64,000 nt of DNA, from positions 124,001 through 188,000 of the forward strand of contig NZ_JABURY010000006.1 of the NCBI RefSeq assembly GCF_014489845.1, in the 5' to 3' direction. The notes beneath the pieces are model-generated. The model was not told the DNA's origin, did no database searches, and saw only the letters and a list, made by a program, of their open reading frames with translations. This DNA is from Frischella japonica. Lineage in GTDB: Bacteria; Pseudomonadota; Gammaproteobacteria; Enterobacterales; Orbaceae. Below, piece after piece: positions 1 through 64,000 of the stretch; position 1 is the first letter of the stretch; each line of letters starts with the position of its first letter. Both the position numbers and the translations under genes were made by a program.

Positions 1-188
1 ATGTTTGCCAGAATACAGGCAACAGCAACTGGATGAATTATATAAGGTTCGCCGCTGGCGCGAAATTGTCCATCATGAGCGCTATATGCAAATACATAAG
101 CTTCCCAGATTCGCTTAATTTGCTTACCGGGAAGATACGTTGTGATCAATTTTTCCAAAGGGGAAAAATATTGCATATCCGCAGACAT
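1..188 (-). CDS. spoT: SpoT, (p)ppGpp synthetase/hydrolase, N-terminal fragment
   Basis: Only the first 62 or so codons are in the window; the gene runs off the left edge. The peptide carries the segment HDGQFRASGEPYIIHPVAVA, the start of the RelA/SpoT HD hydrolase domain, where the first metal-binding histidine of the HD site lies. SpoT makes and degrades the stringent-response alarmone (p)ppGpp in the cytoplasm. It follows rpoZ with 22 bp between, the same gmk-rpoZ-spoT order as in E. coli. An ATG at 188 gives the longest start; a second ATG four codons later aligns better with the E. coli N-terminus, so the exact start is uncertain. Confidence 0.9.
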   Translation of the reverse strand, partial: MSADMQYFSPLEKLITTYLPGKQIKRIWEAYVFAYSAHDGQFRASGEPYIIHPVAVACILAN

Positions 189-210
189 TGTTTTGATACT
201 TTAATGCTGA

Positions 211-501
211 TTATTCGTAAGAAGATTCATCTTCAAAAAGAATAGTATCATGTAAAATAGAGCGGGTTTCAGTTTCTTTTTCTTGGCGAGCCTGATACTC
301 AGATGCATCAAGAATATTTTTGTTAATAAAACCTTCTTCAATTTCACGTAATGCAATAACGGTTTCTTTATCGTTTTCTTCAGAAACCAACGCGGCTTTA
401 CCTTCAGCCTGTAGTTGATGTGCGCGTCTTGCGGCGATTAAAACCAGATCAAATCGATTACCAATGATATCAACCGCATCTTGAACCGTTACACGTGCCA
501 T
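211..501 (-). CDS. rpoZ: RNA polymerase omega subunit
   Basis: A 96-residue protein starting [10 protein letters not shown] and containing [13 protein letters not shown] and [12 protein letters not shown], which match the omega subunit over its full length (E. coli has 91 residues). Omega binds the beta-prime subunit, helps RNA polymerase assembly and forms one of the (p)ppGpp binding sites, which fits its co-transcription with spoT. The acidic C-terminal tail is a few residues longer than in E. coli. It lies downstream of gmk with a 142-bp gap, so it may have its own promoter. Confidence 0.97.
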
Positions 502-643
502 GTTTACCCCTATATTTTTCCGAAATGTTAAAGATTTTCTTAACCTAATCTTTAATTTTACTGAATTTTAAAATAGATTGCTATGCTTATTTAATTGTTA
601 TCATTATTATATTTAACTTTTTAAAGAAAAATTTTCGTAAATT

Positions 644-1264
644 TTATTTAAGTAATTGATTTATAGTGTTTTTGTTGTTTATTTGTTGTTTCGTTGTTTT
701 CAAACTTTCAGCAATGATAATTGACGATAGTTGTTCCAAAGCAGTACTAAAATTTTCGTTAATAATTGTATAGTCATATTCAGCGTAATGTGACATTTCT
801 CTATGTGCCTTTTGCATACGTTTTTCGATCACTTCTAGCGAATCCTGACCACGTTTAAATAACCTTTTTTCTAGTTCGGTTATGGAAGGAGGCAGAATAA
901 AAATACTTTTAGCTTGAGGCATTTTTTCTCGAACTTGTCTAGCTCCTTGCCAATCAATATCCAGAAAAATATTAAATCCTTGCGCTAATTTTTGACTAAT
1001 AGCGGATTTAGACGTACCGTAGTAATTACCAAATACGGTAGCATGTTCAATAAAAGCATCTTGTTTTATTAATTTCTCAAACTCATCATTTTGAATGAAA
1101 TAATAGTGTTCCCCATTATTTTCACCAGGTCTTGGTGTACGTGTTGTATGTGAGATAGATACCATTGCTGGATGAGGATTAGATTGCATTAAATAAGCGT
1201 TAATTAAACTTGATTTTCCCGCACCACTTGGCGCTGAAATAATAAAAAGTGTTCCTGTAAACAT
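644..1264 (-). CDS. gmk: Guanylate kinase
   Basis: Phosphorylates GMP to GDP with ATP. The P-loop [10 protein letters not shown] lies near residue 10 of the proposed start, followed by the GMP-binding region ([11 protein letters not shown], then GEHYYF and FGNYYGTS) and DIDWQGA, as in all bacterial guanylate kinases. The open frame could start 13 codons earlier at 1303, but the ATG at 1264 (MFTGTLFII) aligns with the E. coli start, giving 206 residues against 207 in E. coli. No strong Shine-Dalgarno sequence is visible for either start. First gene of the gmk-rpoZ-spoT group. Confidence 0.96.
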
Positions 1265-1533
1265 TATATTTTCAATATCAATGAATTTGCATCTATTATT
1301 CATAAAAATGAGTAAAAAGAAAATAGAATAATGTAAAAAACAATCAATCGGTTGTGATAATTATTATTATTTTTACAACTACCTTGAGTGCTCACCAATT
1401 ATTGTGATTGTTCTAAGCTTAAGATTGAATATAAAAACAAATGTAAAGTGATATTTACTGTAAGGTCCAACTGCAAAATCCATTAACTTTATGATATCAT
1501 TACAAATATTGTTATTCTTCTTATTTTTCAACT

Positions 1534-3720
1534 ATGACCACAATTAAAGATATCGCTAAATTAGCTGGTGTTTCGCATGGTACTGTTTCCAATGTGTTAA
1601 ATGGGAGGGGAAATGTTAGTGTCAAGAAAATCAAATTAGTTGAAGAAGTCGCACAAAAGTTGGGATACCAATTAAATGTCCAAGCTAAAATATTAAAAGA
1701 AGGCTTTGCTAAAACGATATCGATAATTTTACCCAATGTAATAGCACAGCAATTTAGTTATCTTTATAACAAATTATTTATATCTTTAAATGAATTGGGA
1801 TATGAAACAACTATTTATCTAACCTATAATACCCAAGAACTTGAATTACAATTTATTCAAAAAATTGCCACGAAACGTGATTTAGCCATTATTACGGTTT
1901 CGTGCCTTGATAATGCCCAAGTCTATTATCAAAATTTAGCGATTCCTCGCGATAAGATTATCTTTGTTTATAATCGTCCAAAGTTAGCAGAAAAATTCAT
2001 TTCGCTCGATTTTAAACAAGCGGGAGAATTTATGGCAAAAGCTATTATGGCTAGAAACTATCATAATATTGGTCTATTAGTTGATGCTGAAAATAATACT
2101 TATGCTCATGTATTTAAGCAAAGCATGTTAGGCAAATTTAAACAGTCAAAATATCTAATTAATGTACATAATCAATTAAGCTCAAATTGTACAGAGTATA
2201 ATAAGGCTTTTGATTTTTTCAGGGATCCTGATATAAGATTTGATGCTATTGTTACTAGCGGAATTGAAAAGGCACATTATATTAAAAATGCATGCTATTT
2301 TGGTTCTCAGCAACATTGTCCGCCTATTTTTACACTGAGTGATAACTGTTATGCATATCGAGATGATTTTTACCAATATCAAATGCATTATGGGTTATTA
2401 AGCCAATCGATTGTCAATGTGATCGAAAATAAAAAATTATCACCTCCAATTGATAATAGTTATCGACTTTTAACCTCATTTAAGAGTATCAATAATATTG
2501 AAAAAGATACTATTAACGTATTAGTATTGCCAAGTCCAACTACCGAAATCGTAAAAAAATTATTACCTCATTTATATAAAAAAACCGGTGTTACCGTAAA
2601 TTTGATTATTAAATCGTTTGATGAGGTACATAAAATTCTGCATAATTTAGATAAATATCCCGAAATTGATGTTGTCCGGGTAGATATTGCTTGTTTTCCA
2701 TGGTTCGCTCATTCGGCTTTTAAACCGTTAACCAATCTCGATGTTAATCTTGAGCAGTGCTTATCTCAATACTCAACTTATATTGTTGAGCGTTTTAGTT
2801 ATATCAGCGGTGTCCCCTATGCAATACCCTTTGATCCAAGTATTCAAATGTTATTTTACCGGAAAGATATTTTTAATGATCCATTGGTTAAACGTTATTA
2901 TTTTGAAAAATATCGGCAACAGTTAATGGTCCCAACAACGTTTAGTCAATTTAATCAGCTGACTGAGTTTTTTAATCAATATTTCAACCCCGAATCACCG
3001 ATAAAATTTGGTAGTTGTGTAACATTAGGTAATCCAAAAATTTTAGCTTCGGAATTTTTGTTAAGATACTATGCTCATGGCGGTTCATTAGTCCAAAATG
3101 ATCATATTGAATTAAATAAAATTACTGCATTGATCACCTTACGTGAATTTGAAGAATTTATACACACCGCTAAGAATTTAGATGCTGATTGGTGGCTTGA
3201 ATCGGTTAAACAATTTGAACGTGGCAATATTGCTATGTTAATTGTCTATATGAATTTATTTTATGGTGTATTTAATCATCGTATTTTACCTCTTACTGGC
3301 TATGCAGCCGTACCCGATAATAAACCTTTATTAGGTGGTGGATCTTTATGCATGTCAAAATTTAGTGGAAAAGATAAAGCAGTTTCTGCATTTTTTAATT
3401 GGCTTTTCTCGTCAGAAATTAACGAACAGATCGCTTTGCTTAGCGGTTCAAGTTTTACGGATAATATTTCTATGAGTCAACAGGTCATGAATAATTATCC
3501 ATGGTTAAATATTGCTAAAACAAACTATCTTAATGGAATTCGAGAAAACTCGATTAATAATAAATTTTATTTAGATTTACCTCAAATAGAAAAAATTATT
3601 GGCCATCATCTTTTGTTATGGTCAAAACAACAATACGGTATTGAAGAAACAATAAATAATTTGAATATTGAGTTAGCTAAAAAAACCGGAGAATTATTAA
3701 ACTCGGGGCTAACAGTTTAG
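1534..3720 (+). CDS. LacI-family regulator fused to a solute-binding-protein (SBP_bac-like) domain
   Basis: A 728-residue chimera about twice the usual LacI length. Residues 2-50 are a LacI helix-turn-helix (TTIKDIAKLAGVSHGTVS, then the VLNGRG recognition segment). Residues about 58-310 look like the usual type I periplasmic-binding-like effector domain. Residues about 325-690 resemble a type II extracellular solute-binding protein of the sugar-ABC class (patterns such as GVPYAIPFDPSIQMLFYRKD, then GNIAMLIVYMNLF and LGGGSLCMSKFSGKDKAVSAFFNWL). No signal peptide precedes the fused domain, so it should act in the cytoplasm as a second ligand sensor. It is convergent to the MFS/metallo-hydrolase operon at 3951-6015, whose upstream region holds a LacI-type operator. 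The ligand is unknown; domain boundaries are by eye. Confidence 0.85.
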   Translation: MTTIKDIAKLAGVSHGTVSNVLNGRGNVSVKKIKLVEEVAQKLGYQLNVQAKILKEGFAKTISIILPNVIAQQFSYLYNKLFISLNELGYETTIYLTYNTQELELQFIQKIATKRDLAIITVSCLDNAQVYYQNLAIPRDKIIFVYNRPKLAEKFISLDFKQAGEFMAKAIMARNYHNIGLLVDAENNTYAHVFKQSMLGKFKQSKYLINVHNQLSSNCTEYNKAFDFFRDPDIRFDAIVTSGIEKAHYIKNACYFGSQQHCPPIFTLSDNCYAYRDDFYQYQMHYGLLSQSIVNVIENKKLSPPIDNSYRLLTSFKSINNIEKDTINVLVLPSPTTEIVKKLLPHLYKKTGVTVNLIIKSFDEVHKILHNLDKYPEIDVVRVDIACFPWFAHSAFKPLTNLDVNLEQCLSQYSTYIVERFSYISGVPYAIPFDPSIQMLFYRKDIFNDPLVKRYYFEKYRQQLMVPTTFSQFNQLTEFFNQYFNPESPIKFGSCVTLGNPKILASEFLLRYYAHGGSLVQNDHIELNKITALITLREFEEFIHTAKNLDADWWLESVKQFERGNIAMLIVYMNLFYGVFNHRILPLTGYAAVPDNKPLLGGGSLCMSKFSGKDKAVSAFFNWLFSSEINEQIALLSGSSFTDNISMSQQVMNNYPWLNIAKTNYLNGIRENSINNKFYLDLPQIEKIIGHHLLLWSKQQYGIEETINNLNIELAKKTGELLNSGLTV

Positions 3721-3803
3721 ATAGATTTCTAAATTAAAAAATAATTATTTGTTATTTTGAATGTTGTGATTGAATTTTATTGGCTAGAATATTTAAGATA
3801 AAA

Positions 3804-3838
3804 AAATTGCTAATAACCCATGAAATTATTAGCAATTT
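3804..3838 (-). terminator. Intrinsic terminator of the MFS/metallo-hydrolase operon
   Basis: A perfect 13-bp inverted repeat (AAATTGCTAATAA with its complement) around a 9-nt loop. On the minus strand it is followed by a run of seven T, which fits termination of the leftward operon ending at 3951. It may also stop rightward transcription from the regulator gene ending at 3720. Confidence 0.75.
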
Positions 3839-3854
3839 GAGTCACATTCCCTGT

Positions 3855-3921
3855 AATTAGAAAATTATTATTATTATTTTGATATTATTTTATTATTATT
3901 GTTGTTTTATTATTGTTGTAT
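3855..3921. repeat. TTATTATT low-complexity tract
   Basis: A stretch made almost only of ATT/TTG triplets between two convergent genes. It has no coding capacity and is best read as simple AT-rich sequence. Confidence 0.6.
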
Positions 3922-3950
3922 TCCCTCTCCCTTCATCATTATATTAAAGC

Positions 3951-5171
3951 TTATTGATTTGTTTTTTTCGCTAATACATCTTTGTCATTAAAGAAAATCC
4001 AGAAACCTACTGCTACTACTGCGGCAACGACTGCTGGATAGATCCAAAATTCCTGCCATTGAACGGCGGCTTGTGGCATTGTTTCTTCTGTAACAATACG
4101 GTTATTAATAAACCCACATACAGAGGCAGCCATAAAAACACCGAATCCATTTGAAACAATAAAGCGTAATCCTTGAGCTTGGGCTTTTATATCTGTGCTA
4201 GCTTTTCTATCGATATAGATGTCACCTGCGGTGAAAAAGAAATCCCAGCAAAGACCTTGTAGTAATAGTGCCCCAATAACATAATATAAATAATTTTCCG
4301 ATACAGCTGCTTCAGAGAGCATTAGACAGCGGATAATCCAACTAATGGCGCCAAATAAAATGACTTTTTTAAACCCAAATTTGCTCAAAATAAATGCTAA
4401 GAAGACCATAAAAATAACTTCTGTAGCAGTCGCAATTTGCATCATTGATGCTGGATCAATTTGTAAAACTGGAAAATAGACAGGAAGATAAGCACTATAA
4501 GCGGTTTTAGATATCATTAATATAAATGTTGAAAACATAAAAACTGAGAAGTATTTATCTTTAAATAAAGATAATGCATCTAAGCATAGGATTTCTCGCA
4601 TTGAAATCGTTTTGTTTTTAGCCGCTGGGGGTGTATTAGGTAAAGTAAAACAATAAATGCCATAAATGATTGAGGCACCAGCAGCCAAAATAAAGGTGTT
4701 AGTTGTTTTTGTGATATTAAGGACTTTGTCACCCATTAAAAAGCCTACCGTCATAAAACCAATAGTTCCAAACACACGCACAATCGGGAACCATTTTACA
4801 CCATCAATATGCCTAAAACTTACACTGTTTGCCAGCGCGGTAGTCGGATAGAATAATAGACCGACTAAAAAAATCATAATTAAAAAACCAACTTCATTAT
4901 GTTCATGAATAAACATAGGAATTGAAAAAAGTATTCCGGCGTTTAATAAATGTAAGATACCCATTACTTTTTGCGAAGCAAAAAATCTATCAGCAATCAT
5001 TCCTACAAAAAGAGGAGAAATAATAGTAGCTACACCCAACATTGAATAGGTTGAACCCACTATTTCTTTTAAACTGTAAGCGGCAAGGACTGCCCCAATT
5101 ACCATATTCCATGCACCTTGCACAAAATATTGCAAAAACATCATGACTAATAAGCGGGGTAATTTAAACAT
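3951..5171 (-). CDS. MFS transporter, nucleoside:H+ symporter (NupG/XapB/YegT) family
   Basis: A 406-residue, very hydrophobic protein with about 12 predicted membrane spans and no signal peptide. Segments such as GVATIISPLFVGMIADR, IVRVFGTIGFM, ILCLDALSLFKDKYF and GLCWDFFFTAGDIYIDRK follow the layout of E. coli NupG, placing it in the nucleoside:H+ symporter branch of the major facilitator superfamily. Inner-membrane, proton-driven uptake of a nucleoside, or of a sugar-like compound, is the likely role; substrate cannot be read from sequence. It starts 16 bp after the metallo-hydrolase gene, with an AAGGAAA ribosome site, so the two are an operon. Confidence 0.85.
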   Translation of the reverse strand: MFKLPRLLVMMFLQYFVQGAWNMVIGAVLAAYSLKEIVGSTYSMLGVATIISPLFVGMIADRFFASQKVMGILHLLNAGILFSIPMFIHEHNEVGFLIMIFLVGLLFYPTTALANSVSFRHIDGVKWFPIVRVFGTIGFMTVGFLMGDKVLNITKTTNTFILAAGASIIYGIYCFTLPNTPPAAKNKTISMREILCLDALSLFKDKYFSVFMFSTFILMISKTAYSAYLPVYFPVLQIDPASMMQIATATEVIFMVFLAFILSKFGFKKVILFGAISWIIRCLMLSEAAVSENYLYYVIGALLLQGLCWDFFFTAGDIYIDRKASTDIKAQAQGLRFIVSNGFGVFMAASVCGFINNRIVTEETMPQAAVQWQEFWIYPAVVAAVVAVGFWIFFNDKDVLAKKTNQ

Positions 5172-5187
5172 TATTTATATTTCCTTT

Positions 5188-6015
5188 TTAGACCATTTTT
5201 ATTAAGCCATCATAGGCAACTTCAATTTTATATGGTTTAAATATTTCAACTAATTCATCATGCATAAACCCACAGCTATGAGAATGATGAGATGTTATCA
5301 ATTGTGTTTGTTCATGGAAAATATTCTCACTAAGCATTCTTTTTTGTGCAGCTAACACAGTTTCAATACTCATATGATTATCTGTTCTATCATTTTGTCG
5401 GTAGCCATAGGTGCATTCAAATACAGCTAAATCTGGCTGTATACCACTATCTTTTAACCACTGCCATGTTAGCTCAGGAAAATATCCTGAATCGTGTCCA
5501 TATAATATGGTTTTTCCACATTTTTCAATTAAATAAATATAACAAAACTCCCACTTAGCATGGTTAGCTAATAAAGGTGTAATTCGGTATCCACTTGATG
5601 TTGTTACTGTTTGAAATGGTACGATTAAATTAAATACAAAACGTTCACTACTATATTCAGGTAATACATGTAAGCAACCATTAATCGCAACATCGTTTCC
5701 ATAAATATATAATGGATGGGTAATGTTAAACCCAAAATTAATCATACGACTATATAAATCACCAACATTAAAATGATCGGGGTGTGTATGCGTAAAGATT
5801 AAATCTTTTATTTTTGTTACATCAATGTTTTCGCGCATTACTTGATAACTAAATTCAGGGGCAAAATCAATCTGCATAAGATCATCAATAATAACAGAAC
5901 TTCGTGTTCTTACATCCTTACCTTTTTGGACACGTGTTTTTTCACATATTTCACATTTACAAAAAGGATTAGGAATACCTTCTGATGCAGCGGTTCCAAG
6001 AAATTGGATCTTCAT
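5188..6015 (-). CDS. PhnP-like MBL-fold phosphodiesterase
   Basis: A 275-residue metallo-beta-lactamase-fold protein with the features of PhnP: an N-terminal structural-zinc motif CKCEIC (residues 19-24), the catalytic HTHPDH motif (76-81), a later NH, GHDSGY and a C-terminal SHHSHS. PhnP opens 5-phosphoribosyl 1,2-cyclic phosphate in phosphonate degradation and also acts on cyclic nucleotides, but no other phn genes are here. Being first in an operon with a nucleoside-symporter-family transporter, it more likely processes an imported cyclic or diester phosphate compound; this is inference. The 65-bp upstream region contains a LacI-type operator. Confidence 0.8.
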   Translation of the reverse strand: MKIQFLGTAASEGIPNPFCKCEICEKTRVQKGKDVRTRSSVIIDDLMQIDFAPEFSYQVMRENIDVTKIKDLIFTHTHPDHFNVGDLYSRMINFGFNITHPLYIYGNDVAINGCLHVLPEYSSERFVFNLIVPFQTVTTSSGYRITPLLANHAKWEFCYIYLIEKCGKTILYGHDSGYFPELTWQWLKDSGIQPDLAVFECTYGYRQNDRTDNHMSIETVLAAQKRMLSENIFHEQTQLITSHHSHSCGFMHDELVEIFKPYKIEVAYDGLIKMV

Positions 6016-6079
6016 TTTTATCTGAACACCTAAATTTATTCGATTAACTATTTGTTATTCTATACTATTTTTTTTTATA

Positions 6080-6093
6080 TTGGAACGTTTCAA
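6080..6093. promoter_or_regulatory. LacI/GalR-family operator palindrome
   Basis: TTGGAACGTTTCAA is a 14-bp palindrome centred on AACGTT with a single asymmetric pair. This is the typical form of LacI/GalR-family operators (central CG, flanking TTGAAA-like half sites). It lies 65 bp upstream of the metallo-hydrolase start and overlaps AT-rich promoter-like sequence (TATAAA on the minus strand immediately downstream). The neighbouring LacI-type regulator at 1534-3720 is the obvious candidate to bind it; no copy was found upstream of that regulator. Confidence 0.65.
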
Positions 6094-6263
6094 TTTAAAA
6101 AAAATTAATTTCCTAAATCATAAATTTCGACGATGTTTTTTTAAATTGTATTATTCAAAAAAATTATTGAAATAAAAATGGACATTGTTCTATTACCATG
6201 TGATTTGAATAAAATGGCGAAGTTTTTACTTTTTATAATTGGGAAGGATTTTGAGGTAGATGA

Positions 6264-6300
6264 AACGAAAATATTAAGCTATTAAATATTTTCGTTTTTT
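6264..6300. terminator. Hairpin with T-run downstream of ttcA
   Basis: A 12-bp inverted repeat (AACGAAAATATT and complement) with a 9-nt loop, followed on the plus strand by TTTT. It sits 25 bp past the ttcA stop codon, so it probably acts as a ttcA terminator although the T-run is stronger on the other strand. Confidence 0.6.
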
Positions 6301-6324
6301 AATCGGTACTAATTTAAAATTAGG

Positions 6325-7215
6325 TTAGACTTCTTTCCATAAAATCATTGCTTCGGATGAAATTTCGCTCGCATCAAAACTATTAATGGGGAGCGTTTCT
6401 TCATCAAAGGCAATATCACCACCATCGATAATTTTGTCACCTTTTTTAATTTCTTTGAAATCAAATACTTTAGTGTCACATAAATGAGAAAGGGTAATAT
6501 TTTGAGTTGCTCTAAACATGGTTTCAATGCGACCAGGGAATTTTTTATCCCATTGCGTTAGCATATCTTTAATCACTTTGCGTTGTAAATTAGGTTGAGA
6601 ACCACATAAATTGCATGGAATGATTGGGAAGTTTTTTAACTCTGCGTATTTGGCAATATCTTTTTCTTTACAATAAGCCAAAGGACGGATCACAATATGT
6701 TCACCAGTGTCATTCATTAGTTTTGGTGGCATTGCTTTCATTTTTCCACCATAAAACATATTAAGAAATAATGTTTCTAAAATATCATCGCGGTGATGAC
6801 CGAGGGCAATTTTAGTCGCCCCAATTTCGCTTGCAGTACGGTATAAAATACCCCGTCGCAATCGTGAGCAAAGCGAACAAGTGGTTTTACCTTCTGGGAT
6901 CTTTTCTTTTACAATACCATAAGTATTTTCACTTACAATTTTATATTCGATACCTAAAGAAGAAAGGTATTGTGGTAAAACATGTTCAGGGAAGCCTGGT
7001 TGTTTTTGATCAAGATTTACTGCTACTAGCTCAAATTCGATGGGGGCGCTGATCTTAAGGTTGATAAGAATATCAAGCAAGGTATAACTGTCTTTACCTC
7101 CTGATAGGCAAACCATGATACGGTCACCATCTTCGATCATATTAAAATCGGTAATTGCTTCACCAACTTGACGTCTTAAGCGTTTATGTAATTTATTTTG
7201 ATTGTAGGTTTTCAT
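6325..7215 (-). CDS. ttcA: tRNA 2-thiocytidine(32) synthetase TtcA
   Basis: ATP- and [Fe-S]-dependent thiolation of cytidine 32 in certain tRNAs. The 296-residue protein has the PP-loop SGGKDS, the CSLC and CNLC cysteine pairs that hold the iron-sulphur cluster and [19 protein letters not shown], matching E. coli TtcA throughout. The C-terminus is somewhat shorter than in E. coli (311 residues). It stands alone; neighbours give no further functional hint. Confidence 0.96.
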
Positions 7216-7499
7216 TAAAATAGACTTTATTAATAAATAATGAATTTGGATAAAAAAGATAATTGGTTAATATCTGTACTAAATTTTGCTGACATCCGTT
7301 GAAACTCTAATAGTTAATTTTAAAAAGTATCGTTAAAGGAAAACTATGATTTATATCAAGTTAAATTGATTGCTTAGTGATGTAAATAGTTACTCTATCT
7401 TAAAGCAAAATTTATTAGGAATATGATCACAAGAGCTAACCTATAATATGATTCAAAAGTAAATTAAACAGTAAAAAGTAATACAACGGATATCTCTTA

Positions 7500-8072
7500 T
7501 TAATCAGCTCGACTCATGAAACGACGTTCGACAACATGAATCTTTATTTTTTCACCATTGTTGATATATTCAGGAACTTGCACGGTTAGGCCAGTTGTGA
7601 GTTTAGCTGGCTTGGTTCGAGCACTAGCTGAAGCACCTTTAATACCGGGATTGGTTTCGATGATTTGTAACTCAACGGTTTGTGGCAATTCTAGAGCAAT
7701 AATTTGACCATCTACTGTTAATACTTGAATACCTGGAATGCCACCTTCAGGAATAAACAATAATTCATCTTCTATTTGATCTTGTTTAAATGAATAAGGT
7801 GTAAAGTCTTCATCATCCATAAAAACATATTCATCACCATCAATATAAGAAAAAGTAACTGGTCGACGACTTAATTCGATTGTGTCTAAAATATCATCAC
7901 CTTTGAAGCGTTCTTCAACTTTTAAACCTGTTTTTACGTCAGAGAAACGCATTTTATATAGTGTACTCGCGCCACGAGCGCTAGGACTTTGCACTTCAAT
8001 ATCTTTAACTAAAAGTAATTTTCCATTATAGCTGATCGCATCGCCGCGTTTTACTTCATTTGCTTTTGCCAT
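7500..8072 (-). CDS. efpL: EF-P-like translation factor EfpL (YeiP)
   Basis: A 190-residue EF-P family protein. It matches E. coli YeiP/EfpL rather than EF-P itself: [12 protein letters not shown]-like start, then SPSARGAS, with Arg33 in place of the modified lysine of EF-P, and [15 protein letters not shown] and [14 protein letters not shown]. EfpL binds stalled ribosomes between the P and E sites and relieves arrest at proline and some other motifs. The gene has its own ATG with a GGGAA element upstream and appears monocistronic. Confidence 0.94.
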
Positions 8073-8861
8073 GATTCAGTTTTTCCCGTTTTGTAATAAA
8101 CTTCTATTAATCTAAAGACGGCTATTTTAGCGCTAACTTGCTATGATAACCAATCATTTTCTTAAATAGGATTGTTAATGAAGCCGCCTCTTTTAATGTC
8201 TCACAATCATTGTGGTACTGGTTTGATTGTGCCAGCAATTAACCCTAACAATAGCGAGTAAACAAGTGGGAATGGCGATAATTATTTGGGTTGAGCAGAA
8301 TTGTTGACGCTAATTTGTTCAATTCTCTGTTATCTATTTTAGCGAATAATCTAATTTAATCGATAAACACGTTTATTCTACTAAGGCGTTGGAAATTATT
8401 CTAACTTATAACTATCTAAAAAATAGCCATTCAATTGTTTTTAACGACGGTAAAGAGGCAAAAGTGTTAAAAGTTAAATGGTTATATCAGTTTTTTTATT
8501 AATATACCCAGCTTATTTAAGCTAGCTATTATTTTATAAGTTATTCCAGTGCTATAGGAACAATAATGAATTATCCTAATATTATCAAAAAGCTACTATC
8601 CAAATTTCGGCTTAATATTTAAGTCAATAAAATTGGTAAAACGAAAGACCATTTTTTACTCAAATTAGGTGATTTAAAGCCAATGCCAAATTTACTGTAA
8701 TGACAAGCAGGAACTATCAAGCAAATTATCAAATGTTAAGCAAATTACTTGTTAATGAGTATTGGTTCTATTTAATAGAATTAGTTAATTATTAGAATTA
8801 TTTATCTCGTAATAGTAAATTTTTGCTACACTTTGTTAAATTTTTTTATATTTTATCGGTT
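8073..8861. other. Gene-free stretch between efpL and lysP
   Basis: Nearly 800 bp of AT-rich DNA with stops in all frames. I see no lysine riboswitch signature, no hairpin with a clean T-run and no recognisable gene remnant; it must contain the divergent efpL and lysP promoters. Confidence 0.5.
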
Positions 8862-10316
8862 ATGCAAAATAAACTTAAACGTGATCTTAAAGCTCGTCAT
8901 TTATCCATGATTGCGATTGGTGGTTCAATCGGAACTGGATTGTTCGTGGCATCAGGTGCGACTATTGCGCAAGCAGGTCCTGCTGGTGCTTTACTTTCTT
9001 ATGCCATTATCGGATTAATGGTTTATTTTTTAATGACAAGTTTAGGTGAACTGGCCGCTTATTTACCAGTATCAGGAACTTTTGCCACGTATGGCGCTAA
9101 ATATGTTGATGAATCTTTTGGGTTCGCAATTGGTTGGAATTATTGGTATAACTGGGCGATAACGGTTGCGGTAGATTTGGTCGCTGCCCAATTAGTGATT
9201 TCATATTGGTTTGACTTGGGTAGTTATAGTTGGTTATGGAGTTTACTCTTTTTAATGATCATCTTTTTCCTTAATGCTATTTCAGTTAAAGGTTTTGGTG
9301 AAGCAGAATTCTGGTTTTCATTGATAAAAGTTGTCACTATTGTGATTTTTATTGCTGTTGGTTTATTAATGATTATTAGCATTTTGAAAGGGAATATGGG
9401 TGCTGCGATTGTTTGGCGTAATTGGATAATAGATGATGCGCCATTTGTAGGTGGATTTTCATCGATGATTGGAGTGGCAATGATAGTCGGTTTTTCATTT
9501 CAGGGCACTGAATTGATTGGTATTGCTGCCGGTGAATCAAAAGACCCTGAAAAGAATATTCCAAAATCAATGCGGCAAGTTTTTTGGCGTATTTTACTGT
9601 TTTATATTCTGTCTATTTTGGTGATCAGTTTTATTATTCCTTATACTGATCCGCGCTTGTTACGTAATGGTGAAACCGATATTAGTGTGAGTCCGTTTAC
9701 ATTAGTATTCCAAAATGCTGGATTGTTGTCTGCTGCCGCATTAATGAATGCGGTAATTTTAACCTCAGTGTTATCGGCAGGTAATTCGGGGTTATATGCA
9801 TCAACACGTATGCTTTATGCGTTGGCTAAAGAGGGGAAAGCTCCTAAAATTTTTAGTCGCTTATCTAAGGGGGGAGTTCCAAGAGTGGCATTAATTGCAA
9901 CAACGATTGTAGCAATGTTATGTTTTTTAACCTCTATGTTTAAGGACCAACAAGTCTATTTATGGTTACTAAACTTATCCGGTATGACAGGTTTTATCGC
10001 ATGGTTAGGTATCGCGATTAGTCATTATCGTTTCCGAAAAGGATATATTAGACAAGGGTATAATATTTATGATTTACCTTATCGTTCAACCCTCTTTCCA
10101 TTTGGACCAATATTTGCCTTTGTGTTATGTTTATTTATAACGTTAGGGCAAAACTATGAAGCGTTTTTACAAGATAAGATAGATTGGTATGGTGTACTGG
10201 CTACTTATATTGGTTTACCGCTATTTTTCCTTATCATGTTTACTTATAAGTATGTGAAAAAGACTAAGTGGGTAAGCTATGAAAAAATGGATTTTTCTCG
10301 TATCAAAGAAAATTAA
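8862..10316 (+). CDS. lysP: Lysine-specific permease LysP
   Basis: Amino-acid:H+ symporter of the APC superfamily in the inner membrane. After the short cytoplasmic start MQNKLKRDLKARHLSMIAIG the protein has GGSIGTGLFVASGATI and about 12 membrane spans, and it is near-colinear with E. coli LysP (including FSFQGTELIGIAAGES and NAVILTSVLSAGNSG). The frame is open 13 codons upstream to a TTG at 8823, but the ATG at 8862 fits the family start. The specificity is assigned from the strong overall resemblance to LysP. Confidence 0.9.
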   Translation: MQNKLKRDLKARHLSMIAIGGSIGTGLFVASGATIAQAGPAGALLSYAIIGLMVYFLMTSLGELAAYLPVSGTFATYGAKYVDESFGFAIGWNYWYNWAITVAVDLVAAQLVISYWFDLGSYSWLWSLLFLMIIFFLNAISVKGFGEAEFWFSLIKVVTIVIFIAVGLLMIISILKGNMGAAIVWRNWIIDDAPFVGGFSSMIGVAMIVGFSFQGTELIGIAAGESKDPEKNIPKSMRQVFWRILLFYILSILVISFIIPYTDPRLLRNGETDISVSPFTLVFQNAGLLSAAALMNAVILTSVLSAGNSGLYASTRMLYALAKEGKAPKIFSRLSKGGVPRVALIATTIVAMLCFLTSMFKDQQVYLWLLNLSGMTGFIAWLGIAISHYRFRKGYIRQGYNIYDLPYRSTLFPFGPIFAFVLCLFITLGQNYEAFLQDKIDWYGVLATYIGLPLFFLIMFTYKYVKKTKWVSYEKMDFSRIKEN

Positions 10317-10349
10317 ACCCAACCAAATTTAACAATTTTAATTTGTAAT

Positions 10350-10380
10350 TTTAGCCGGTATATTTCCGGCTAAATTTTTT
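10350..10380 (+). terminator. lysP terminator
   Basis: TTTAGCCGG and its complement separated by 7 nt, immediately followed by TTTTTT; a classical intrinsic terminator 34 bp after the lysP stop codon. Confidence 0.85.
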
Positions 10381-10608
10381 TATTTAGCTCAATATGAGGA
10401 CAACAGTTCCGTATAAATTTTTACTAACTAATTGTTAAAAAATATTTTTTCATTAACTATTTTGTAATGACATGGCATTTTGAAATAGATGATAAAATTT
10501 ATTGTATTTAAGCTGCGGATATAAATTAAAATTAAGCGGATGAAAAATTTGCTAATTTTAAGTAATTCTACGGTCTAAGATTTATTAAAATAAAAGCGAT
10601 AAAACCCA

Positions 10609-10629
10609 TATCGCGCAAAATGCGCGATA
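10609..10629 (-). terminator. Hairpin downstream of infA
   Basis: A 9-bp GC-rich stem (TATCGCGCA) with a 3-nt loop, 36 bp beyond the infA stop. A T-rich but interrupted stretch follows on the minus strand, so terminator function is likely but not certain. Confidence 0.55.
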
Positions 10630-10664
10630 CAACAATAGCTACTGTAGTGAGATTATTATTAGGT

Positions 10665-10898
<234 letters not shown>

Positions 10899-11034
10899 TT
10901 AATTTGTACTCAAATTGCTAATGATTAACAAATAACTATCCATTTTAAGGGGTAGTTATTAAATATAATTTAGCCGGCGAAATGATGCCGAAAAAAGTTA
11001 CAGAAGTAAAGTGATTTCTGTTATTTTTCATTAA

Positions 11035-11691
11035 TTAAGCGCCATATAAATGTTGTGTTTGAATATATTGCCAAACTTTTGGTGGTAATAACGACTGATA
11101 ATCCTGACGATTTTCAATATGCTGTCTAATTTCCGTTGCGGAGATGGCTTTTAAGGGCGTATTAGCAAAGTATATTGATCCACAAGGGTTTTGTTGAAGA
11201 TCGGTGATATTCTTTGTGCTATGCTGTAATAGCCATTTTTGTAACTGAAGATTGTCAGTTGTATTGGTAAAACCGGGACGGGGACAGATTAATAAATGAC
11301 AATAATCTAACAATGATTGCCAATGATACCACTTAGGTAAATTACATAATGAGTCCTGACCAATAATAAATGCTAAGCTCTTATGTTCACCATATTCAGA
11401 CCGCCAGTTTTGTAAGGTATCAATAGTATATGAGGGTCTATTAGGTTTGGCGTGAGTGATTTCACGAACGTCAATTGAAAAAAGGGGGTAGTCTTCAATT
11501 GCTAATTTAATCATTGCGAGGCGTTGAGCAGTTGTTGCTTTGGGTTGTGCTTTATGTGGCGGAATGTAATTGGGTAATAGACTGATGTGAGTTAAGTTAA
11601 TTTCTTTAGCCAATGCCATGCTCGGTAGTAAATGACCATAATGAATCGGATCAAAGGTACCGCCAAAGAGTGCTGTCAAATGGCCGGACAT
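11035..11691 (-). CDS. nadD: Nicotinate-mononucleotide adenylyltransferase
   Basis: Converts nicotinate mononucleotide and ATP to deamido-NAD in NAD synthesis. The 218-residue protein has the nucleotidyltransferase signature GGTFDPIHYGHL near the N-terminus and ISATEIRQHI near the C-terminus (SxTxxR-type motif). It starts 1 bp after the holA stop codon, the usual holA-nadD coupling. Last gene of the leuS-lptE-holA-nadD group. Confidence 0.96.
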   Translation of the reverse strand: MSGHLTALFGGTFDPIHYGHLLPSMALAKEINLTHISLLPNYIPPHKAQPKATTAQRLAMIKLAIEDYPLFSIDVREITHAKPNRPSYTIDTLQNWRSEYGEHKSLAFIIGQDSLCNLPKWYHWQSLLDYCHLLICPRPGFTNTTDNLQLQKWLLQHSTKNITDLQQNPCGSIYFANTPLKAISATEIRQHIENRQDYQSLLPPKVWQYIQTQHLYGA

Positions 11692-11692
11692 A

Positions 11693-12700
11693 TTAATCTC
11701 CCACTATTTTTAAACATAAGGCTGTTAATAATTCCCAAATTGCCGCTTGATAATCGGATTTTAAAGCGATTTCCAGTTCGGTTAATTGTTTTAAAATTAG
11801 GTATAACTGTTCAAGGGAAGTTCTATTTAAATAAGGCGTAATGACATTTCGGCGATTTTGCCAAACTTTATTTATATCATAAGCGGATTTAAGATCATGC
11901 TTTGCAGAATATTTTTTTAGATTGATTAGTTGAATTAATTCACGTTGAATCGTTCGAACTAAGATCAGCGGTTCCGTGCCATTCATTTTGAATTGTTGCA
12001 AAATATGAATAACACGCTTTGTTTTAGTCATTAGCATGGCATCGATAAGATGATAAGGGGTAAAAATAGCACAATCATCTAAATTATTCTCCAACTGACT
12101 AAAGCTGATTTTACCCTTAGGATAAAGTAATTTTAACTGTTCAAGCGTCTGAGTGAGTGCTAATAAATTACCCTCATAGTAATAACATAAAAGTTCAATA
12201 CCTTGTTTTTCTATTGTTAGATCAAACAATTGTAATTGCTGATTTAGCCAGATGGGTAATTGATTTGCATCAGGTGTATTACAGTTAATAATTAAAAGCT
12301 GATCAGACAATGTTTTTAGCCAACTTGCGTTTTCTTGTGCCTTTGTCATTTGTGATAATGTGACTAATAAACTGACATCGGGCGATAACGTTTGGCAAAG
12401 TTCATCTAATTTTTTAGCTATGCTAGCATTCAGCAAATTATCACCGAATTGCAATATCAATAGTGTTTGGCTTGAAAATAGACTCATCGCGCGACTATTT
12501 TCATAAATACTATCCCAGTTGGTTTGATTATCGATACTGAAAACAGTTTGTTCGGTAAAACCTTGTTGATGCATTTTCTTGATTATTTTGTTTTGAGTGA
12601 CATCCCGAAGGTAGGGATCATTTCCTATCGTCAGAAAGTAACACCATGCACCATCCTGTTCTAGTTTTGCATCAAGCTGATTAGCAAAAATTTTTATCAT
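11693..12700 (-). CDS. holA: DNA polymerase III delta subunit
   Basis: The delta subunit of the clamp loader opens the beta clamp. The 335-residue protein fits HolA in length and in its N-terminal pattern (YFLTIGNDPYLRD) and SLFSSQTLLIL; sequence conservation is moderate, as is normal for this family. Its start overlaps the lptE stop by 4 bp and it is followed at once by nadD, a conserved arrangement that supports the call. Confidence 0.93.
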   Translation of the reverse strand: MIKIFANQLDAKLEQDGAWCYFLTIGNDPYLRDVTQNKIIKKMHQQGFTEQTVFSIDNQTNWDSIYENSRAMSLFSSQTLLILQFGDNLLNASIAKKLDELCQTLSPDVSLLVTLSQMTKAQENASWLKTLSDQLLIINCNTPDANQLPIWLNQQLQLFDLTIEKQGIELLCYYYEGNLLALTQTLEQLKLLYPKGKISFSQLENNLDDCAIFTPYHLIDAMLMTKTKRVIHILQQFKMNGTEPLILVRTIQRELIQLINLKKYSAKHDLKSAYDINKVWQNRRNVITPYLNRTSLEQLYLILKQLTELEIALKSDYQAAIWELLTALCLKIVGD

Positions 12701-13209
12701 GGTGTGTTAAGTTTATTATCAATAGTGTTGATTGATTTTAATTTACTAATTAATTGTTTAGCTACTTGGGTATACATTTCTTTTTCGATTAAATTTTGCT
12801 CGGCGCTTTTAGCCAATGCGGTAGCAGGATTGTCAAAAAATGTTCTAAATACTTTTGTCGTAATAGGGTAGATGTCATTACCGGCAATGATAACTTGAGC
12901 ATTGACTGTTAAAATTAATTGATATTCAGCAGATTTACCATTTTGATAAATCGAAATGGTCTCTTTACTAATATCGTTACTTAAGATACGTAGGGAAGGA
13001 TGATTTTGATTGGCATTTTCATTAACTAATTTGACTTTGTTCTTAACTAGTAAATCTTTGATAGTACGAGATAATGAACCATACGGATTGTCACTATAAA
13101 ACGTCATGGTCTGAAATTGTTGTGGAATTTCTGTTTCATGTTGTAAATGAAATCCACAACCGGTTAACCACAACACTGCAAAAAATACTAAACAAAACAA
13201 TTTTTTCAT
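12697..13209 (-). CDS. lptE: LPS-assembly lipoprotein LptE
   Basis: A 170-residue outer-membrane lipoprotein. A signal peptide ends in the lipobox LTGC (Cys18), followed by GFHLQ, a hallmark of LptE. It plugs the LptD barrel and helps insert lipopolysaccharide into the outer leaflet. It sits between leuS and holA as in E. coli and overlaps holA by 4 bp. Confidence 0.94.
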   Translation of the reverse strand: MKKLFCLVFFAVLWLTGCGFHLQHETEIPQQFQTMTFYSDNPYGSLSRTIKDLLVKNKVKLVNENANQNHPSLRILSNDISKETISIYQNGKSAEYQLILTVNAQVIIAGNDIYPITTKVFRTFFDNPATALAKSAEQNLIEKEMYTQVAKQLISKLKSINTIDNKLNTP

Positions 13210-13289
13210 TTGGACTACCTAATTTTTCAGGGGTAATGATTATCACCCCAAATAGTTATAGCTAAATCAACTGTTGTATCAGGAAGTTA

Positions 13290-15899
13290 TTAACTAACCA
13301 CAAGGTTAAGTAATTTACCTGGAACATAGATGATTTTACGAATGGTAACACCGTCTAAATGTTTTTGGATATTGACTTCTGTTTTTGCCATATCCGTAAC
13401 CAATGCTTCACTAGCATCAGCTGGTACTGTTAATTTAGCGCGTACTTTACCATTGATTTGGACAATAATGAGTTTTTCATCTTCAACCATGGCTGACTCA
13501 TCGGCCAATGGCCATTGAGCATTATCAATAGTAGTTTTATGGCCTAATGCTTGCCACATAACGAAACATGCATGAGGTATCATTGGATAAAGTAAACGCA
13601 CGATTGCGTTCAATGCTTCATCCATTAACGCTCGGTCTTGTTCAGTTTCTTGTGATGCTTTTTGTAAACGATTCATAAATTCCATCACAGCAGCGATCGC
13701 AGTATTAAATGTTTGGCGACGACCAATATCATCGCTCACTTTAGCAATGGTTTTATGTAATTCACGACGCAAGGTTTTTTGATCGCCGGTTAACTGATCA
13801 AGAATTAATGGCTTTACCACACCTTGCTGGGTGTGTTCATACACCAAGCGCCATACGCGTTTAATAAAACGATTGGCTCCTTCAACGCCAGATTCTTGCC
13901 ATTCAAGTGTCATTTCAGCAGGTGAAGCGAACATCATAAATAAGCGTACAGTATCAGCACCATATTTTTCGACCATTTCTTGTGGGTCGATACCATTATT
14001 TTTTGATTTCGACATTTTGGTCATGCCAGCATGAATTAGCTCACGTCCGGTCTTATCAAACGCTTTGGCAATTCGCCCCTTTTCATCTCGCTCAACGGTG
14101 ACTTCGGTTGGGGAAATCCAAATACGTTCACCTATTTCGGTGGTGTAATAGAACGCATCGGCTAATACCATACCTTGGCAAAGTAATCGTTTAGCCGGTT
14201 CATCAGAGTTGACCATGCCAAAATCACGCATTAATTTGTGGAAGAAGCGGAAATAAAGTAGATGCATGATAGCATGTTCAATTCCACCAACATATTGATC
14301 CACCGGTAACCAATAATTGGCCGCTTTTTCATCTAACATACCACTGTTATAGTGTGGGCAGGTATAACGTGCGTAATACCATGATGATTCCATAAAAGTA
14401 TCAAAGGTATCGGTTTCGCGTAGTGCTGTTTCGCCATTAACGGTTGTTTTTGCCCAATTCGGATCGGCTTTAATAGGACTAGTTATGCCATCCATTTCAA
14501 CATTTTCTGGTAAAATGACTGGTAATTGATCTTCCGGGGTCGGGATTGTTGAGCCATCAGCTAATGTGACCATCGGGATTGGCGCACCCCAATAACGCTG
14601 ACGAGAGACCCCCCAATCGCGTAAACGATAATTGACTTTACGTTCACCAACACCTTTAGCAATTAATTTATCGGCAATGGCATTGAAGGCTTGTTCAAAG
14701 TTAAGTCCATCAAATTCCCCAGAATTAAATAAATTACCGTATTCTGTATAAGGTTGTTGACTCACATCTGGTGCATGACCTTGTTGATCTAGGATGACAG
14801 CTTTAATTGGTAAATGATATTTACAAGCAAACTCATGATCGCGCGCATCATGCCCCGGTACAGCCATAACTGCACCGGTTCCATATTCCATTAATACAAA
14901 GTTGGCGATCCAAACCGGAACTTTTTCATTCGTTAATGGATGGATGGCGTAAAAACCTGTAGCAATACCTTTTTTCTCCATCGTTGCCATATCAGCTTCT
15001 GCGGTTTTGGTGTTTTTACACTCAGCAATAAAGGCGGTAATTTCGGCATTATCTTTACTGGCTAATTGCGCTAAAGGATGCTCAGCCGCGACCGAAACAA
15101 AACTCACTCCCATAAAGGTATCTGGGCGGGTAGTATAGACTGTTAATTTTTCGTTGTAATTTTCAACGTTAAAGTCAATTTCAACTCCTTCCGAACGGCC
15201 AATCCAATTTTTCTGCATGGTTTTAACTTGCTCAGGCCAACTTTCTAAACTATCTAAGTCTTTTAATAGTTCATCGGCATAGGCAGTGATTTTGATAAAC
15301 CATTGTGGAATCTCTTTACGTTCAACTGGCGTATTACACCGCCAACAACAACCTTCAACCACCTGCTCATTAGCTAATACAGTTTGATCAGTCGGGCACC
15401 AGTTGACTGCTGAGGTTTTTTTATACACCAACCCTTTCTCATAAAGTTTTGTAAAAAACCACTGTTCCCATTTATAATATTCTGGTTTGCAGGTGGTCAC
15501 TTCTCTGTCCCAGTCATAACCAAAACCAAGTAGTTTTAATTGCTTTTTCATATAAGCAATATTTTCATAGGTCCATTTAGCTGGCGCAGTATTATTTTTA
15601 ACCGCTGCGCCTTCTGCAGGTAAGCCGAAAGCATCCCAACCAATAGGTTGTAATACATTTTTACCCTGCATGCGTTGATAACGTGAAATAGTATCGCCGA
15701 TGGTATAATTACGAACATGACCTAAATGCAGTCGCCCAGACGGATAAGGTAACATAGATAAGCAATAATATTTTTCTTTGCTTGGATCTTCAGTGACATG
15801 AAATGTGTTATTATCTTGCCAGTGTTGTTGCACATGCGCTTCAACTAGTTCTGGGCAATATTGTTCAGTAAAATGATTTTCTTTCATATTATTTGACAT
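13290..15899 (-). CDS. leuS: Leucyl-tRNA synthetase
   Basis: Class I aminoacyl-tRNA synthetase charging tRNA-Leu. The 869 residues include the HLGH (HIGH-type) motif after PYPSGRL, the editing domain with TTRPDTFMG and [12 protein letters not shown], the zinc-type cysteine cluster CCWRC and the KMSKSKNN loop; the C-terminus ends [12 protein letters not shown] as in E. coli. The annotated start adds several residues compared with E. coli; an internal ATG four codons later (MKENHF) is an alternative. An imperfect hairpin lies in the 80-bp gap before lptE (about 13230-13249). Confidence 0.97.
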
Positions 15900-16161
15900 A
15901 GTCTGCTAAGGTCCTGTTAACGATATTCTTTGTATTTGTCATACAACCGTCTAAAAAAATGATCTGTTAATTGTATTGTTTATTGTCCCAAATTGAAATA
16001 TCTTATCGAAATTTTGTGTCATTTTTGTTGCGTTTATCGGGGCTTTTATTTATTAAGATAAAATAGTTAATACTCTTTGTAATGAATTAAATTGTTTTTT
16101 TTAGTTTTCACAATTATTGGCTAATTTGTTTAGTTATCTTTATAAATAATAATTTGATTAA

Positions 16162-16881
16162 TCAAACTAATCCTAACTGTTCCTTTAATAGTTTTAAATA
16201 TCGGCGACTAGCAGGTACTGAAATATCATTATTGAGTATAATATCTGTGTGACTGGTATGGGAAAAACGAATTTCTTTTAGTTTTTGTATATTAATTAAA
16301 TATTGGCGATGACAATAGATTAACTGCGTTTTTTCCTCTAATGTTTTTAAGGTGAGTTCTGTATAATACTCTACATTATCATGGTTAAAAACATAAACAC
16401 CGCTGGTTCGGCAATTAGCATAATAAATATCATTAGGATCAATTAAATAAATCCGATTATGCCCCATACACGGGATATATTTTAAATATTTATCAGTTTT
16501 TAGTTGTTCTAGATTTTGTTTTTCATTAATGATTAATAGTCGTTGAATCGTCTTATTAAGGCGAAGGGGATCGATTGGTTTAAGTAAATAATCAAATGCT
16601 TGTTCTTCAAATGCTTTAATAGCATATTCTTCATATGCTGTTAGAAAGACAATATATGGCATGTGTAATGGTGAAATCATACTTAGCATTTCGATACCAC
16701 TAATTTTAGGCATTTGAATATCTAGAAATACCACATCAGGTGATTGATTATGTATAGCTTTAATAGCTTCAAAAGCATTGCTACATTCGGCAGTAATATT
16801 AATTTCTGTAAATTCCTTAAGTAAACAACGTAAATTCTCACGTGCCAGCGGTTCATCATCAACAATTATGATATTTAGCAT
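16162..16881 (-). CDS. btsR: LytTR response regulator BtsR
   Basis: A 239-residue response regulator: receiver domain (VDDEPLAREN, phospho-acceptor Asp in VFLDIQMP, LLKPID) followed by a LytTR DNA-binding domain (YCHRQYLINI, VPASRRYLK). It is colinear with E. coli BtsR (YehT). In E. coli this system answers extracellular pyruvate and induces the transporter gene btsT, which is not in the window. Its start lies inside the 3' end of btsS (23-bp overlap) with an AAGGAG ribosome site. Confidence 0.94.
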   Translation of the reverse strand: MLNIIIVDDEPLARENLRCLLKEFTEINITAECSNAFEAIKAIHNQSPDVVFLDIQMPKISGIEMLSMISPLHMPYIVFLTAYEEYAIKAFEEQAFDYLLKPIDPLRLNKTIQRLLIINEKQNLEQLKTDKYLKYIPCMGHNRIYLIDPNDIYYANCRTSGVYVFNHDNVEYYTELTLKTLEEKTQLIYCHRQYLINIQKLKEIRFSHTSHTDIILNNDISVPASRRYLKLLKEQLGLV

Positions 16882-18571
16882 TTCTATGCTCCTTGTCTAA
16901 TGGCAATTTTAAGATTGCTTTTGTATAGATATCTGACTCACATTGGATCGTTAAACCATATTGTTTACCATAACGTATTTGTATTCTTTCATGCACTAGG
17001 GTCATACCTAGCCCGTTATTACTTTTATGTTCTTTGCGATAATTACCCGCATTATCTTCAACTTCCAGAACTAAGATTTGTTGATATTTGTGAGCACGAA
17101 TGGTAATAGTACCTAAACCAATCATTTGTGATATTCCATGTTTGATAGCGTTTTCTACAATTGGTTGTAAAGAGAATGCGGGAAGATAGGCTTGTTCTAA
17201 TAATTTTGGTACATGGATTTGAATATCAAGTTTGTCAATAAACCGCATTTTTTCAATTTCTAGATAAGCTGTTATGTGATCAAGTTCATCTTTTAACGTC
17301 ACGATTTCTTCTGGGCGTTTTAAATTTTTTCTAAAAAAAGTTGAGAGATGCTGGACTAATTTTGAAGCTTGTTCTTGATCACGGCGAATAACAGCAAGTA
17401 ATGTATTAAGCGAGTTAAATAAAAAATGCGGATTGACTTGTGCATGAAGCAACTTAATTCGTGTTTGAGAAAGTAATTGTTGATAACTTTCGTTTTGACC
17501 AGTGAGAATTTGTGCAGATAATAAACTCGCTATCCCTTCACCTAGAGTCCGATTAATCGAACTAAACAATGTGTTTTTTGCTTCATAGATTTTTATGGTA
17601 CCAACAACCTCTTTTTTTTCACCTCTTAAAGGAATGACCAGTGCGGATCCTAAGCGACATTGTTTATTAATCGAACATTGATAAAGTTCATGTAAACCAT
17701 CGAGATATTTCACCTCGTTATCTTCAATCGATTCTAATGTAGCTTTTGAGGTTATTGGGGTACCTGGTAGGTGATGATCACTACCGATACCAATAAATGC
17801 TAGTATTTTTTCGCGATCGGTTATTGAAACGGCACCAACGCCAAGTTCTTGATAAATGATATGTGCAACTTTAGTACTGTTTTCTTGATTGAATTTATCA
17901 CGCAATAGTCCTTCAGTACGTGCAGCAATACTTAAGGCTTTAGCTGAAAAAGTCGAAGTATATTTATCAAAGATAATTTTTCTATCTAATAAAATTTGCA
18001 TAAACATAGCAGAACCAATGCTGTTAGCAACAATCATGGGGGCGGCAATGCTATGAACCGCATGTGAAACAACGTCATAGGGTTTAGAAAATACCAGAAT
18101 CATGATCATTTCTAACGACTCAGATAGCATAGCTAAAATTGCGATGATAAAGGGGTTGTATATTAGATCTACCCTTCCTTTTTTTAACAAAATATAGTGA
18201 ACTATCCCGCTAATAAATCCAGTTAATATTGTAGAAGTCATACAAATTTCGGCGGTAATTCCGCCTAAACTATAACGGTGCAAACCACCTGTAACACCAA
18301 CTAGTAAACCGACATAAGGACCGCCAAGTATACCACCTAATATCGCACCAATTGCTCGAGTATTGGCAAGTGTATCTTCAATTCGAAAACTGAAATAAGT
18401 TCCCATTATGCAAAAAAAAGAAAAAATAACATAGCAGATTAATTTATGGGGCAGACTGACGGTGACTTGCATGATAGGTATAAATATAGGTGTTTTACTG
18501 AGTAGATAAGCAATAACTAAATAAACACACATCTGCTGTAACAATTGTAAAATCAGATTAAATTCAATCAT
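16859..18571 (-). CDS. btsS: LytS-family sensor kinase BtsS
   Basis: A 570-residue membrane histidine kinase with the 5TM-LYT sensor module (residues about 1-200, containing ANTRAIGAILGGILGGPYVG and GGLHRYSLGG), a GAF-like domain, the His-kinase motif AQVNPHFLFNSLNTL and a HATPase domain (QPIVENAIKHG, NGLGMTLVHERI). The whole protein follows E. coli BtsS (561 residues), a high-affinity pyruvate receptor. Translationally coupled to btsR. It is divergent from trmB across about 90 bp. Confidence 0.94.
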   Translation of the reverse strand: MIEFNLILQLLQQMCVYLVIAYLLSKTPIFIPIMQVTVSLPHKLICYVIFSFFCIMGTYFSFRIEDTLANTRAIGAILGGILGGPYVGLLVGVTGGLHRYSLGGITAEICMTSTILTGFISGIVHYILLKKGRVDLIYNPFIIAILAMLSESLEMIMILVFSKPYDVVSHAVHSIAAPMIVANSIGSAMFMQILLDRKIIFDKYTSTFSAKALSIAARTEGLLRDKFNQENSTKVAHIIYQELGVGAVSITDREKILAFIGIGSDHHLPGTPITSKATLESIEDNEVKYLDGLHELYQCSINKQCRLGSALVIPLRGEKKEVVGTIKIYEAKNTLFSSINRTLGEGIASLLSAQILTGQNESYQQLLSQTRIKLLHAQVNPHFLFNSLNTLLAVIRRDQEQASKLVQHLSTFFRKNLKRPEEIVTLKDELDHITAYLEIEKMRFIDKLDIQIHVPKLLEQAYLPAFSLQPIVENAIKHGISQMIGLGTITIRAHKYQQILVLEVEDNAGNYRKEHKSNNGLGMTLVHERIQIRYGKQYGLTIQCESDIYTKAILKLPLDKEHRNAKYHNC

Positions 18572-18663
18572 AATTCTCTTAGATTAATTAGATTATGAAC
18601 TAGCGACAGTGATGAACTTCAGCTAAACTATATTATTAAATTATTGTGTTTAAAGATAGTAAT

Positions 18664-19410
18664 ATGAATCAAAAATCCTTTATAAATGATAATTCCAATA
18701 TCATGACATCCGAAATTTTGGCAGATGGTCGGCCACGTCGCCAAATTCGTAGTTTTGTATTAAGACAAGGTCGATTAACTAAAGGGCAAGAACAAGCTTT
18801 AGAAAAATTGTGGTCCAGTTGTGGTATTGATTATAATGATCAACATCAAATAGATTTCAATCAATTATATGCTCATCAACAACCAATTGTTTTAGAGATT
18901 GGTTTTGGGATGGGTGCTTCATTGATTGAAATGGCTGATAAGAATAAGAACGAGAATTTTTTAGGTATTGAAGTTCATCGTCCAGGTGTTGGGGCGTGCT
19001 TAATGGCGATTGAACAACATCAATTAAATAATATTCGGTTAATGTGTCATGATGCGGTAGAAGTACTGGAAAATATGGTTGCCGATGCATCGCTTAGTAA
19101 AGTTCAGATTTTTTTCCCTGACCCATGGCATAAAGCAAAACATAATAAACGCAGAATTATTCAACCTGAATTTGTACAGTTGTTGCGCAAAAAATTAAAA
19201 ATGGATGGGATATTACATTTGGCCACCGATTGGCAACATTATGCGGAGCATATGTTAGAAGTATTAAATTCTGCTTTTGGTTTCCAAAACGTGTCGCTAA
19301 ATAACGGATATATACCAAGGCCAGATTATCGCCCAATGACAAAGTTTGAAAAGCGTGGTTTAAATTTAGGTCATGGTGTTTGGGATTTACAGTTCAAGCG
19401 CATTAAATAA
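18664..19410 (+). CDS. trmB: tRNA (guanine-N7-)-methyltransferase
   Basis: Makes m7G46 in tRNA from S-adenosylmethionine. The 248-residue protein has the SAM-binding LEIGFGMGASLIEMA, the family motif FFPDPWHKAKHNKRRI and TDWQHYAEHMLE. The frame extends six codons upstream to a GTG at 18646, but the ATG at 18664 is the more likely start. The protein continues to a normal C-terminus (GVWDLQF). Confidence 0.95.
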   Translation: MNQKSFINDNSNIMTSEILADGRPRRQIRSFVLRQGRLTKGQEQALEKLWSSCGIDYNDQHQIDFNQLYAHQQPIVLEIGFGMGASLIEMADKNKNENFLGIEVHRPGVGACLMAIEQHQLNNIRLMCHDAVEVLENMVADASLSKVQIFFPDPWHKAKHNKRRIIQPEFVQLLRKKLKMDGILHLATDWQHYAEHMLEVLNSAFGFQNVSLNNGYIPRPDYRPMTKFEKRGLNLGHGVWDLQFKRIK

Positions 19411-19573
19411 TATAATTTATGTCGCATATTTTATTCCGGTTATGTTAAAGTAAGCAAAAAGTTTTATAAAAATTATATTAAGATTAATAAATCATAAAAT
19501 CTTGAAATAAGAAAAAATCAAAACGATTAAATCTGGTGCTATTGCATTAGATTATCTATTAGTAGGAGAAAAT

Positions 19574-20446
19574 ATGTTTTTCTTGAAACGCAGTTTGATC
19601 GCATTTTGGTTAATGATTGCATTAATGACTTGTGTGGTAGCCAAATCTCACAAAGTTATATCGGGAGCCGTACATAACGCAGGTGCTGATGCAGTTTTTC
19701 CTGTAACGTCCACTATTTTATACACTCAAGATCAAGCAATGTTAATTGACACACAATTAACTAAAAAAGATGCGCAAAAAATGGTTGATGAAATCAAAAA
19801 AAGTGGTAAACCGTTGACGCTGATTTATATTAGTCACAGTGATCCTGATTTTTATTTTGGTTTAGAAACCATTCTTAAGGCTTATCCAAGTGCTCAAGTC
19901 ATTGCTACGCCAGCAACCGTTGAGGTGATCAAAAATACTGGCCGGGAAAAATTAAAATATTGGCAAAAATTTATTGGTGAGCAAGCGCCAAGTCGTATTG
20001 TTATACCAACTGCAATAGTTGGTAATTCATTCTATTTTGGTAAAGAAGAATTCCAAATTAAAGGGAAGGATCCGCAACGAACTTATCTTTGGATGCCTCA
20101 GCAAAAAATGATCATTGGTGGCTCTTTGTTATCGAATAATATGTTTATTTGGACAGCTGATGCGCCAACTTCAGAACAACGCAAGCAATGGGATAGTATC
20201 GTGCTTGATATGAAAAAATTAGCTCCTAGAATCACCATACCAGGACATTTTTTAGGCGCTGATCCTATTGCAAATGAAGCAATCGAATTTACTCATCAAT
20301 ATATTCAAACTTATGATGATGTTTTAAAAAACTATCATTCATTTAATGAAATTATAAAGCAGATGAAAATACATTATCCTAACCTTGGCGGTGATCTAAA
20401 TTTACAAATAAGCACAAAACTTATTTTAGATAAAACTAAACCTTAA
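19574..20446 (+). CDS. Exported MBL-fold metallo-hydrolase (Vmh-like)
   Basis: A 290-residue protein with an N-terminal signal peptide (basic MFFLKR, hydrophobic core, cut probably after VVAK or nearby) and a metallo-beta-lactamase-like fold: ILYTQDQAMLIDTQL, YISHSDPDFYFGLE and IPGHFLGADP. The usual HxHxDH metal site is altered: the second histidine is replaced by Asp and the final one by Phe. It resembles the Vmh-type family of secreted MBL proteins of unknown substrate. A strong GGAGAA ribosome site precedes the ATG. It stands alone between trmB and the phosphatase gene. Confidence 0.7.
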   Translation: MFFLKRSLIAFWLMIALMTCVVAKSHKVISGAVHNAGADAVFPVTSTILYTQDQAMLIDTQLTKKDAQKMVDEIKKSGKPLTLIYISHSDPDFYFGLETILKAYPSAQVIATPATVEVIKNTGREKLKYWQKFIGEQAPSRIVIPTAIVGNSFYFGKEEFQIKGKDPQRTYLWMPQQKMIIGGSLLSNNMFIWTADAPTSEQRKQWDSIVLDMKKLAPRITIPGHFLGADPIANEAIEFTHQYIQTYDDVLKNYHSFNEIIKQMKIHYPNLGGDLNLQISTKLILDKTKP

Positions 20447-20608
20447 TGCATATTAATCATTAAGATGAGCAGCGATCAAAGGCTGGTTATATTTAATGTA
20501 TAGCCGACAAAAAAAGCCCTATTTTGGTAAGCCATTATTATCAGATTAATTTGATCTGAATTTATGAGTATCTTGGTTTTACACAGAATATACATAGGTT
20601 AACAGACG

Positions 20609-21790
20609 ATGGAGCAATATCAGTTAGAGCAAATTATTATTATAAGCCGACACGGAATAAGAACGGCGTTACCCGAAACGTTACGCTTTTTGCAAACCGT
20701 CACACCTAAATCATGGCCACAGTGGGATTGTAAGCCTGGTTATCTGACAACACGAGGTGGTACCCTAGAAAGTTTCTTTGGCGCATATTTTAGGAAATGG
20801 TTGCTACAACAGAAATTTGATATTTCACCTGATAAAGTTTTTGTCTATGCCAATAGCTTACAGCGTACAGTCGCTACAGCACAGTATTTTACGTTAGGCG
20901 CTTTTCCTGGTTGCGATATCACAATTCATCACAAATATCCGATTGAACGTATGGATCCGATATTTAATCCTTGTGTTCGTAATGCATCATCACTATTTAA
21001 GCAACAAGTTATCCATGATCTAAAGCATTATACTGGTTCAAGTGACTTGATCGAACAGTTAGATAAAAAGCTAACCCCCGCTTATGAGTTATTAGCGGAA
21101 ATTTTGGATTATCGTCATTCAAAATGCTACCAAAAATACCAATGTGAATTTACTAAGTTACCTACGACTTTTGATTTAATTATCAATGAAGAACCAAAAA
21201 TTAGAGGAGCATTGGCGTTTGGAACAGCTGTGGTCGATGCATTAACTCTACAATACTATTCCGGCTTTAAGCATCAAGATAATGCTTGGGGGATGATAAA
21301 TTCGTTTCAACACCGAGCGATGCTTGCTAATATAAAAAATCAGTATATTAATTTATTATTTAAATCACCAATATTAGCTAATCATATTGCCAAACCACTT
21401 ATCACGTTTATTAATCAAATGATGCAACAAAAACAACATCCATTAGTACTGCTAGTAGGGCATGATTGTAATATTGCGTCTATTATGGGAGCATTGGGAT
21501 TCAAAGATTATCAATTACCGGAACAAATCGAAGAGACACCGATTGGTGGTAAATTAGTATTACAGCGTTGGCGTAATCTACAAGATCAGCAATCATACTT
21601 TAAAGCCGAATATTTCTATCAAACCATTGAACAATTGCACTTGGCGAGTGAATTGAGTTTAAATCATCCGGCCAGGCATATTACACTTGAACTTAATGGT
21701 TTACAAACAAATGGACAGGGTTTATATCCTTGGTCGGAGTTCAAAGAACGTATAATGAAATATTTGACAGGTGTAACATTTGAATTATAG
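20609..21790 (+). CDS. Agp-like histidine acid phosphatase without signal peptide
   Basis: A 393-residue histidine phosphatase. It matches E. coli glucose-1-phosphatase Agp along its length: ISRHGIRTAL (nucleophile His), YANSLQRTVATAQYF, GAFPGCDI, GHDCNIASIMGALGF (proton donor Asp) and ETPIGGKLVLQRW. Agp is periplasmic, but this protein begins directly at the mature domain (MEQYQLEQ) and an in-frame TAA three codons upstream excludes a longer N-terminus. It is therefore either cytoplasmic or exported in another way. Position 7 of the RHGxRxP motif is Ala. No clear Shine-Dalgarno is visible. Confidence 0.8.
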   Translation: MEQYQLEQIIIISRHGIRTALPETLRFLQTVTPKSWPQWDCKPGYLTTRGGTLESFFGAYFRKWLLQQKFDISPDKVFVYANSLQRTVATAQYFTLGAFPGCDITIHHKYPIERMDPIFNPCVRNASSLFKQQVIHDLKHYTGSSDLIEQLDKKLTPAYELLAEILDYRHSKCYQKYQCEFTKLPTTFDLIINEEPKIRGALAFGTAVVDALTLQYYSGFKHQDNAWGMINSFQHRAMLANIKNQYINLLFKSPILANHIAKPLITFINQMMQQKQHPLVLLVGHDCNIASIMGALGFKDYQLPEQIEETPIGGKLVLQRWRNLQDQQSYFKAEYFYQTIEQLHLASELSLNHPARHITLELNGLQTNGQGLYPWSEFKERIMKYLTGVTFEL

Positions 21791-21884
21791 TAAATAGAAA
21801 AAATGAAATAATAAAATAATTGCCAATTATATTATTAGAGCATATCAACATCAATCATATTAATACGAAAGAGAGAAATCCAAA

Positions 21885-22796
21885 ATGTCTACATTTTATA
21901 TTGCCATAAGTGTATTAGTTTTATTAGCCTTAGTTACTGTTTATAAAGGGATCACGATTGTTCCCCAAGGTTTTCAATATACCATTGAACGCTTTGGTAA
22001 ATATACCCACACATTAGAACCTGGTTTAAATGTTATTATTCCTTTCATGGATGGTGTCGGGCGGAAAATTAATATGATGGAACAGGTATTAGATATTCCA
22101 TCCCAAGAAGTCATATCTAAAGATAATGCTAATGTGCAAATCGACGCAGTTTGCTTTATTCAGGTTCAGGATGCTGCAAGAGCAGCTTATCAAGTCAATC
22201 AACTTGAAAGAGCGGTTATTAATTTGATGATGACCAATATTCGTACAGTATTAGGGGCAATGGAATTGGATGAAATGTTGTCACAACGTGATCATATCAA
22301 TACGCGTTTATTAGGGATTGTTGATGAAGCAACCAGTCCTTGGGGTGTTAAAATTACCCGTATTGAAATTCGTGATGTCCGTCCACCATCAGAATTGATT
22401 GCAGCGATGAATGCCCAAATGAAAGCTGAGCGTAATAAACGAGCTGAAGTCTTAGAAGCAGAGGGGATTCGTCAAGCGGCTATTTTACGTTCTGAAGGTG
22501 AAAAGCAATCTGAGATTCTAAAAGCTGAAGGGGAAAGACAAGCTGCCTTTTTACAAGCGGAAGCTCGTGAACGTGCGGCAGAGGCTGAAGCAAAAGCTAC
22601 TCAAATGGTATCTCAAGCAATTGCAGCAGGTAATATCAATGCGATTAATTACTTTGTTGCACAAAAATATACCGATGCCCTACAAAAAATAGGTTCATCT
22701 GAAAACAGTAAAGTGATTATGATGCCGCTTGATGCAGCTAATTTAATGGGAAGCATTGGTGGTATTGCTGAGTTAATAAATAGCAGTAAAAAATAA
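21885..22796 (+). CDS. qmcA: SPFH/stomatin-like membrane protein QmcA
   Basis: A 303-residue band-7 protein: one N-terminal membrane helix, then the SPFH domain ([35 protein letters not shown]) and a long Ala/Glu-rich coiled coil at about 180-245. It matches E. coli QmcA (YbbK), which forms large membrane assemblies linked to proteostasis. It is followed by two copies of an NfeD-like partner gene (YbbJ type). The 3' end of qmcA is partly repeated at 23107-23160 as part of a tandem duplication. Confidence 0.93.
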
Positions 22797-23470
22797 TTAA
22801 TACAACCAAATGAGGATACAGATCATGGCTGAATTTCTAACCGCGTTGTATAGCAATCCATCTTGGGTATTCATTGCTCTGGGGGGAGTATTGTTAATTA
22901 TTGAATTACTCGGTACCGGTGGTTATTCTTTATGGAGTGGTATTTCTGCTTTTATAGTGGGGAGCCTTGCTTGGATCGTACCGTTTTCTTGGTCAATGTT
23001 ATGGATTTTATTTGCGATTTTTACGTTGCTAACGGATTATGTGTGGTACTTATGGTTGAAACGTAAAGATAAGTCTAAAAGAGGTGTCTCAAATCAACCT
23101 CAACGTAATTTATGGGATACCTTGGTGGAATTGCTGAGTTAATAAATAGCACTAAAAAATAATTAATACTATTAAATGAGGATACAGATTATGAATGAAT
23201 TTCTAACCGCGTTGTATAGCAATCCATCTTGGGTATTCATTGCTCTGGGGGGAGTATTGTTAATTATTGAATTACTCGGTACCGGAGGTTATTCTTTATG
23301 GAGTGGTATTTCTGCTTTTATAGTGGGGAGCCTTGCTTGGATCGTACCGTTTTCTTGGTCAATGTTATGGATTTTATTTGCGATTTTTACGTTGCTAACG
23401 GCTTATGTGTGGTACTTATGGTTGAAACGTAATGGTAAAGATAAGTCTGAAAGAGGAGTCTTAAATCAAC
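22740..23470 (+). repeat. Tandem duplication, 366-bp period, spanning the qmcA 3' end and the NfeD-like gene
   Basis: The last bases of qmcA plus the following leader and the first two thirds of the NfeD-like gene occur twice in direct tandem, offset by exactly 366 bp (ATG at 22825 versus 23191; TTGCTGAG of qmcA at 22765 versus 23131). The coding part is nearly identical at DNA level, with a 6-bp indel near 23430. The junction at about 23107-23118 lies at a short shared ATTTA/TGGG sequence in qmcA and the NfeD-like gene, as expected for a microhomology-mediated duplication. Confidence 0.9.
22825..23142 (+). CDS. NfeD-like protein, first copy, C-terminally truncated
   Basis: A 105-residue protein. 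Residues 1-79 are nearly identical to the second copy at 23191 and contain the membrane region (three hydrophobic segments, IALGGVLLIIELLGTGG onward). After QPQR the frame runs across the duplication junction into qmcA-derived sequence read in another frame and stops, so the soluble OB-fold domain is missing. The ATG at 22825 has a GAGGA site 8 bp upstream; the frame is open to 22810 but that start is unlikely. It may be a duplication relic or make a membrane-only variant. Confidence 0.75.
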   Translation: MAEFLTALYSNPSWVFIALGGVLLIIELLGTGGYSLWSGISAFIVGSLAWIVPFSWSMLWILFAIFTLLTDYVWYLWLKRKDKSKRGVSNQPQRNLWDTLVELLS

Positions 23471-23652
23471 CTCAACGTGATTTAATTGGGTTAAAAACAG
23501 TTGTAGTTGAAGCAATCATAAATGGACATGGTAGAATAAAAGTCAATGATAGTACATGGATGGCAAAAAGTGAACAAAATTTTAATATCGGAGAATACGT
23601 AACAGTTGTAGATTTTGACGGCAATATCTTAAAAGTTGTTAAAACTCAATAG
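23191..23652 (+). CDS. ybbJ: NfeD-like membrane protein, full-length copy (YbbJ type)
   Basis: A 153-residue protein: an N-terminal membrane domain of about three hydrophobic segments, then a soluble NfeD/OB-fold domain (LIGLKTVVVEAIINGHGRIKV, TWMAK, FDGNILKVV). This is the standard partner of QmcA-type SPFH proteins; the pair is thought to act on membrane organisation and protein quality control. Same GAGGA ribosome site as the first copy, eight bases before the ATG at 23191. Confidence 0.88.
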   Translation: MNEFLTALYSNPSWVFIALGGVLLIIELLGTGGYSLWSGISAFIVGSLAWIVPFSWSMLWILFAIFTLLTAYVWYLWLKRNGKDKSERGVLNQPQRDLIGLKTVVVEAIINGHGRIKVNDSTWMAKSEQNFNIGEYVTVVDFDGNILKVVKTQ

Positions 23653-23739
23653 TAAAAAATAATTAACTTGATAGCAAATGTCATAGATGTTTTAAAATTA
23701 TTTTCAGTTTGAATGTTAAGAATATAAAGAGGAAATGCA

Positions 23740-25353
23740 ATGGATAGTCTTAGAAGTTTTAAACGTAAACTTATGCTAGGGGCCGGTTTGTTTGCGATGG
23801 TCGCCACTAGTAATCTTTATGCAGCAGGGACGTTAGTCTATTGCACTGAAGCTTCACCCGAAAATTTTAATCCACAAGTTGTAACCAGTGGCGTTTCAAT
23901 GGATGCGGGTGCGGTGCCTGTTTTTAATCGTTTGGTCGAATTTAAATTAGGTACTACTGAAATCATGCCATCTATTGCTAAGTCTTGGGATGTTAATGAA
24001 GATGGTACTGCTTACACATTCCATTTACGTGACGATATTAAATGGCATAGTAGTAAAAACTTCAAACCAACTCGTAATCTTAATGCTGATGATGTTATTT
24101 TTAGTTTTATGCGTCAAAAGGATGCCAATCATCCTTATCATAATATATCAGGCGGCCAATATGAATATTTCACCAGTATGGGAATGGATTCGCTTATCAC
24201 TAATATTGAAAAGGTTGATGATTATACGGTGATTTTCCATCTTGCACATCCAGAAGCCCCGTTTTTAGCCGATATGGCAATGTCATTTGCTTCTGTTATG
24301 TCAGCAGAATATGCCGATAAAATGATGAAAGCGGGTACGCCAGAAAAATTTGATCTCAATCCAATCGGTACAGGACCATTTACGTTTATACAATACGAAA
24401 AAGATTCTCGTATTTTATACAAAGCAAATTCGGATTACTTTGGCGAAAAAGCCAAGCTCGATCGTTTAGTGTTTTCAATTACCCCCGATGCTGCAATGCG
24501 TTATGCCAAAGTACAAAAAGGTGAATGTCATGCAATGCCATATCCAAATTTGGCAGATATCGAACGTATGAAGCAAGATAAAAATATCGTTGTTGATGAA
24601 ATGGCCGGATTAAATATTGGTTTTCTATCTTATAATATGGATAAAGCGCCATTAGGTGAATTAAAAGTTCGGCAGGCACTAAACTTAGCAATCAACAAAC
24701 AAGCTATTATTGATGCAATATTCCAAGGTGCAGCTGAGCCAGCGAAAAATTTTATTCCACCAACCATGTGGAGTTATAATAATGAAGTTAAAGAAGATCC
24801 TTATGATCCAGAGCAAGCAAAACAGCTATTAAAAGAAGCTGGACAAGAAAACGGGTTTACCATTAATTTATGGGCGATGCCAGTACAACGTCCGTATAAT
24901 CCAAATGCTCGCCGTATGGCCGAGATGATCCAAGCTGATTGGGCCAAAATCGGCGTAACGGCTAATATAATTAGCTACGAATGGGGAGAATACCTTACTC
25001 GAGTTCGAAGGGGTGAACATGATGCGGTATTAATGGGTTGGTCCGGCGATAATGGTGATCCAGATAATTTCTTCTCAGTAATGATGAGTTGTGATGCGGT
25101 TAAAGCCGGCTCTAACTATTCTCATTGGTGCTATAAACCTTTCGATGATCTATTACAACAAGCGCGTGTTGAATCCAATCATGAAAAGCGTGTTGAACTT
25201 TATAAACAAGCACAAGTGATTATGCATGAACAAGCTCCAGCCTTCTTGATTGCTCACTCAAGAGTGTATATGCCGGTGCGCAAAGAAGTTAAAGGTTACA
25301 TTATGGATCCGTTAGCGTTACATAATTTTAACCAAGTTAGCATTGAAAAATAA
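23740..25353 (+). CDS. dppA: Dipeptide-binding protein DppA
   Basis: Periplasmic solute-binding protein of the dipeptide ABC transporter, 537 residues. A signal peptide (FKRKLMLGAGLFAMVATSNL, then YAA) precedes TLVYCTEASPENFNPQ, the peptide/nickel-binding signature AKSWDVNEDGTAYTFHLRDDIKWH and the C-terminal NYSHWCYKPFDDLL. These match E. coli DppA closely. A strong AGAGGAAA ribosome site precedes it. The gene is followed by a terminator and a 478-bp gap before dppBCDF, which probably allows excess binding protein. Confidence 0.95.
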   Translation: MDSLRSFKRKLMLGAGLFAMVATSNLYAAGTLVYCTEASPENFNPQVVTSGVSMDAGAVPVFNRLVEFKLGTTEIMPSIAKSWDVNEDGTAYTFHLRDDIKWHSSKNFKPTRNLNADDVIFSFMRQKDANHPYHNISGGQYEYFTSMGMDSLITNIEKVDDYTVIFHLAHPEAPFLADMAMSFASVMSAEYADKMMKAGTPEKFDLNPIGTGPFTFIQYEKDSRILYKANSDYFGEKAKLDRLVFSITPDAAMRYAKVQKGECHAMPYPNLADIERMKQDKNIVVDEMAGLNIGFLSYNMDKAPLGELKVRQALNLAINKQAIIDAIFQGAAEPAKNFIPPTMWSYNNEVKEDPYDPEQAKQLLKEAGQENGFTINLWAMPVQRPYNPNARRMAEMIQADWAKIGVTANIISYEWGEYLTRVRRGEHDAVLMGWSGDNGDPDNFFSVMMSCDAVKAGSNYSHWCYKPFDDLLQQARVESNHEKRVELYKQAQVIMHEQAPAFLIAHSRVYMPVRKEVKGYIMDPLALHNFNQVSIEK

Positions 25354-25373
25354 GTGTGTTCATATAAACCTAC

Positions 25374-25411
25374 ATAAAGTTCTGTTTTTATCGGCAGAAC
25401 TTTATTTTTAT
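25374..25411 (+). terminator. Terminator between dppA and dppB
   Basis: An 11-bp inverted repeat (ATAAAGTTCTG and complement) with a 10-nt loop followed by TTTTTA, 20 bp after the dppA stop. It should limit read-through into dppBCDF. Confidence 0.8.
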
Positions 25412-25575
25412 CCTTCTTTAATTTATTGATGGCTTTGATTTTAATCAATAAATATTTAGTTATCACCTTTTTAAACAAAATCATTACTTATGATCCAATA
25501 GTGTGCCTTATATTAACACAAGATAAGTATAAGCTACGCATATATGAACATAAGACAATTTATGGTTGATTGGTA

Positions 25576-25603
25576 TAGACAAATAATTAGAATTCACTAT
25601 ACT
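25576..25603 (+). promoter_or_regulatory. Possible sigma-70 promoter for dppBCDF
   Basis: TAGACA, 16-bp spacer, TATACT, in the gap between the dppA terminator and dppB. If used it gives a leader of about 220 nt. Confidence 0.35.
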
Positions 25604-25831
25604 TTAATGCCTTATTTTTATAATAGTACAAACGTAATAAGAATGGTTGAAGTAAATGTTAGCTGCTTGTAAAGCTGTTAACGTTAGGATGATATTCGTA
25701 AAACAATCCCGCCCATTATTTAATATAAATATTGAATAAATTACCTTTAATCTTTCGCGTAAATATTATCTTACTATATAAATTTAATAAAAATAATATT
25801 CATTCTTAATATAAGCAAAGAGCAATATAAT

Positions 25832-26851
25832 ATGTTCCAATTCCTTTTAAAACGATTTGGTGTATTAATACCGACATTTTTAGGTGTTACGATCTTAACC
25901 TTCGTTTTTGTGCATTTAATTCCCGGTGATCCTGTCCTAATTATGGCTGGAGAGCGTGGTTTATCGCCGGAAAGGCACGCTGAATTAATGGCACAACTTG
26001 GTCTTGATAAGCCCTTATATCAACAATATTTTAATTACTTAATCGGCATTTTTCATGGTGATTTAGGTGTTTCTTTTAAAAGCCAAATTCCGGTTTGGGA
26101 AGAATTTGTACCACGTTTCAAAGCAACCTTTGAATTGGGTATGTCTGCTATGGTGTTTGCGGTATTTTTTGGTATTCCTATTGGTGTACTTGCTGCCGTT
26201 AAGCGCGGTTCGATATTTGATCATACCGCAATTAGTTTGTCATTAACCGGTTATTCTATGCCAATCTTTTGGTGGGGGATGATGCTAGTTATGTTAGTGT
26301 CAGTCCATTTAAATCTAACCCCTGTTTCAGGTCGGGTGAGTGATATGCTATTTTTAGATGATAGTAATCCTTTAACCGGTTTTATGCTGATTGATACCTT
26401 ATTTTGGGGTGAAGAAGGTGATTTTATTGATGCAGTGCAACACCTAATTTTACCATCCATCGTATTAGGTACCATTCCTTTGGCTGTCATTGTTCGTATG
26501 ACGCGTTCAGCAATGCTTGAAGTATTAAATGAAGATTATATTCGAACTGCTCGAGCTAAAGGGGTTAGTCGTTGGCGAATTATTATGGTGCATGCATTAC
26601 GTAATGCGATGATTCCAGTTGTGACAATAATTGGTTTACAAGTCGGATCAATGCTTGCCGGTGCAATATTAACTGAAACTGTTTTTTCATGGCCGGGAAT
26701 TGGGCGCTGGCTGATCGATTCATTACAGCGTAGAGATTACCCTGTCGTACAGAGTGGGGTATTGATTGTTGCAACGCTAATCATTTTGGTCAATCTGGTG
26801 ATCGATATGTTATATGGCATTATTAATCCACGAATACGTCATAAAAAATAA
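25832..26851 (+). CDS. dppB: Dipeptide ABC transporter permease DppB
   Basis: A 339-residue inner-membrane permease with six predicted spans; N-terminal LLKRFGVLIPTFLGVTILTF and the EAA loop DYIRTARAKGVSRWRIIMVH that contacts the ATPases. Matches E. coli DppB in length and sequence. First gene of the dppBCDF cistron group, 13 bp ahead of dppC. Confidence 0.95.
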   Translation: MFQFLLKRFGVLIPTFLGVTILTFVFVHLIPGDPVLIMAGERGLSPERHAELMAQLGLDKPLYQQYFNYLIGIFHGDLGVSFKSQIPVWEEFVPRFKATFELGMSAMVFAVFFGIPIGVLAAVKRGSIFDHTAISLSLTGYSMPIFWWGMMLVMLVSVHLNLTPVSGRVSDMLFLDDSNPLTGFMLIDTLFWGEEGDFIDAVQHLILPSIVLGTIPLAVIVRMTRSAMLEVLNEDYIRTARAKGVSRWRIIMVHALRNAMIPVVTIIGLQVGSMLAGAILTETVFSWPGIGRWLIDSLQRRDYPVVQSGVLIVATLIILVNLVIDMLYGIINPRIRHKK

Positions 26852-26864
26852 GAGTCTTTTGCCC

Positions 26865-27788
26865 ATGAATAGTAAAATTTTATCAGAAAATGTTATTGAG
26901 CAAGATATGGAAAATAGTGCACCACTACCAATGACACCATTACAAGAATTTTGGTGTTATTTTAAGAAAAATAAAGGTGCAGTTGTTGGTTTAATCTACA
27001 TCATTATTGTCGTTTTTTTAGCAATTTTTGCCGATTTTGTGGCTCCGCATTTGCCGGCTGAACAATTCAGAGATTATTTACTTGCCCCACCTGTTTGGAT
27101 GGAAGGAGGAAGTTGGCAGTTTATTCTTGGTACCGATGATGTTGGTAGAGATATTTTATCGCGTTTAATTTATGGCGCTCGGTTATCATTATTAATTGGT
27201 TGCTTAGTTGTTATTTTATCGCTAATTTTAGGTATTACCCTTGGTTTAATCGCCGGTTATGTTGGTGGGATTGTTGACAACCTCATTATGCGGATTGTCG
27301 ACATCATGTTAGCTTTGCCAAGTTTAATATTGGCATTGGTTATGGTTGCCATACTCGGTCCATCTATTATCAATGCAGCAATAGCTTTGGCATTTATTGC
27401 ACTACCTCACTATGTTCGTTTAACCCGTGCCGCAATGATAACCGAATTAAATAAGGATTATGTCATTGCATCAAAAGTGGCTGGTGCAGGTGCATTTAGA
27501 CAAATGTTTATTAATATCTTACCCAATTGCTTGTCCCCTTTAATTGTGCAAGCATCATTAGGTTTTTCCAATGCCATATTAGATATGGCAGCACTTGGTT
27601 TTCTAGGTATGGGCGCTCAGCCACCAACACCAGAATGGGGAACGATGCTCTCAGATGTTTTACAATTTGTACAATCTGCATGGTGGGTTGTGACATTCCC
27701 AGGACTGGTCATTTTAATGACAGTACTTGCATTTAATTTAATGGGTGATGGTTTGCGTGATGCACTGGATCCAAAGTTGAAACAGTAA
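26865..27788 (+). CDS. dppC: Dipeptide ABC transporter permease DppC
   Basis: The second permease subunit, 307 residues. It has the N-terminal [15 protein letters not shown] segment, a periplasmic loop with [22 protein letters not shown] (family motif) and an EAA loop ([20 protein letters not shown]). The frame is open upstream to 26814 inside dppB, but the ATG at 26865 fits E. coli DppC (300 residues). The stop is 11 bp before dppD. Confidence 0.95.
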
Positions 27789-27799
27789 GGGGATGTAAT

Positions 27800-28774
27800 A
27801 TGGCGTTATTAGAAGTTAAAGAATTAGCTGTTCAATTTGGTGAATTTAAAGCGGTAGATCGTATTAGCTATCAAGTTGAACAAGGTCAGGTAGTCGGGAT
27901 TGTTGGTGAATCTGGGTCGGGTAAATCGGTTAGTTCATTAGCAATTATGGGACTCATTGATTTCCCAGGTAAGGTAACTGCCAATGCGTTACATTTTGAT
28001 GGGCATGATCTGAAAACCATTTCTGAAAAAGCACGACGTAGAATAGTCGGTGCTGATGTCGCCATGATTTTTCAGGATCCAATGACCAGTTTAAACCCCT
28101 GTTTTACTGTGGGTTATCAAATTATGGAAGCAATTAAAATTCACCATGGTGGCAGTAAAAAGCAACGTCGTGAACGAGCTATTAAATTATTAAACTGTGT
28201 TGGTATTCCTGATCCAGCTAATCGGTTAAATGTGTATCCACATCAACTTTCTGGTGGTATGAGTCAACGTGTGATGATAGCGATAGCGATTGCTTGTAAT
28301 CCAAAATTATTGATAGCCGATGAACCAACTACTGCATTAGATGTGACCATCCAAGGGCAAATTATCGAGCTATTATTAGATCTGCAGAAAAAAGATAATA
28401 TGGCGTTGGTATTAATCACCCATGATCTTGCGTTAGTTGCTGAAGCTGCCCATAAAATTATAGTCATGTATGCAGGGCAAATCGTCGAAATTGGTGATGC
28501 CGAAGTGATTTTTAAATCACCATTACATCCATATACTCAGGCATTACTTAACTCATTGCCGGAATTTACCCAAGATAAGCAACGTCTTGCGTCTTTATCA
28601 GGTGTGGTACCCGGCAAATATGATAGACCACATGGCTGTTTATTAAATCCTCGGTGTCCTTATGCTGATAAGCAGTGTAAAACCGTTGAACCAATATTAC
28701 ATGCGCGAAGCGAAAATCGACAAGTGAAATGTCATTATCCCTTATCGCCAGAGGGGAATCCAAGTTATGAATAA
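27800..28774 (+). CDS. dppD: Dipeptide ABC transporter ATPase DppD
   Basis: A 324-residue ABC ATPase: Walker [10 protein letters not shown]-loop [12 protein letters not shown], signature LSGGMSQR, Walker [13 protein letters not shown], then the oligopeptide-ABC C-terminal domain with its Cys-rich segment ([14 protein letters not shown]). One of two ATPases that energise dipeptide import. Overlaps dppF by 8 bp. Confidence 0.95.
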
Positions 28775-29765
28775 CAATACCGATAATCCTGTGCTATTAG
28801 AAGCTAAAAATCTTAAACAATATTATCCAGTTAAAAGTGGTTTATTAAAAAAGCAGACCAAACAAGTTAAAGCGGTTGATGGGGTATCCTTTAGCCTTGA
28901 AAAAGGCAAAACATTAGCGGTTGTTGGTGAGTCTGGTTGTGGTAAATCATCGTTAGCCAGAATGTTGACGATGATCGAACGACCGACATCGGGTGAGCTC
29001 TTTTTCAAAGGACAAAGCTTATTAGAAGCTGATCCTAAAACCGATAAATTACGTCGTCAAAAGATCCAAATTGTTTTTCAAAATCCCTATGCTTCATTGA
29101 ATCCACGAAAAAAAATTGGCACAATTTTAGAAGAGCCATTATTAATTAACACCGAATTATCAAAGAGTGATCGCAAAGCCAAAGTTTTGGCGATGATGAG
29201 CAAAGTTGGATTAAAAGAAGAATTTTATGATCGTTATCCGCATATGTTTTCCGGTGGACAACGACAACGCATTGCTATTGCTCGAGGTTTAATGCTTGAT
29301 CCTGAAATAGTCGTCGCTGATGAGCCAGTATCTGCGTTAGATGTTTCGGTTCGCGCTCAAGTGTTAAATTTAATGATGGATTTACAAGATGAGCTTGGTT
29401 TATCTTATGTGTTTATTTCACATGATCTTTCCGTCGTTGAGCATATTGCCGATGATGTTATGGTAATGTATCTAGGACGATGTGTTGAACAAGGCAGTAA
29501 AAATACCGTCTACGATAACCCGCAACATCCCTATACTCAAGCTTTATTGTCAGCTACGCCGCGTTTAAATCCTGATTTAAGACGAGAACGTATCAAACTG
29601 ACAGGTGAGTTACCTAGCCCATTAAATCCACCAAAAGGGTGTGCCTTCAATGCGCGCTGCCGATTAGCATTTGAGCAATGTACACAACAACAACCACAAT
29701 TAATTGATTATGATCAGCATAAAATCTCATGCTTTTTTGTTGAAAATCAAACTTATCAGCCTTAA
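28767..29765 (+). CDS. dppF: Dipeptide ABC transporter ATPase DppF
   Basis: A 332-residue ABC ATPase: Walker [11 protein letters not shown]-loop [13 protein letters not shown], signature FSGGQRQR, Walker [12 protein letters not shown], and the C-terminal oligopeptide-transport extension (GCAFNARC). Partner of DppD. Its start lies within the dppD end, so translation is coupled. Last gene of the operon. Confidence 0.95.
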
Positions 29766-30195
29766 TCAAATGATAAATATTAGATAAAACCGTCTTTTTA
29801 AATAGCTGCTGCATATGTAATATGCAGCACGACAATCCATGTTAAATTAATATTATCAAACCCAGTTTTATCCGATTTTCTTTGTGATAAAAGTTTGTCG
29901 TATTATCCAGCAATTTTTGAATTACAAATGAATATGACGCTTTAATTTTGGTGATTAATTATCTATTTATGCTATCCGAAATTAACTTTAGTCAATTTAA
30001 AATTCTAATTATATAAAGTATGACTGTGTATTTTTTAATACTCAGCTTAAAATAGATAATATTCTTTTGATTTTAAGCAATATATCAAATATATAGCAGT
30101 CTTTAAGTAAAATTTTGCAATTTGACGGTTTTTACTTATATACTGTTTAGAGTACGATAAATAATTTAAATTAAATAGCTATTGAGAAAATAAAA
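29766..30195. other. Gene-free stretch between dppF and ridA
   Basis: AT-rich. A hairpin with a 9-bp stem (GCTGCATAT, 3-nt loop) at 29808-29828 lies 40 bp past dppF but has no T-run; it may be a processing or rho-independent stop of low strength. The ridA promoter must lie near 30120-30160. Confidence 0.5.
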
Positions 30196-30585
30196 ATGGT
30201 AAAAATTATAAATACAGAAAATGCTCCAGCTGCAATTGGTCCTTATGTTCAAGCGGTTGATTTAGGTCAACTATTATTTGTTTCAGGACAAATTCCTATT
30301 GACATAAAAACCGGTAGTATGCCAAGTGATATAAGTGATCAGACTCGCCAAAGTTTAGCCAATATTAAAGCTATTCTACTGGCGGCTGGTTGCGAACCCG
30401 CTAATATTATTAAGACGACGGTATTTTTAGCTGATTTAAATGATTTTACCGCCGTAAATGCGGTTTACGAACAATTTTTTAGAGAAAATAATGCATCTTT
30501 TCCCGCCCGTTCTTGTGTTGAGGTGGCGCGTATTCCCAGGGATGCTAAAGTTGAAATTGAAGTAATCGCAGTTAAGAACCCATAA
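30196..30585 (+). CDS. ridA: RidA, 2-iminobutanoate/2-iminopropanoate deaminase
   Basis: A 129-residue YjgF/RidA protein that hydrolyses reactive enamine/imine products of PLP enzymes. It has APAAIGPYVQAVDLG, LLFVSGQIPID, ARSCVEVARIPRDAKVEIEVIA with the catalytic Arg of the family. Full length, own promoter region; no conserved neighbour. Confidence 0.95.
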   Translation: MVKIINTENAPAAIGPYVQAVDLGQLLFVSGQIPIDIKTGSMPSDISDQTRQSLANIKAILLAAGCEPANIIKTTVFLADLNDFTAVNAVYEQFFRENNASFPARSCVEVARIPRDAKVEIEVIAVKNP

Positions 30586-30689
30586 TGGGCAAATCATAAC
30601 AGTTAAGCTTTTCGATTATTTTATCTTGTTAGATAACAAATTATATTAATGACTAATTTTTGAATATGTATCAATGATGAGGCGCCATA

Positions 30690-31331
30690 ATGAGTAAATT
30701 TCTTTTGAGAGTGGTTCTAATTAGTTTTTCTTTATTCGTTTTCGGTAACGCAACCGCTGCTTTGACTGAAAATAAAGACTATATTCTTATAAAAAATCAA
30801 CCAACTAACCATGAAAATAATCAGGGTAAGATAGAAGTGATAGAATTTTTTTCTTACGGTTGTTCTTATTGTTACAAATTGGAACCGGAAATTGTGTCAT
30901 GGCTAGCTGAACAACCTAGTAATGTGACCTTCAAACGTGTTGCCATACCGCGAAAAGGGAAATGGTTTGCTTATGCCAAATTTTTCTATGCTTTAGGTAT
31001 GATTTCACCGACTGAGCAAACACGGATAATGCCTTTAATTTATAAAGCGATTCATGAGCAAAAATTAAATCTTGAAGATGAAAATGAATTATTAGATTGG
31101 GCTGAAAGTGAAAATGTAGATCGCCATTTGCTTGAACAATTTTATCAATCTGATGATGTTGAACAGCAAGTCTCTCAAGCGCTCGATTTAGCTAAATCTT
31201 ATGAGTTGCAATATGTACCGACGATTATTGTGAATAATAAATATCAAATAGTATTAGATAGTACAAATAATTATGCAGGTACAAAAGAGAAACTGAAAGA
31301 ACTGATTGAGCTTGCCGCAGCTAATGATTAA
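30690..31331 (+). CDS. dsbA: Thiol:disulfide interchange protein, DsbA-like
   Basis: A 213-residue periplasmic oxidoreductase. A signal peptide ends near NATAA, followed by the thioredoxin-fold motif EFFSYGCSYCYKLEP and the cis-proline loop QYVPTIIVN. DsbA oxidises pairs of cysteines in exported proteins. The active-site dipeptide is Ser-Tyr where E. coli DsbA has Pro-His, so the redox potential may differ. Length and layout otherwise fit DsbA. It could be a paralogue if a CPHC-type DsbA lies elsewhere in the genome. Confidence 0.85.
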   Translation: MSKFLLRVVLISFSLFVFGNATAALTENKDYILIKNQPTNHENNQGKIEVIEFFSYGCSYCYKLEPEIVSWLAEQPSNVTFKRVAIPRKGKWFAYAKFFYALGMISPTEQTRIMPLIYKAIHEQKLNLEDENELLDWAESENVDRHLLEQFYQSDDVEQQVSQALDLAKSYELQYVPTIIVNNKYQIVLDSTNNYAGTKEKLKELIELAAAND

Positions 31332-31487
31332 TGATAATAAATTATTGAAATTCAATATGTTAATTATCACGACCGGTTATTACAAAATCATAATAAAAAG
31401 AAATGATCTATATTGATTGGTTAAAAACTTAGTGTAATAATCGATACATATTCATTAACTCACTCTAAGAAAAAGAAGGCAGTTATT

Positions 31488-32681
31488 ATGTTTGAGAAAG
31501 TCGCTCCCTATGCAGGCGATCCAATTTTATCTTTAGTATATGATTTTATTCAGGATAAAAGGGATGAAAAAGTTAATCTGAGTATCGGTTATTATTATGA
31601 TGAAAATGGTAAGGTGCCACAATTGTCTTGTGTAAAAACAGCAATTGATGCCTTGTATCAAACGCGTGATAACGCGACGCTATATTTACCAATGAGTGGA
31701 TTAGCAAGTTATTGTCAGGCAATTCAAAATTTGCTGTTTGGTAGTGATAGCCCGATAGTAAAGTCGGGTCGAGTTGTGACAATTCAAACGCTAGGGGGAT
31801 CGGGGGCACTAAAAATTGGTGCAGATTTTCTGTATCGTTACTTTCCAGATTCCCAAGTTTGGGTCAGTGACCCGACTTGGGAAAATCATGTTACCATCTT
31901 TAAAGGTGCCGGTTTTACAGTTAATCATTATCCTTATTTTGATAGAGATACAGGTGGGGTAAATTTTGATGCAATGTTAACGACTTTAAGTCAATTACCC
32001 GCTAAAAGTATTGTTTTGTTACATCCTTGTTGCCATAATCCAACTGGCGCTGACCTGACAAATTTACAGTGGGACTTAGTGATCGAACAACTCAAACAAC
32101 GTGATTTAATTCCTTTTATGGATATTGCTTATCAAGGATTTGCCAGCGGAATTGATGAAGATGTTTATGCTATCCAAACGCTTGCTGCATCAGGAATATC
32201 CGGTTTTATCAGTAATTCTTTTTCGAAAACTTTTTCATTATATGGTGAACGGGTAGGAGGGCTGTCAGTAATTTGTGATGATAAAAACATTGCGAAAAAT
32301 GTTTTTGGTCAATTACAAGCAACGGTACGTTGTAATTATTCCAGTCCAGCCAATACCGGAGCTCAAATTGTTGCTCATGTTTTAAATAACCCTTCGTTAA
32401 AAGCATTGTGGATAGAAGAAGTGAATACAATGCGTAATCGCATCAAACAGATGCGTACCACAATGGTTGACACGTTAAAACAGATTGTACCTGATCGTAA
32501 TTTTGATTATTTATTACAACAACAAGGGATGTTTAGTTATACCGGATTAACCAAAGATCAGGTTGAAAAATTGAAAACAGATTATGCTATTTATTTAGTT
32601 GGCAGTGGTCGTATGTGTGTTGCCGGACTAAATAATCGTAATGTCGTTAATGTCGCTTCAGCATTTGCTGAAGTTTTTTAA
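31488..32681 (+). CDS. tyrB: Aromatic-amino-acid aminotransferase TyrB
   Basis: A 397-residue class I PLP aminotransferase. [45 protein letters not shown] and the PLP-lysine segment [18 protein letters not shown] are all present; the pattern of conserved positions follows E. coli TyrB more than AspC. It makes tyrosine and phenylalanine (and leucine) from the keto acids. A good SD precedes the ATG. The entericidin gene follows at 16 bp. Confidence 0.93.
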
Positions 32682-32697
32682 GTCAAGGAGAAATCTA

Positions 32698-32829
32698 ATG
32701 CGTAAAATAGTATTGATGTTATCAAGTCTCTTAATCGTTCTTGCTGTTGCTGGTTGTCATACAGTAAAAGGGGTCGGTGAAGATATTCAATCGGGTGGTA
32801 AAGCACTGTCAAATGCATCAGGTGAATAG
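32698..32829 (+). CDS. Entericidin-family small lipoprotein
   Basis: A 43-residue peptide too short for usual ORF cut-offs. A signal peptide with lipobox AVAGC (Cys20) is followed by HTVKGVGEDIQSGGKALSNA, the entericidin A/B signature. These lipoproteins are associated with cell death control and membrane stress in enterics. A textbook AAGGAG site lies 7 bp before the ATG, and it follows tyrB by 16 bp, so it may be co-transcribed. A hairpin with T-run (32843-32893) closes the unit. Confidence 0.9.
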   Translation: MRKIVLMLSSLLIVLAVAGCHTVKGVGEDIQSGGKALSNASGE

Positions 32830-32842
32830 GCTATTTTAATGA

Positions 32843-32893
32843 AAGGGAGTGTTACTGTGCTAAATTAAAATCAGTTGGCACTTCCTTATTTTA
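32843..32893 (+). terminator. Terminator after the entericidin gene
   Basis: AAGGGAGTG pairs with CACTTCCTT (one G-U) and an inner ACTG/CAGT pair, followed by ATTTTAT. Positioned right after the small lipoprotein stop codon and before the next gene. Confidence 0.55.
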
Positions 32894-32899
32894 TGCATA

Positions 32900-33415
32900 A
32901 TGAAAAAGTTGTACGTAATACTATTTTCCCTTTTTGGCTTAGTAGGTTGTCATGCTTTAAATTTTAAAGTTCAGCCTGACAGGCTACCACATTGTCAATA
33001 CAATACATTAGCAGGTATTGAATTCCAATTTAATCAATTACCCCAAAACAAGCTTACTGAAGGCTTTAATCACATTTATGTTGCACAGAGTCGAGCTAGT
33101 GCAACCCTTTCATCAGCATATCAGGGCATGAGAGGTAAGTTAACGGGTGAGATTATTCAACGTGAATATCCTGATTCTCATATTTGGATACACCGATTTA
33201 ATGCACTGTCTGTTTTGTTTGATGATGATGTAGATAATGATCTTTATTTAACAACGGAACAAAAAGTCCGAAGAGATCGAAATTCAAACTATATTTTTTA
33301 TAAGGCAATTTTATCTAATTGCCAAATAGTTTATATTTCTGTCAATTCACTATCAAATAATTTTTATGATCCACAGTTAATTAGTGATCAAGGAATCACT
33401 GTTATAAATGATTAA
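32900..33415 (+). CDS. Lipoprotein of unknown function
   Basis: A 171-residue protein with a signal peptide and lipobox (LVGC, Cys17). I do not recognise the family. The mature part is soluble, Asn/Asp rich, with three further cysteines before the middle and end (one at residue 32, one near 144). It starts in an ATG just after the terminator of the entericidin gene, and the region upstream is short, so it may be read through or have a weak promoter. No partner in the neighbourhood. Confidence 0.75.
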   Translation: MKKLYVILFSLFGLVGCHALNFKVQPDRLPHCQYNTLAGIEFQFNQLPQNKLTEGFNHIYVAQSRASATLSSAYQGMRGKLTGEIIQREYPDSHIWIHRFNALSVLFDDDVDNDLYLTTEQKVRRDRNSNYIFYKAILSNCQIVYISVNSLSNNFYDPQLISDQGITVIND

Positions 33416-33885
33416 GTTAAATTTAAAGAAAATTATTTCTTCTCTAAATTAATAATTACTCTTAAGCGTAATTGAGTTAGATTATTTTTCTACGCATGGT
33501 TAACAGGATATTAACTTTACTTTCAATAAATGTGGGGAATCATTCTCTTAAATGTAAAATACTATCAATTGACACGATAGTTAAACTGTATTAGGAATTT
33601 GTTATTACATCACATCTTATGAAATAAAGATTGGGTTCCGTCATAATTGCTGTATTATTTGGTATTTATGATTAATAAATTACCGATATAATTTGTTATT
33701 AGATACCAAATTATATAGCATTATCAATGCTAATAATTATTTTATAAAGAATAGATTGGATTTGGCTGTTTTTTCATTTATGTATGATTTAAGGACACCT
33801 TGTTGCAACAACGCGTTAAGCTTATGCTAAGATAGTTGATACCATCCGTTATACACTGAATTTTATTTATAGGATAAGGATTTTT
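33416..33885. other. Gene-free stretch upstream of galU
   Basis: AT-rich, no coding frame. Contains the likely galU promoter at 33800-33828; the rest is unexplained. Confidence 0.55.
33800..33828 (+). promoter_or_regulatory. Likely sigma-70 promoter of galU
   Basis: TTGTTG, 17-bp spacer, TATGCT; transcription would start about 50 bp before the galU ATG. Confidence 0.5.
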
Positions 33886-34806
33886 ATGTTTACCAATTTT
33901 CAATCTTCGGTAACAGGCAAGGTTACCAAAGCGGTGATACCGGTTGCCGGATTAGGGACTAGAATGTTACCTGCAACAAAAGCAATTCCGAAAGAAATGT
34001 TACCAGTTGTGGATAAACCGTTAATTCAATATGTAGTGAATGAGTGTATTGCGGCAGGTATTACAGAAATTATTTTTGTTACACATTCGTCTAAGAACTC
34101 TATTGAAAACCATTTTGATACCAGTTTCGAATTAGAAGCAATGCTAGAAGCACGTGTTAAGCGACAATTATTATCGGAAGTACAATCAATTTTACCAAAA
34201 AATGTGACGCTTTCCAGTGTGAGGCAAGGGCTTGCCAAAGGGCTAGGGCACGCTATTTTATGTGCTTATCCGTTAGTTGGTAATGAACCTTTTGCGGTGG
34301 TATTGCCGGATGTCATCATTGATGAATACACCAGTAATTTAAAGCAGGATAATTTAGCTGCGATGATTGCTAATTATCATCAAACTAAACATAGCCAAAT
34401 AATGGTAGAGCCGGTACCTCATGAGATGGTATCTTCTTATGGTATCATTGATTGTCATGGTGAAGAACTTTCTGCTGGCAATACCATACAAATGTATGGA
34501 GTTGTTGAAAAACCATCGGAGAAAGAAGCGCCTTCTAATCAATCCATTGTCGGACGTTATGTTTTGTCAGAAAAAATTTGGCCATTATTAGCAAAAACTC
34601 CCCCAGGTGCCGGCGATGAGATTCAATTAACCGATGCAATAGCTATGTTGCTCGAACAAGATAGTGTTGATGCCTATTGTATTATTGGTCGTAGCCATGA
34701 TTGCGGTAATAAACTGGGCTATATACAAACCTTTGTAGAATATGCTATGCGTCATCAATCATTAGGTGAAGATGTAACAAATTGGTTGAAAACATTGAAG
34801 TTTTGA
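33886..34806 (+). CDS. galU: UTP-glucose-1-phosphate uridylyltransferase
   Basis: A 306-residue nucleotidyltransferase that makes UDP-glucose for LPS, glycogen-like and osmoprotectant pathways. [26 protein letters not shown] is the GalU signature; [22 protein letters not shown] and GDEIQLTDA follow. GalF, the regulatory paralogue, has a different start motif, so GalU is the call. Stands alone. Confidence 0.95.
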
Positions 34807-35186
34807 TTTTCATCACTTAAATTGATTTTGACTAAACTATTTTTTGTTTATTTCTGTTCAGTTTAAGTTCTTATGATAACAGCTTGCTTCATTTCTTTAA
34901 CACTAATGGAGCAGGTGAAACAGATGAGATTACTGATTACGTAGGTTAAGTATAAAATTTGTTAAAAATAACCAACCAATTTAATCTTGTTTAGCTAAAA
35001 AAATCATCATGTTAAATAATGATAGTAAAATGAGACTGATTATTAGTTGGTTGGCGATGACTTAATAATAAATCATTATGTTGTTCTAGCTATTTTCAAG
35101 CGGATTTATTTTATAAAAAAGCGATAGTATTAGTTAATTAAATAACCGACAATTGTCGGTTATTAATCGAATATCGGATTATACAA
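34807..35186. other. Convergent intergenic region galU/suhB
   Basis: Contains the suhB terminator at 35143-35162. A CCAACCAA element near 34975 and its complement near 35045 could pair over a long loop, but I give it no function. Confidence 0.5.
35143..35162 (-). terminator. suhB terminator
   Basis: Perfect 20-bp palindrome TAACCGACAATTGTCGGTTA, 25 bp beyond the suhB stop; minus-strand sequence after it is T-rich (TTTAATT). Confidence 0.7.
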
Positions 35187-35993
35187 TTAACATTTTAAAC
35201 GCTCAGGCCAATCATTTTGCGTTAATGACAAAAACTCTTTAACAATTTTCGGTGAACCAGCAACGACATTGCCGGAAACTAAATAATTATTACCGCCATT
35301 AAAATCAGTAATAATACCGCCAGCTTCTCTTAAGATAAGTTCACCTGCCGCAATATCCCATGGTTTTAATCCAATTTCGAAATATCCGTCTAACCGCCCA
35401 CTGGCAATATAGCAAAAATCTAAAGCAGCTGAGCCATTACGCCGAAAATCGCTACATTTGGTAAACATCTTTTCTAAAACATTAAAATAGTATTCACTAT
35501 ATTGTTTCATTTTATGTGGGAAGGCAATGGCAAATACACTACCTTGTATCTCTTTTACACTCAGATTGGTACGAATACGATAACCATTTAGCTGCGCACC
35601 CTGACCTCTGGAGGCAGTAAATAACTCATTAAGCATCGGGTTATAAACGACACCAACTTCCGTTCGCCCTTTAATACGAACAGCAATGGAAACTGCACAA
35701 TGAGGAATGCCTTTAATAAAGTTGGTGGTGCCATCAATTGGATCGATAATCCACTGAATATCAGTATCTTGACCTTTAATCAGCCCACTTTCTTCACTGA
35801 TGATGGTATGATCTGGGTAAGCTTTTTTAATTGTTTCAATAATTAATGATTCAGCCGCGCGATCAACATTGGTGACAAAATCATTTTCACCTTTCGCATC
35901 GACCTTAACAGAAGATGGATTTTCATAAGATTTTATAATTACATTACCCGCTTTACGGGCAGCGCGAATAGCGATATTCAGCATCGGATGCAT
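35187..35993 (-). CDS. suhB: Inositol-1-monophosphatase SuhB
   Basis: A 268-residue Mg-dependent phosphatase and Nus-factor partner of rRNA transcription. MHPMLNIAIRAARKAGN, EESG, DPIDGTTNFIKGIPH and WDIAAGELILREAGG are the metal-binding and family motifs. The frame extends 15 codons upstream, but the ATG at 35993 matches E. coli SuhB exactly. Divergent from trmJ, the same arrangement as in E. coli. Confidence 0.95.
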   Translation of the reverse strand: MHPMLNIAIRAARKAGNVIIKSYENPSSVKVDAKGENDFVTNVDRAAESLIIETIKKAYPDHTIISEESGLIKGQDTDIQWIIDPIDGTTNFIKGIPHCAVSIAVRIKGRTEVGVVYNPMLNELFTASRGQGAQLNGYRIRTNLSVKEIQGSVFAIAFPHKMKQYSEYYFNVLEKMFTKCSDFRRNGSAALDFCYIASGRLDGYFEIGLKPWDIAAGELILREAGGIITDFNGGNNYLVSGNVVAGSPKIVKEFLSLTQNDWPERLKC

Positions 35994-36143
35994 AACGATA
36001 TTTCCAATTGGTGTTAAAGAACAAAATATTTTCCCCAAAAATAATGGGGTAATGAGACGATTTAGCCGTATAGTATAACAGTATTTTAGGCTTTTTCTAG
36101 TTTATGTTAAAATACGACATAAATTTTCTTGGATTTTCAGATA

Positions 36144-36878
36144 ATGCTTTCATTGACAAATATAAAAATCGTTTTAATCGAAACTTCACATACTGGTAAT
36201 ATGGGCTCAGCTGCTCGAGCTATGAAAACCATGGGTTTAACGCAATTGTGTTTAGTTAATCCCATCATTAAACCGGATTCGCAATCCATTTCATTAGCCG
36301 CCGGTGCGAGTGATATTATTAAAAATGCACAAATTGTTAATTCTATGGAAGAAGCTATTGCTGAATGCGAAATGGTTATTGGGACTAGTGCACGCTCACG
36401 TCATTTACAATGGCCTCATCTAGAGTCTTATCAATGTGGTGAGAAAATTGTGGCAGAGCTGCAACAAGGCCATAAAGTTGCATTGGTTTTTGGGCGGGAG
36501 CGAGTTGGCTTAACCAATGAAGAATTGCAAAAATGTCATTATCATGTTTCAATTCCGGCTAACCCTGAATATAGTTCATTAAATTTAGCCATGTCAGTGC
36601 AGGTATTATGTTACGAGATTCGGCGCACAATTATTCAATTTAATCAGCAACCTCAACAAATAAATGAAGCAAATGATTATCCAAAAGATATGGACATAGA
36701 ACGTTTTTACCAACATTTGCAACAGACATTAATTAATACTGGTTTTATTAATGTTAATCATCCTGGGCAAATTATGGGGCGTTTACGTCGACTATTTACC
36801 CGCGCTCGTATAGAACAGCAAGAGTTAAATATTTTACGTGGTATTTTAACCTCAGTTGATAAACAACAGAAAAATTAA
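36144..36878 (+). CDS. trmJ: tRNA (cytidine/uridine-2'-O-)-methyltransferase TrmJ
   Basis: SPOUT-class methyltransferase acting on nucleotide 32 of tRNAs. [52 protein letters not shown] and [14 protein letters not shown] form the knot motifs. The frame opens at a TTG at 36129; the ATG at 36144 is the better start. Divergent from suhB. In E. coli iscR follows; here a long gene-free gap follows instead. Confidence 0.94.
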
Positions 36879-37834
36879 TCTAATCAGATTAGATGTAATG
36901 TTTTTTATATTTCTGTAAATTTTAGTTCCGATTTTAATCTATTTACAAACTTGTTTGATTATTCAGCAACTGGATTTTATTAAATATTTATGCGGAGAAA
37001 CAGTCTTCCCATTAACGGATTCTGGTGGCAACAAGTTAGATTGTAATATTCCTCAATAGTGCGTGTAATTATGTCGGTTAATGTTATGATAATCCATAAA
37101 ATTCATTGAGTTATAGTACAGGAAAATCCTGTAAAGCTATGACGGATAATTAATTAGATATTGATAAATAATTAATCGTTATAGTGCATCAGTGATTATT
37201 ATTGATTGTGGTTTGTGAAAATAGGTACTATTTGTTAATTAAGATGACTTATGCGCCATGCGGATAATTTATTTCAATGTTTCTCTTTCAATGAACAGGG
37301 CCATTATTTTTACTAGATAGCTTGTAGATCGTTTGCGAGTTTCTAAAAAACAATTTACATAAATATCCAAAATCGTATTAATCATTATCAAATAAAAAAT
37401 ACAATTAGATTTAAAAAATCACTAAAGTTTAGCGATATTGTTCTTATTACTCAAACATACCAAAGATTATAAAGAGTATTTGTTATTATCCAAAGTACAG
37501 TGATTAGCAGCAAAAAAGTTATCATTTATCGGTAATGACTTATTATGAGATAAAATTGTTTTTTTCAACTAAATATACCATCGATTTTTATTGTCTGGGA
37601 CTTTAATACTAAAAATATTAAGTATAGAGGGTGTTAAGATTTTTAATAAGTAAATAGAAAGTAAGAAAATTTGGTTTTTACCCTGATTTTAATGTTTATT
37701 TATAGCTGTCATAAATATTTAAGTAAAAAACGAATTCTATTTAAGAATTTTTGAAAAATACATTAATGAACTAATAAATCAGTTTGTAAGTTATGATACA
37801 AACTGATTTAAGCGATTAATATTAAATTGCAACA
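36879..37834. other. 956-bp gene-free stretch between trmJ and cysS
   Basis: No open frame of note and no recognised RNA. A short hairpin (TACAGGA, AAA, TCCTGTA) lies at 37117-37133. In E. coli the isc genes follow trmJ; no clear iscR remnant is visible, although a short in-frame stretch near 36955-37060 could be part of a decayed gene. Confidence 0.45.
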
Positions 37835-39229
37835 CTAGACGCTTTTTTTACGCCAAGTGGTACCGTTTGCACCGTCTTCGAGCACAATATTCATTGCGTT
37901 TAATGCATCTCGAGCTTGATCGGCAAGTGCCCAATCTTTTGCTGCGCGAGCTTCATTACGTTGTTGAATTAATGCCTCAATTTTCGCAATATCCAAATTA
38001 TCTTGGTTATCACTTTGTAAAAAGTGTAGCGGATCTTGTTCGAGCAGTCCAAGTACCTGTGCTAAATAACGCAATTCAGCCGCTAACTGATTAGCTAATT
38101 CAAGCTGAATATCAGCTTTGGTTTTATTGATTTCTCTCGCAAGGTCGAATAATACCGAGAAAGCTTCAGGAGTATTAAAATCATCATTCATAGCGAGGCA
38201 AAATCGTTGTAGATAATGGCTATTAGCCGGCACATATACCAATGATTTATCTGTATCACGTAAAGCAGTATATAATCGTTCGAGTGCAATGCGAGCTTGT
38301 TTTAGGTTTTCTTCACTATAATTAAGTTGACTACGATAATGTCCCGATAGTAAGAAATAGCGTACTGTTTCAGGATCATAATGTTTTAAAACATCACGAA
38401 TCGTGAAAAAATTACCTAATGACTTAGACATTTTTTCTTGATCAACCATGACCATACCTGAATGCATCCAATAATTAACGTACTGACCATGATGTGCACA
38501 AGTGGATTGGGCAATTTCATTTTCATGATGTGGAAACATTAGATCAGAACCACCACCATGAATGTCAAAATGCTCACCTAATTTATCGCAATTCATAGCA
38601 GAACATTCAATGTGCCAACCTGGACGACCTTTACCCCAAGGTGAATCCCAGCTAGGTTCATTTGGCTTAGACATTTTCCATAAAACAAAATCCATCGGGT
38701 TACGTTTAACATCGACAATATCGACTCGCGCCCCGGCTTGCAATTGTTCTAAATTTTGTCTGGATAGAATACCGTAATTCGGATCACTATCGACAGCAAA
38801 CAACACATCACCATTATCGGCAACGTATGCATGGTCATTGGCTAATAATTTTTCAACTAGTTTTATAATTTGTGGAATATGCCGCGTAGCCCGAGGTTCA
38901 ATATCAGGACGCTGAATATTTAAAGCATCGAAATCAGCATACATTTCTTGTAGCATGCGTTCGGTAAGTTGATCACAGGTTTCGCCATTTTCTAGCGCTC
39001 GTTTGATTATTTTATCATCGACATCAGTAATATTGCGTACATAGGTTAAGTCATAACCTAAAAAGCGTAGATAGCGCGTGATAACATCGAATGCAACAAA
39101 CGTTCTGCCATGACCAATATGACATAAATCATAGATCGTTACCCCACAAACATACATGCCAACTTTTTTTGCATGAATCGGTTGAAATAATTCTTTTTCG
39201 CGAGTTAACGTGTTGAAGATTTTTAACAT
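37835..39229 (-). CDS. cysS: Cysteinyl-tRNA synthetase
   Basis: Class I synthetase, 464 residues: N-terminal [23 protein letters not shown] (zinc-ligand Cys28), CHIGHGRTF (HIGH), [18 protein letters not shown] and the KMSKSLGN loop. Full length like E. coli CysS (461). The start ATG aligns with the family N-terminus. Monocistronic. Confidence 0.97.
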
Positions 39230-39353
39230 GAAATTTCCAGTTGGATGTTATTAACATGTTCAACAATATAACAAACTTAGTCGTAGGCTCCAATAGAAAG
39301 GGTAAAAGAAAATTTTGCCGACTACTGAGAAAATAAAAAATGTATCGGGGAAG

Positions 39354-39371
39354 GCCCGACAAAAGTCGGGC
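39354..39371 (-). terminator. Hairpin between the GlsB-family gene and cysS
   Basis: GCCCGAC, 4-nt loop, GTCGGGC; 16 bp past the GlsB-family stop codon. No strong T-run follows, so it may be a weak terminator. Confidence 0.45.
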
Positions 39372-39386
39372 TAAAAATCAATAAAT

Positions 39387-39632
39387 TTAATTTTTGATAA
39401 GGCGATAAATCCAAATCAATAAAATTGCGCCTAATACAGAAATGATTAAACTTGGGAAATTAAAACCTGAAACGCTTCCCCAACCAAGGAAAGTACTGAT
39501 ATAGCCCCCAATTAGTGATCCAGCAATACCTAATAAAATCGTTTTAACCACACCAACGCTTCCAATTGGCATGAAAAATTTTGCTAACCAACCAGCAATA
39601 AGACCTAAAATAATCCAGCTTAAAATACCCAT
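39387..39632 (-). CDS. GlsB/YeaQ/YmgE family membrane protein
   Basis: An 81-residue protein with three hydrophobic segments (MGILSWIILGLIAGWLAKF, then VVKTILLGIAGSLIGGYIS and SLIISVLGAILLIWIYR). Matches E. coli YeaQ closely in layout and length. This family of small Gly-rich inner-membrane proteins is often stress-induced; its biochemical role is unknown. The ATG at 39632 has GGAAAG 6-10 bp upstream; the eight extra codons of the longer frame are unlikely. Confidence 0.88.
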   Translation of the reverse strand: MGILSWIILGLIAGWLAKFFMPIGSVGVVKTILLGIAGSLIGGYISTFLGWGSVSGFNFPSLIISVLGAILLIWIYRLIKN

Positions 39633-39656
39633 GATTCTTTCCTTTATTAATGACAT

Positions 39657-39977
39657 TGATGAAAATCTTAGTTACTACACTGTTTTAAATTTTACTTTAA
39701 AACAAGACTGATTTAGGTTTTAACATTATTACTGATTGTTAAATCTTTTTTAGACTCGTTATTGATCAATAAATCAGAAATGCAATGAGCTTGTCAAAAT
39801 CAATATTTAATAACTTTAAAAAGTAATTATATTCATTTTATAAAAATATTTATAAAAATCCAATAGTTATATTTATTTTATCTGATAGGGTGTGACAATT
39901 AATTTAGTTAAAAACGCCACTTTATGATTTGAGAGGGTCTTCGAATTGGTGGGCTGTGTTACCCACCGATTAGTCAA
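39657..39977. other. Intergenic region lysC / GlsB-family gene
   Basis: Contains the putative lysC terminator at 39946-39969 and the promoter of the GlsB-family gene; otherwise AT-rich. Confidence 0.5.
39946..39969 (-). terminator. Hairpin downstream of lysC
   Basis: TTGGTGGG pairs with CCCACCGA (one G-U) around an 8-nt loop, 9 bp after the lysC stop codon. The T-run is weak. Confidence 0.5.
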
Positions 39978-41348
39978 TTATTCAAATAAAGATTGATGTA
40001 GAAGATTTACAATTGAGTCGGCATCATTACTCTTAACTAAAAAGCAGATATTGTGTGTACTGGCACCATAACAGGATAGTCGAATACTAAATTGTTCTAA
40101 TGGATCAAAAACTTTTTTAGCCATACCTTTAATCGTAGTTAGATTATTTCCAATTATTGCAACTAAGGCTAAATCTTCTTGCACTTCAACATTGCATAAT
40201 GAGGTCAGCTCATCAAGTAATTCTTTAGTGAGTAAGCTACAACCATCGGTACTTGTACCAGTAGTATCAATCGTTAATGCAATACTAACTTCAGAAGTGG
40301 TGACTAAATCGACAGAAATATTATGTTTAGCTAAAATAGCAAATACATTAGCCAAAAAACCTTGGGCATGTAGCATATTTAGGCTATGCAGGGTTAAAAG
40401 TGTTTGTTTACGACGTAACGCGACAGCTCTAAATAGTGGTAATTCAGATTTAATACTATTGGCGCTATAAACAATCGTTCCTCCTTCATCGGGTGCTTTA
40501 CTTGAACCAACAAATACAGGTATATTGCTGCGAACTGCTGGCACTAGTGTTGCAGGATGAAGTACTTTAGCACCAAAAGTCGCCATTTCGGCAGCTTCTG
40601 CAAAGGTAATTTCATCAATACGTTTAGCATTCGATGCGATACGCGGATCGGTGGTAAAAATTCCTGCTACATCAGTCCAAATATCTATTTGTGTGGCATT
40701 TAATGCTTCGCCTAGCAAAGCTGCCGTATAATCACTGCCTCCACGACCTAATGTAGTCGTTTTACCTGAACTTTCGCTGCCAATAAAACCTTGTGTCACG
40801 ATGATATGTTGTGTGTTTAACGATTTAAGATGAGCACAGCAAAGTTGTTTAATTTCTTCAATCTTTGGCACTGCTTTGCCAAATTTATTATCAGTTCGCA
40901 TTACTTTACGCACATCAAACCAGATAGCCTGTTTATTTTTTTGTTTTAACACTTCAACAAATAAGCGTGAAGACATTAATTCACCGTAACTGACTAATTC
41001 ATCGGTAAGAGCGGGAGAAGTGGCCAAACTGGCGGCTTCGGATAAAGAGGCGATGCTATTAATAGCGTGATCTATTTCTTCGCGAAGGTGTGGATTCTCA
41101 GGAAGTTGTTCTAAAATATTATATTGAATGTTTTGGATTTTAGCGATGTGCTGCTTACGAACTTCGGGTTCACGTCCTTCAGCTAAGGCTACTAATAAAT
41201 TGGTTATTCCTGCCGACGCCGATAAAACAACGACTTTAACATTGGGATTATTCAAAACGATATTTGCACTGTTACTCATCGCCTGATAATCGGCAACACT
41301 GGTGCCACCAAATTTTGCAATAACACATTGTTGACTTTGATTGCTCAT
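39978..41348 (-). CDS. lysC: Lysine-sensitive aspartokinase III
   Basis: First step of the aspartate family pathway: ATP-dependent phosphorylation of aspartate. 456 residues with KFGGTSVADY, TLGRGGSDYTAALLGEALNA, FGAKVLHPATL and a C-terminal pair of ACT domains (SLNMLHAQGFLANVF, ALVAIIGNNLT). Layout fits E. coli LysC (449) rather than the bifunctional ThrA/MetL. No lysine riboswitch is visible in the 267 bp upstream. Confidence 0.94.
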   Translation of the reverse strand: MSNQSQQCVIAKFGGTSVADYQAMSNSANIVLNNPNVKVVVLSASAGITNLLVALAEGREPEVRKQHIAKIQNIQYNILEQLPENPHLREEIDHAINSIASLSEAASLATSPALTDELVSYGELMSSRLFVEVLKQKNKQAIWFDVRKVMRTDNKFGKAVPKIEEIKQLCCAHLKSLNTQHIIVTQGFIGSESSGKTTTLGRGGSDYTAALLGEALNATQIDIWTDVAGIFTTDPRIASNAKRIDEITFAEAAEMATFGAKVLHPATLVPAVRSNIPVFVGSSKAPDEGGTIVYSANSIKSELPLFRAVALRRKQTLLTLHSLNMLHAQGFLANVFAILAKHNISVDLVTTSEVSIALTIDTTGTSTDGCSLLTKELLDELTSLCNVEVQEDLALVAIIGNNLTTIKGMAKKVFDPLEQFSIRLSCYGASTHNICFLVKSNDADSIVNLLHQSLFE

Positions 41349-41575
41349 TCTTTCCTCGTTATTATTCTACGGATTGGTGTCTGTTAAGATGATTTATCTA
41401 GCATTTTACAGATTTTATCTGATTAAAGTAGTCACGATTAAAAAATATTATGTTGTTATATTTTTAAGAAAATATCATGATATCTCGTTCATTGTAGAAA
41501 TGATAATCAAAGATTTGTTAATATTGTTCTAAAATTGCGAGATAAATGTGATGCTAAATTAAATCATTAGCCATT

Positions 41576-41597
41576 CTGTAGGACAACTGTCCCACAG
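41576..41597 (-). terminator. Hairpin downstream of ycaO
   Basis: CTGTAGGAC, 4-nt loop, GTCCCACAG, 19 bp past the ycaO stop. The one mismatch in plus orientation becomes a G-U pair in the minus-strand RNA, which favours leftward function; a T-run is present only on the plus side. Confidence 0.45.
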
Positions 41598-41615
41598 ATT
41601 TTTGGTGTTATTTGA

Positions 41616-43361
41616 TTAATTCATTGTTTGTTTTAATTTTGTATAAACCGATAATAATTGTTGATGAGCAGTAAATTCTGAAAGATTGTTATCAACTGCA
41701 AATAACCCAAAGAAACGTTTTTCAGCAGTGACATATTGCCACATGGTCGTAACCGTTGTTTCACCATACATTTTATTAAATGCTGCTTGGTAATCTGAAA
41801 ACTGTTGTTTATCGCGCGATAATGCAAAATCGACTAGCGTTTGCAAACAACGATAGGCATGGTTACGTTCCTTACTGAAAATCGAACTATTCATTTCGAT
41901 AGTCCAATCGATCCAATCTTTTGCTTGTTCTAAATCTTGTCCTGCTAAGGCTAACATGGCTTTTAATTCTCCAACGCGTAGAGTAAACCAAGCATTATCA
42001 CTACCGGTTGCCAGACCTAGTAACTCACGAATTCGGCCAGAATCATCGAAACTATTATTGTCAAGTTGGTTAATCAGGGCTAAATATTGATCAATGTTTA
42101 GTTCACTATTTGGTAATGACAATATGGTATTACGCCAATCTATCGCCATGTTATTGTTAGCAATTAACAAATCTTCAGGGGGGTAAATTTCTGACATACC
42201 GACGGCTAAAATACGACAAGCATATACGTCTAAATGTTGATAATCCATAATCAAAACTTCAATATCTTGTTGCTTCATGATGGACATAAGATTATGAAAT
42301 TCTTGTTCAGTTGAACCTGAAAAATCCCAATCGACAAACGCATAATCAGCTTGTTGACTGAATAAGTCCCATGAAATTAATCCACTTGAGTCAATGAAAT
42401 GGGTTTCTAAATTGCTAAGATCAGCTACATCATCATTATCAAATGAAGGCGGGGAAAAAACATCTAAGTCTTTTAAGCTCCGACCTTGTAATAACTCAGT
42501 AACAGTTCTTTCTAGTGCAACCCCAAAATCAGGATGTGCGCCAAATGAAGCATAACAGGTACCATTGTCTGGATTGAACAAAACTACGCAGATTACTGGA
42601 AACTGTCCACCTAATGATGCATCAAAACAGAAAATAGGAAAGCCTTCTTGTTCTAATGATGCTATCGATTTTACGGTATTAGGATAGCGGTTTAAAACGT
42701 CATTAGGAATAGTTGGCAAACTTATAGCTTGTGTAATAATAGAGTTTTTAACATAACGTTCAAAAATTTCTGATAATGCTTGAACCCGAGCCTCGTTTTG
42801 GCTATTGCCAGCAGACATACCATTTGAAGCATATAAATTAGCAATCAAATTAACGGGGACATACACGGTTTTTTGATTTGATTGGTGTATAAAAGGTAAG
42901 GCACATATACCACGTGCATTATTACTGGATTGTAAATCAATCAGATCACGTGCTGATAATTCATGATCAGGATCATAGAATGATAATAATTCTGGTGAAA
43001 GTATTCCCTCTGGTAAGCGATTATCATCAGTAATGGCAAACCATTTTTCTGTAGGGTAATGGACGAAGTCACTATTTGCTACTTTTTGTCCTAAATAAAA
43101 ATCAGAAAAAAAGTAGTTAGTCGACAAGCGTTCAAAATATTCACCTAAAGCTGAGGCTAAGGCTGCTTTTTTGCTAGCACCTTTACCGTTAGCAAAACAT
43201 AGCGGGCAGTTTTTATTTTGAATATGTACTGACCAGACATTGGGCACAGGATTAAGCCAAGATGTTTCGTTAACTTCTAAATCGAAATTAGCAAGGCGTT
43301 GCTGGAAATGGGTAATTGAATCTTCTAAGGCGGCATCTTTACCGGGTATATAAGTTTTCAT
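41616..43361 (-). CDS. ycaO: YcaO, accessory factor for ribosomal S12 methylthiolation
   Basis: A 581-residue YcaO-fold protein that matches E. coli YcaO from the N-terminus (IPGKDAALEDSI) to the TPR-like C-terminal region. ATP/Mg-binding parts are seen in KKAALASALGEYFERLSTNYF, NGMSAGN..NEARVQALSEIFERYVK and GAHPDFGVALERTVTELLQGR. In E. coli it aids RimO in methylthiolation of S12. No azole-peptide precursor, dehydrogenase or E1-like gene is nearby, so a peptide-toxin role is unlikely. Confidence 0.94.
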   Translation of the reverse strand: MKTYIPGKDAALEDSITHFQQRLANFDLEVNETSWLNPVPNVWSVHIQNKNCPLCFANGKGASKKAALASALGEYFERLSTNYFFSDFYLGQKVANSDFVHYPTEKWFAITDDNRLPEGILSPELLSFYDPDHELSARDLIDLQSSNNARGICALPFIHQSNQKTVYVPVNLIANLYASNGMSAGNSQNEARVQALSEIFERYVKNSIITQAISLPTIPNDVLNRYPNTVKSIASLEQEGFPIFCFDASLGGQFPVICVVLFNPDNGTCYASFGAHPDFGVALERTVTELLQGRSLKDLDVFSPPSFDNDDVADLSNLETHFIDSSGLISWDLFSQQADYAFVDWDFSGSTEQEFHNLMSIMKQQDIEVLIMDYQHLDVYACRILAVGMSEIYPPEDLLIANNNMAIDWRNTILSLPNSELNIDQYLALINQLDNNSFDDSGRIRELLGLATGSDNAWFTLRVGELKAMLALAGQDLEQAKDWIDWTIEMNSSIFSKERNHAYRCLQTLVDFALSRDKQQFSDYQAAFNKMYGETTVTTMWQYVTAEKRFFGLFAVDNNLSEFTAHQQLLSVYTKLKQTMN

Positions 43362-43954
43362 TAAAAAGTCTCAAAATTTTATTATGTTAATATTATTGCA
43401 TTCTTAATTATAATACCTTTAATTAATGTAGCAGTTAATTATTGCAGAGAAAATCGATTATCTCTAAAAATTTTTATAGGAAAATTAATAAAAAATTGTT
43501 AATCGACAAAGACTTTTAGTCATAGCTTTTTTAATTTATGATACATCGTCGACGACAAAATTCTTTAATTTTAATTAATTGAGTGGCATTAGCATGGAGG
43601 ATATTTATCGGTTAAACCACAATAATTAACGCTTTGCTTTATCAAATTTTAGTTACGCATTTGCTATGTTAGGGGATATAAGGGGATCCTATCCATTATT
43701 TTAAGTTCAGTAAGTATTCGTAACAGATACGAATTGATGTCAGTGTAATTTAATTTGAGTCATAATATTGGAAAATTAGTTTACGTTTTACCAACCACTA
43801 AAAATGAAAAAAGCTTATCATCAAATGATTATGCAGATCATTATATTTATAAAATCGATAATGAGTAGCCGCTTTGCTTCTGTTTTATATGTATAATTTA
43901 AAAATATGTTATTAAATATCCTGTTTTAACGAGTAACATATTTTTCAATATTAT
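43362..43954. other. Gene-free stretch between ycaO and tsaD
   Basis: About 590 bp, AT-rich, with stops in all frames. Only the ycaO promoter (leftward) and the tsaD 3' end are expected here; I see no hairpin with a T-run or RNA motif. Confidence 0.5.
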
Positions 43955-44971
43955 TCAGCAGTTGGTCAATTCGTTTAATGGCCATCGTGGTTTAACATTT
44001 ATAGCTAAATCAGTAGCTTGTTGAGCTTTTAAACGCACCATGCCTGCGTAAGCTATCATTGCGCCATTATCGGTACAAAATTCTACCCGTGGATAATGTA
44101 TTTGCCCATGAATTTTATGTATCATTTCACCTAGCTTTTGGCGTAACACGGTGTTAGCACTAACCCCACCAGCAATAACTAAACGTTTATATCCCGTTTG
44201 TTCTAAAGCTCGTTTAGATTTGATTACTAAAGTGTCAACTAATGCGTCTTCAAAAGCTCGAGCAATATCAGCTTTAGTTTGCTCATTTAATGGTAAATGT
44301 TGATGAATAGTATTCGCAGCAAAAGTTTTTAGACCAGAAAAGCTAAAGTCGAGTCCTGGTCTATCGGTCATAGGACGTGGGAAACGGAAACGATTTGGGT
44401 CCCCGAAACGTGCTAAACGAGATAATTTTGCTCCCCCAGGGTAATCTAATCCTAATAATTTAGCCGTTTTGTCAAAAGCTTCACCGGCAGCATCATCAAT
44501 CGATTCCCCTAATAATTCGTAGTGTCCAATTTCTGTTACTTTAATGAGTTGAGTATGTCCACCGGATACAAGTAAGGCAACAAACGGAAATTTCGGTGGA
44601 TTTTCTTCCAACATAGGGGCTAATAGGTGTCCTTCCATATGGTGTACTTCGATAGCTGGTACCTGCCAAGCATAGGCTAAAGAGCGTCCAATAGAGGCTC
44701 CGACAAGTAAAGCACCAATTAATCCCGGACCGGCAGTATAAGCAACTGCATCGATGTTCTGTGAGGATAATCCTGCTTCCTGCAATGCTGCCTTGATTAA
44801 AGGGACCGTTTTACGGATATGATCACGTGAGGCCAGTTCTGGAACAACTCCACCGTAATCAGCATGCAGATCAATTTGTGAATAAAGTTGATTAGCCAGC
44901 AAACCTTGTTGGTCATCATATATTGCAATACCTGTTTCGTCACAGGAGGTTTCAATTGCCAAAATTTTCAT
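43955..44971 (-). CDS. tsaD: tRNA N6-threonylcarbamoyladenosine synthase catalytic subunit
   Basis: Transfers threonylcarbamoyl to A37 of ANN-decoding tRNAs with TsaB/E. 338 residues with ASKHA-fold motifs: [26 protein letters not shown], metal-binding [30 protein letters not shown] and [12 protein letters not shown]. coli TsaD is 337 residues. It is not next to rpsU here. Confidence 0.97.
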
Positions 44972-45125
44972 TAGTTATACTCATTACTTTTGCATAGGTC
45001 TATTCATTCGTTTCAACGTAGTGCATCATTGATCAAGTTTGATGTACTCATTCAAGAATGTCACATGTCTGATTACTAATTGGTCATATTGTCTAGTGGG
45101 TGGATTGAAAATTGCCTATTGTTCA

Positions 45126-45350
45126 TTATGACATTTCATCGTCATGTTGGAACGTTGCCATATTGCCTTCGCTCCATAAATCTTCTTCAATGGGATCATC
45201 AGCAGCAATACGATGTGATTCATTGGCCCATTCGCCTAAATCAATTAATTGGCAACGTTTGCTACAAAAAGGTCGATAAGAATTCTCGTTACTCCATTCA
45301 ACCAATTTTTGACAAGTTGGACATTTTACAATGTTTTTTTCTGCTTTCAT
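45126..45350 (-). CDS. yacG: DNA gyrase inhibitor YacG
   Basis: A 74-residue zinc-finger protein: CPTC near the N-terminus and CSKRC fifteen residues later, then [14 protein letters not shown]. YacG binds GyrB and blocks DNA binding. Slightly longer than in E. coli (65) owing to an acidic tail. Downstream of zapD, as in E. coli (coaE-zapD-yacG). Confidence 0.94.
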
Positions 45351-45410
45351 ATTTATTATGCCATTAATAACATTTTAATTAGTATAGCATAGTCTTGCCT
45401 TTACTTTAAT

Positions 45411-46166
45411 TTAACAACACGCTAATTCAAACTCGACCAACATTTCTTGGTCATTATTATTCATAATCGGTTCCAATGGTAAAAAACGAATAGCATACCG
45501 GTTATTATTGCCAGAAACTTGTGGATATAGTTTTTTATCTAACGGGACTTTAATTCTCAATAAGCTAATGTCATCCTGACTATTTTGATAAAAATGATTA
45601 GTACAAGAGAGCTGTTCAAAGTGACTCGATTGACGAATGAGTTGCATACATAGCGATATCGTTTGAAATAAAGTCGACAAACTTTGTAACCATTGATCGA
45701 TTTGCTCTTCTCTAATCGTTTGTGGTTGTTGTAACCATAGGTGAAAAAAAGGTAAATCAAAACTACAGCATCCACCAGGGATTGTGATTCGTTTACGAAT
45801 TGAAGATATGAAACGATCTTCCTTTAAATCCTGACCTAGTTTAGGATTGAAATTCAGTTCGTGTATAAAAGTATTTAATTTAATTAATAGATCATCAAGT
45901 AAAGGCTTATCTACACCTGGTACATCAAGCCAAATTGATAATTTCTGTTTCTGTTCTTCAATATTTTTGAGTAAGTCACTCCGAATATCATTGCGCTCGA
46001 TGATTTCCAAAAGTTCGTCTAATAAATGAAAGAAAAACAAAGCATTGTTGGCTTCAAAATTTTTATTATGTAGCAGTTGCTTAATTAAAAATTCGAGACG
46101 TAACCAAATTCGCATTTTTTCATTGAGTGGATGTTCAAAAATCACCATAGTTTTTGCATTATCCAT
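45411..46166 (-). CDS. zapD: Cell division protein ZapD
   Basis: A 251-residue FtsZ-bundling protein; begins IFEHPLNEKMRIWLRLEFL and has IPGGCCSFDLPFFHLWL and the C-terminal FELACC, all near-identical to E. coli ZapD (YacF). Acts at the division site to cross-link FtsZ filaments. Follows coaE by 19 bp. Confidence 0.94.
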   Translation of the reverse strand: MDNAKTMVIFEHPLNEKMRIWLRLEFLIKQLLHNKNFEANNALFFFHLLDELLEIIERNDIRSDLLKNIEEQKQKLSIWLDVPGVDKPLLDDLLIKLNTFIHELNFNPKLGQDLKEDRFISSIRKRITIPGGCCSFDLPFFHLWLQQPQTIREEQIDQWLQSLSTLFQTISLCMQLIRQSSHFEQLSCTNHFYQNSQDDISLLRIKVPLDKKLYPQVSGNNNRYAIRFLPLEPIMNNNDQEMLVEFELACC

Positions 46167-46185
46167 GTGTATATATAATTAATTG

Positions 46186-46791
46186 CTAAATAATTTTTTG
46201 TGATAATTTAAGGTATTGTTTATGTAATTGTGTAACTTGTTGAGAAAGGTCAGCTGTTTGATCATCATTGATAATAATATCATCGGCATAACGACGTCTA
46301 TCTTCACTAGTTATCTGCGATGATATCATATTTTTTGCTAAGTTTTTATCAATTTTATCGCGTTTTTGTAGTCTTTCTAATTGAACTTGCTGCGATGTTT
46401 CAATTATTAATATGCGATCAGCATATTTATGCCATTGATTTTCAATTAATAATGGTACAACCCAAATGACATATGGGGTATGGAATTGCATTATTTGTTG
46501 TTGGGTTTCAGATTGAATGATAGGGTGTAAATATTGATTTAACCATAACCTTTGTTCTGGACAATTAAAAATTATGTTACGTAATTTGGCTCGGTTTAAT
46601 TCTCGGGATGGTAAAACGATATGTTGACCAAAATGGGCCACAATATGTTGATAAGCTGGTGTATCAGGTTTAACGACTTGTCTAGCAATCATATCGGCAT
46701 CAATAATCGGTACTCCCAATTGCGCGAAAAGATTGGCAATAGTTGTTTTACCACTTGCTATTCCACCGGTTAAAGCAACAATATAAGGCAT
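46186..46791 (-). CDS. coaE: Dephospho-CoA kinase
   Basis: The last step of coenzyme A synthesis. 201 residues; P-loop LTGGIASGKTT at the N-terminus, DADMIARQVV, and the lid region with RLQKRD. The length and motifs fit the CoaE family. First gene of coaE-zapD-yacG; 192 bp from pilD, so probably a separate promoter. Confidence 0.95.
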   Translation of the reverse strand: MPYIVALTGGIASGKTTIANLFAQLGVPIIDADMIARQVVKPDTPAYQHIVAHFGQHIVLPSRELNRAKLRNIIFNCPEQRLWLNQYLHPIIQSETQQQIMQFHTPYVIWVVPLLIENQWHKYADRILIIETSQQVQLERLQKRDKIDKNLAKNMISSQITSEDRRRYADDIIINDDQTADLSQQVTQLHKQYLKLSQKII

Positions 46792-46983
46792 AATAATTAA
46801 ATTAAATTCTCGATCATGTTATTAGCTTATCATACCGAGTTATAACTGCAAAGGTTTGTAATATTATTGGTTATAGCTGATTTTTATTCTCAAAAAAGCG
46901 TAAATAATCCCATTAAAAGTGAGCTATTTAGATAAAAAACGAAATAGTGATTTCAATAAAATGCTCATTTTATAATGATAAAT

Positions 46984-47760
46984 TCAACAAATTAATAATC
47001 CATAACCTGCAATAAGTAAATATGGACCAAATGGAATAGCTGTCATTTGATTAATGGTGTGTTTCTTAAACGATTTTATCCAAGATTTTTTAATAATAAA
47101 AAAATGAATCAGACCCAATGAGCTGGCGATAATTAGCAAAATTGATAATTGAGGATATTCAAGCCAAGAGCCTAATGCGGCGAGCAATTTGATATCGCCA
47201 CTACCTAAACCGATACGTTTGGTTAATAAATAATAAAAAAGGGATGGCAACCCCAGTAAAAGTAACCCAAATATACTTCCACATAATGCCTCCATTAAAT
47301 TTAAACGACCGAGTTCAAAAACCGCACAGATCATTCCTAACAATAAGATTGAATAATTAAAACTATCTGGTAGTAGCAAATAAACGTAATCAATAATGAT
47401 TAAAATAGTGAAAATAATACTTAATAAAATTAATATTATTGACCACAGGCAAATGCCATAATAACTGACAATTAACATGCAAATAATGGCAAAAAATATT
47501 TCAGCAAGTAAATAATGAATCGCAATTGGTGCAGCGCATGAATGGCATTTACCTTGTTGCATTAACCAAGAGATAACCGGGATAAGTGAGAACCATGTTA
47601 ATTGGGATTCGCATTTGGGACAATGAGAACGTTGCAATATAATTGCATTAAAAAATTGGTGACTAGTTTGGGTTGGGGAATAACGACTTACCACTAAATG
47701 GGTAAAACTACCCAAACATAATCCCAACCAGCCAGTTACGATGATAACAATGGTACTCAT
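46984..47760 (-). CDS. pilD: Prepilin peptidase/N-methyltransferase
   Basis: A 258-residue membrane protease that cuts type IV prepilins and methylates the new N-terminal Phe. Two CxxC pairs (CPKC, CHSC) in the N-terminal loop, the catalytic Asp in LLLPDSF and the GSGDIKLLAALGSWL motif are present; seven or eight membrane spans. Start overlaps the pilC stop by one base, so it is the last gene of pilABCD. Confidence 0.94.
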   Translation of the reverse strand: MSTIVIIVTGWLGLCLGSFTHLVVSRYSPTQTSHQFFNAIILQRSHCPKCESQLTWFSLIPVISWLMQQGKCHSCAAPIAIHYLLAEIFFAIICMLIVSYYGICLWSIILILLSIIFTILIIIDYVYLLLPDSFNYSILLLGMICAVFELGRLNLMEALCGSIFGLLLLGLPSLFYYLLTKRIGLGSGDIKLLAALGSWLEYPQLSILLIIASSLGLIHFFIIKKSWIKSFKKHTINQMTAIPFGPYLLIAGYGLLIC

Positions 47761-48935
47761 TAATGGATAATGCTCCCTAATTGAAAAATTGGTAAATACA
47801 TTGCTATGACTAAGCTACCGATAATTAGTGCCATGATTGAAATCATAACTGGTTCAATTTTGCTTGTTAAGCTGTCAGTTAGTTGATCATTGTGTTGTTG
47901 ATAATAATTAGCTAGTCGTTCTAACATAATATCAAGAGTACCTGATTGTTCGCCAATCATGATAAGCTGAAAACAGAGTTTTGGAAAAATTATAGATTCA
48001 TTAATAGCAAAACTGAAGGATTTACCTTGTTCTATGGTCATTTTGATATTATTTAGAACCTCTTGAAATATATGATGGTAAGTCGTTTTTTGGGCTGTCA
48101 TTATGCCAGTGACTAATGGAATACCGGATTGTTGAGTAACTGTTAAAGTTTCGAAGATCTGCGTTAAGTTGGCTGTTGTCATTAATTGGCCGATAATTGG
48201 TAGTTTAAATAATTGATTTTCAATTATTTTTTGATAACGTTGTTTGAGGTATTTTTGATAAATAATACCAGACAGCAAACCAATGCCAAAAATAGACAGG
48301 GCATGATCGCGCAAGAAGTCAGAAAACACTATTATTGTTAAGGTAAAGGGGGGAAGTTCAGCATCAAAATTTTGATAAATATCTTTAAAATTAGGTAATA
48401 CAACTAATAACATAATCAGGCTGACAGTTATAGTCATTAAAACTAAAAAAATTGGGTAGCGTAACGCTTTTTTTATTCTACTATTGAGTTGTTGACTCTT
48501 TTCTAATTGTTCAGCCAGGCGCTCAAAACAGTTTTCTAATTGTCCTGTTAGTTCTCCAGTGGCAATAATTTCTTGATAAATTATTGGAAAAATATCCGGA
48601 TAAAAACGCAGGGTTTGAGTAATTGTTTTACCTTCTATTAGGTGTTGTTTAATTTCATTAAGTAACCATTGCCATTGAAGAATGGGGTGTTCATTTGATA
48701 TTAGTGTTAACGTTTCTATAATTGGTAGCCCGGCTTTTAACATGGTTGCTAACTGTTTGGTTATCACAATCAATTGCTGACAAGAAAAGCTTCTTTTGGT
48801 GATATATCCTTTTGCTGTCAACTTAAAAAATATTTTTTGCTGGCCCAACAATAATTGCCGGGCTTGTATGCCTGAGTTTGCTACTATTACGTGCTGCTTG
48901 CCGTGAAGGTCGTACCAAAGATAGAGTTTTTTCAT
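47760..48935 (-). CDS. pilC: Type IV pilus assembly platform protein PilC (HofC)
   Basis: A 391-residue inner-membrane platform protein of the GspF/PilC family: cytoplasmic domains with QLATMLKAGLPIIETL and its repeat LTVTQQSGIPLVTGI, RIKKALRYPIFLV and three membrane spans. Of three possible starts (GTG 48947, ATG 48941, ATG 48935) the last has GGTGG at a good distance and begins MKKLYLWYD. Ends overlap pilD by 1 base. Confidence 0.92.
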   Translation of the reverse strand: MKKLYLWYDLHGKQHVIVANSGIQARQLLLGQQKIFFKLTAKGYITKRSFSCQQLIVITKQLATMLKAGLPIIETLTLISNEHPILQWQWLLNEIKQHLIEGKTITQTLRFYPDIFPIIYQEIIATGELTGQLENCFERLAEQLEKSQQLNSRIKKALRYPIFLVLMTITVSLIMLLVVLPNFKDIYQNFDAELPPFTLTIIVFSDFLRDHALSIFGIGLLSGIIYQKYLKQRYQKIIENQLFKLPIIGQLMTTANLTQIFETLTVTQQSGIPLVTGIMTAQKTTYHHIFQEVLNNIKMTIEQGKSFSFAINESIIFPKLCFQLIMIGEQSGTLDIMLERLANYYQQHNDQLTDSLTSKIEPVMISIMALIIGSLVIAMYLPIFQLGSIIH

Positions 48936-48950
48936 AAACATAACCACCGA

Positions 48951-50117
48951 TTAATAATTTTCTCCCATTGCGCGTTGAACTTCTGCAAATGAAGTAATGC
49001 CTTGTTTGACTAGATTTAATGCAGATGTAGATAACGTGATAATTTGCTGTTGCTGCATTAGTTGCTGTATTTGGTCTAACGTGAATTGATTGTGCGCCAG
49101 GAGTAAGGAACGAATCGCCGGTGTAATCAATAGAAATTCATAAATACCCGTGCGGCCACAATAGCCACCAAGGCAATATTGGCAACCTTTAGCAAGGTAA
49201 TGAGAATAATGTTTGGGCTGGTCATTTTCTTCTACAATCAAAGTATTTTCGGCTAAAACTTTACAATTAGGGCATAACTTCCTGATTAAGCGTTGTGCTA
49301 TGATGAGTTTTAAACTCGAAGCGATGAGATATGTTTTAATCCCCATTTGATTAAGCCGGAATAGTGCTTCAGCACTTGAATTAGTGTGGAGTGTTGAAAG
49401 TACTAAGTGCCCAGTTTGTGAAGCTTGAATTGCGATTTCGGCAGTAATTGTGTCACGTATTTCCCCAATCATAATAATATCTGGATCTTGTCTTAATAAC
49501 GCTCTTAAGATCGGAGCAAAATCTAATCCTGCCTTTAGATTGATTTGTGTTTGATTAATCCCTTCTAATGGGATTTCGATTGGATCTTCAACACAACAAA
49601 CATTACGTTGTGAACTGTCAATATAATTCAATCCACTATATAAGGTGACAGTTTTGCCACTACCGGTAGGTCCGGTGACTAAAATTAATCCCTGAGGATT
49701 ATCAAGTACAGTTTGATAATCTAATTGTTGTTCAGCGGTTAAACCAATCTGGTTAATTAATAAACTATGTTGAGCACTATCCATAATGCGTAATACAATT
49801 TTCTCACCATCAATCACTGGTAACGTCGAAATTCGCATATTTAGTTTTCCTAAACATAATAGCCCATCTTGTGGTAAACGTTGTTCGGCGATATTTAGAT
49901 TAGCCATAATTTTAATGCGCACTGTAATTTGTTTAGCTAATTGAGTCGGTAAGGTATTAAAGAGCTGTAATATTCCATCAATGCGTATTCGAATACGGTA
50001 AACATTCTGATAAGGTTCAAGATGAATATCTGAAGCTCTTTTCATTACTGAATCTTGAATAATTTGGTTAGTCAATTCAATGACTTCATATTCGGCATAT
50101 TGTTTAGAATTGTTCAT
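48951..50117 (-). CDS. pilB: Type IV pilus assembly ATPase PilB (HofB), short form
   Basis: A 388-residue secretion ATPase of the GspE/PilB family. ASDIHLEPY, Walker A TGPTGSGKTVTLYSGL, Asp box (VCCVEDPIEIPLEGINQTQI), Walker B IIMIGEIRDTITAEIA, His box TGHLVLSTLHTN and the zinc tetracysteine (CPNC with CQYC) are all there. It lacks the N-terminal MshEN/N1 domain that normally precedes these motifs (PilB is usually 460-570 residues). An in-frame TAG four codons upstream excludes a longer start. It begins 2 bp after pilA. Confidence 0.93.
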   Translation of the reverse strand: MNNSKQYAEYEVIELTNQIIQDSVMKRASDIHLEPYQNVYRIRIRIDGILQLFNTLPTQLAKQITVRIKIMANLNIAEQRLPQDGLLCLGKLNMRISTLPVIDGEKIVLRIMDSAQHSLLINQIGLTAEQQLDYQTVLDNPQGLILVTGPTGSGKTVTLYSGLNYIDSSQRNVCCVEDPIEIPLEGINQTQINLKAGLDFAPILRALLRQDPDIIMIGEIRDTITAEIAIQASQTGHLVLSTLHTNSSAEALFRLNQMGIKTYLIASSLKLIIAQRLIRKLCPNCKVLAENTLIVEENDQPKHYSHYLAKGCQYCLGGYCGRTGIYEFLLITPAIRSLLLAHNQFTLDQIQQLMQQQQIITLSTSALNLVKQGITSFAEVQRAMGENY

Positions 50118-50119
50118 TA

Positions 50120-50575
50120 TTAAAACCTAAATACGTCGTTACAAGCTTGAGTCAACCCATTATTCAAAGGATTGGTTTGACAGTTCTTTGACCAACTTAT
50201 ATCACCATTTGTCGTATTAATTGTGGGGGTTAATACCACCGTTAGACCCGATAGAGTATTACGTCCTATTATGGTAATGAGACCGGATGCAACTTTTATG
50301 GACGCAACATAATTAGTTGTTTTAGTATCGGCAATACCATTACTTCCACTATGACAAGCCGAGAGTTTCCCTTGTTCAAATGCACAGATTTCAACAGCAG
50401 ATTTATAATGACTCATGGTCTGTAACATATCGGTCATTGCTGCTTTTTGAACATAGCCTTGATAAGTCGGTAAACCGATGGCGGTTAAAATCGCAATTAC
50501 TGCTATGGCGATCATTAATTCAATTAATGTAAATCCTGATTGGTGAGCAGTTAAGTGTAAAGAGTGTTTGAACAT
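50120..50575 (-). CDS. pilA: Type IV major pilin, PilA/PpdD
   Basis: A 151-residue prepilin. A leader of 14 residues ends in Gly14 before FTLIELMIAIAVIAILTAIG, the class IVa pilin N-terminus with Glu at position 5 of the mature protein. Two pairs of cysteines (CAFEQGKLSAC and CQTNPLNNGLTQAC) probably form disulphides; the segment between is Thr/Ser rich. First gene of pilABCD. In Pasteurellaceae and E. coli its homologues are competence/Sxy-CRP regulated; a CRP-S-like site lies upstream at 50710-50731. Confidence 0.95.
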   Translation of the reverse strand: MFKHSLHLTAHQSGFTLIELMIAIAVIAILTAIGLPTYQGYVQKAAMTDMLQTMSHYKSAVEICAFEQGKLSACHSGSNGIADTKTTNYVASIKVASGLITIIGRNTLSGLTVVLTPTINTTNGDISWSKNCQTNPLNNGLTQACNDVFRF

Positions 50576-50709
50576 AAATGTCTCGGTAAATTTTCAAATT
50601 AATCTGAGTGATAAAACTATATTCTTTTTTGAATTTGATTTGACTTAGGAAACTAAAATATGGTGGGTAAAAAGCAAATCATTAACCAAGATTCCAACAC
50701 ATGATATAA

Positions 50710-50731
50710 TTTTGCGACATGAAGTACAAAA
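50710..50731. promoter_or_regulatory. CRP-S-like site upstream of pilA and ampD
   Basis: TTTTGCGA, 6 bp, GTACAAAA. The left half fits the CRP-S (Sxy-dependent) half-site TTTTGCGA exactly; the right half matches five of eight positions. It is about 70 bp upstream of a possible minus-strand -10 element (TATTTT, 50657-50662), the spacing of a class I CRP site. Weak evidence, motif by eye. Confidence 0.35.
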
Positions 50732-50755
50732 TGCTGATACTAAAATAGGATTAAA

Positions 50756-51295
50756 ATGTTTAGCAAAATACAAAATGGTCGTTTAAGCGGAGCCGAATTT
50801 ATTGCTTCGCCATTTTTTGATGAGCGACCAGTTGGCGAAATGATTACATTATTGGTAATTCATAATATTAGTTTGCCTCCTCAACAGTATGGTGGGCCAT
50901 ATGTTGAGCAGTTATTTACTGGCCAACTTAGCCCCAATGAGCATGAATATTTTCAATCCATTTATCAATTAAAAGTATCAAGTCATTTATTTATTCGGCG
51001 TAATGGCGAAGTTTTGCAATTTGTTTCTTTTGATAAACGAGCTTGGCACGCGGGGGTATCATGTTTTGAAGGCAAAGAAAAGTGTAATGATTATTCAATC
51101 GGTATTGAATTAGAAGGAAGTGATTTTGATGCATTTACTGACATTCAATATCAACAATTGACTATGATAACCCAATGTTTAAAAAAGTATTATCCGATTA
51201 AAGCCTTAGTTGGACATAGTGATATTGCACCGAATCGTAAAACAGATCCAGGACCTTATTTTGATTGGGAACATTACCATAATTTATTAAAATAA
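50756..51295 (+). CDS. ampD: 1,6-anhydro-N-acetylmuramyl-L-alanine amidase AmpD
   Basis: A 179-residue cytoplasmic zinc amidase of murein recycling: VIHNISLPPQQYGG (first zinc His), SSHLFIRRNGEVLQFV, AWHAGVS and GHSDIAPNRKTDPGPYF with the second His and Asp ligands. In many bacteria it controls AmpC induction; no ampC is here. Divergent from pilA, as in Haemophilus and E. coli; ampE is not present. Confidence 0.95.
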   Translation: MFSKIQNGRLSGAEFIASPFFDERPVGEMITLLVIHNISLPPQQYGGPYVEQLFTGQLSPNEHEYFQSIYQLKVSSHLFIRRNGEVLQFVSFDKRAWHAGVSCFEGKEKCNDYSIGIELEGSDFDAFTDIQYQQLTMITQCLKKYYPIKALVGHSDIAPNRKTDPGPYFDWEHYHNLLK

Positions 51296-51348
51296 TCGTG
51301 TAGTTATGATTAATTTAGATAAACGATAACCTTATAGTGTGAACGAAC

Positions 51349-51669
51349 ATGGATAATTTTAAACAACAGTTAAATCAGCTACTCAATGACATTGAGTTAG
51401 AGATGCAACGCATTGCGTTATGGCAAGCGCTACCTCCCGAGCCAAATGCTTTTTTAAGTGAGCAACCTTTTGCTATTGATACGATGCAATCCAATGAATG
51501 GCTTCAATGGGTATTCTTACCCAGAATGCGTGCCATTATCGATGCTAACAGTGATATTCCACGTAATTTTGCTTTACATCCCTATTTTGAAGAAAGTTTG
51601 AAAGAAGAGGAGGAGGTTTTAAACCTACTCCAGCTAATCAAAACCCTCGATGAGTTAGTTAAAGAATAA
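51349..51669 (+). CDS. yqcC: YqcC family protein
   Basis: A 106-residue cytoplasmic protein of unknown role. QPFAIDTMQSNEWLQWVFLPRMRAIID and FALHPYFEESL align with E. coli YqcC (DUF446). In E. coli it lies next to truC; that gene is not here. Its 3' end overlaps the stop region of the convergent antiporter gene by 11 bp. Confidence 0.88.
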   Translation: MDNFKQQLNQLLNDIELEMQRIALWQALPPEPNAFLSEQPFAIDTMQSNEWLQWVFLPRMRAIIDANSDIPRNFALHPYFEESLKEEEEVLNLLQLIKTLDELVKE

Positions 51670-53059
51670 AAAACAGAAGGCTATCAATTAAAAAAATAGG
51701 CATTAATAGGCCAATTGACCAACGCATATAACCAAAAAAGCTGGGCATATCAAAACCAGATTGTTCGGCAATACTTTTCACCATAAAATTAGGTGCATTA
51801 CCAATATAGGTAAGCGCTCCCATAAAAACAGATCCCATTGATATTGCTAATAAAGTTGTTGGTAAACTTTGCATAAGAAAATTCGCCGAACCAGAGGCAA
51901 GATTAAAAAAGACTAAATAAGTGGGTGCATTATCCAAAAATCCAGATAGCAAGCCACTCAACCAAAAATACATTAGATTTATTGGCTCACCATAATCGTT
52001 AGTTACTAACGATATGATATTGGATAAACTGCCTTCTTTGCCCATTTTTAAAATAGCAATCACAGGTGAAATGGTGATAAATATACCTATAAACAATTTG
52101 GCCACTTCAATGATGGGTTGCCAATTAAATTGATTTTGCTCGCGAATGGATTTGCTGGTCATGAGTGATAATAAGGTAAGAATGACTAATATCATATCAC
52201 GAATTATATTGGGTAATGTGAGCGTTGTTCCTAATATGTTGATTGATATATCTGACTGCCATACACTTGTAGCCAATATGGTAACAATGATGGCAAATAA
52301 GATAATAAAATTGGTTTTTCCTTTGATGGTTAATGACAACGTTGGCTTACTTAACAATCGTTGACAGTCTTTTCGGTAATAATAACCATCAATATTATAA
52401 AATAAAATAAGTAATAATGCTGTATTGATTAATACTGGTAAACTCATGTGCTTTAATGTCCAAATAAAATCGACACCATTTAGAAAACCGATAAATAACG
52501 GAGGATCGCCCAATGGGGTTAATCCTCCTCCAATATTTGCTACCAAAAAAATAAAAAAGATGATGGTATGTACTCGGTATTGACGTTGTTTATTGGCACT
52601 TATGATAGGGCGAATCATTAACATTGCCGCGCCAGTAGTTCCCATGACAGATGCTAAAAACGTACCAATGGCGAGTAACAGCATATTATGTTTTGGGCTA
52701 CCATTAAAATTTCCTTCAATTAAAATTCCCCCAGCTACGGTAAATAATGCGGCTAATAGGATAATAAATGGGATATATTCGATTAGAACAGTATGGCAAA
52801 TGAGATGAGTTATCGCTAATAGACCAAATTGCCAACCATAAGCTATGATAAATAATAAGCTACAACCGCCAATGATTTTGCCGTAATGTCGATGCCATAT
52901 AGTGCTAATCAATATAGGTAATAGGGCAATAGCAAATATGATTACGATAAAAGGAATCGTCCAATACAGTGAAAGAGGGGGAATGCTATGATCATTCGCA
53001 TATGTGAATGGTGAAATAAAACAGAATAAACCAGTGATAATAAGCGATTTTAATGACAT
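51659..53059 (-). CDS. NhaD-type sodium/proton antiporter (ion transporter superfamily)
   Basis: A 466-residue membrane protein with about 12 spans and a signal-like N-terminus ending near TYAND. LLAALFTVAGGILIEG, GTTGAAMLMIRPII, NIGGGLTPLGDPPLFIGFL, GLLSGFLDNAPTYLVFF and TYIGNAPNFMVKSIAE are typical of NhaD/ArsB-like ion transporters. Sodium or another cation exchange for protons is the likely role; substrate not certain. Convergent with yqcC. Confidence 0.82.
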   Translation of the reverse strand: MSLKSLIITGLFCFISPFTYANDHSIPPLSLYWTIPFIVIIFAIALLPILISTIWHRHYGKIIGGCSLLFIIAYGWQFGLLAITHLICHTVLIEYIPFIILLAALFTVAGGILIEGNFNGSPKHNMLLLAIGTFLASVMGTTGAAMLMIRPIISANKQRQYRVHTIIFFIFLVANIGGGLTPLGDPPLFIGFLNGVDFIWTLKHMSLPVLINTALLLILFYNIDGYYYRKDCQRLLSKPTLSLTIKGKTNFIILFAIIVTILATSVWQSDISINILGTTLTLPNIIRDMILVILTLLSLMTSKSIREQNQFNWQPIIEVAKLFIGIFITISPVIAILKMGKEGSLSNIISLVTNDYGEPINLMYFWLSGLLSGFLDNAPTYLVFFNLASGSANFLMQSLPTTLLAISMGSVFMGALTYIGNAPNFMVKSIAEQSGFDMPSFFGYMRWSIGLLMPIFLIDSLLFFIL

Positions 53060-53485
53060 TTTTATTCAATATAGTTTCGATTTTGAACCGACTATTCTAA
53101 CAATCATTTTTGTAAAGAAAAAATAAAACTTTCTCATTTTGTTTTAAAAATGTTCTATGTTAATTGTTTGATATATAGCGTATCTTTTGTTGTATTAGTA
53201 TTTTAAATCGCGGCTATCTTCTTCTGAAATATTGTTTTATTAATTTACAGGCGATCTTTCAATGAAAAAAGTCTATATAAAACATTGTCATTTCTTTTCA
53301 AAAAATAACATTATAAATTTAATGTAGATTATCTTGTTACAGTTTATAAAATAGTTAAATATTGTCGGTAAACAATAGCTTATAAATTGAGTTGTTGAAA
53401 ATAAAGTTACTAAGTAAACATTTTTATGCTGTTAGATAATATTAAGGCATCTTTTGATGCCTTATAAATATCAATGAGAAATGTT
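53060..53485. other. Intergenic region raiA / antiporter
   Basis: AT-rich; contains the raiA terminator (53443-53464) and the promoter of the antiporter gene. Nothing else recognised. Confidence 0.5.
53443..53464 (-). terminator. raiA terminator
   Basis: TAAGGCATC, TTTT loop, GATGCCTTA, 22 bp after the raiA stop; a short T/A-rich stretch follows on the minus strand. Confidence 0.65.
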
Positions 53486-53809
53486 TTATTCAGGAACGTA
53501 GTTTTTAATACTTTCGGATGCACGTCGAGATTCTGCTTTATGTTGCAGTTTATTGAGCTGTTTTTCAAGTTTGCTAATTAATTCGTTGACAGCAGTATAC
53601 ATATCATCATGTTTTGCCGAAGCTACAAGTGGAGATCCTTTGGTAGTGATAGTGGCATCAACCATGAAACCATCAGGTTCCTTAGATAATATGAAGTGAG
53701 GATTAATCAGTTGCGCTCGCCATTTATTGAGTTTAGACATTTTATCTTCAATATAACTTCTGATCGCTGGTGTAATATCCATTTGTTTACTTGTAATATT
53801 TAAAGTCAT
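53486..53809 (-). CDS. raiA: Ribosome-associated inhibitor RaiA (YfiA)
   Basis: A 107-residue S30AE-family hibernation factor: [40 protein letters not shown] and [22 protein letters not shown], close to E. coli RaiA. It binds the 30S A and P sites under stress and cold. The C-terminal tail is shorter than in E. coli. The alternative, Hpf, is less similar. Strong GGAGG upstream (aaagggaggtc). Confidence 0.93.
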
Positions 53810-54003
53810 GATTGACCTCCCTTTTTATTATTTAGGAACAAATAACCCTGATTAGATTTACTTATTACATTGGCAAATAATTGACAAAAGGTCAACTGTT
53901 CTTTGCCAAATATTTGAATATGCACCTAACATTAATTTTTATAGTACTAAATTTATACAATAATAAAATTATTTAGTTATCAGAACGAAGCAGTTAGCTT
54001 AAA

Positions 54004-54645
54004 TTAATCTTCACCATAACCGGCTGATGAGATAAGTTTACCGTCTAAGTAAGCTTTGCCATCTTGCATATTTAAGCGATTATCACAAAACCATTTGACA
54101 ACTAATGGATAGATTCGATGTTCCTGAGTTAAAACGCGTTCAGTAACATCTTGTTCTGTATCATTATCAAAAATAGGTACTTTAGCTTGCAAAATTATTG
54201 GTCCACCATCTAAGTCTTCGGTAACGAAGTGAACGGTGGTACCATGTTCTTTATCTCCTGCTTCGATGGCTCGGCGGTGAGTATGTAATCCAGGATATTT
54301 CGGTAATAATGAAGGATGAATATTTAACATCTTACCAGCATAATGTTGAACAAAATCTGTTGTTAGAATACGCATATAACCAGCGAGAACAATCAAATCG
54401 GGCTGATAGCAGTCAATTTGTTGTTGTACTTTATCATCAAATTCTTCACGTGAAATAAATGCCTTATGATTGATGACATGACTAGGAATATTTGCCTGTT
54501 TAGCGCGAATTAAGCTATAAACATTGGGTTGATTACTTATTACTGCAACCACTTTACCATTTATTTGATTTGATTGGCACGCATCAATAATCGCTTGGAG
54601 ATTTGAGCCGTTACCAGACACTAATACCACAATTTTTTTTTTCAT
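54004..54645 (-). CDS. purN: Phosphoribosylglycinamide formyltransferase
   Basis: Third step of purine synthesis: formyl-THF-dependent formylation of GAR. 213 residues with VLVSGNGSNLQAIIDAC, LAGYMRILT and the active-site NIHPSLLPKYPGLHTHRRAIEAGDKEHG (split over positions 105-135; Asn, His) and LDGGPI (Asp). Downstream of purM, the usual purMN order; a hairpin lies in the gap. Confidence 0.96.
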   Translation of the reverse strand: MKKKIVVLVSGNGSNLQAIIDACQSNQINGKVVAVISNQPNVYSLIRAKQANIPSHVINHKAFISREEFDDKVQQQIDCYQPDLIVLAGYMRILTTDFVQHYAGKMLNIHPSLLPKYPGLHTHRRAIEAGDKEHGTTVHFVTEDLDGGPIILQAKVPIFDNDTEQDVTERVLTQEHRIYPLVVKWFCDNRLNMQDGKAYLDGKLISSAGYGED

Positions 54646-54653
54646 TTTTTATC

Positions 54654-54679
54654 CAAAAATAAAGGGCAGGAATTTGCCC
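54654..54679 (-). terminator. Short hairpin with T-run between purM and purN
   Basis: On the minus strand GGGCA, 6-nt loop, TGCCC, then TTTATTTTT, ending about 8 bp before the purN start. It looks like a weak terminator or attenuator that would lower purN expression relative to purM. Confidence 0.5.
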
Positions 54680-54692
54680 CTTACCCATTTTG

Positions 54693-55730
54693 TTATTCAA
54701 TAAGCACGCGTTCTGCAGATTGGGATGCTGTTATGTGACCTAATAACCAGGCGGTTTCGCCACTGTTATTAAGTATTGTCAAAGCTTGTTTTACTGATGA
54801 TTCGGGTAATACAATGATTAAACCTACGCCACAGTTAAAAGTACGATACATTTCATGTGTATCTACATTACCGGCTTGTTGTAACCATTTAAAAATAGCA
54901 GGCCATTGCCAACTCTTAGCGTTAATCACTGCTTGGGTATTATTAGGCAGGATGCGTGGGATATTTTCCCAAAATCCACCGCCTGTAATATGTGCAATGG
55001 CATGAACGTCAATTTGTGTGAGTAAATTCAGTACAGATTTGACATAGATTTTGGTTGGCGCTAATAGATGATCGGCAAGTGGTTTATTAGTTAGCTGTTC
55101 TGTATTGGGATCAACGCCACTCACTTCAAGAATTTTACGCACTAAAGAATAGCCATTGGAATGTGGTCCACTAGATGCTAATGCAATGATAGCATCACCA
55201 TCTTGAACCTTAGTGCCATCAATGATGTCAGCTTTTTCGACTACACCGACACAAAAACCGGCAATATCATAATCGTTTTTATGATACATACCAGGCATTT
55301 CAGCCGTTTCTCCGCCGACTAAGGCACATCCTGCTTGTTGACATCCTTCGGCGATCCCCGTTACCACAGTGGTAGCAACTTCAACATCTAATTTGCCTGT
55401 GGCATAATAATCTAAAAAGAATAGCGGTTCAGCGCCCTGAACAATTAAATCATTTACACACATAGCAACCAGATCGATCCCGATAGAATCATGGCGATTT
55501 AAGTCCATAGCCAAGCGTAATTTGGTGCCGACACCATCTGTACCAGAAACTAAAATAGGCTGTTTATACTTTTGTGGAATTGCGCACAACGCCCCAAATC
55601 CACCTAAACCTCCCATTACTTCTGGGCGAACAGTTTTTTTTACAACGGGTTTAATACGATTAACTAATTCATTGCCGGCATCAATATCAACACCAGCATC
55701 TTTATAACTTAGCGGAGTTTTGTGTGACAC
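54693..55730 (-). CDS. purM: Phosphoribosylformylglycinamidine cyclo-ligase
   Basis: AIR synthetase, 345 residues: [50 protein letters not shown] and [16 protein letters not shown], all conserved in PurM. First gene of purM-purN. I see no good PurR box (consensus ACGCAAACGTTTGCGT) in the 340 bp upstream. Confidence 0.97.
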
Positions 55731-56071
55731 GGTGAATTTCCTTTCTGGTTAGAGTAAAAAAATTGCCACTATTCTAGCAATGTTATGAATAATAGGCGAT
55801 AGGTTATTTAGATAATCAGTAAGCGAGCGATTATTGTTAACTATAAAATGTAAACAAGGTGATATCAATAAATTGAAATTTGACCAGCGTAGTCAGTTTT
55901 ATTGATTGGCTGATTAAAGTCATGGTCGTTTAACTTGCTATTTCACTAAATCAAAGTATAATTAGCAGCCATTCATGAGCAGGTATTTTTATTTGTTGTG
56001 AATTTTGTTGGAGTCACTGAATTAGAGATCGGGGCTTCTGTTTTTTTATTAATCTAATATTGAGGTTTTTT
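55731..56071. other. Divergent purM/rpsO promoter region
   Basis: Contains the rpsO promoter (55935-55962) and about 100 nt of rpsO leader; the purM promoter must lie on the left side. In E. coli the rpsO leader folds into an S15-binding pseudoknot; I cannot establish the fold here. Confidence 0.5.
55935..55962 (+). promoter_or_regulatory. rpsO promoter
   Basis: TTGCTA, 16-bp spacer, TATAAT (perfect -10). Transcription would start near 55969, giving a leader of about 100 nt. Confidence 0.7.
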
Positions 56072-56341
56072 ATGTCTCTAACTGCTGCAGATAAAGCAAA
56101 AATTGTTGCTGATTTTGGTCGTGGAACTAACGATACTGGTTCTACAGAAGTACAAGTTGCTCTTTTAACCGCTCGTATTAATGACTTACAAGGTCACTTT
56201 TCTGAGCATAAAAAAGATCACCATAGTCGTCGTGGTTTATTACGTATGGTGTCTAGCCGTCGTAAATTACTTGACTACTTAAAACGTACTGATGTTGAAC
56301 GTTATAATCAGTTAATTCAAAAATTAGGTTTACGTCGCTAA
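56072..56341 (+). CDS. rpsO: 30S ribosomal protein S15
   Basis: An 89-residue S15 ([57 protein letters not shown]), nearly the E. coli protein. The ATG at 56072 is used; the frame is open four codons upstream to a TTG. GAGG lies 9 bp before the ATG. pnp, which normally follows rpsO, is not here; a strong terminator follows. Confidence 0.98.
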
Positions 56342-56360
56342 TTTTAAAAAACGCAAGAAG

Positions 56361-56390
56361 AAAGCCACTTATGAAAAGTGGCTTTTTTTA
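56361..56390 (+). terminator. rpsO terminator
   Basis: AAAGCCACTT, 5-nt loop, AAGTGGCTTT followed by TTTTT; 20 bp after the rpsO stop. Confidence 0.9.
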
Positions 56391-56877
56391 TCACTGGAAA
56401 TACGTTTATATATTTCTTAATAGTGCATTCGAATATTAAATATTTAATCACCAGAATAAGTCCTTTTCCTTTTGTTGTCTCGATCATATCATTTCTTTTT
56501 GTAGATGGAGTAAACATCTATGACGGTGAGTTAGCTGATAAGCTAATACTCTTAAAATAAGGAGGATCATGATAACAAGCCATCAACATTTTATAGCATA
56601 ATTTGAACATGATATAACTGTACTGATGGTTATGAGAAGATATACAGAAACAAAATGTTAGTATCAATTTTTTATAAAGCGATCATTTACTCGCTGTCAT
56701 GTTTAATTTTAGCGTCTTTGTTTACATTTATCAGATAGAATTTGTCACTTTGAGGGAGTAAGATTTATTGGATTGTTGCAAGATTATCACTCTGATATTT
56801 ACCGCATCATAGCTAATGGCTTTATTGACTCAGTAAATTCATTGATTTGGTTACTGACTTCATTTTTTACAAAATCT

Positions 56878-56910
56878 AAAAAAATGTTCAGTCTATTGAC
56901 TGAACATTTT
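56878..56910 (-). terminator. tkt terminator
   Basis: A perfect 13-bp stem (AAAATGTTCAGTC and complement) with a 4-nt loop; on the minus strand followed by TTT. It lies 48 bp beyond the transketolase stop. Confidence 0.85.
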
Positions 56911-56957
56911 GGATATTTTCTTTTTACAAAGAAGTCAGAAATATCTGTAATTAAAAT

Positions 56958-58964
56958 TTACTTCAACAAAGTTTTAGCTTGTGCTAAAACATTATCAACG
57001 GTAAAACCAAATTCCTTGAAGAGTAGATCTGCCGGTGCAGATTCCCCAAATGTGGTCATACCAATCACTTTTCCAGTTAGACCGACATATTTATACCAAT
57101 AGTCTGCAATGCCCGCTTCTATTGCAATACGCTTGGTGACAGCGCTTGGTAGTACTGTTTCTTTATAAACAGAATCTTGTTTATCAAATACATCCGTTGC
57201 CGGCATAGAAACAACGCGTACGTTTTTACCTTGCTCAGTTAACTGTTCATAAGCTTCAACGGCAAGTTCAACTTCTGAACCCGTTGCGATCAAGATTAGC
57301 TCTGGTGTACCGTTACAATCTTTCAGAATATAACCGCCACGATAGACATTTGCGAGTTGTTCTGCGCTACGATCTTGTTGTTTTAGATTTTGACGGGAGA
57401 AAATCAATGCGGTTGGTCCATCTTGTCGTTCAATAGCATATTGCCATGCGATAGCTGATTCTACCTGATCACAAGGACGCCATGTACTCATATTTGGTGT
57501 TAAACGTAAACTTGCTGTTTGTTCAACAGGTTGGTGGGTTGGCCCATCTTCTCCTAAGCCAATTGAGTCATGGGTGTAAACAAAAATTGAACGGATTTTC
57601 ATTAATGCCGCCATTCTTAAAGCATTACGTGCGTACTCCATGAACATTAAGAATGTTGCACCATAAGGCACAAATCCACCATGTAAAGCAATACCATTCA
57701 TGATAGCAGACATACCAAATTCACGTACACCATAGTGAATATAATTACCATTAGGGTGGGCTAAAATTTCTTTAGAACCAGACCACATGGTTAAGTTACT
57801 TGGAGCAAGGTCGGCACTACCGCCTAAGAAGTCTGGTAAAATTTTGCCAAATGCTTCAATGGCATTTTGCGAAGCTTTACGAGTAGCAATAGTTGCTGGA
57901 TTAGCCTGTAAATGTTCGACAAATGCTTTAGCTTCTTGTTGCCAATTCTGTGGTAATTGATTAGCTGTACGACGTTTAAATTCTTTGGCTAGTTCAGGAT
58001 ATACTTTTTCATAAGATGCAAAACGAGCATTCCATTCATCTTCTGACTTTTGACCTTTTGATTTTGCATCCCATGCCGCGTAATATTGTTCAGGGATTTC
58101 AAATGGTGCATATTGCCAACCTAGATTTTTACGTGTTGCTTCAATTTCCGCGTCACCCAATGGTGAACCATGGCAATCGTGTCCACCCGCTTTATTTGGA
58201 GAACCAAAACCAATCACGGTTTTACACATTAATAATGATGGTTTATCAGTGACTGCTTGTGCTTGTTCAATTGCTAATTTAATTGCATTGGCATCATGGC
58301 CGTCAATATCTCGGACGACATGCCAACCATAGGCTTCAAAACGCTTAGCTGTATCATCAGCAAACCAACCTTCGATATGACCATCAATAGAAATACCATT
58401 TTCATCATACAATGCGATAAGTTTACCTAATTTTAAAGTACCAGCCAGTGAACACGCTTCGTGAGAAATACCTTCCATTAAACAACCATCACCGACAAAC
58501 GTATAGGTAAAGTGGTCTACGATTTCATGCCCTGGTTGATTAAATTGTGCTGCTAAGGTTTTTTCTGCTATCGCCATACCGACCGCATTAGTAATACCTT
58601 GTCCCAGTGGACCAGTTGTTGTTTCGACACCAACAGTATAACCATATTCAGGGTGTCCTGGCGTTTTGGAGTGTAATTGGCGGAAGTTTTTAATATCATC
58701 AATTGTTAAATCATAACCGCTTAAATGCAATAAGCTATAGATCAACATTGAACCATGCCCATTGGATAAAACAAAACGGTCACGGTCGACCCAATTAGGA
58801 TTACCAGGATTATGTTTCAGAAAACCTCGCCACAAAACTTCAGCAATATCTGCCATACCCATAGGGGCGCCGGGATGTCCTGATTTGGCTTTTTGTACGC
58901 CATCCATACTCAATGCGCGAATAGCATTAGCTAACTCACGATGAGATAACGTGGTTGTATTCAT
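56958..58964 (-). CDS. tkt: Transketolase
   Basis: TPP enzyme of the non-oxidative pentose phosphate pathway. 668 residues: [44 protein letters not shown] motif [23 protein letters not shown], and [18 protein letters not shown]. Highly similar to E. coli TktA/TktB; the paralogue cannot be told. It follows tal by 77 bp and is probably co-transcribed, so the two carbon-shuffling enzymes form an operon. Confidence 0.96.
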
Positions 58965-59041
58965 GTTCTATTATCTCCAACAATATCAATTTTATAAGGG
59001 ATAGAATTATCTATAAATTAATCAATGTCATATGAGATTGA

Positions 59042-59992
59042 TTACAGTAATTTTGCTAGCATATCTTCCAGTTTTCCTTGATCAACGGCAAAAGCACGAA
59101 TACCTTCAGCCAATTTTTCAACCGCCATTGCATCAAGGTTATGTTGCCATCTAAATTCTGCTTCAGTCATTGCCGCTGGTCGACTAGCTTGTGGTTGATT
59201 TGGATTCAATTTACGCTCAACTGGTGCTGTAGAATTTTGCATTTCCGTTAGTAAATTAGGTGCAATCGTTAAACGGTCACAACCAGCTAATGCTAAAATT
59301 TGTTCCACTTTACGGAAACTTGCTCCCATCACAATGGTTTTATAATCATGCTGTTTGTAGTAATCGTAAATGTTACGTACTGAAATGACACCGGGATCTT
59401 GATCGGCATTGTAGTTGGCAATAGGTTGTTTGGCTTGATACCAATCATAAATACGTCCTACAAATGGCGAGATTAAAAAGACATTTGCTTCAGCACAAGC
59501 GCGTGCTTGGGCAAACGAAAATAATAACGTTAGATTACAATTGATCCCTTCTTTTTCAAGCTCTTCAGCAGCACGAATACCTTCCCAGGTAGAGGCTAAT
59601 TTAATTAAAATTCGCGATTTATCAATGCCTTTTTGTTGATATAGCTGAATTAATTTACGTGCTTTTTCAATACATTTTTGGCGGTCAAAAGAGAGTCTGG
59701 CATCGACTTCCGTGGAAATGCGTCCTGGTACATATTTTAATATTTCGACACCAATATTGACGGCGACTTGATCACTGGCATTAATCAATTGCTCTTCTTT
59801 TGAACCTCCAAGTTGTTTTGCTGTTTGTATAGCTGATTCAATTAAATGCTTATATTGTGGTAATTGTGCGGCTTTAAGCACTAATGATGGGTTAGTTGTG
59901 GCATCTTCCGGGGAAAATTGCTTGATTGAATCGATATCGCCAGTATCGGCTACAACAACAGTAAACTTTTTGAATTCTTCTAATTGACTCAT
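59042..59992 (-). CDS. tal: Transaldolase
   Basis: Transfers the dihydroxyacetone unit between sugar phosphates. 316 residues: [26 protein letters not shown], Schiff-base segment [18 protein letters not shown] (Lys) and [19 protein letters not shown]. TalA/TalB type. Upstream of tkt; AGGAC lies before the ATG. Confidence 0.96.
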
Positions 59993-60560
59993 ATGCCTGT
60001 CCTCAAAATAAATGTATGTTTTAACATTATAAGCGAGCTTATTATAGTGATGTCGTATTTGAATAATACTATAATAATTGTTAATGATGTTTTATTATTA
60101 AACCAATATTTATTGATTTTATTTGTAAAATGAAACGATAATATTTTTCGTTAAGGATTAGATTTTTCATTAGATATTGATTTTATTCTACTAATAAAAC
60201 TGTCATGCCATTATTATTTCATAATTAAAAATTATAGTGTCAGTAACTCAATCTGAACAGTTTTCATCCCTATTCTATGATGTTTTTACTTTTTATTTAC
60301 TTATTGCTAATAAAAAAGGTAACAAACATTAATTTCAAAAGAAAATGTTATCGTTATATTTATCTTATATAGTCGTATTCTACTCTTAATTTATATTTAA
60401 TAACGTTGCATCTATCACATAATTGTTAACTTTTTGTGTAATATTGGGTTGAATTACTAAATGTTTTATTTAATAGCTTAATAAATGTCTAAGAAGAGTT
60501 TAAAATAAAAAGCCTTGCTATTTAGCTAAATAGCAAGGTGATAAAATCTAAACAAGTTAA
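59993..60560. other. Gene-free stretch between ppa and tal
   Basis: AT-rich; the ppa terminator is at its right end (60508-60538) and the tal promoter must lie at its left. No coding frame of note. Confidence 0.55.
60508..60538 (-). terminator. ppa terminator
   Basis: CCTTGCTATTTA, 2 nt, and the exact complement, followed on the minus strand by CTTTTTATTTT; 23 bp after the ppa stop. Confidence 0.9.
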
Positions 60561-61088
60561 TTATTTTTTCGCGCGTTCGAATGATTCTAAAATTTCTTTA
60601 CGAGCGGCATCGGCATTATCCCAACCATCTACTTTAACCCATTTTCCTGATTCAAGATCCTTGTAATGTTCAAAGAAATGTTTAATCTGTGCTTTTAATA
60701 ATTCAGGTAAATCATTAACATCTTTGATATGATCATATTCTTTAGAAAGTTTAGTATGTGGAACGGCAATTAATTTTGCATCCTGACCGGCTTCATCCGT
60801 CATTTTTAATACGCCAACTGGGCGACAACGAATTACTGAACCTGGTTGTAAAGGATATGGTGTCGGTACAAGTACATCAACTGGATCACCGTCAAGAGAT
60901 AAAGTATGGTTAATGTAACCATAGTTACAAGGGTAAAACATAGCCGTAGACATAAAGCGATCAACAAAAACCGCACCACTTTCTTTATCAACTTCATATT
61001 TGATTGGATCAGCATTAGCTGGAATTTCAATTACTACATAAATATCATCAGGTAGAGATTTACCTGCAGGCACATTTAAAAGACCCAT
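60561..61088 (-). CDS. ppa: Inorganic pyrophosphatase
   Basis: Family I soluble pyrophosphatase, 175 residues. [40 protein letters not shown] (metal-binding Asp residues) and [13 protein letters not shown] match E. coli Ppa along the full length. Drives biosynthesis by removing pyrophosphate. Strong GGAT-rich start region; monocistronic with its own terminator. Confidence 0.97.
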
Positions 61089-61775
61089 TTTATTATCCTT
61101 AGATTTGCTTGGTAAAAGTTGGCATATTATATACTGATTCTGGTTAAGTTTGTACTTTTTGATTGTTAGTGAAGATGAGTTTAAGGGAATGTTTTTGTCA
61201 TGAATATTATTGGATTATGTGATCATTACTTGGTTAGCTTTTTTTAAAAAAGATGATGTTTATATGGGCATTAATGGCTGAAGTGTAGTACTTAATATCT
61301 TACTAGTCGCCGAGTCAAGAATAGGCAAGCTCTCAATGTTCCTTGTTAGCGGCGGGGGCAAATTGGTCTCTAGGTGATTACTTTTCGCTATTGTCTGGTT
61401 CAAACGTGCTAACCTTCCGCTGTTGACAATACTTTGTAAGTCGTAGAACCATATCAAAATTTTTATCTTGACGTATTAATATACTTTAATTATATAAAAT
61501 AATTACTATATATAAAATCAATTAGTTATATAGTGTTAATTAACCTCATATCGACACAGCAGAATGACGTATCCAAAAGGTATTCGTATAAAAAATTACC
61601 AATTACATAAGCATCGAAAGCAATATATTGTGCCGTTATAATAAGGACGAAAAAAATAGCAGGTAAAGTTAGAAAGCAATCAGTGCATGTTAGTTAAATT
61701 ACAAGGTATCCAAAAATTCTATTACTAATGTGTTTATTGAGATAAATTTAAATAATAATATAATCAATAAATTAT

Positions 61776-61799
61776 AACCCTTTCAAAAAAGGGTTTTTA
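61776..61799 (+). terminator. Rightward terminator-like hairpin 1
   Basis: AACCCTTT, 4-nt loop, AAAGGGTT followed by TTTAA. No known gene lies upstream on this strand. Confidence 0.65.
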
Positions 61800-61876
61800 A
61801 TTCCCAAATTGCAGTTTGCCTCTTTATGCATAAAGTTTATGTTTTGTTCACTGTCGTATAGCAATAACAGTAAAAT

Positions 61877-61908
61877 ACATCATAATTTATGATGTGTTTT
61901 TTGTTTTT
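61877..61908 (+). terminator. Rightward terminator-like hairpin 2
   Basis: ACATCAT, 5-nt loop, ATGATGT followed by GTTTTTTGTTTTT. On the other strand a shorter T-run exists, so it could also end the OPT transcript. Confidence 0.65.
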
Positions 61909-61969
61909 ATTTATCTGGTTGAAACATCAGAATCTGAAGTTTTCTTTAAAAACTTGAGCGAAGTAATTG

Positions 61970-61996
61970 AGGCACTATATTTTAGTGCCTTATTTT
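61970..61996. terminator. Terminator-like hairpin 3
   Basis: AGGCACTA, 5-nt loop, TAGTGCCT followed by TATTTTG. 125 bp downstream of the OPT stop codon when read leftward; the T-run favours the rightward strand. Confidence 0.6.
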
Positions 61997-62120
61997 GATA
62001 TAAAAATTAATAAATATACAATTTCCTTAAGTAAATATTACTAATGGTTTGACTAGATTTTATAAGACCATAAAAATACCTTAAGCTAAAATGATCTGAA
62101 AAGTTGCTTTATTAATAATC

Positions 62121-64000
62121 TTATATCACTCGATTTTTTATTGCCGATAAAGCACGACGAATAAATGCGATGCATATCACAATAAAGATCGTTAATCCCA
62201 AAAATTGTTCAACCACACTCGTATGATTACCGAAAATAGCCTGCATAAAATGCGTTAAAGCTAATGGTGAACTATCGTTATCACTTGAGCTACTAATAAC
62301 AATCACAATAGCTAAAATAACGCCAACTAGGGTTTCACCGACAATTAATCCTGAGGCGATGAGCGCACCTTTTTGTTCAACCTTGCGTTCATGTTGTGGA
62401 TTATGGCTGATTTTGTTGGCTTGACGACGCACAAACCATGAAATTAAGGCGCCTATAAAAATAGGGGTAATAATTAATGGTGGTAAATAAATTCCCATCC
62501 CAACGGCAAGTGCTGGTAGGCGAAATTTACTTTTAGTTAATCCAAGGCATAAATCAATAACAATAATCACTGCACCAATTGCAATGCCAATTAAGATCAT
62601 GGTCCATTCCATTTGATCAGTAAAAATTCCTTTGGCGATGGTAGCAACTAGAGTGGCTTGCGGGGCAGCTAAAATTTGTTTTGGATCCATATTTGCTCGT
62701 GGAGTAGCGCCACTGAATCCATAAGCATGGTAGAGAATATCTAACACTGGGGCTATGACAATTGCGCCAATGACGACACCAATTAACAATGCAATTTGTT
62801 GGCGCCATGGTGTAGCTTTGACGAGGTATCCAGTTTTTAAATCTTGTAAATTATCATTAGATATGGTGGCAACAGCTAATACTGCACTAGTAGTGAACAG
62901 TGCTAAAGCGGTAATAAAGTGTGAACCTTCTACGGTATTTAACATGCCATTGATTTCGCCTAAGCCAAGAAATAATAAAGCTATGACGGTAATCGCAATA
63001 ATACTAATTCCCGAAATTGGGCTAGCAGAAGAACCAACTAACCCCGCCATATAACCACAAGCTGCGGCAATCAAAAAACCCATAAAAAAAGCAAATAACA
63101 CTGAGCTGATGACTAATGTCCAGGCAATACCGGCTGATAATCCACTATCAGCAATAAAGGAATAAAAGGTAAAAAACAAAATCACCAACATACTAGCCAT
63201 AATGATTAAAATCGTTTTTGGCGACAAATCTTGTTCTGTCCGTTCGATTTTTTGATGGTGTTTTTCAGATTTTAGTGAAGTTAACGAACTTTTTAATCCT
63301 TGATATACTGGTTTGATTAAGGTTAATAACGTCCAGATCGCAGCAATCGAAATGGTACCAGCACCGATAAATCGCAGATCTTTTGACCATAAATCCATTG
63401 CAACATTCATTAATGAGGCATCAGTTGGATAATCTGTTAAGGAACTTAAAATTGGAATGGCAAAACACCATGAAATGATATTACCGATTAAAATAGCAAT
63501 TCCTGACATAATACCAACTAAATAGCCAGCACTTAATAATGCTAAAGAAAAACCAAGAGGGATTTGAAAAATTGATTTTCCGTAACTAAACCAATAAGCT
63601 GTACCATCAGCAATCACTTTAAAACCGTTGGTTAATAAACTAACGCCAGCAGCAATGGTTCCACCAAATATTATATCTTTCAAACCTTCATTATCCGCTT
63701 TAGCAACTTGATGATTATCGACATCACTGCCGGCTTTTAAGATTTCTGCGGCAGCCACACCTTCCGGAAAAGGGAGATCACTTTGTACTACCATGACTTG
63801 TCGTAACGGGATTGTAAATAAAACGCCAAGCATACCGCCAGAAGCACAAATAGCAAAGGTCAGCCAAAAAGGAAAGCTCTGCCAGTAACCGACCATTAAT
63901 AATGCCGGTAAAATAAAAATCATGGATGATAGAGTACCTGCCGCAGAAGCTTGCGTTTGTACCATATTATTTTCAAGAATCGAGGAACCAGGGAAAAAGC
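62121..64000 (-). CDS. OPT-family oligopeptide transporter, 5' end outside the window
   Basis: At least 626 codons; the frame continues in phase across the right edge (GSSILENNMVQTQASAAGTL), so the start lies beyond 64000. The ENNMVQTQASAAG motif, many membrane spans (about 14 visible) and GSSASPISGISIIAI are typical of the bacterial OPT family (proton-coupled uptake of small peptides or metal chelates). Substrate unknown. Given the dpp operon in the same window, it would add a second peptide-type uptake route. Confidence 0.88.
   Translation of the reverse strand, partial: FFPGSSILENNMVQTQASAAGTLSSMIFILPALLMVGYWQSFPFWLTFAICASGGMLGVLFTIPLRQVMVVQSDLPFPEGVAAAEILKAGSDVDNHQVAKADNEGLKDIIFGGTIAAGVSLLTNGFKVIADGTAYWFSYGKSIFQIPLGFSLALLSAGYLVGIMSGIAILIGNIISWCFAIPILSSLTDYPTDASLMNVAMDLWSKDLRFIGAGTISIAAIWTLLTLIKPVYQGLKSSLTSLKSEKHHQKIERTEQDLSPKTILIIMASMLVILFFTFYSFIADSGLSAGIAWTLVISSVLFAFFMGFLIAAACGYMAGLVGSSASPISGISIIAITVIALLFLGLGEINGMLNTVEGSHFITALALFTTSAVLAVATISNDNLQDLKTGYLVKATPWRQQIALLIGVVIGAIVIAPVLDILYHAYGFSGATPRANMDPKQILAAPQATLVATIAKGIFTDQMEWTMILIGIAIGAVIIVIDLCLGLTKSKFRLPALAVGMGIYLPPLIITPIFIGALISWFVRRQANKISHNPQHERKVEQKGALIASGLIVGETLVGVILAIVIVISSSSDNDSSPLALTHFMQAIFGNHTSVVEQFLGLTIFIVICIAFIRRALSAIKNRVI

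Follow-up and report, generated by a model that had tools for sequence, protein, structure and literature searches.

A recurrent gene pair of a PhnP-like hydrolase and a nucleoside-symporter-family transporter, with a tentatively proposed role in the use of hexose 1,2-cyclic phosphates

The window, i.e., the whole 64,000-nucleotide stretch of Frischella japonica DNA analysed here, encodes a PhnP-like hydrolase with a metallo-beta-lactamase (MBL) fold (referred to as HYD) next to a transporter of the nucleoside:H+ symporter family (referred to as NHS). This arrangement recurs: of 60 loci, 59 have NHS next to HYD on the same strand. The loci span 22 named genera (counted from record titles) and are not independent of each other, with 11 from Proteus and 9 from Gilliamella among the 58 rows of the HYD tree. 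The initial annotation had named a lack of repeated pairing beforehand as the observation to speak against its reading, and the pairing proved to be the rule. Conservation in same-family relatives together with recurrence across phyla argues that the pair is not a product of chance. The product released by HYD is probably a hexose 1-phosphate, and a hexose 1,2-cyclic phosphate is tentatively put forward as the compound taken up. The protein families involved are all known; the combination of HYD and NHS and the proposed nutrient were not found described, and the open-licence PMC literature yielded no description of hexose 1,2-cyclic phosphates as nutrients or of this module.

Gene layout, distribution, and spread

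Table 1. Features of the HYD-NHS locus; positions are counted from the first nucleotide of the window.
Feature	Position	Strand	Length	Remark
LacI-type regulator fused to SBP domain	1534-3720	+	728 aa	
NHS, Nuc_H_symport MFS transporter	3951-5171	-	406 aa	
Lys222 codon of NHS	4506-4508	-		Pairwise phmmer alignment with NupG Asn228
HYD, PhnP-like metallo-beta-lactamase-fold hydrolase	5188-6015	-	275 aa	
HTHPDH metal-binding motif, H76-H81 of HYD	5773-5790	-		Invariant in 60/60 loci
Predicted LacI-SBP operator, palindrome ATTGGAACGTTTCAAT	6079-6094	.		63 bp ahead of the start codon of HYD

The open reading frames of HYD and NHS in the window are spaced by 16 bp on the same strand (Table 1). The adjacent regulator that had been claimed is present and linked to the module; its gene lies outside the segment assigned to the pair, converges on the HYD-NHS operon, and is transcribed separately. 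The window genome (2.66 Mb) is of the Orbaceae type, and Gilliamella provides the nearest HYD rows in the tree. PhnJ (PF06007) was not found in this genome (0 of 1; the E. coli control was detected), so there is no sign of C-P lyase in it. With PhnJ absent, a role of the module in a phosphonate pathway was rejected. The earlier description of a self-contained module for uptake and processing, set apart from phosphonate operons, is supported. A defence function was also rejected: PADLOC at E 0.001 gives no match for HYD or NHS, and the only PADLOC match of the regulator (19.8 bits, residues 2-24) is to its HTH.

The locus set was drawn from a wider genome scan with two HYD peptide patterns, the reach of which excludes more distant HYD relatives; of its 60 loci, L095 was dropped (a 39-residue match at 36%) and the window was added to give 60 again. 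HYD-NHS was found in Enterobacterales, Pasteurellaceae, Succinivibrionaceae, and Paenibacillus, the genera including Gilliamella, Proteus, Klebsiella, and Haemophilus. The sole locus without NHS, L082, is situated on a 5.9-kb contig. Within the family of the window genome, 13 of 24 sampled genomes (the window's included) contain HYD, with NHS linked to it in 13 of 13, and 11 aligned relatives show identities of 73-84% for HYD and 74-84% for NHS. A sample at class level contained HYD (E<=1e-40) in 1 of 369 genomes, namely the window's own.

Flanking genes vary by lineage, which indicates that the module genes move as a unit. Among 5,426 E. coli genomes, 46 carry the pair, 44 of them on plasmids, and one E. 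coli plasmid stretch contains the regulator, HYD, NHS, and MgtC, flanked on both sides by transposase genes or their remnants. Poultry (chickens or other) is named as the source in 16 of 48 E. coli plasmid records. In the HYD tree, which was built by a quick method from 58 rows (L074 and L082 excluded), Paenibacillus is set beside Budviciaceae with moderate support (89) and a long branch for L094, a placement which suggests transfer of HYD between phyla. A relative of about 30% in Cetobacterium comes after ABC importer genes of the phnCDE type in place of NHS, a result that counts against the reading proposed below; the histidine-type phosphatase of this locus had no NCBIfam match at E 1e-5.

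The hydrolase and the transporter

By sequence, PhnP is the closest relative of HYD, as the initial annotation had recognised: HYD matches the PhnP model TIGR03307 with 70.8 bits and the E. coli PhnP structure 3g1p with E=1.6e-12. Because the former score falls under the 272.25-bit cut-off, HYD is designated PhnP-like, not PhnP. Residues C19, C21, C24, H76, H78, D80, H81, H152, and D175 are found in 60 of 60 loci and H214, H243, and H246 in 59 of 60, with H243 and H246 missing only in one truncated row. We take these residues to be the MBL metal ligands, the catalytic histidine, and a Cys3-His structural zinc set, and the conserved metal ligands and Cys3-His set align with 3g1p. The predicted fold (mean pLDDT 81.0, with residues 8-14 and 153-155 below 50) matches 6b9v of the PhnP family (Z 24.1), PhnP 3g1p (23.8), PqqB (23.8), and RNase Z (23.3), so that the modelled fold is that of the PhnP/PqqB/RNase Z group, all tied within Z 1. 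Two structures of a related MBL protein among the fold matches listed have GMP or AMP bound. HYD also matches phrog_392, a phage-protein family of metal-dependent hydrolases, which is uninformative on the substrate.

PhnP converts 5-phosphoribosyl 1,2-cyclic phosphate to ribosyl 1,5-bisphosphate, as reported in PMC3463581. HYD has in common with PhnP the MBL fold, the HxHxDH motif, the residues for metal binding, and the Cys3-His set, as well as a predicted fold at Z 23.8. It retains the residues that the PhnP reaction would call for, would share with PhnP the conversion of a 1,2-cyclic phosphate to a 1-phosphate, and is predicted to be a cyclic phosphodiesterase giving hexose 1-phosphate. Unlike PhnP, HYD is accompanied by a transporter, a sugar-type regulator and, depending on the lineage, Pgm, GalT, or MgtC. 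The C-P lyase (phn) operon likewise has a PhnP-like enzyme as its last step, whereas the module of the window has no phosphonate importer beside HYD and belongs to a genome lacking PhnJ.

The assignment of the transporter to the nucleoside:H+ symporter family also stands, with a score of 246.9 bits against PF03825 (Nuc_H_symport; cut-off 25.9). The nearest solved structure is YegT (1.1e-56), then NupG (1.1e-38), and the NupG-type permease model TIGR00889 is matched with 237 bits, under its cut-off of 446.1. The TM8 Glu and the Asp of the GxxxD motif in NupG-type proteins are reported to be proton-coupling residues (PMC11979927); their equivalents E251 and D310 (E264 and D323 of NupG) are invariant in 59 of 59 NHS. 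Equally invariant (59/59) are K222, Q305, and W309, which in a pairwise phmmer alignment fall on N228, Y318, and F322 of NupG, residues linked to uridine in the same report (PMC11979927). The window genome encodes two further NHS proteins, which retain N, Y, and F at these positions in pairwise alignment, and the equivalent of the fourth uridine contact, NupG F143, is kept as F in 50 of 59 NHS. YegT is also described as being without the four uridine contacts of NupG (PMC11979927), so altered contacts alone do not exclude nucleosides.

A set of 59 genomes from the order yields 8 proteins above 200 bits against PF03825; 4 of these have K222 and adjoin HYD, and the other 4 are without HYD in the examined stretches. 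A multiple alignment places L in the K222 column in three unlinked NHS, one of which has N there in pairwise alignment. Members of the NHS family are known to handle neutral nucleosides. The present NHS is predicted to be a proton-symport importer of a phosphorylated sugar, and K222 is compatible with a pocket that accepts an anion. The likeness to NupG and YegT thus covers PF03825 membership, the invariant E264/D323 equivalents, and the mostly kept F143 equivalent; unlike NupG, NHS has K, Q, and W in place of N228, Y318, and F322 and sits beside HYD. YegU and YegV belong to enzyme families other than that of HYD. The yegTUV operon of E. coli with its regulator YegW likewise combines an NHS transporter with a dedicated regulator, although YegW, unlike the regulator of the HYD module, is reported to be GntR-type (PMC10819704).

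Operon partners and the regulator

In Succinivibrionaceae, the usual gene order is Pgm-HYD-NHS-Na/Pi transporter. An alpha-Pgm gene lies directly upstream of HYD in 7 of 8 loci (gap 9-19 bp), and a Na/Pi transporter follows NHS on the same strand in 7 of 8 (gap 16-171 bp in 6); open reading frames were started at the earliest start codon, hence the occurrence of negative intergenic gaps. In L088, the Na/Pi transporter is located 3,210 bp after NHS, with other genes between. The 7 genomes with the Pgm gene upstream of HYD have two alpha-Pgm each (892-914 bits vs 629-704 for the module copy), and the eighth has only the type scoring 892-914 bits. Since the module Pgm falls below the TIGR01132 cut-off (629-704 vs 778), its sugar may differ. 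When 56 genomes were searched for HYD, 9 proved to have it, of which one was new and carries Pgm-HYD-NHS; the gene following this set resembles a Na/Pi transporter by eye.

A second enzyme of sugar phosphate metabolism appears in Pasteurellaceae, where GalT is encoded in the operon after MgtC in 3 of 5 genomes checked (Haemophilus x2, Aggregatibacter x1). Each of these is the second GalT of its genome, and the gene that follows is the regulator on the opposite strand, not galK. Two further Pasteurellaceae genomes have one GalT each, none in the operon. The sole GalT of Testudinibacter belongs to a gal operon starting beside HYD on the other strand, and that of Aggregatibacter kilianii is away from the module. 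Over all paired loci, MgtC is present in 34 of 59 and a Na/Pi-family protein in 7 of 59. Pgm and GalT share hexose 1-phosphate as a kind of substrate, for which reason HYD most likely delivers a hexose 1-phosphate; each of the two links comes from one bacterial family, and most loci, the window's included, carry neither enzyme. The window genome encodes one full alpha-Pgm (851 bits) and no GalT was found in it, which makes the glucose branch likely there. Nucleoside or ribose enzymes were not seen among the annotated recurrent partners of the module, the annotation having covered part of the neighbouring genes. At L030, a gene of the NMN-transporter family adjoins the module and CTP synthase is encoded further on, a weak lean to nucleotides; in the three further loci from this genus, the former gene was not found adjacent to the module.

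The regulator combines a LacI HTH (PF00356, residues 3-46, 52.8 vs 27 bits), a central section that can be aligned to LacI-type cores, and a match to PF13416 (SBP_bac_8, residues 349-635). Its predicted structure revealed a complete C-terminal sugar-binding-protein fold of about 400 residues (approximately 321-725), for which the best matches are 5iai (Z 41.2), MalE3 (40.0), and SmoF (38.5), i.e., the predicted fold is closest to binders of glucosides, maltose, and sulfoquinovose. A dinucleotide-binding protein is also among the fold matches (Z 35.7). The LacI-SBP protein is tied to the palindrome by comparative genomics and is predicted to sense a ligand and to repress the operon, the ligand and the sign of regulation being inferred.

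The candidate operator emerged only from comparison between loci; in the window by itself, scanning for 14-mer palindromes was uninformative (1 match vs 0.85 expected). The 16-bp consensus ATTGGAACGTTCCAAT, with a central CG, was derived from the very loci then scored. With <=3 mismatches allowed, a site of this kind lies upstream of the module in 46 of 46 loci that have the regulator, compared with 2 of 14 that lack it and 1 of 855 control stretches. The two loci having a site and no neighbouring regulator are those of Orbus hercynius (L040, on the same contig as G003) and L082, on its short contig (5.9 kb). The site in the window is the sole 1-mismatch copy in the window genome. A wider regulon in this genome was discarded, as there is one extra 2-mismatch site and a reversed-pattern control gave an equal count. 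Among 24 genomes, the regulator and the module HYD occur together in the same 10, and the other 14 have no regulator; this co-occurrence is uncorrected for kinship, as 15 of the 24 genomes are from one family, of which 10 have both and 5 lack both. In the four genomes sampled from one genus group (g3), the regulator is about 25 kb to >1 Mb from the module. A Tatumella ptyseos locus without the regulator has a HexR/RpiR-type protein nearby, and another Tatumella without the LacI-SBP regulator has a plain LacI-like protein nearby.

Proposed substrate and competing explanations

Because PhnP opens 1,2-cyclic phosphates to 1-phosphates, the module is proposed to serve the uptake and catabolism of a hexose 1,2-cyclic phosphate, e.g., alpha-glucose 1,2-cyclic phosphate, or the galactose form in Pasteurellaceae, a tentative assignment to which we give slightly less than an even chance. 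The mass of glucose 1,2-cyclic phosphate (242 by arithmetic) is near that of uridine (244) and thus fits the NHS importer, and as an anion the compound fits the invariant K222. The initial annotation had left the choice between a ribosyl compound and a glycosyl-phosphate or similar one; the latter part comes close to the hexose-phosphate reading, whereas the ribosyl or nucleoside part is disfavoured by the Pgm and GalT partners and by the K, Q, and W contacts. UDP-GlcA with Mn2+ is reported to break down to a 1,2-cyclic phosphate, UDP-GlcNAc being described as stable (PMC6888640), and UDP-apiose is reported to yield a 1,2-cyclic phosphate spontaneously (PMC5607165); breakdown of UDP-sugars is a plausible source of cyclic phosphates. 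In the accounts given by these reports and by PMC3463581, 1,2-cyclic sugar phosphates are treated as UDP-sugar breakdown products or C-P lyase intermediates.

Briefly, the LacI-SBP regulator would occupy the 16-bp palindrome until an inducer, bound at the sugar-binding domain or the LacI core, releases it. NHS would then bring the intact anionic compound in by proton symport, and HYD would open the cyclic phosphodiester in the manner of PhnP, keeping the phosphate on C1 to give hexose 1-phosphate. Pgm or GalT would channel this product into metabolism with no kinase and no ATP. Surplus phosphate might be handled by the Na/Pi-family transporter or MgtC in lineages carrying either. MgtC and phosphate have reportedly been connected in a published study, and the part of MgtC in phosphate handling here is a guess; the Na/Pi protein YjbB is reported to export Pi (PMC11389368).

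Taken together, these steps may amount to a dedicated, horizontally spread pathway for hexose 1,2-cyclic phosphates with a lysine-pocket NHS importer, kinase-free entry, and a LacI-SBP sensor, which we consider possible, with the balance of our judgement tilting against it. If true, guts and other places would contain a genuine nutrient pool of 1,2-cyclic sugar phosphates. The proposal supplies a testable substrate for a pair whose members bear the names 'MBL fold metallo-hydrolase' and 'MFS transporter' among the E. coli matches listed. Such a pathway would add a sugar source and a substrate class that are new, the latter for NHS transporters, would provide a route to hexose 1-phosphate that needs no kinase, and would account for the second copies of Pgm or GalT in some bacteria.

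The competing explanation that survives best is uptake of a linear glycosyl-1-phosphodiester, such as a glycerophospho- or alkyl-phospho-hexose derived from lipids, teichoic-type polymers, or capsules, which HYD would cleave to hexose 1-phosphate and an alcohol. MBL phosphodiesterases also cleave linear diesters, the same hexose 1-phosphate suggested by the Pgm and GalT partners would result, and the SBP domain of the regulator resembles SmoF, a binder of sulfoquinovosyl glycerol. However, the PhnP-like residues of HYD point to cyclic phosphodiesters, the NHS family transports nucleoside-sized solutes, and an alcohol-handling gene was not recognised among the recurrent partners, which leaves the linear diester unlikely.

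A module that imports nucleosides or 2',3'-cyclic nucleotides and hydrolyses them with HYD would agree with the name of the NHS family, with the work of PhnP on ribose cyclic phosphates and cyclic nucleotides, with the nucleotide-bound MBL structures and the dinucleotide-binding protein mentioned above, and with the gene neighbourhood of L030. This explanation is nonetheless quite improbable: the partners are Pgm and GalT, genes for nucleoside phosphorylases, nucleoside kinases, or ribose are missing from the annotated recurrent ones, three uridine contacts are altered in NHS and kept as N, Y, and F in the genome's other two NHS proteins, and sugar binders are the top fold matches of the regulator. 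Finally, damage control, in which HYD would repair 1,2-cyclic phosphates arising in the cell from UDP-sugars and NHS would move or export the product, draws on the non-enzymatic cyclisation of UDP-GlcA (with Mn2+) and UDP-apiose and would recycle the hexose 1-phosphate, but is very doubtful given that the patchy, often plasmid-borne spread and the sugar-binding regulator suit a niche nutrient over universal repair and that the H+ symport residues are kept in NHS.

Apparently disrupted copies and regulator architecture

The module of PhnP-like hydrolase (HYD), nucleoside:H+ symporter family transporter (NHS) and LacI-SBP regulator looks disrupted in Klebsiella michiganensis. On both contigs of this species (L074 and L082) the HYD match stops at residue 258, and on L074 an opposite-strand ORF of 326 aa separates HYD from a shortened NHS of 331 aa. 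The LacI-SBP fusion of the window is a complete extracellular sugar-binding-protein fold recast as a cytoplasmic regulator; on an E. coli plasmid (L169), this regulator is annotated as 'extracellular solute-binding protein'.

Transporter genes around the module and elsewhere

Two of the Succinivibrionaceae loci have three tandem genes of a single family ahead of the module, and Aggregatibacter kilianii has one such copy; the two copies tested (the first of L087 and that of L073) are sodium:neurotransmitter-symporter-like. At one locus, an NMN-transporter-family gene adjoins the module. The F. japonica genome itself encodes two more NHS transporters (L150 and L151), with NupG-like pocket residues.

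In Cetobacterium somerae, a histidine-type phosphatase gene is followed by several ABC importer genes of phnCDE type, and a HYD relative of about 30% identity closes the series; this may be a second import route for a similar compound.

Coordinates of the regulator and of the transporter-associated loci
Feature	Source	Positions	Arrangement
LacI-SBP fusion	window	1534-3720	
Genes of the tandem family	Succinivibrionaceae, L087	1214-5506	three in tandem
Genes of the tandem family	Succinivibrionaceae, L089	91-4368	three in tandem
Symporter-like gene	A. kilianii, L073	8308-9681	
NMN-transporter-family gene	genome G003, L030	10406-11134	strand opposite to module
phnCDE-type run with HYD relative	C. 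somerae plasmid p1, L171	2755-7846
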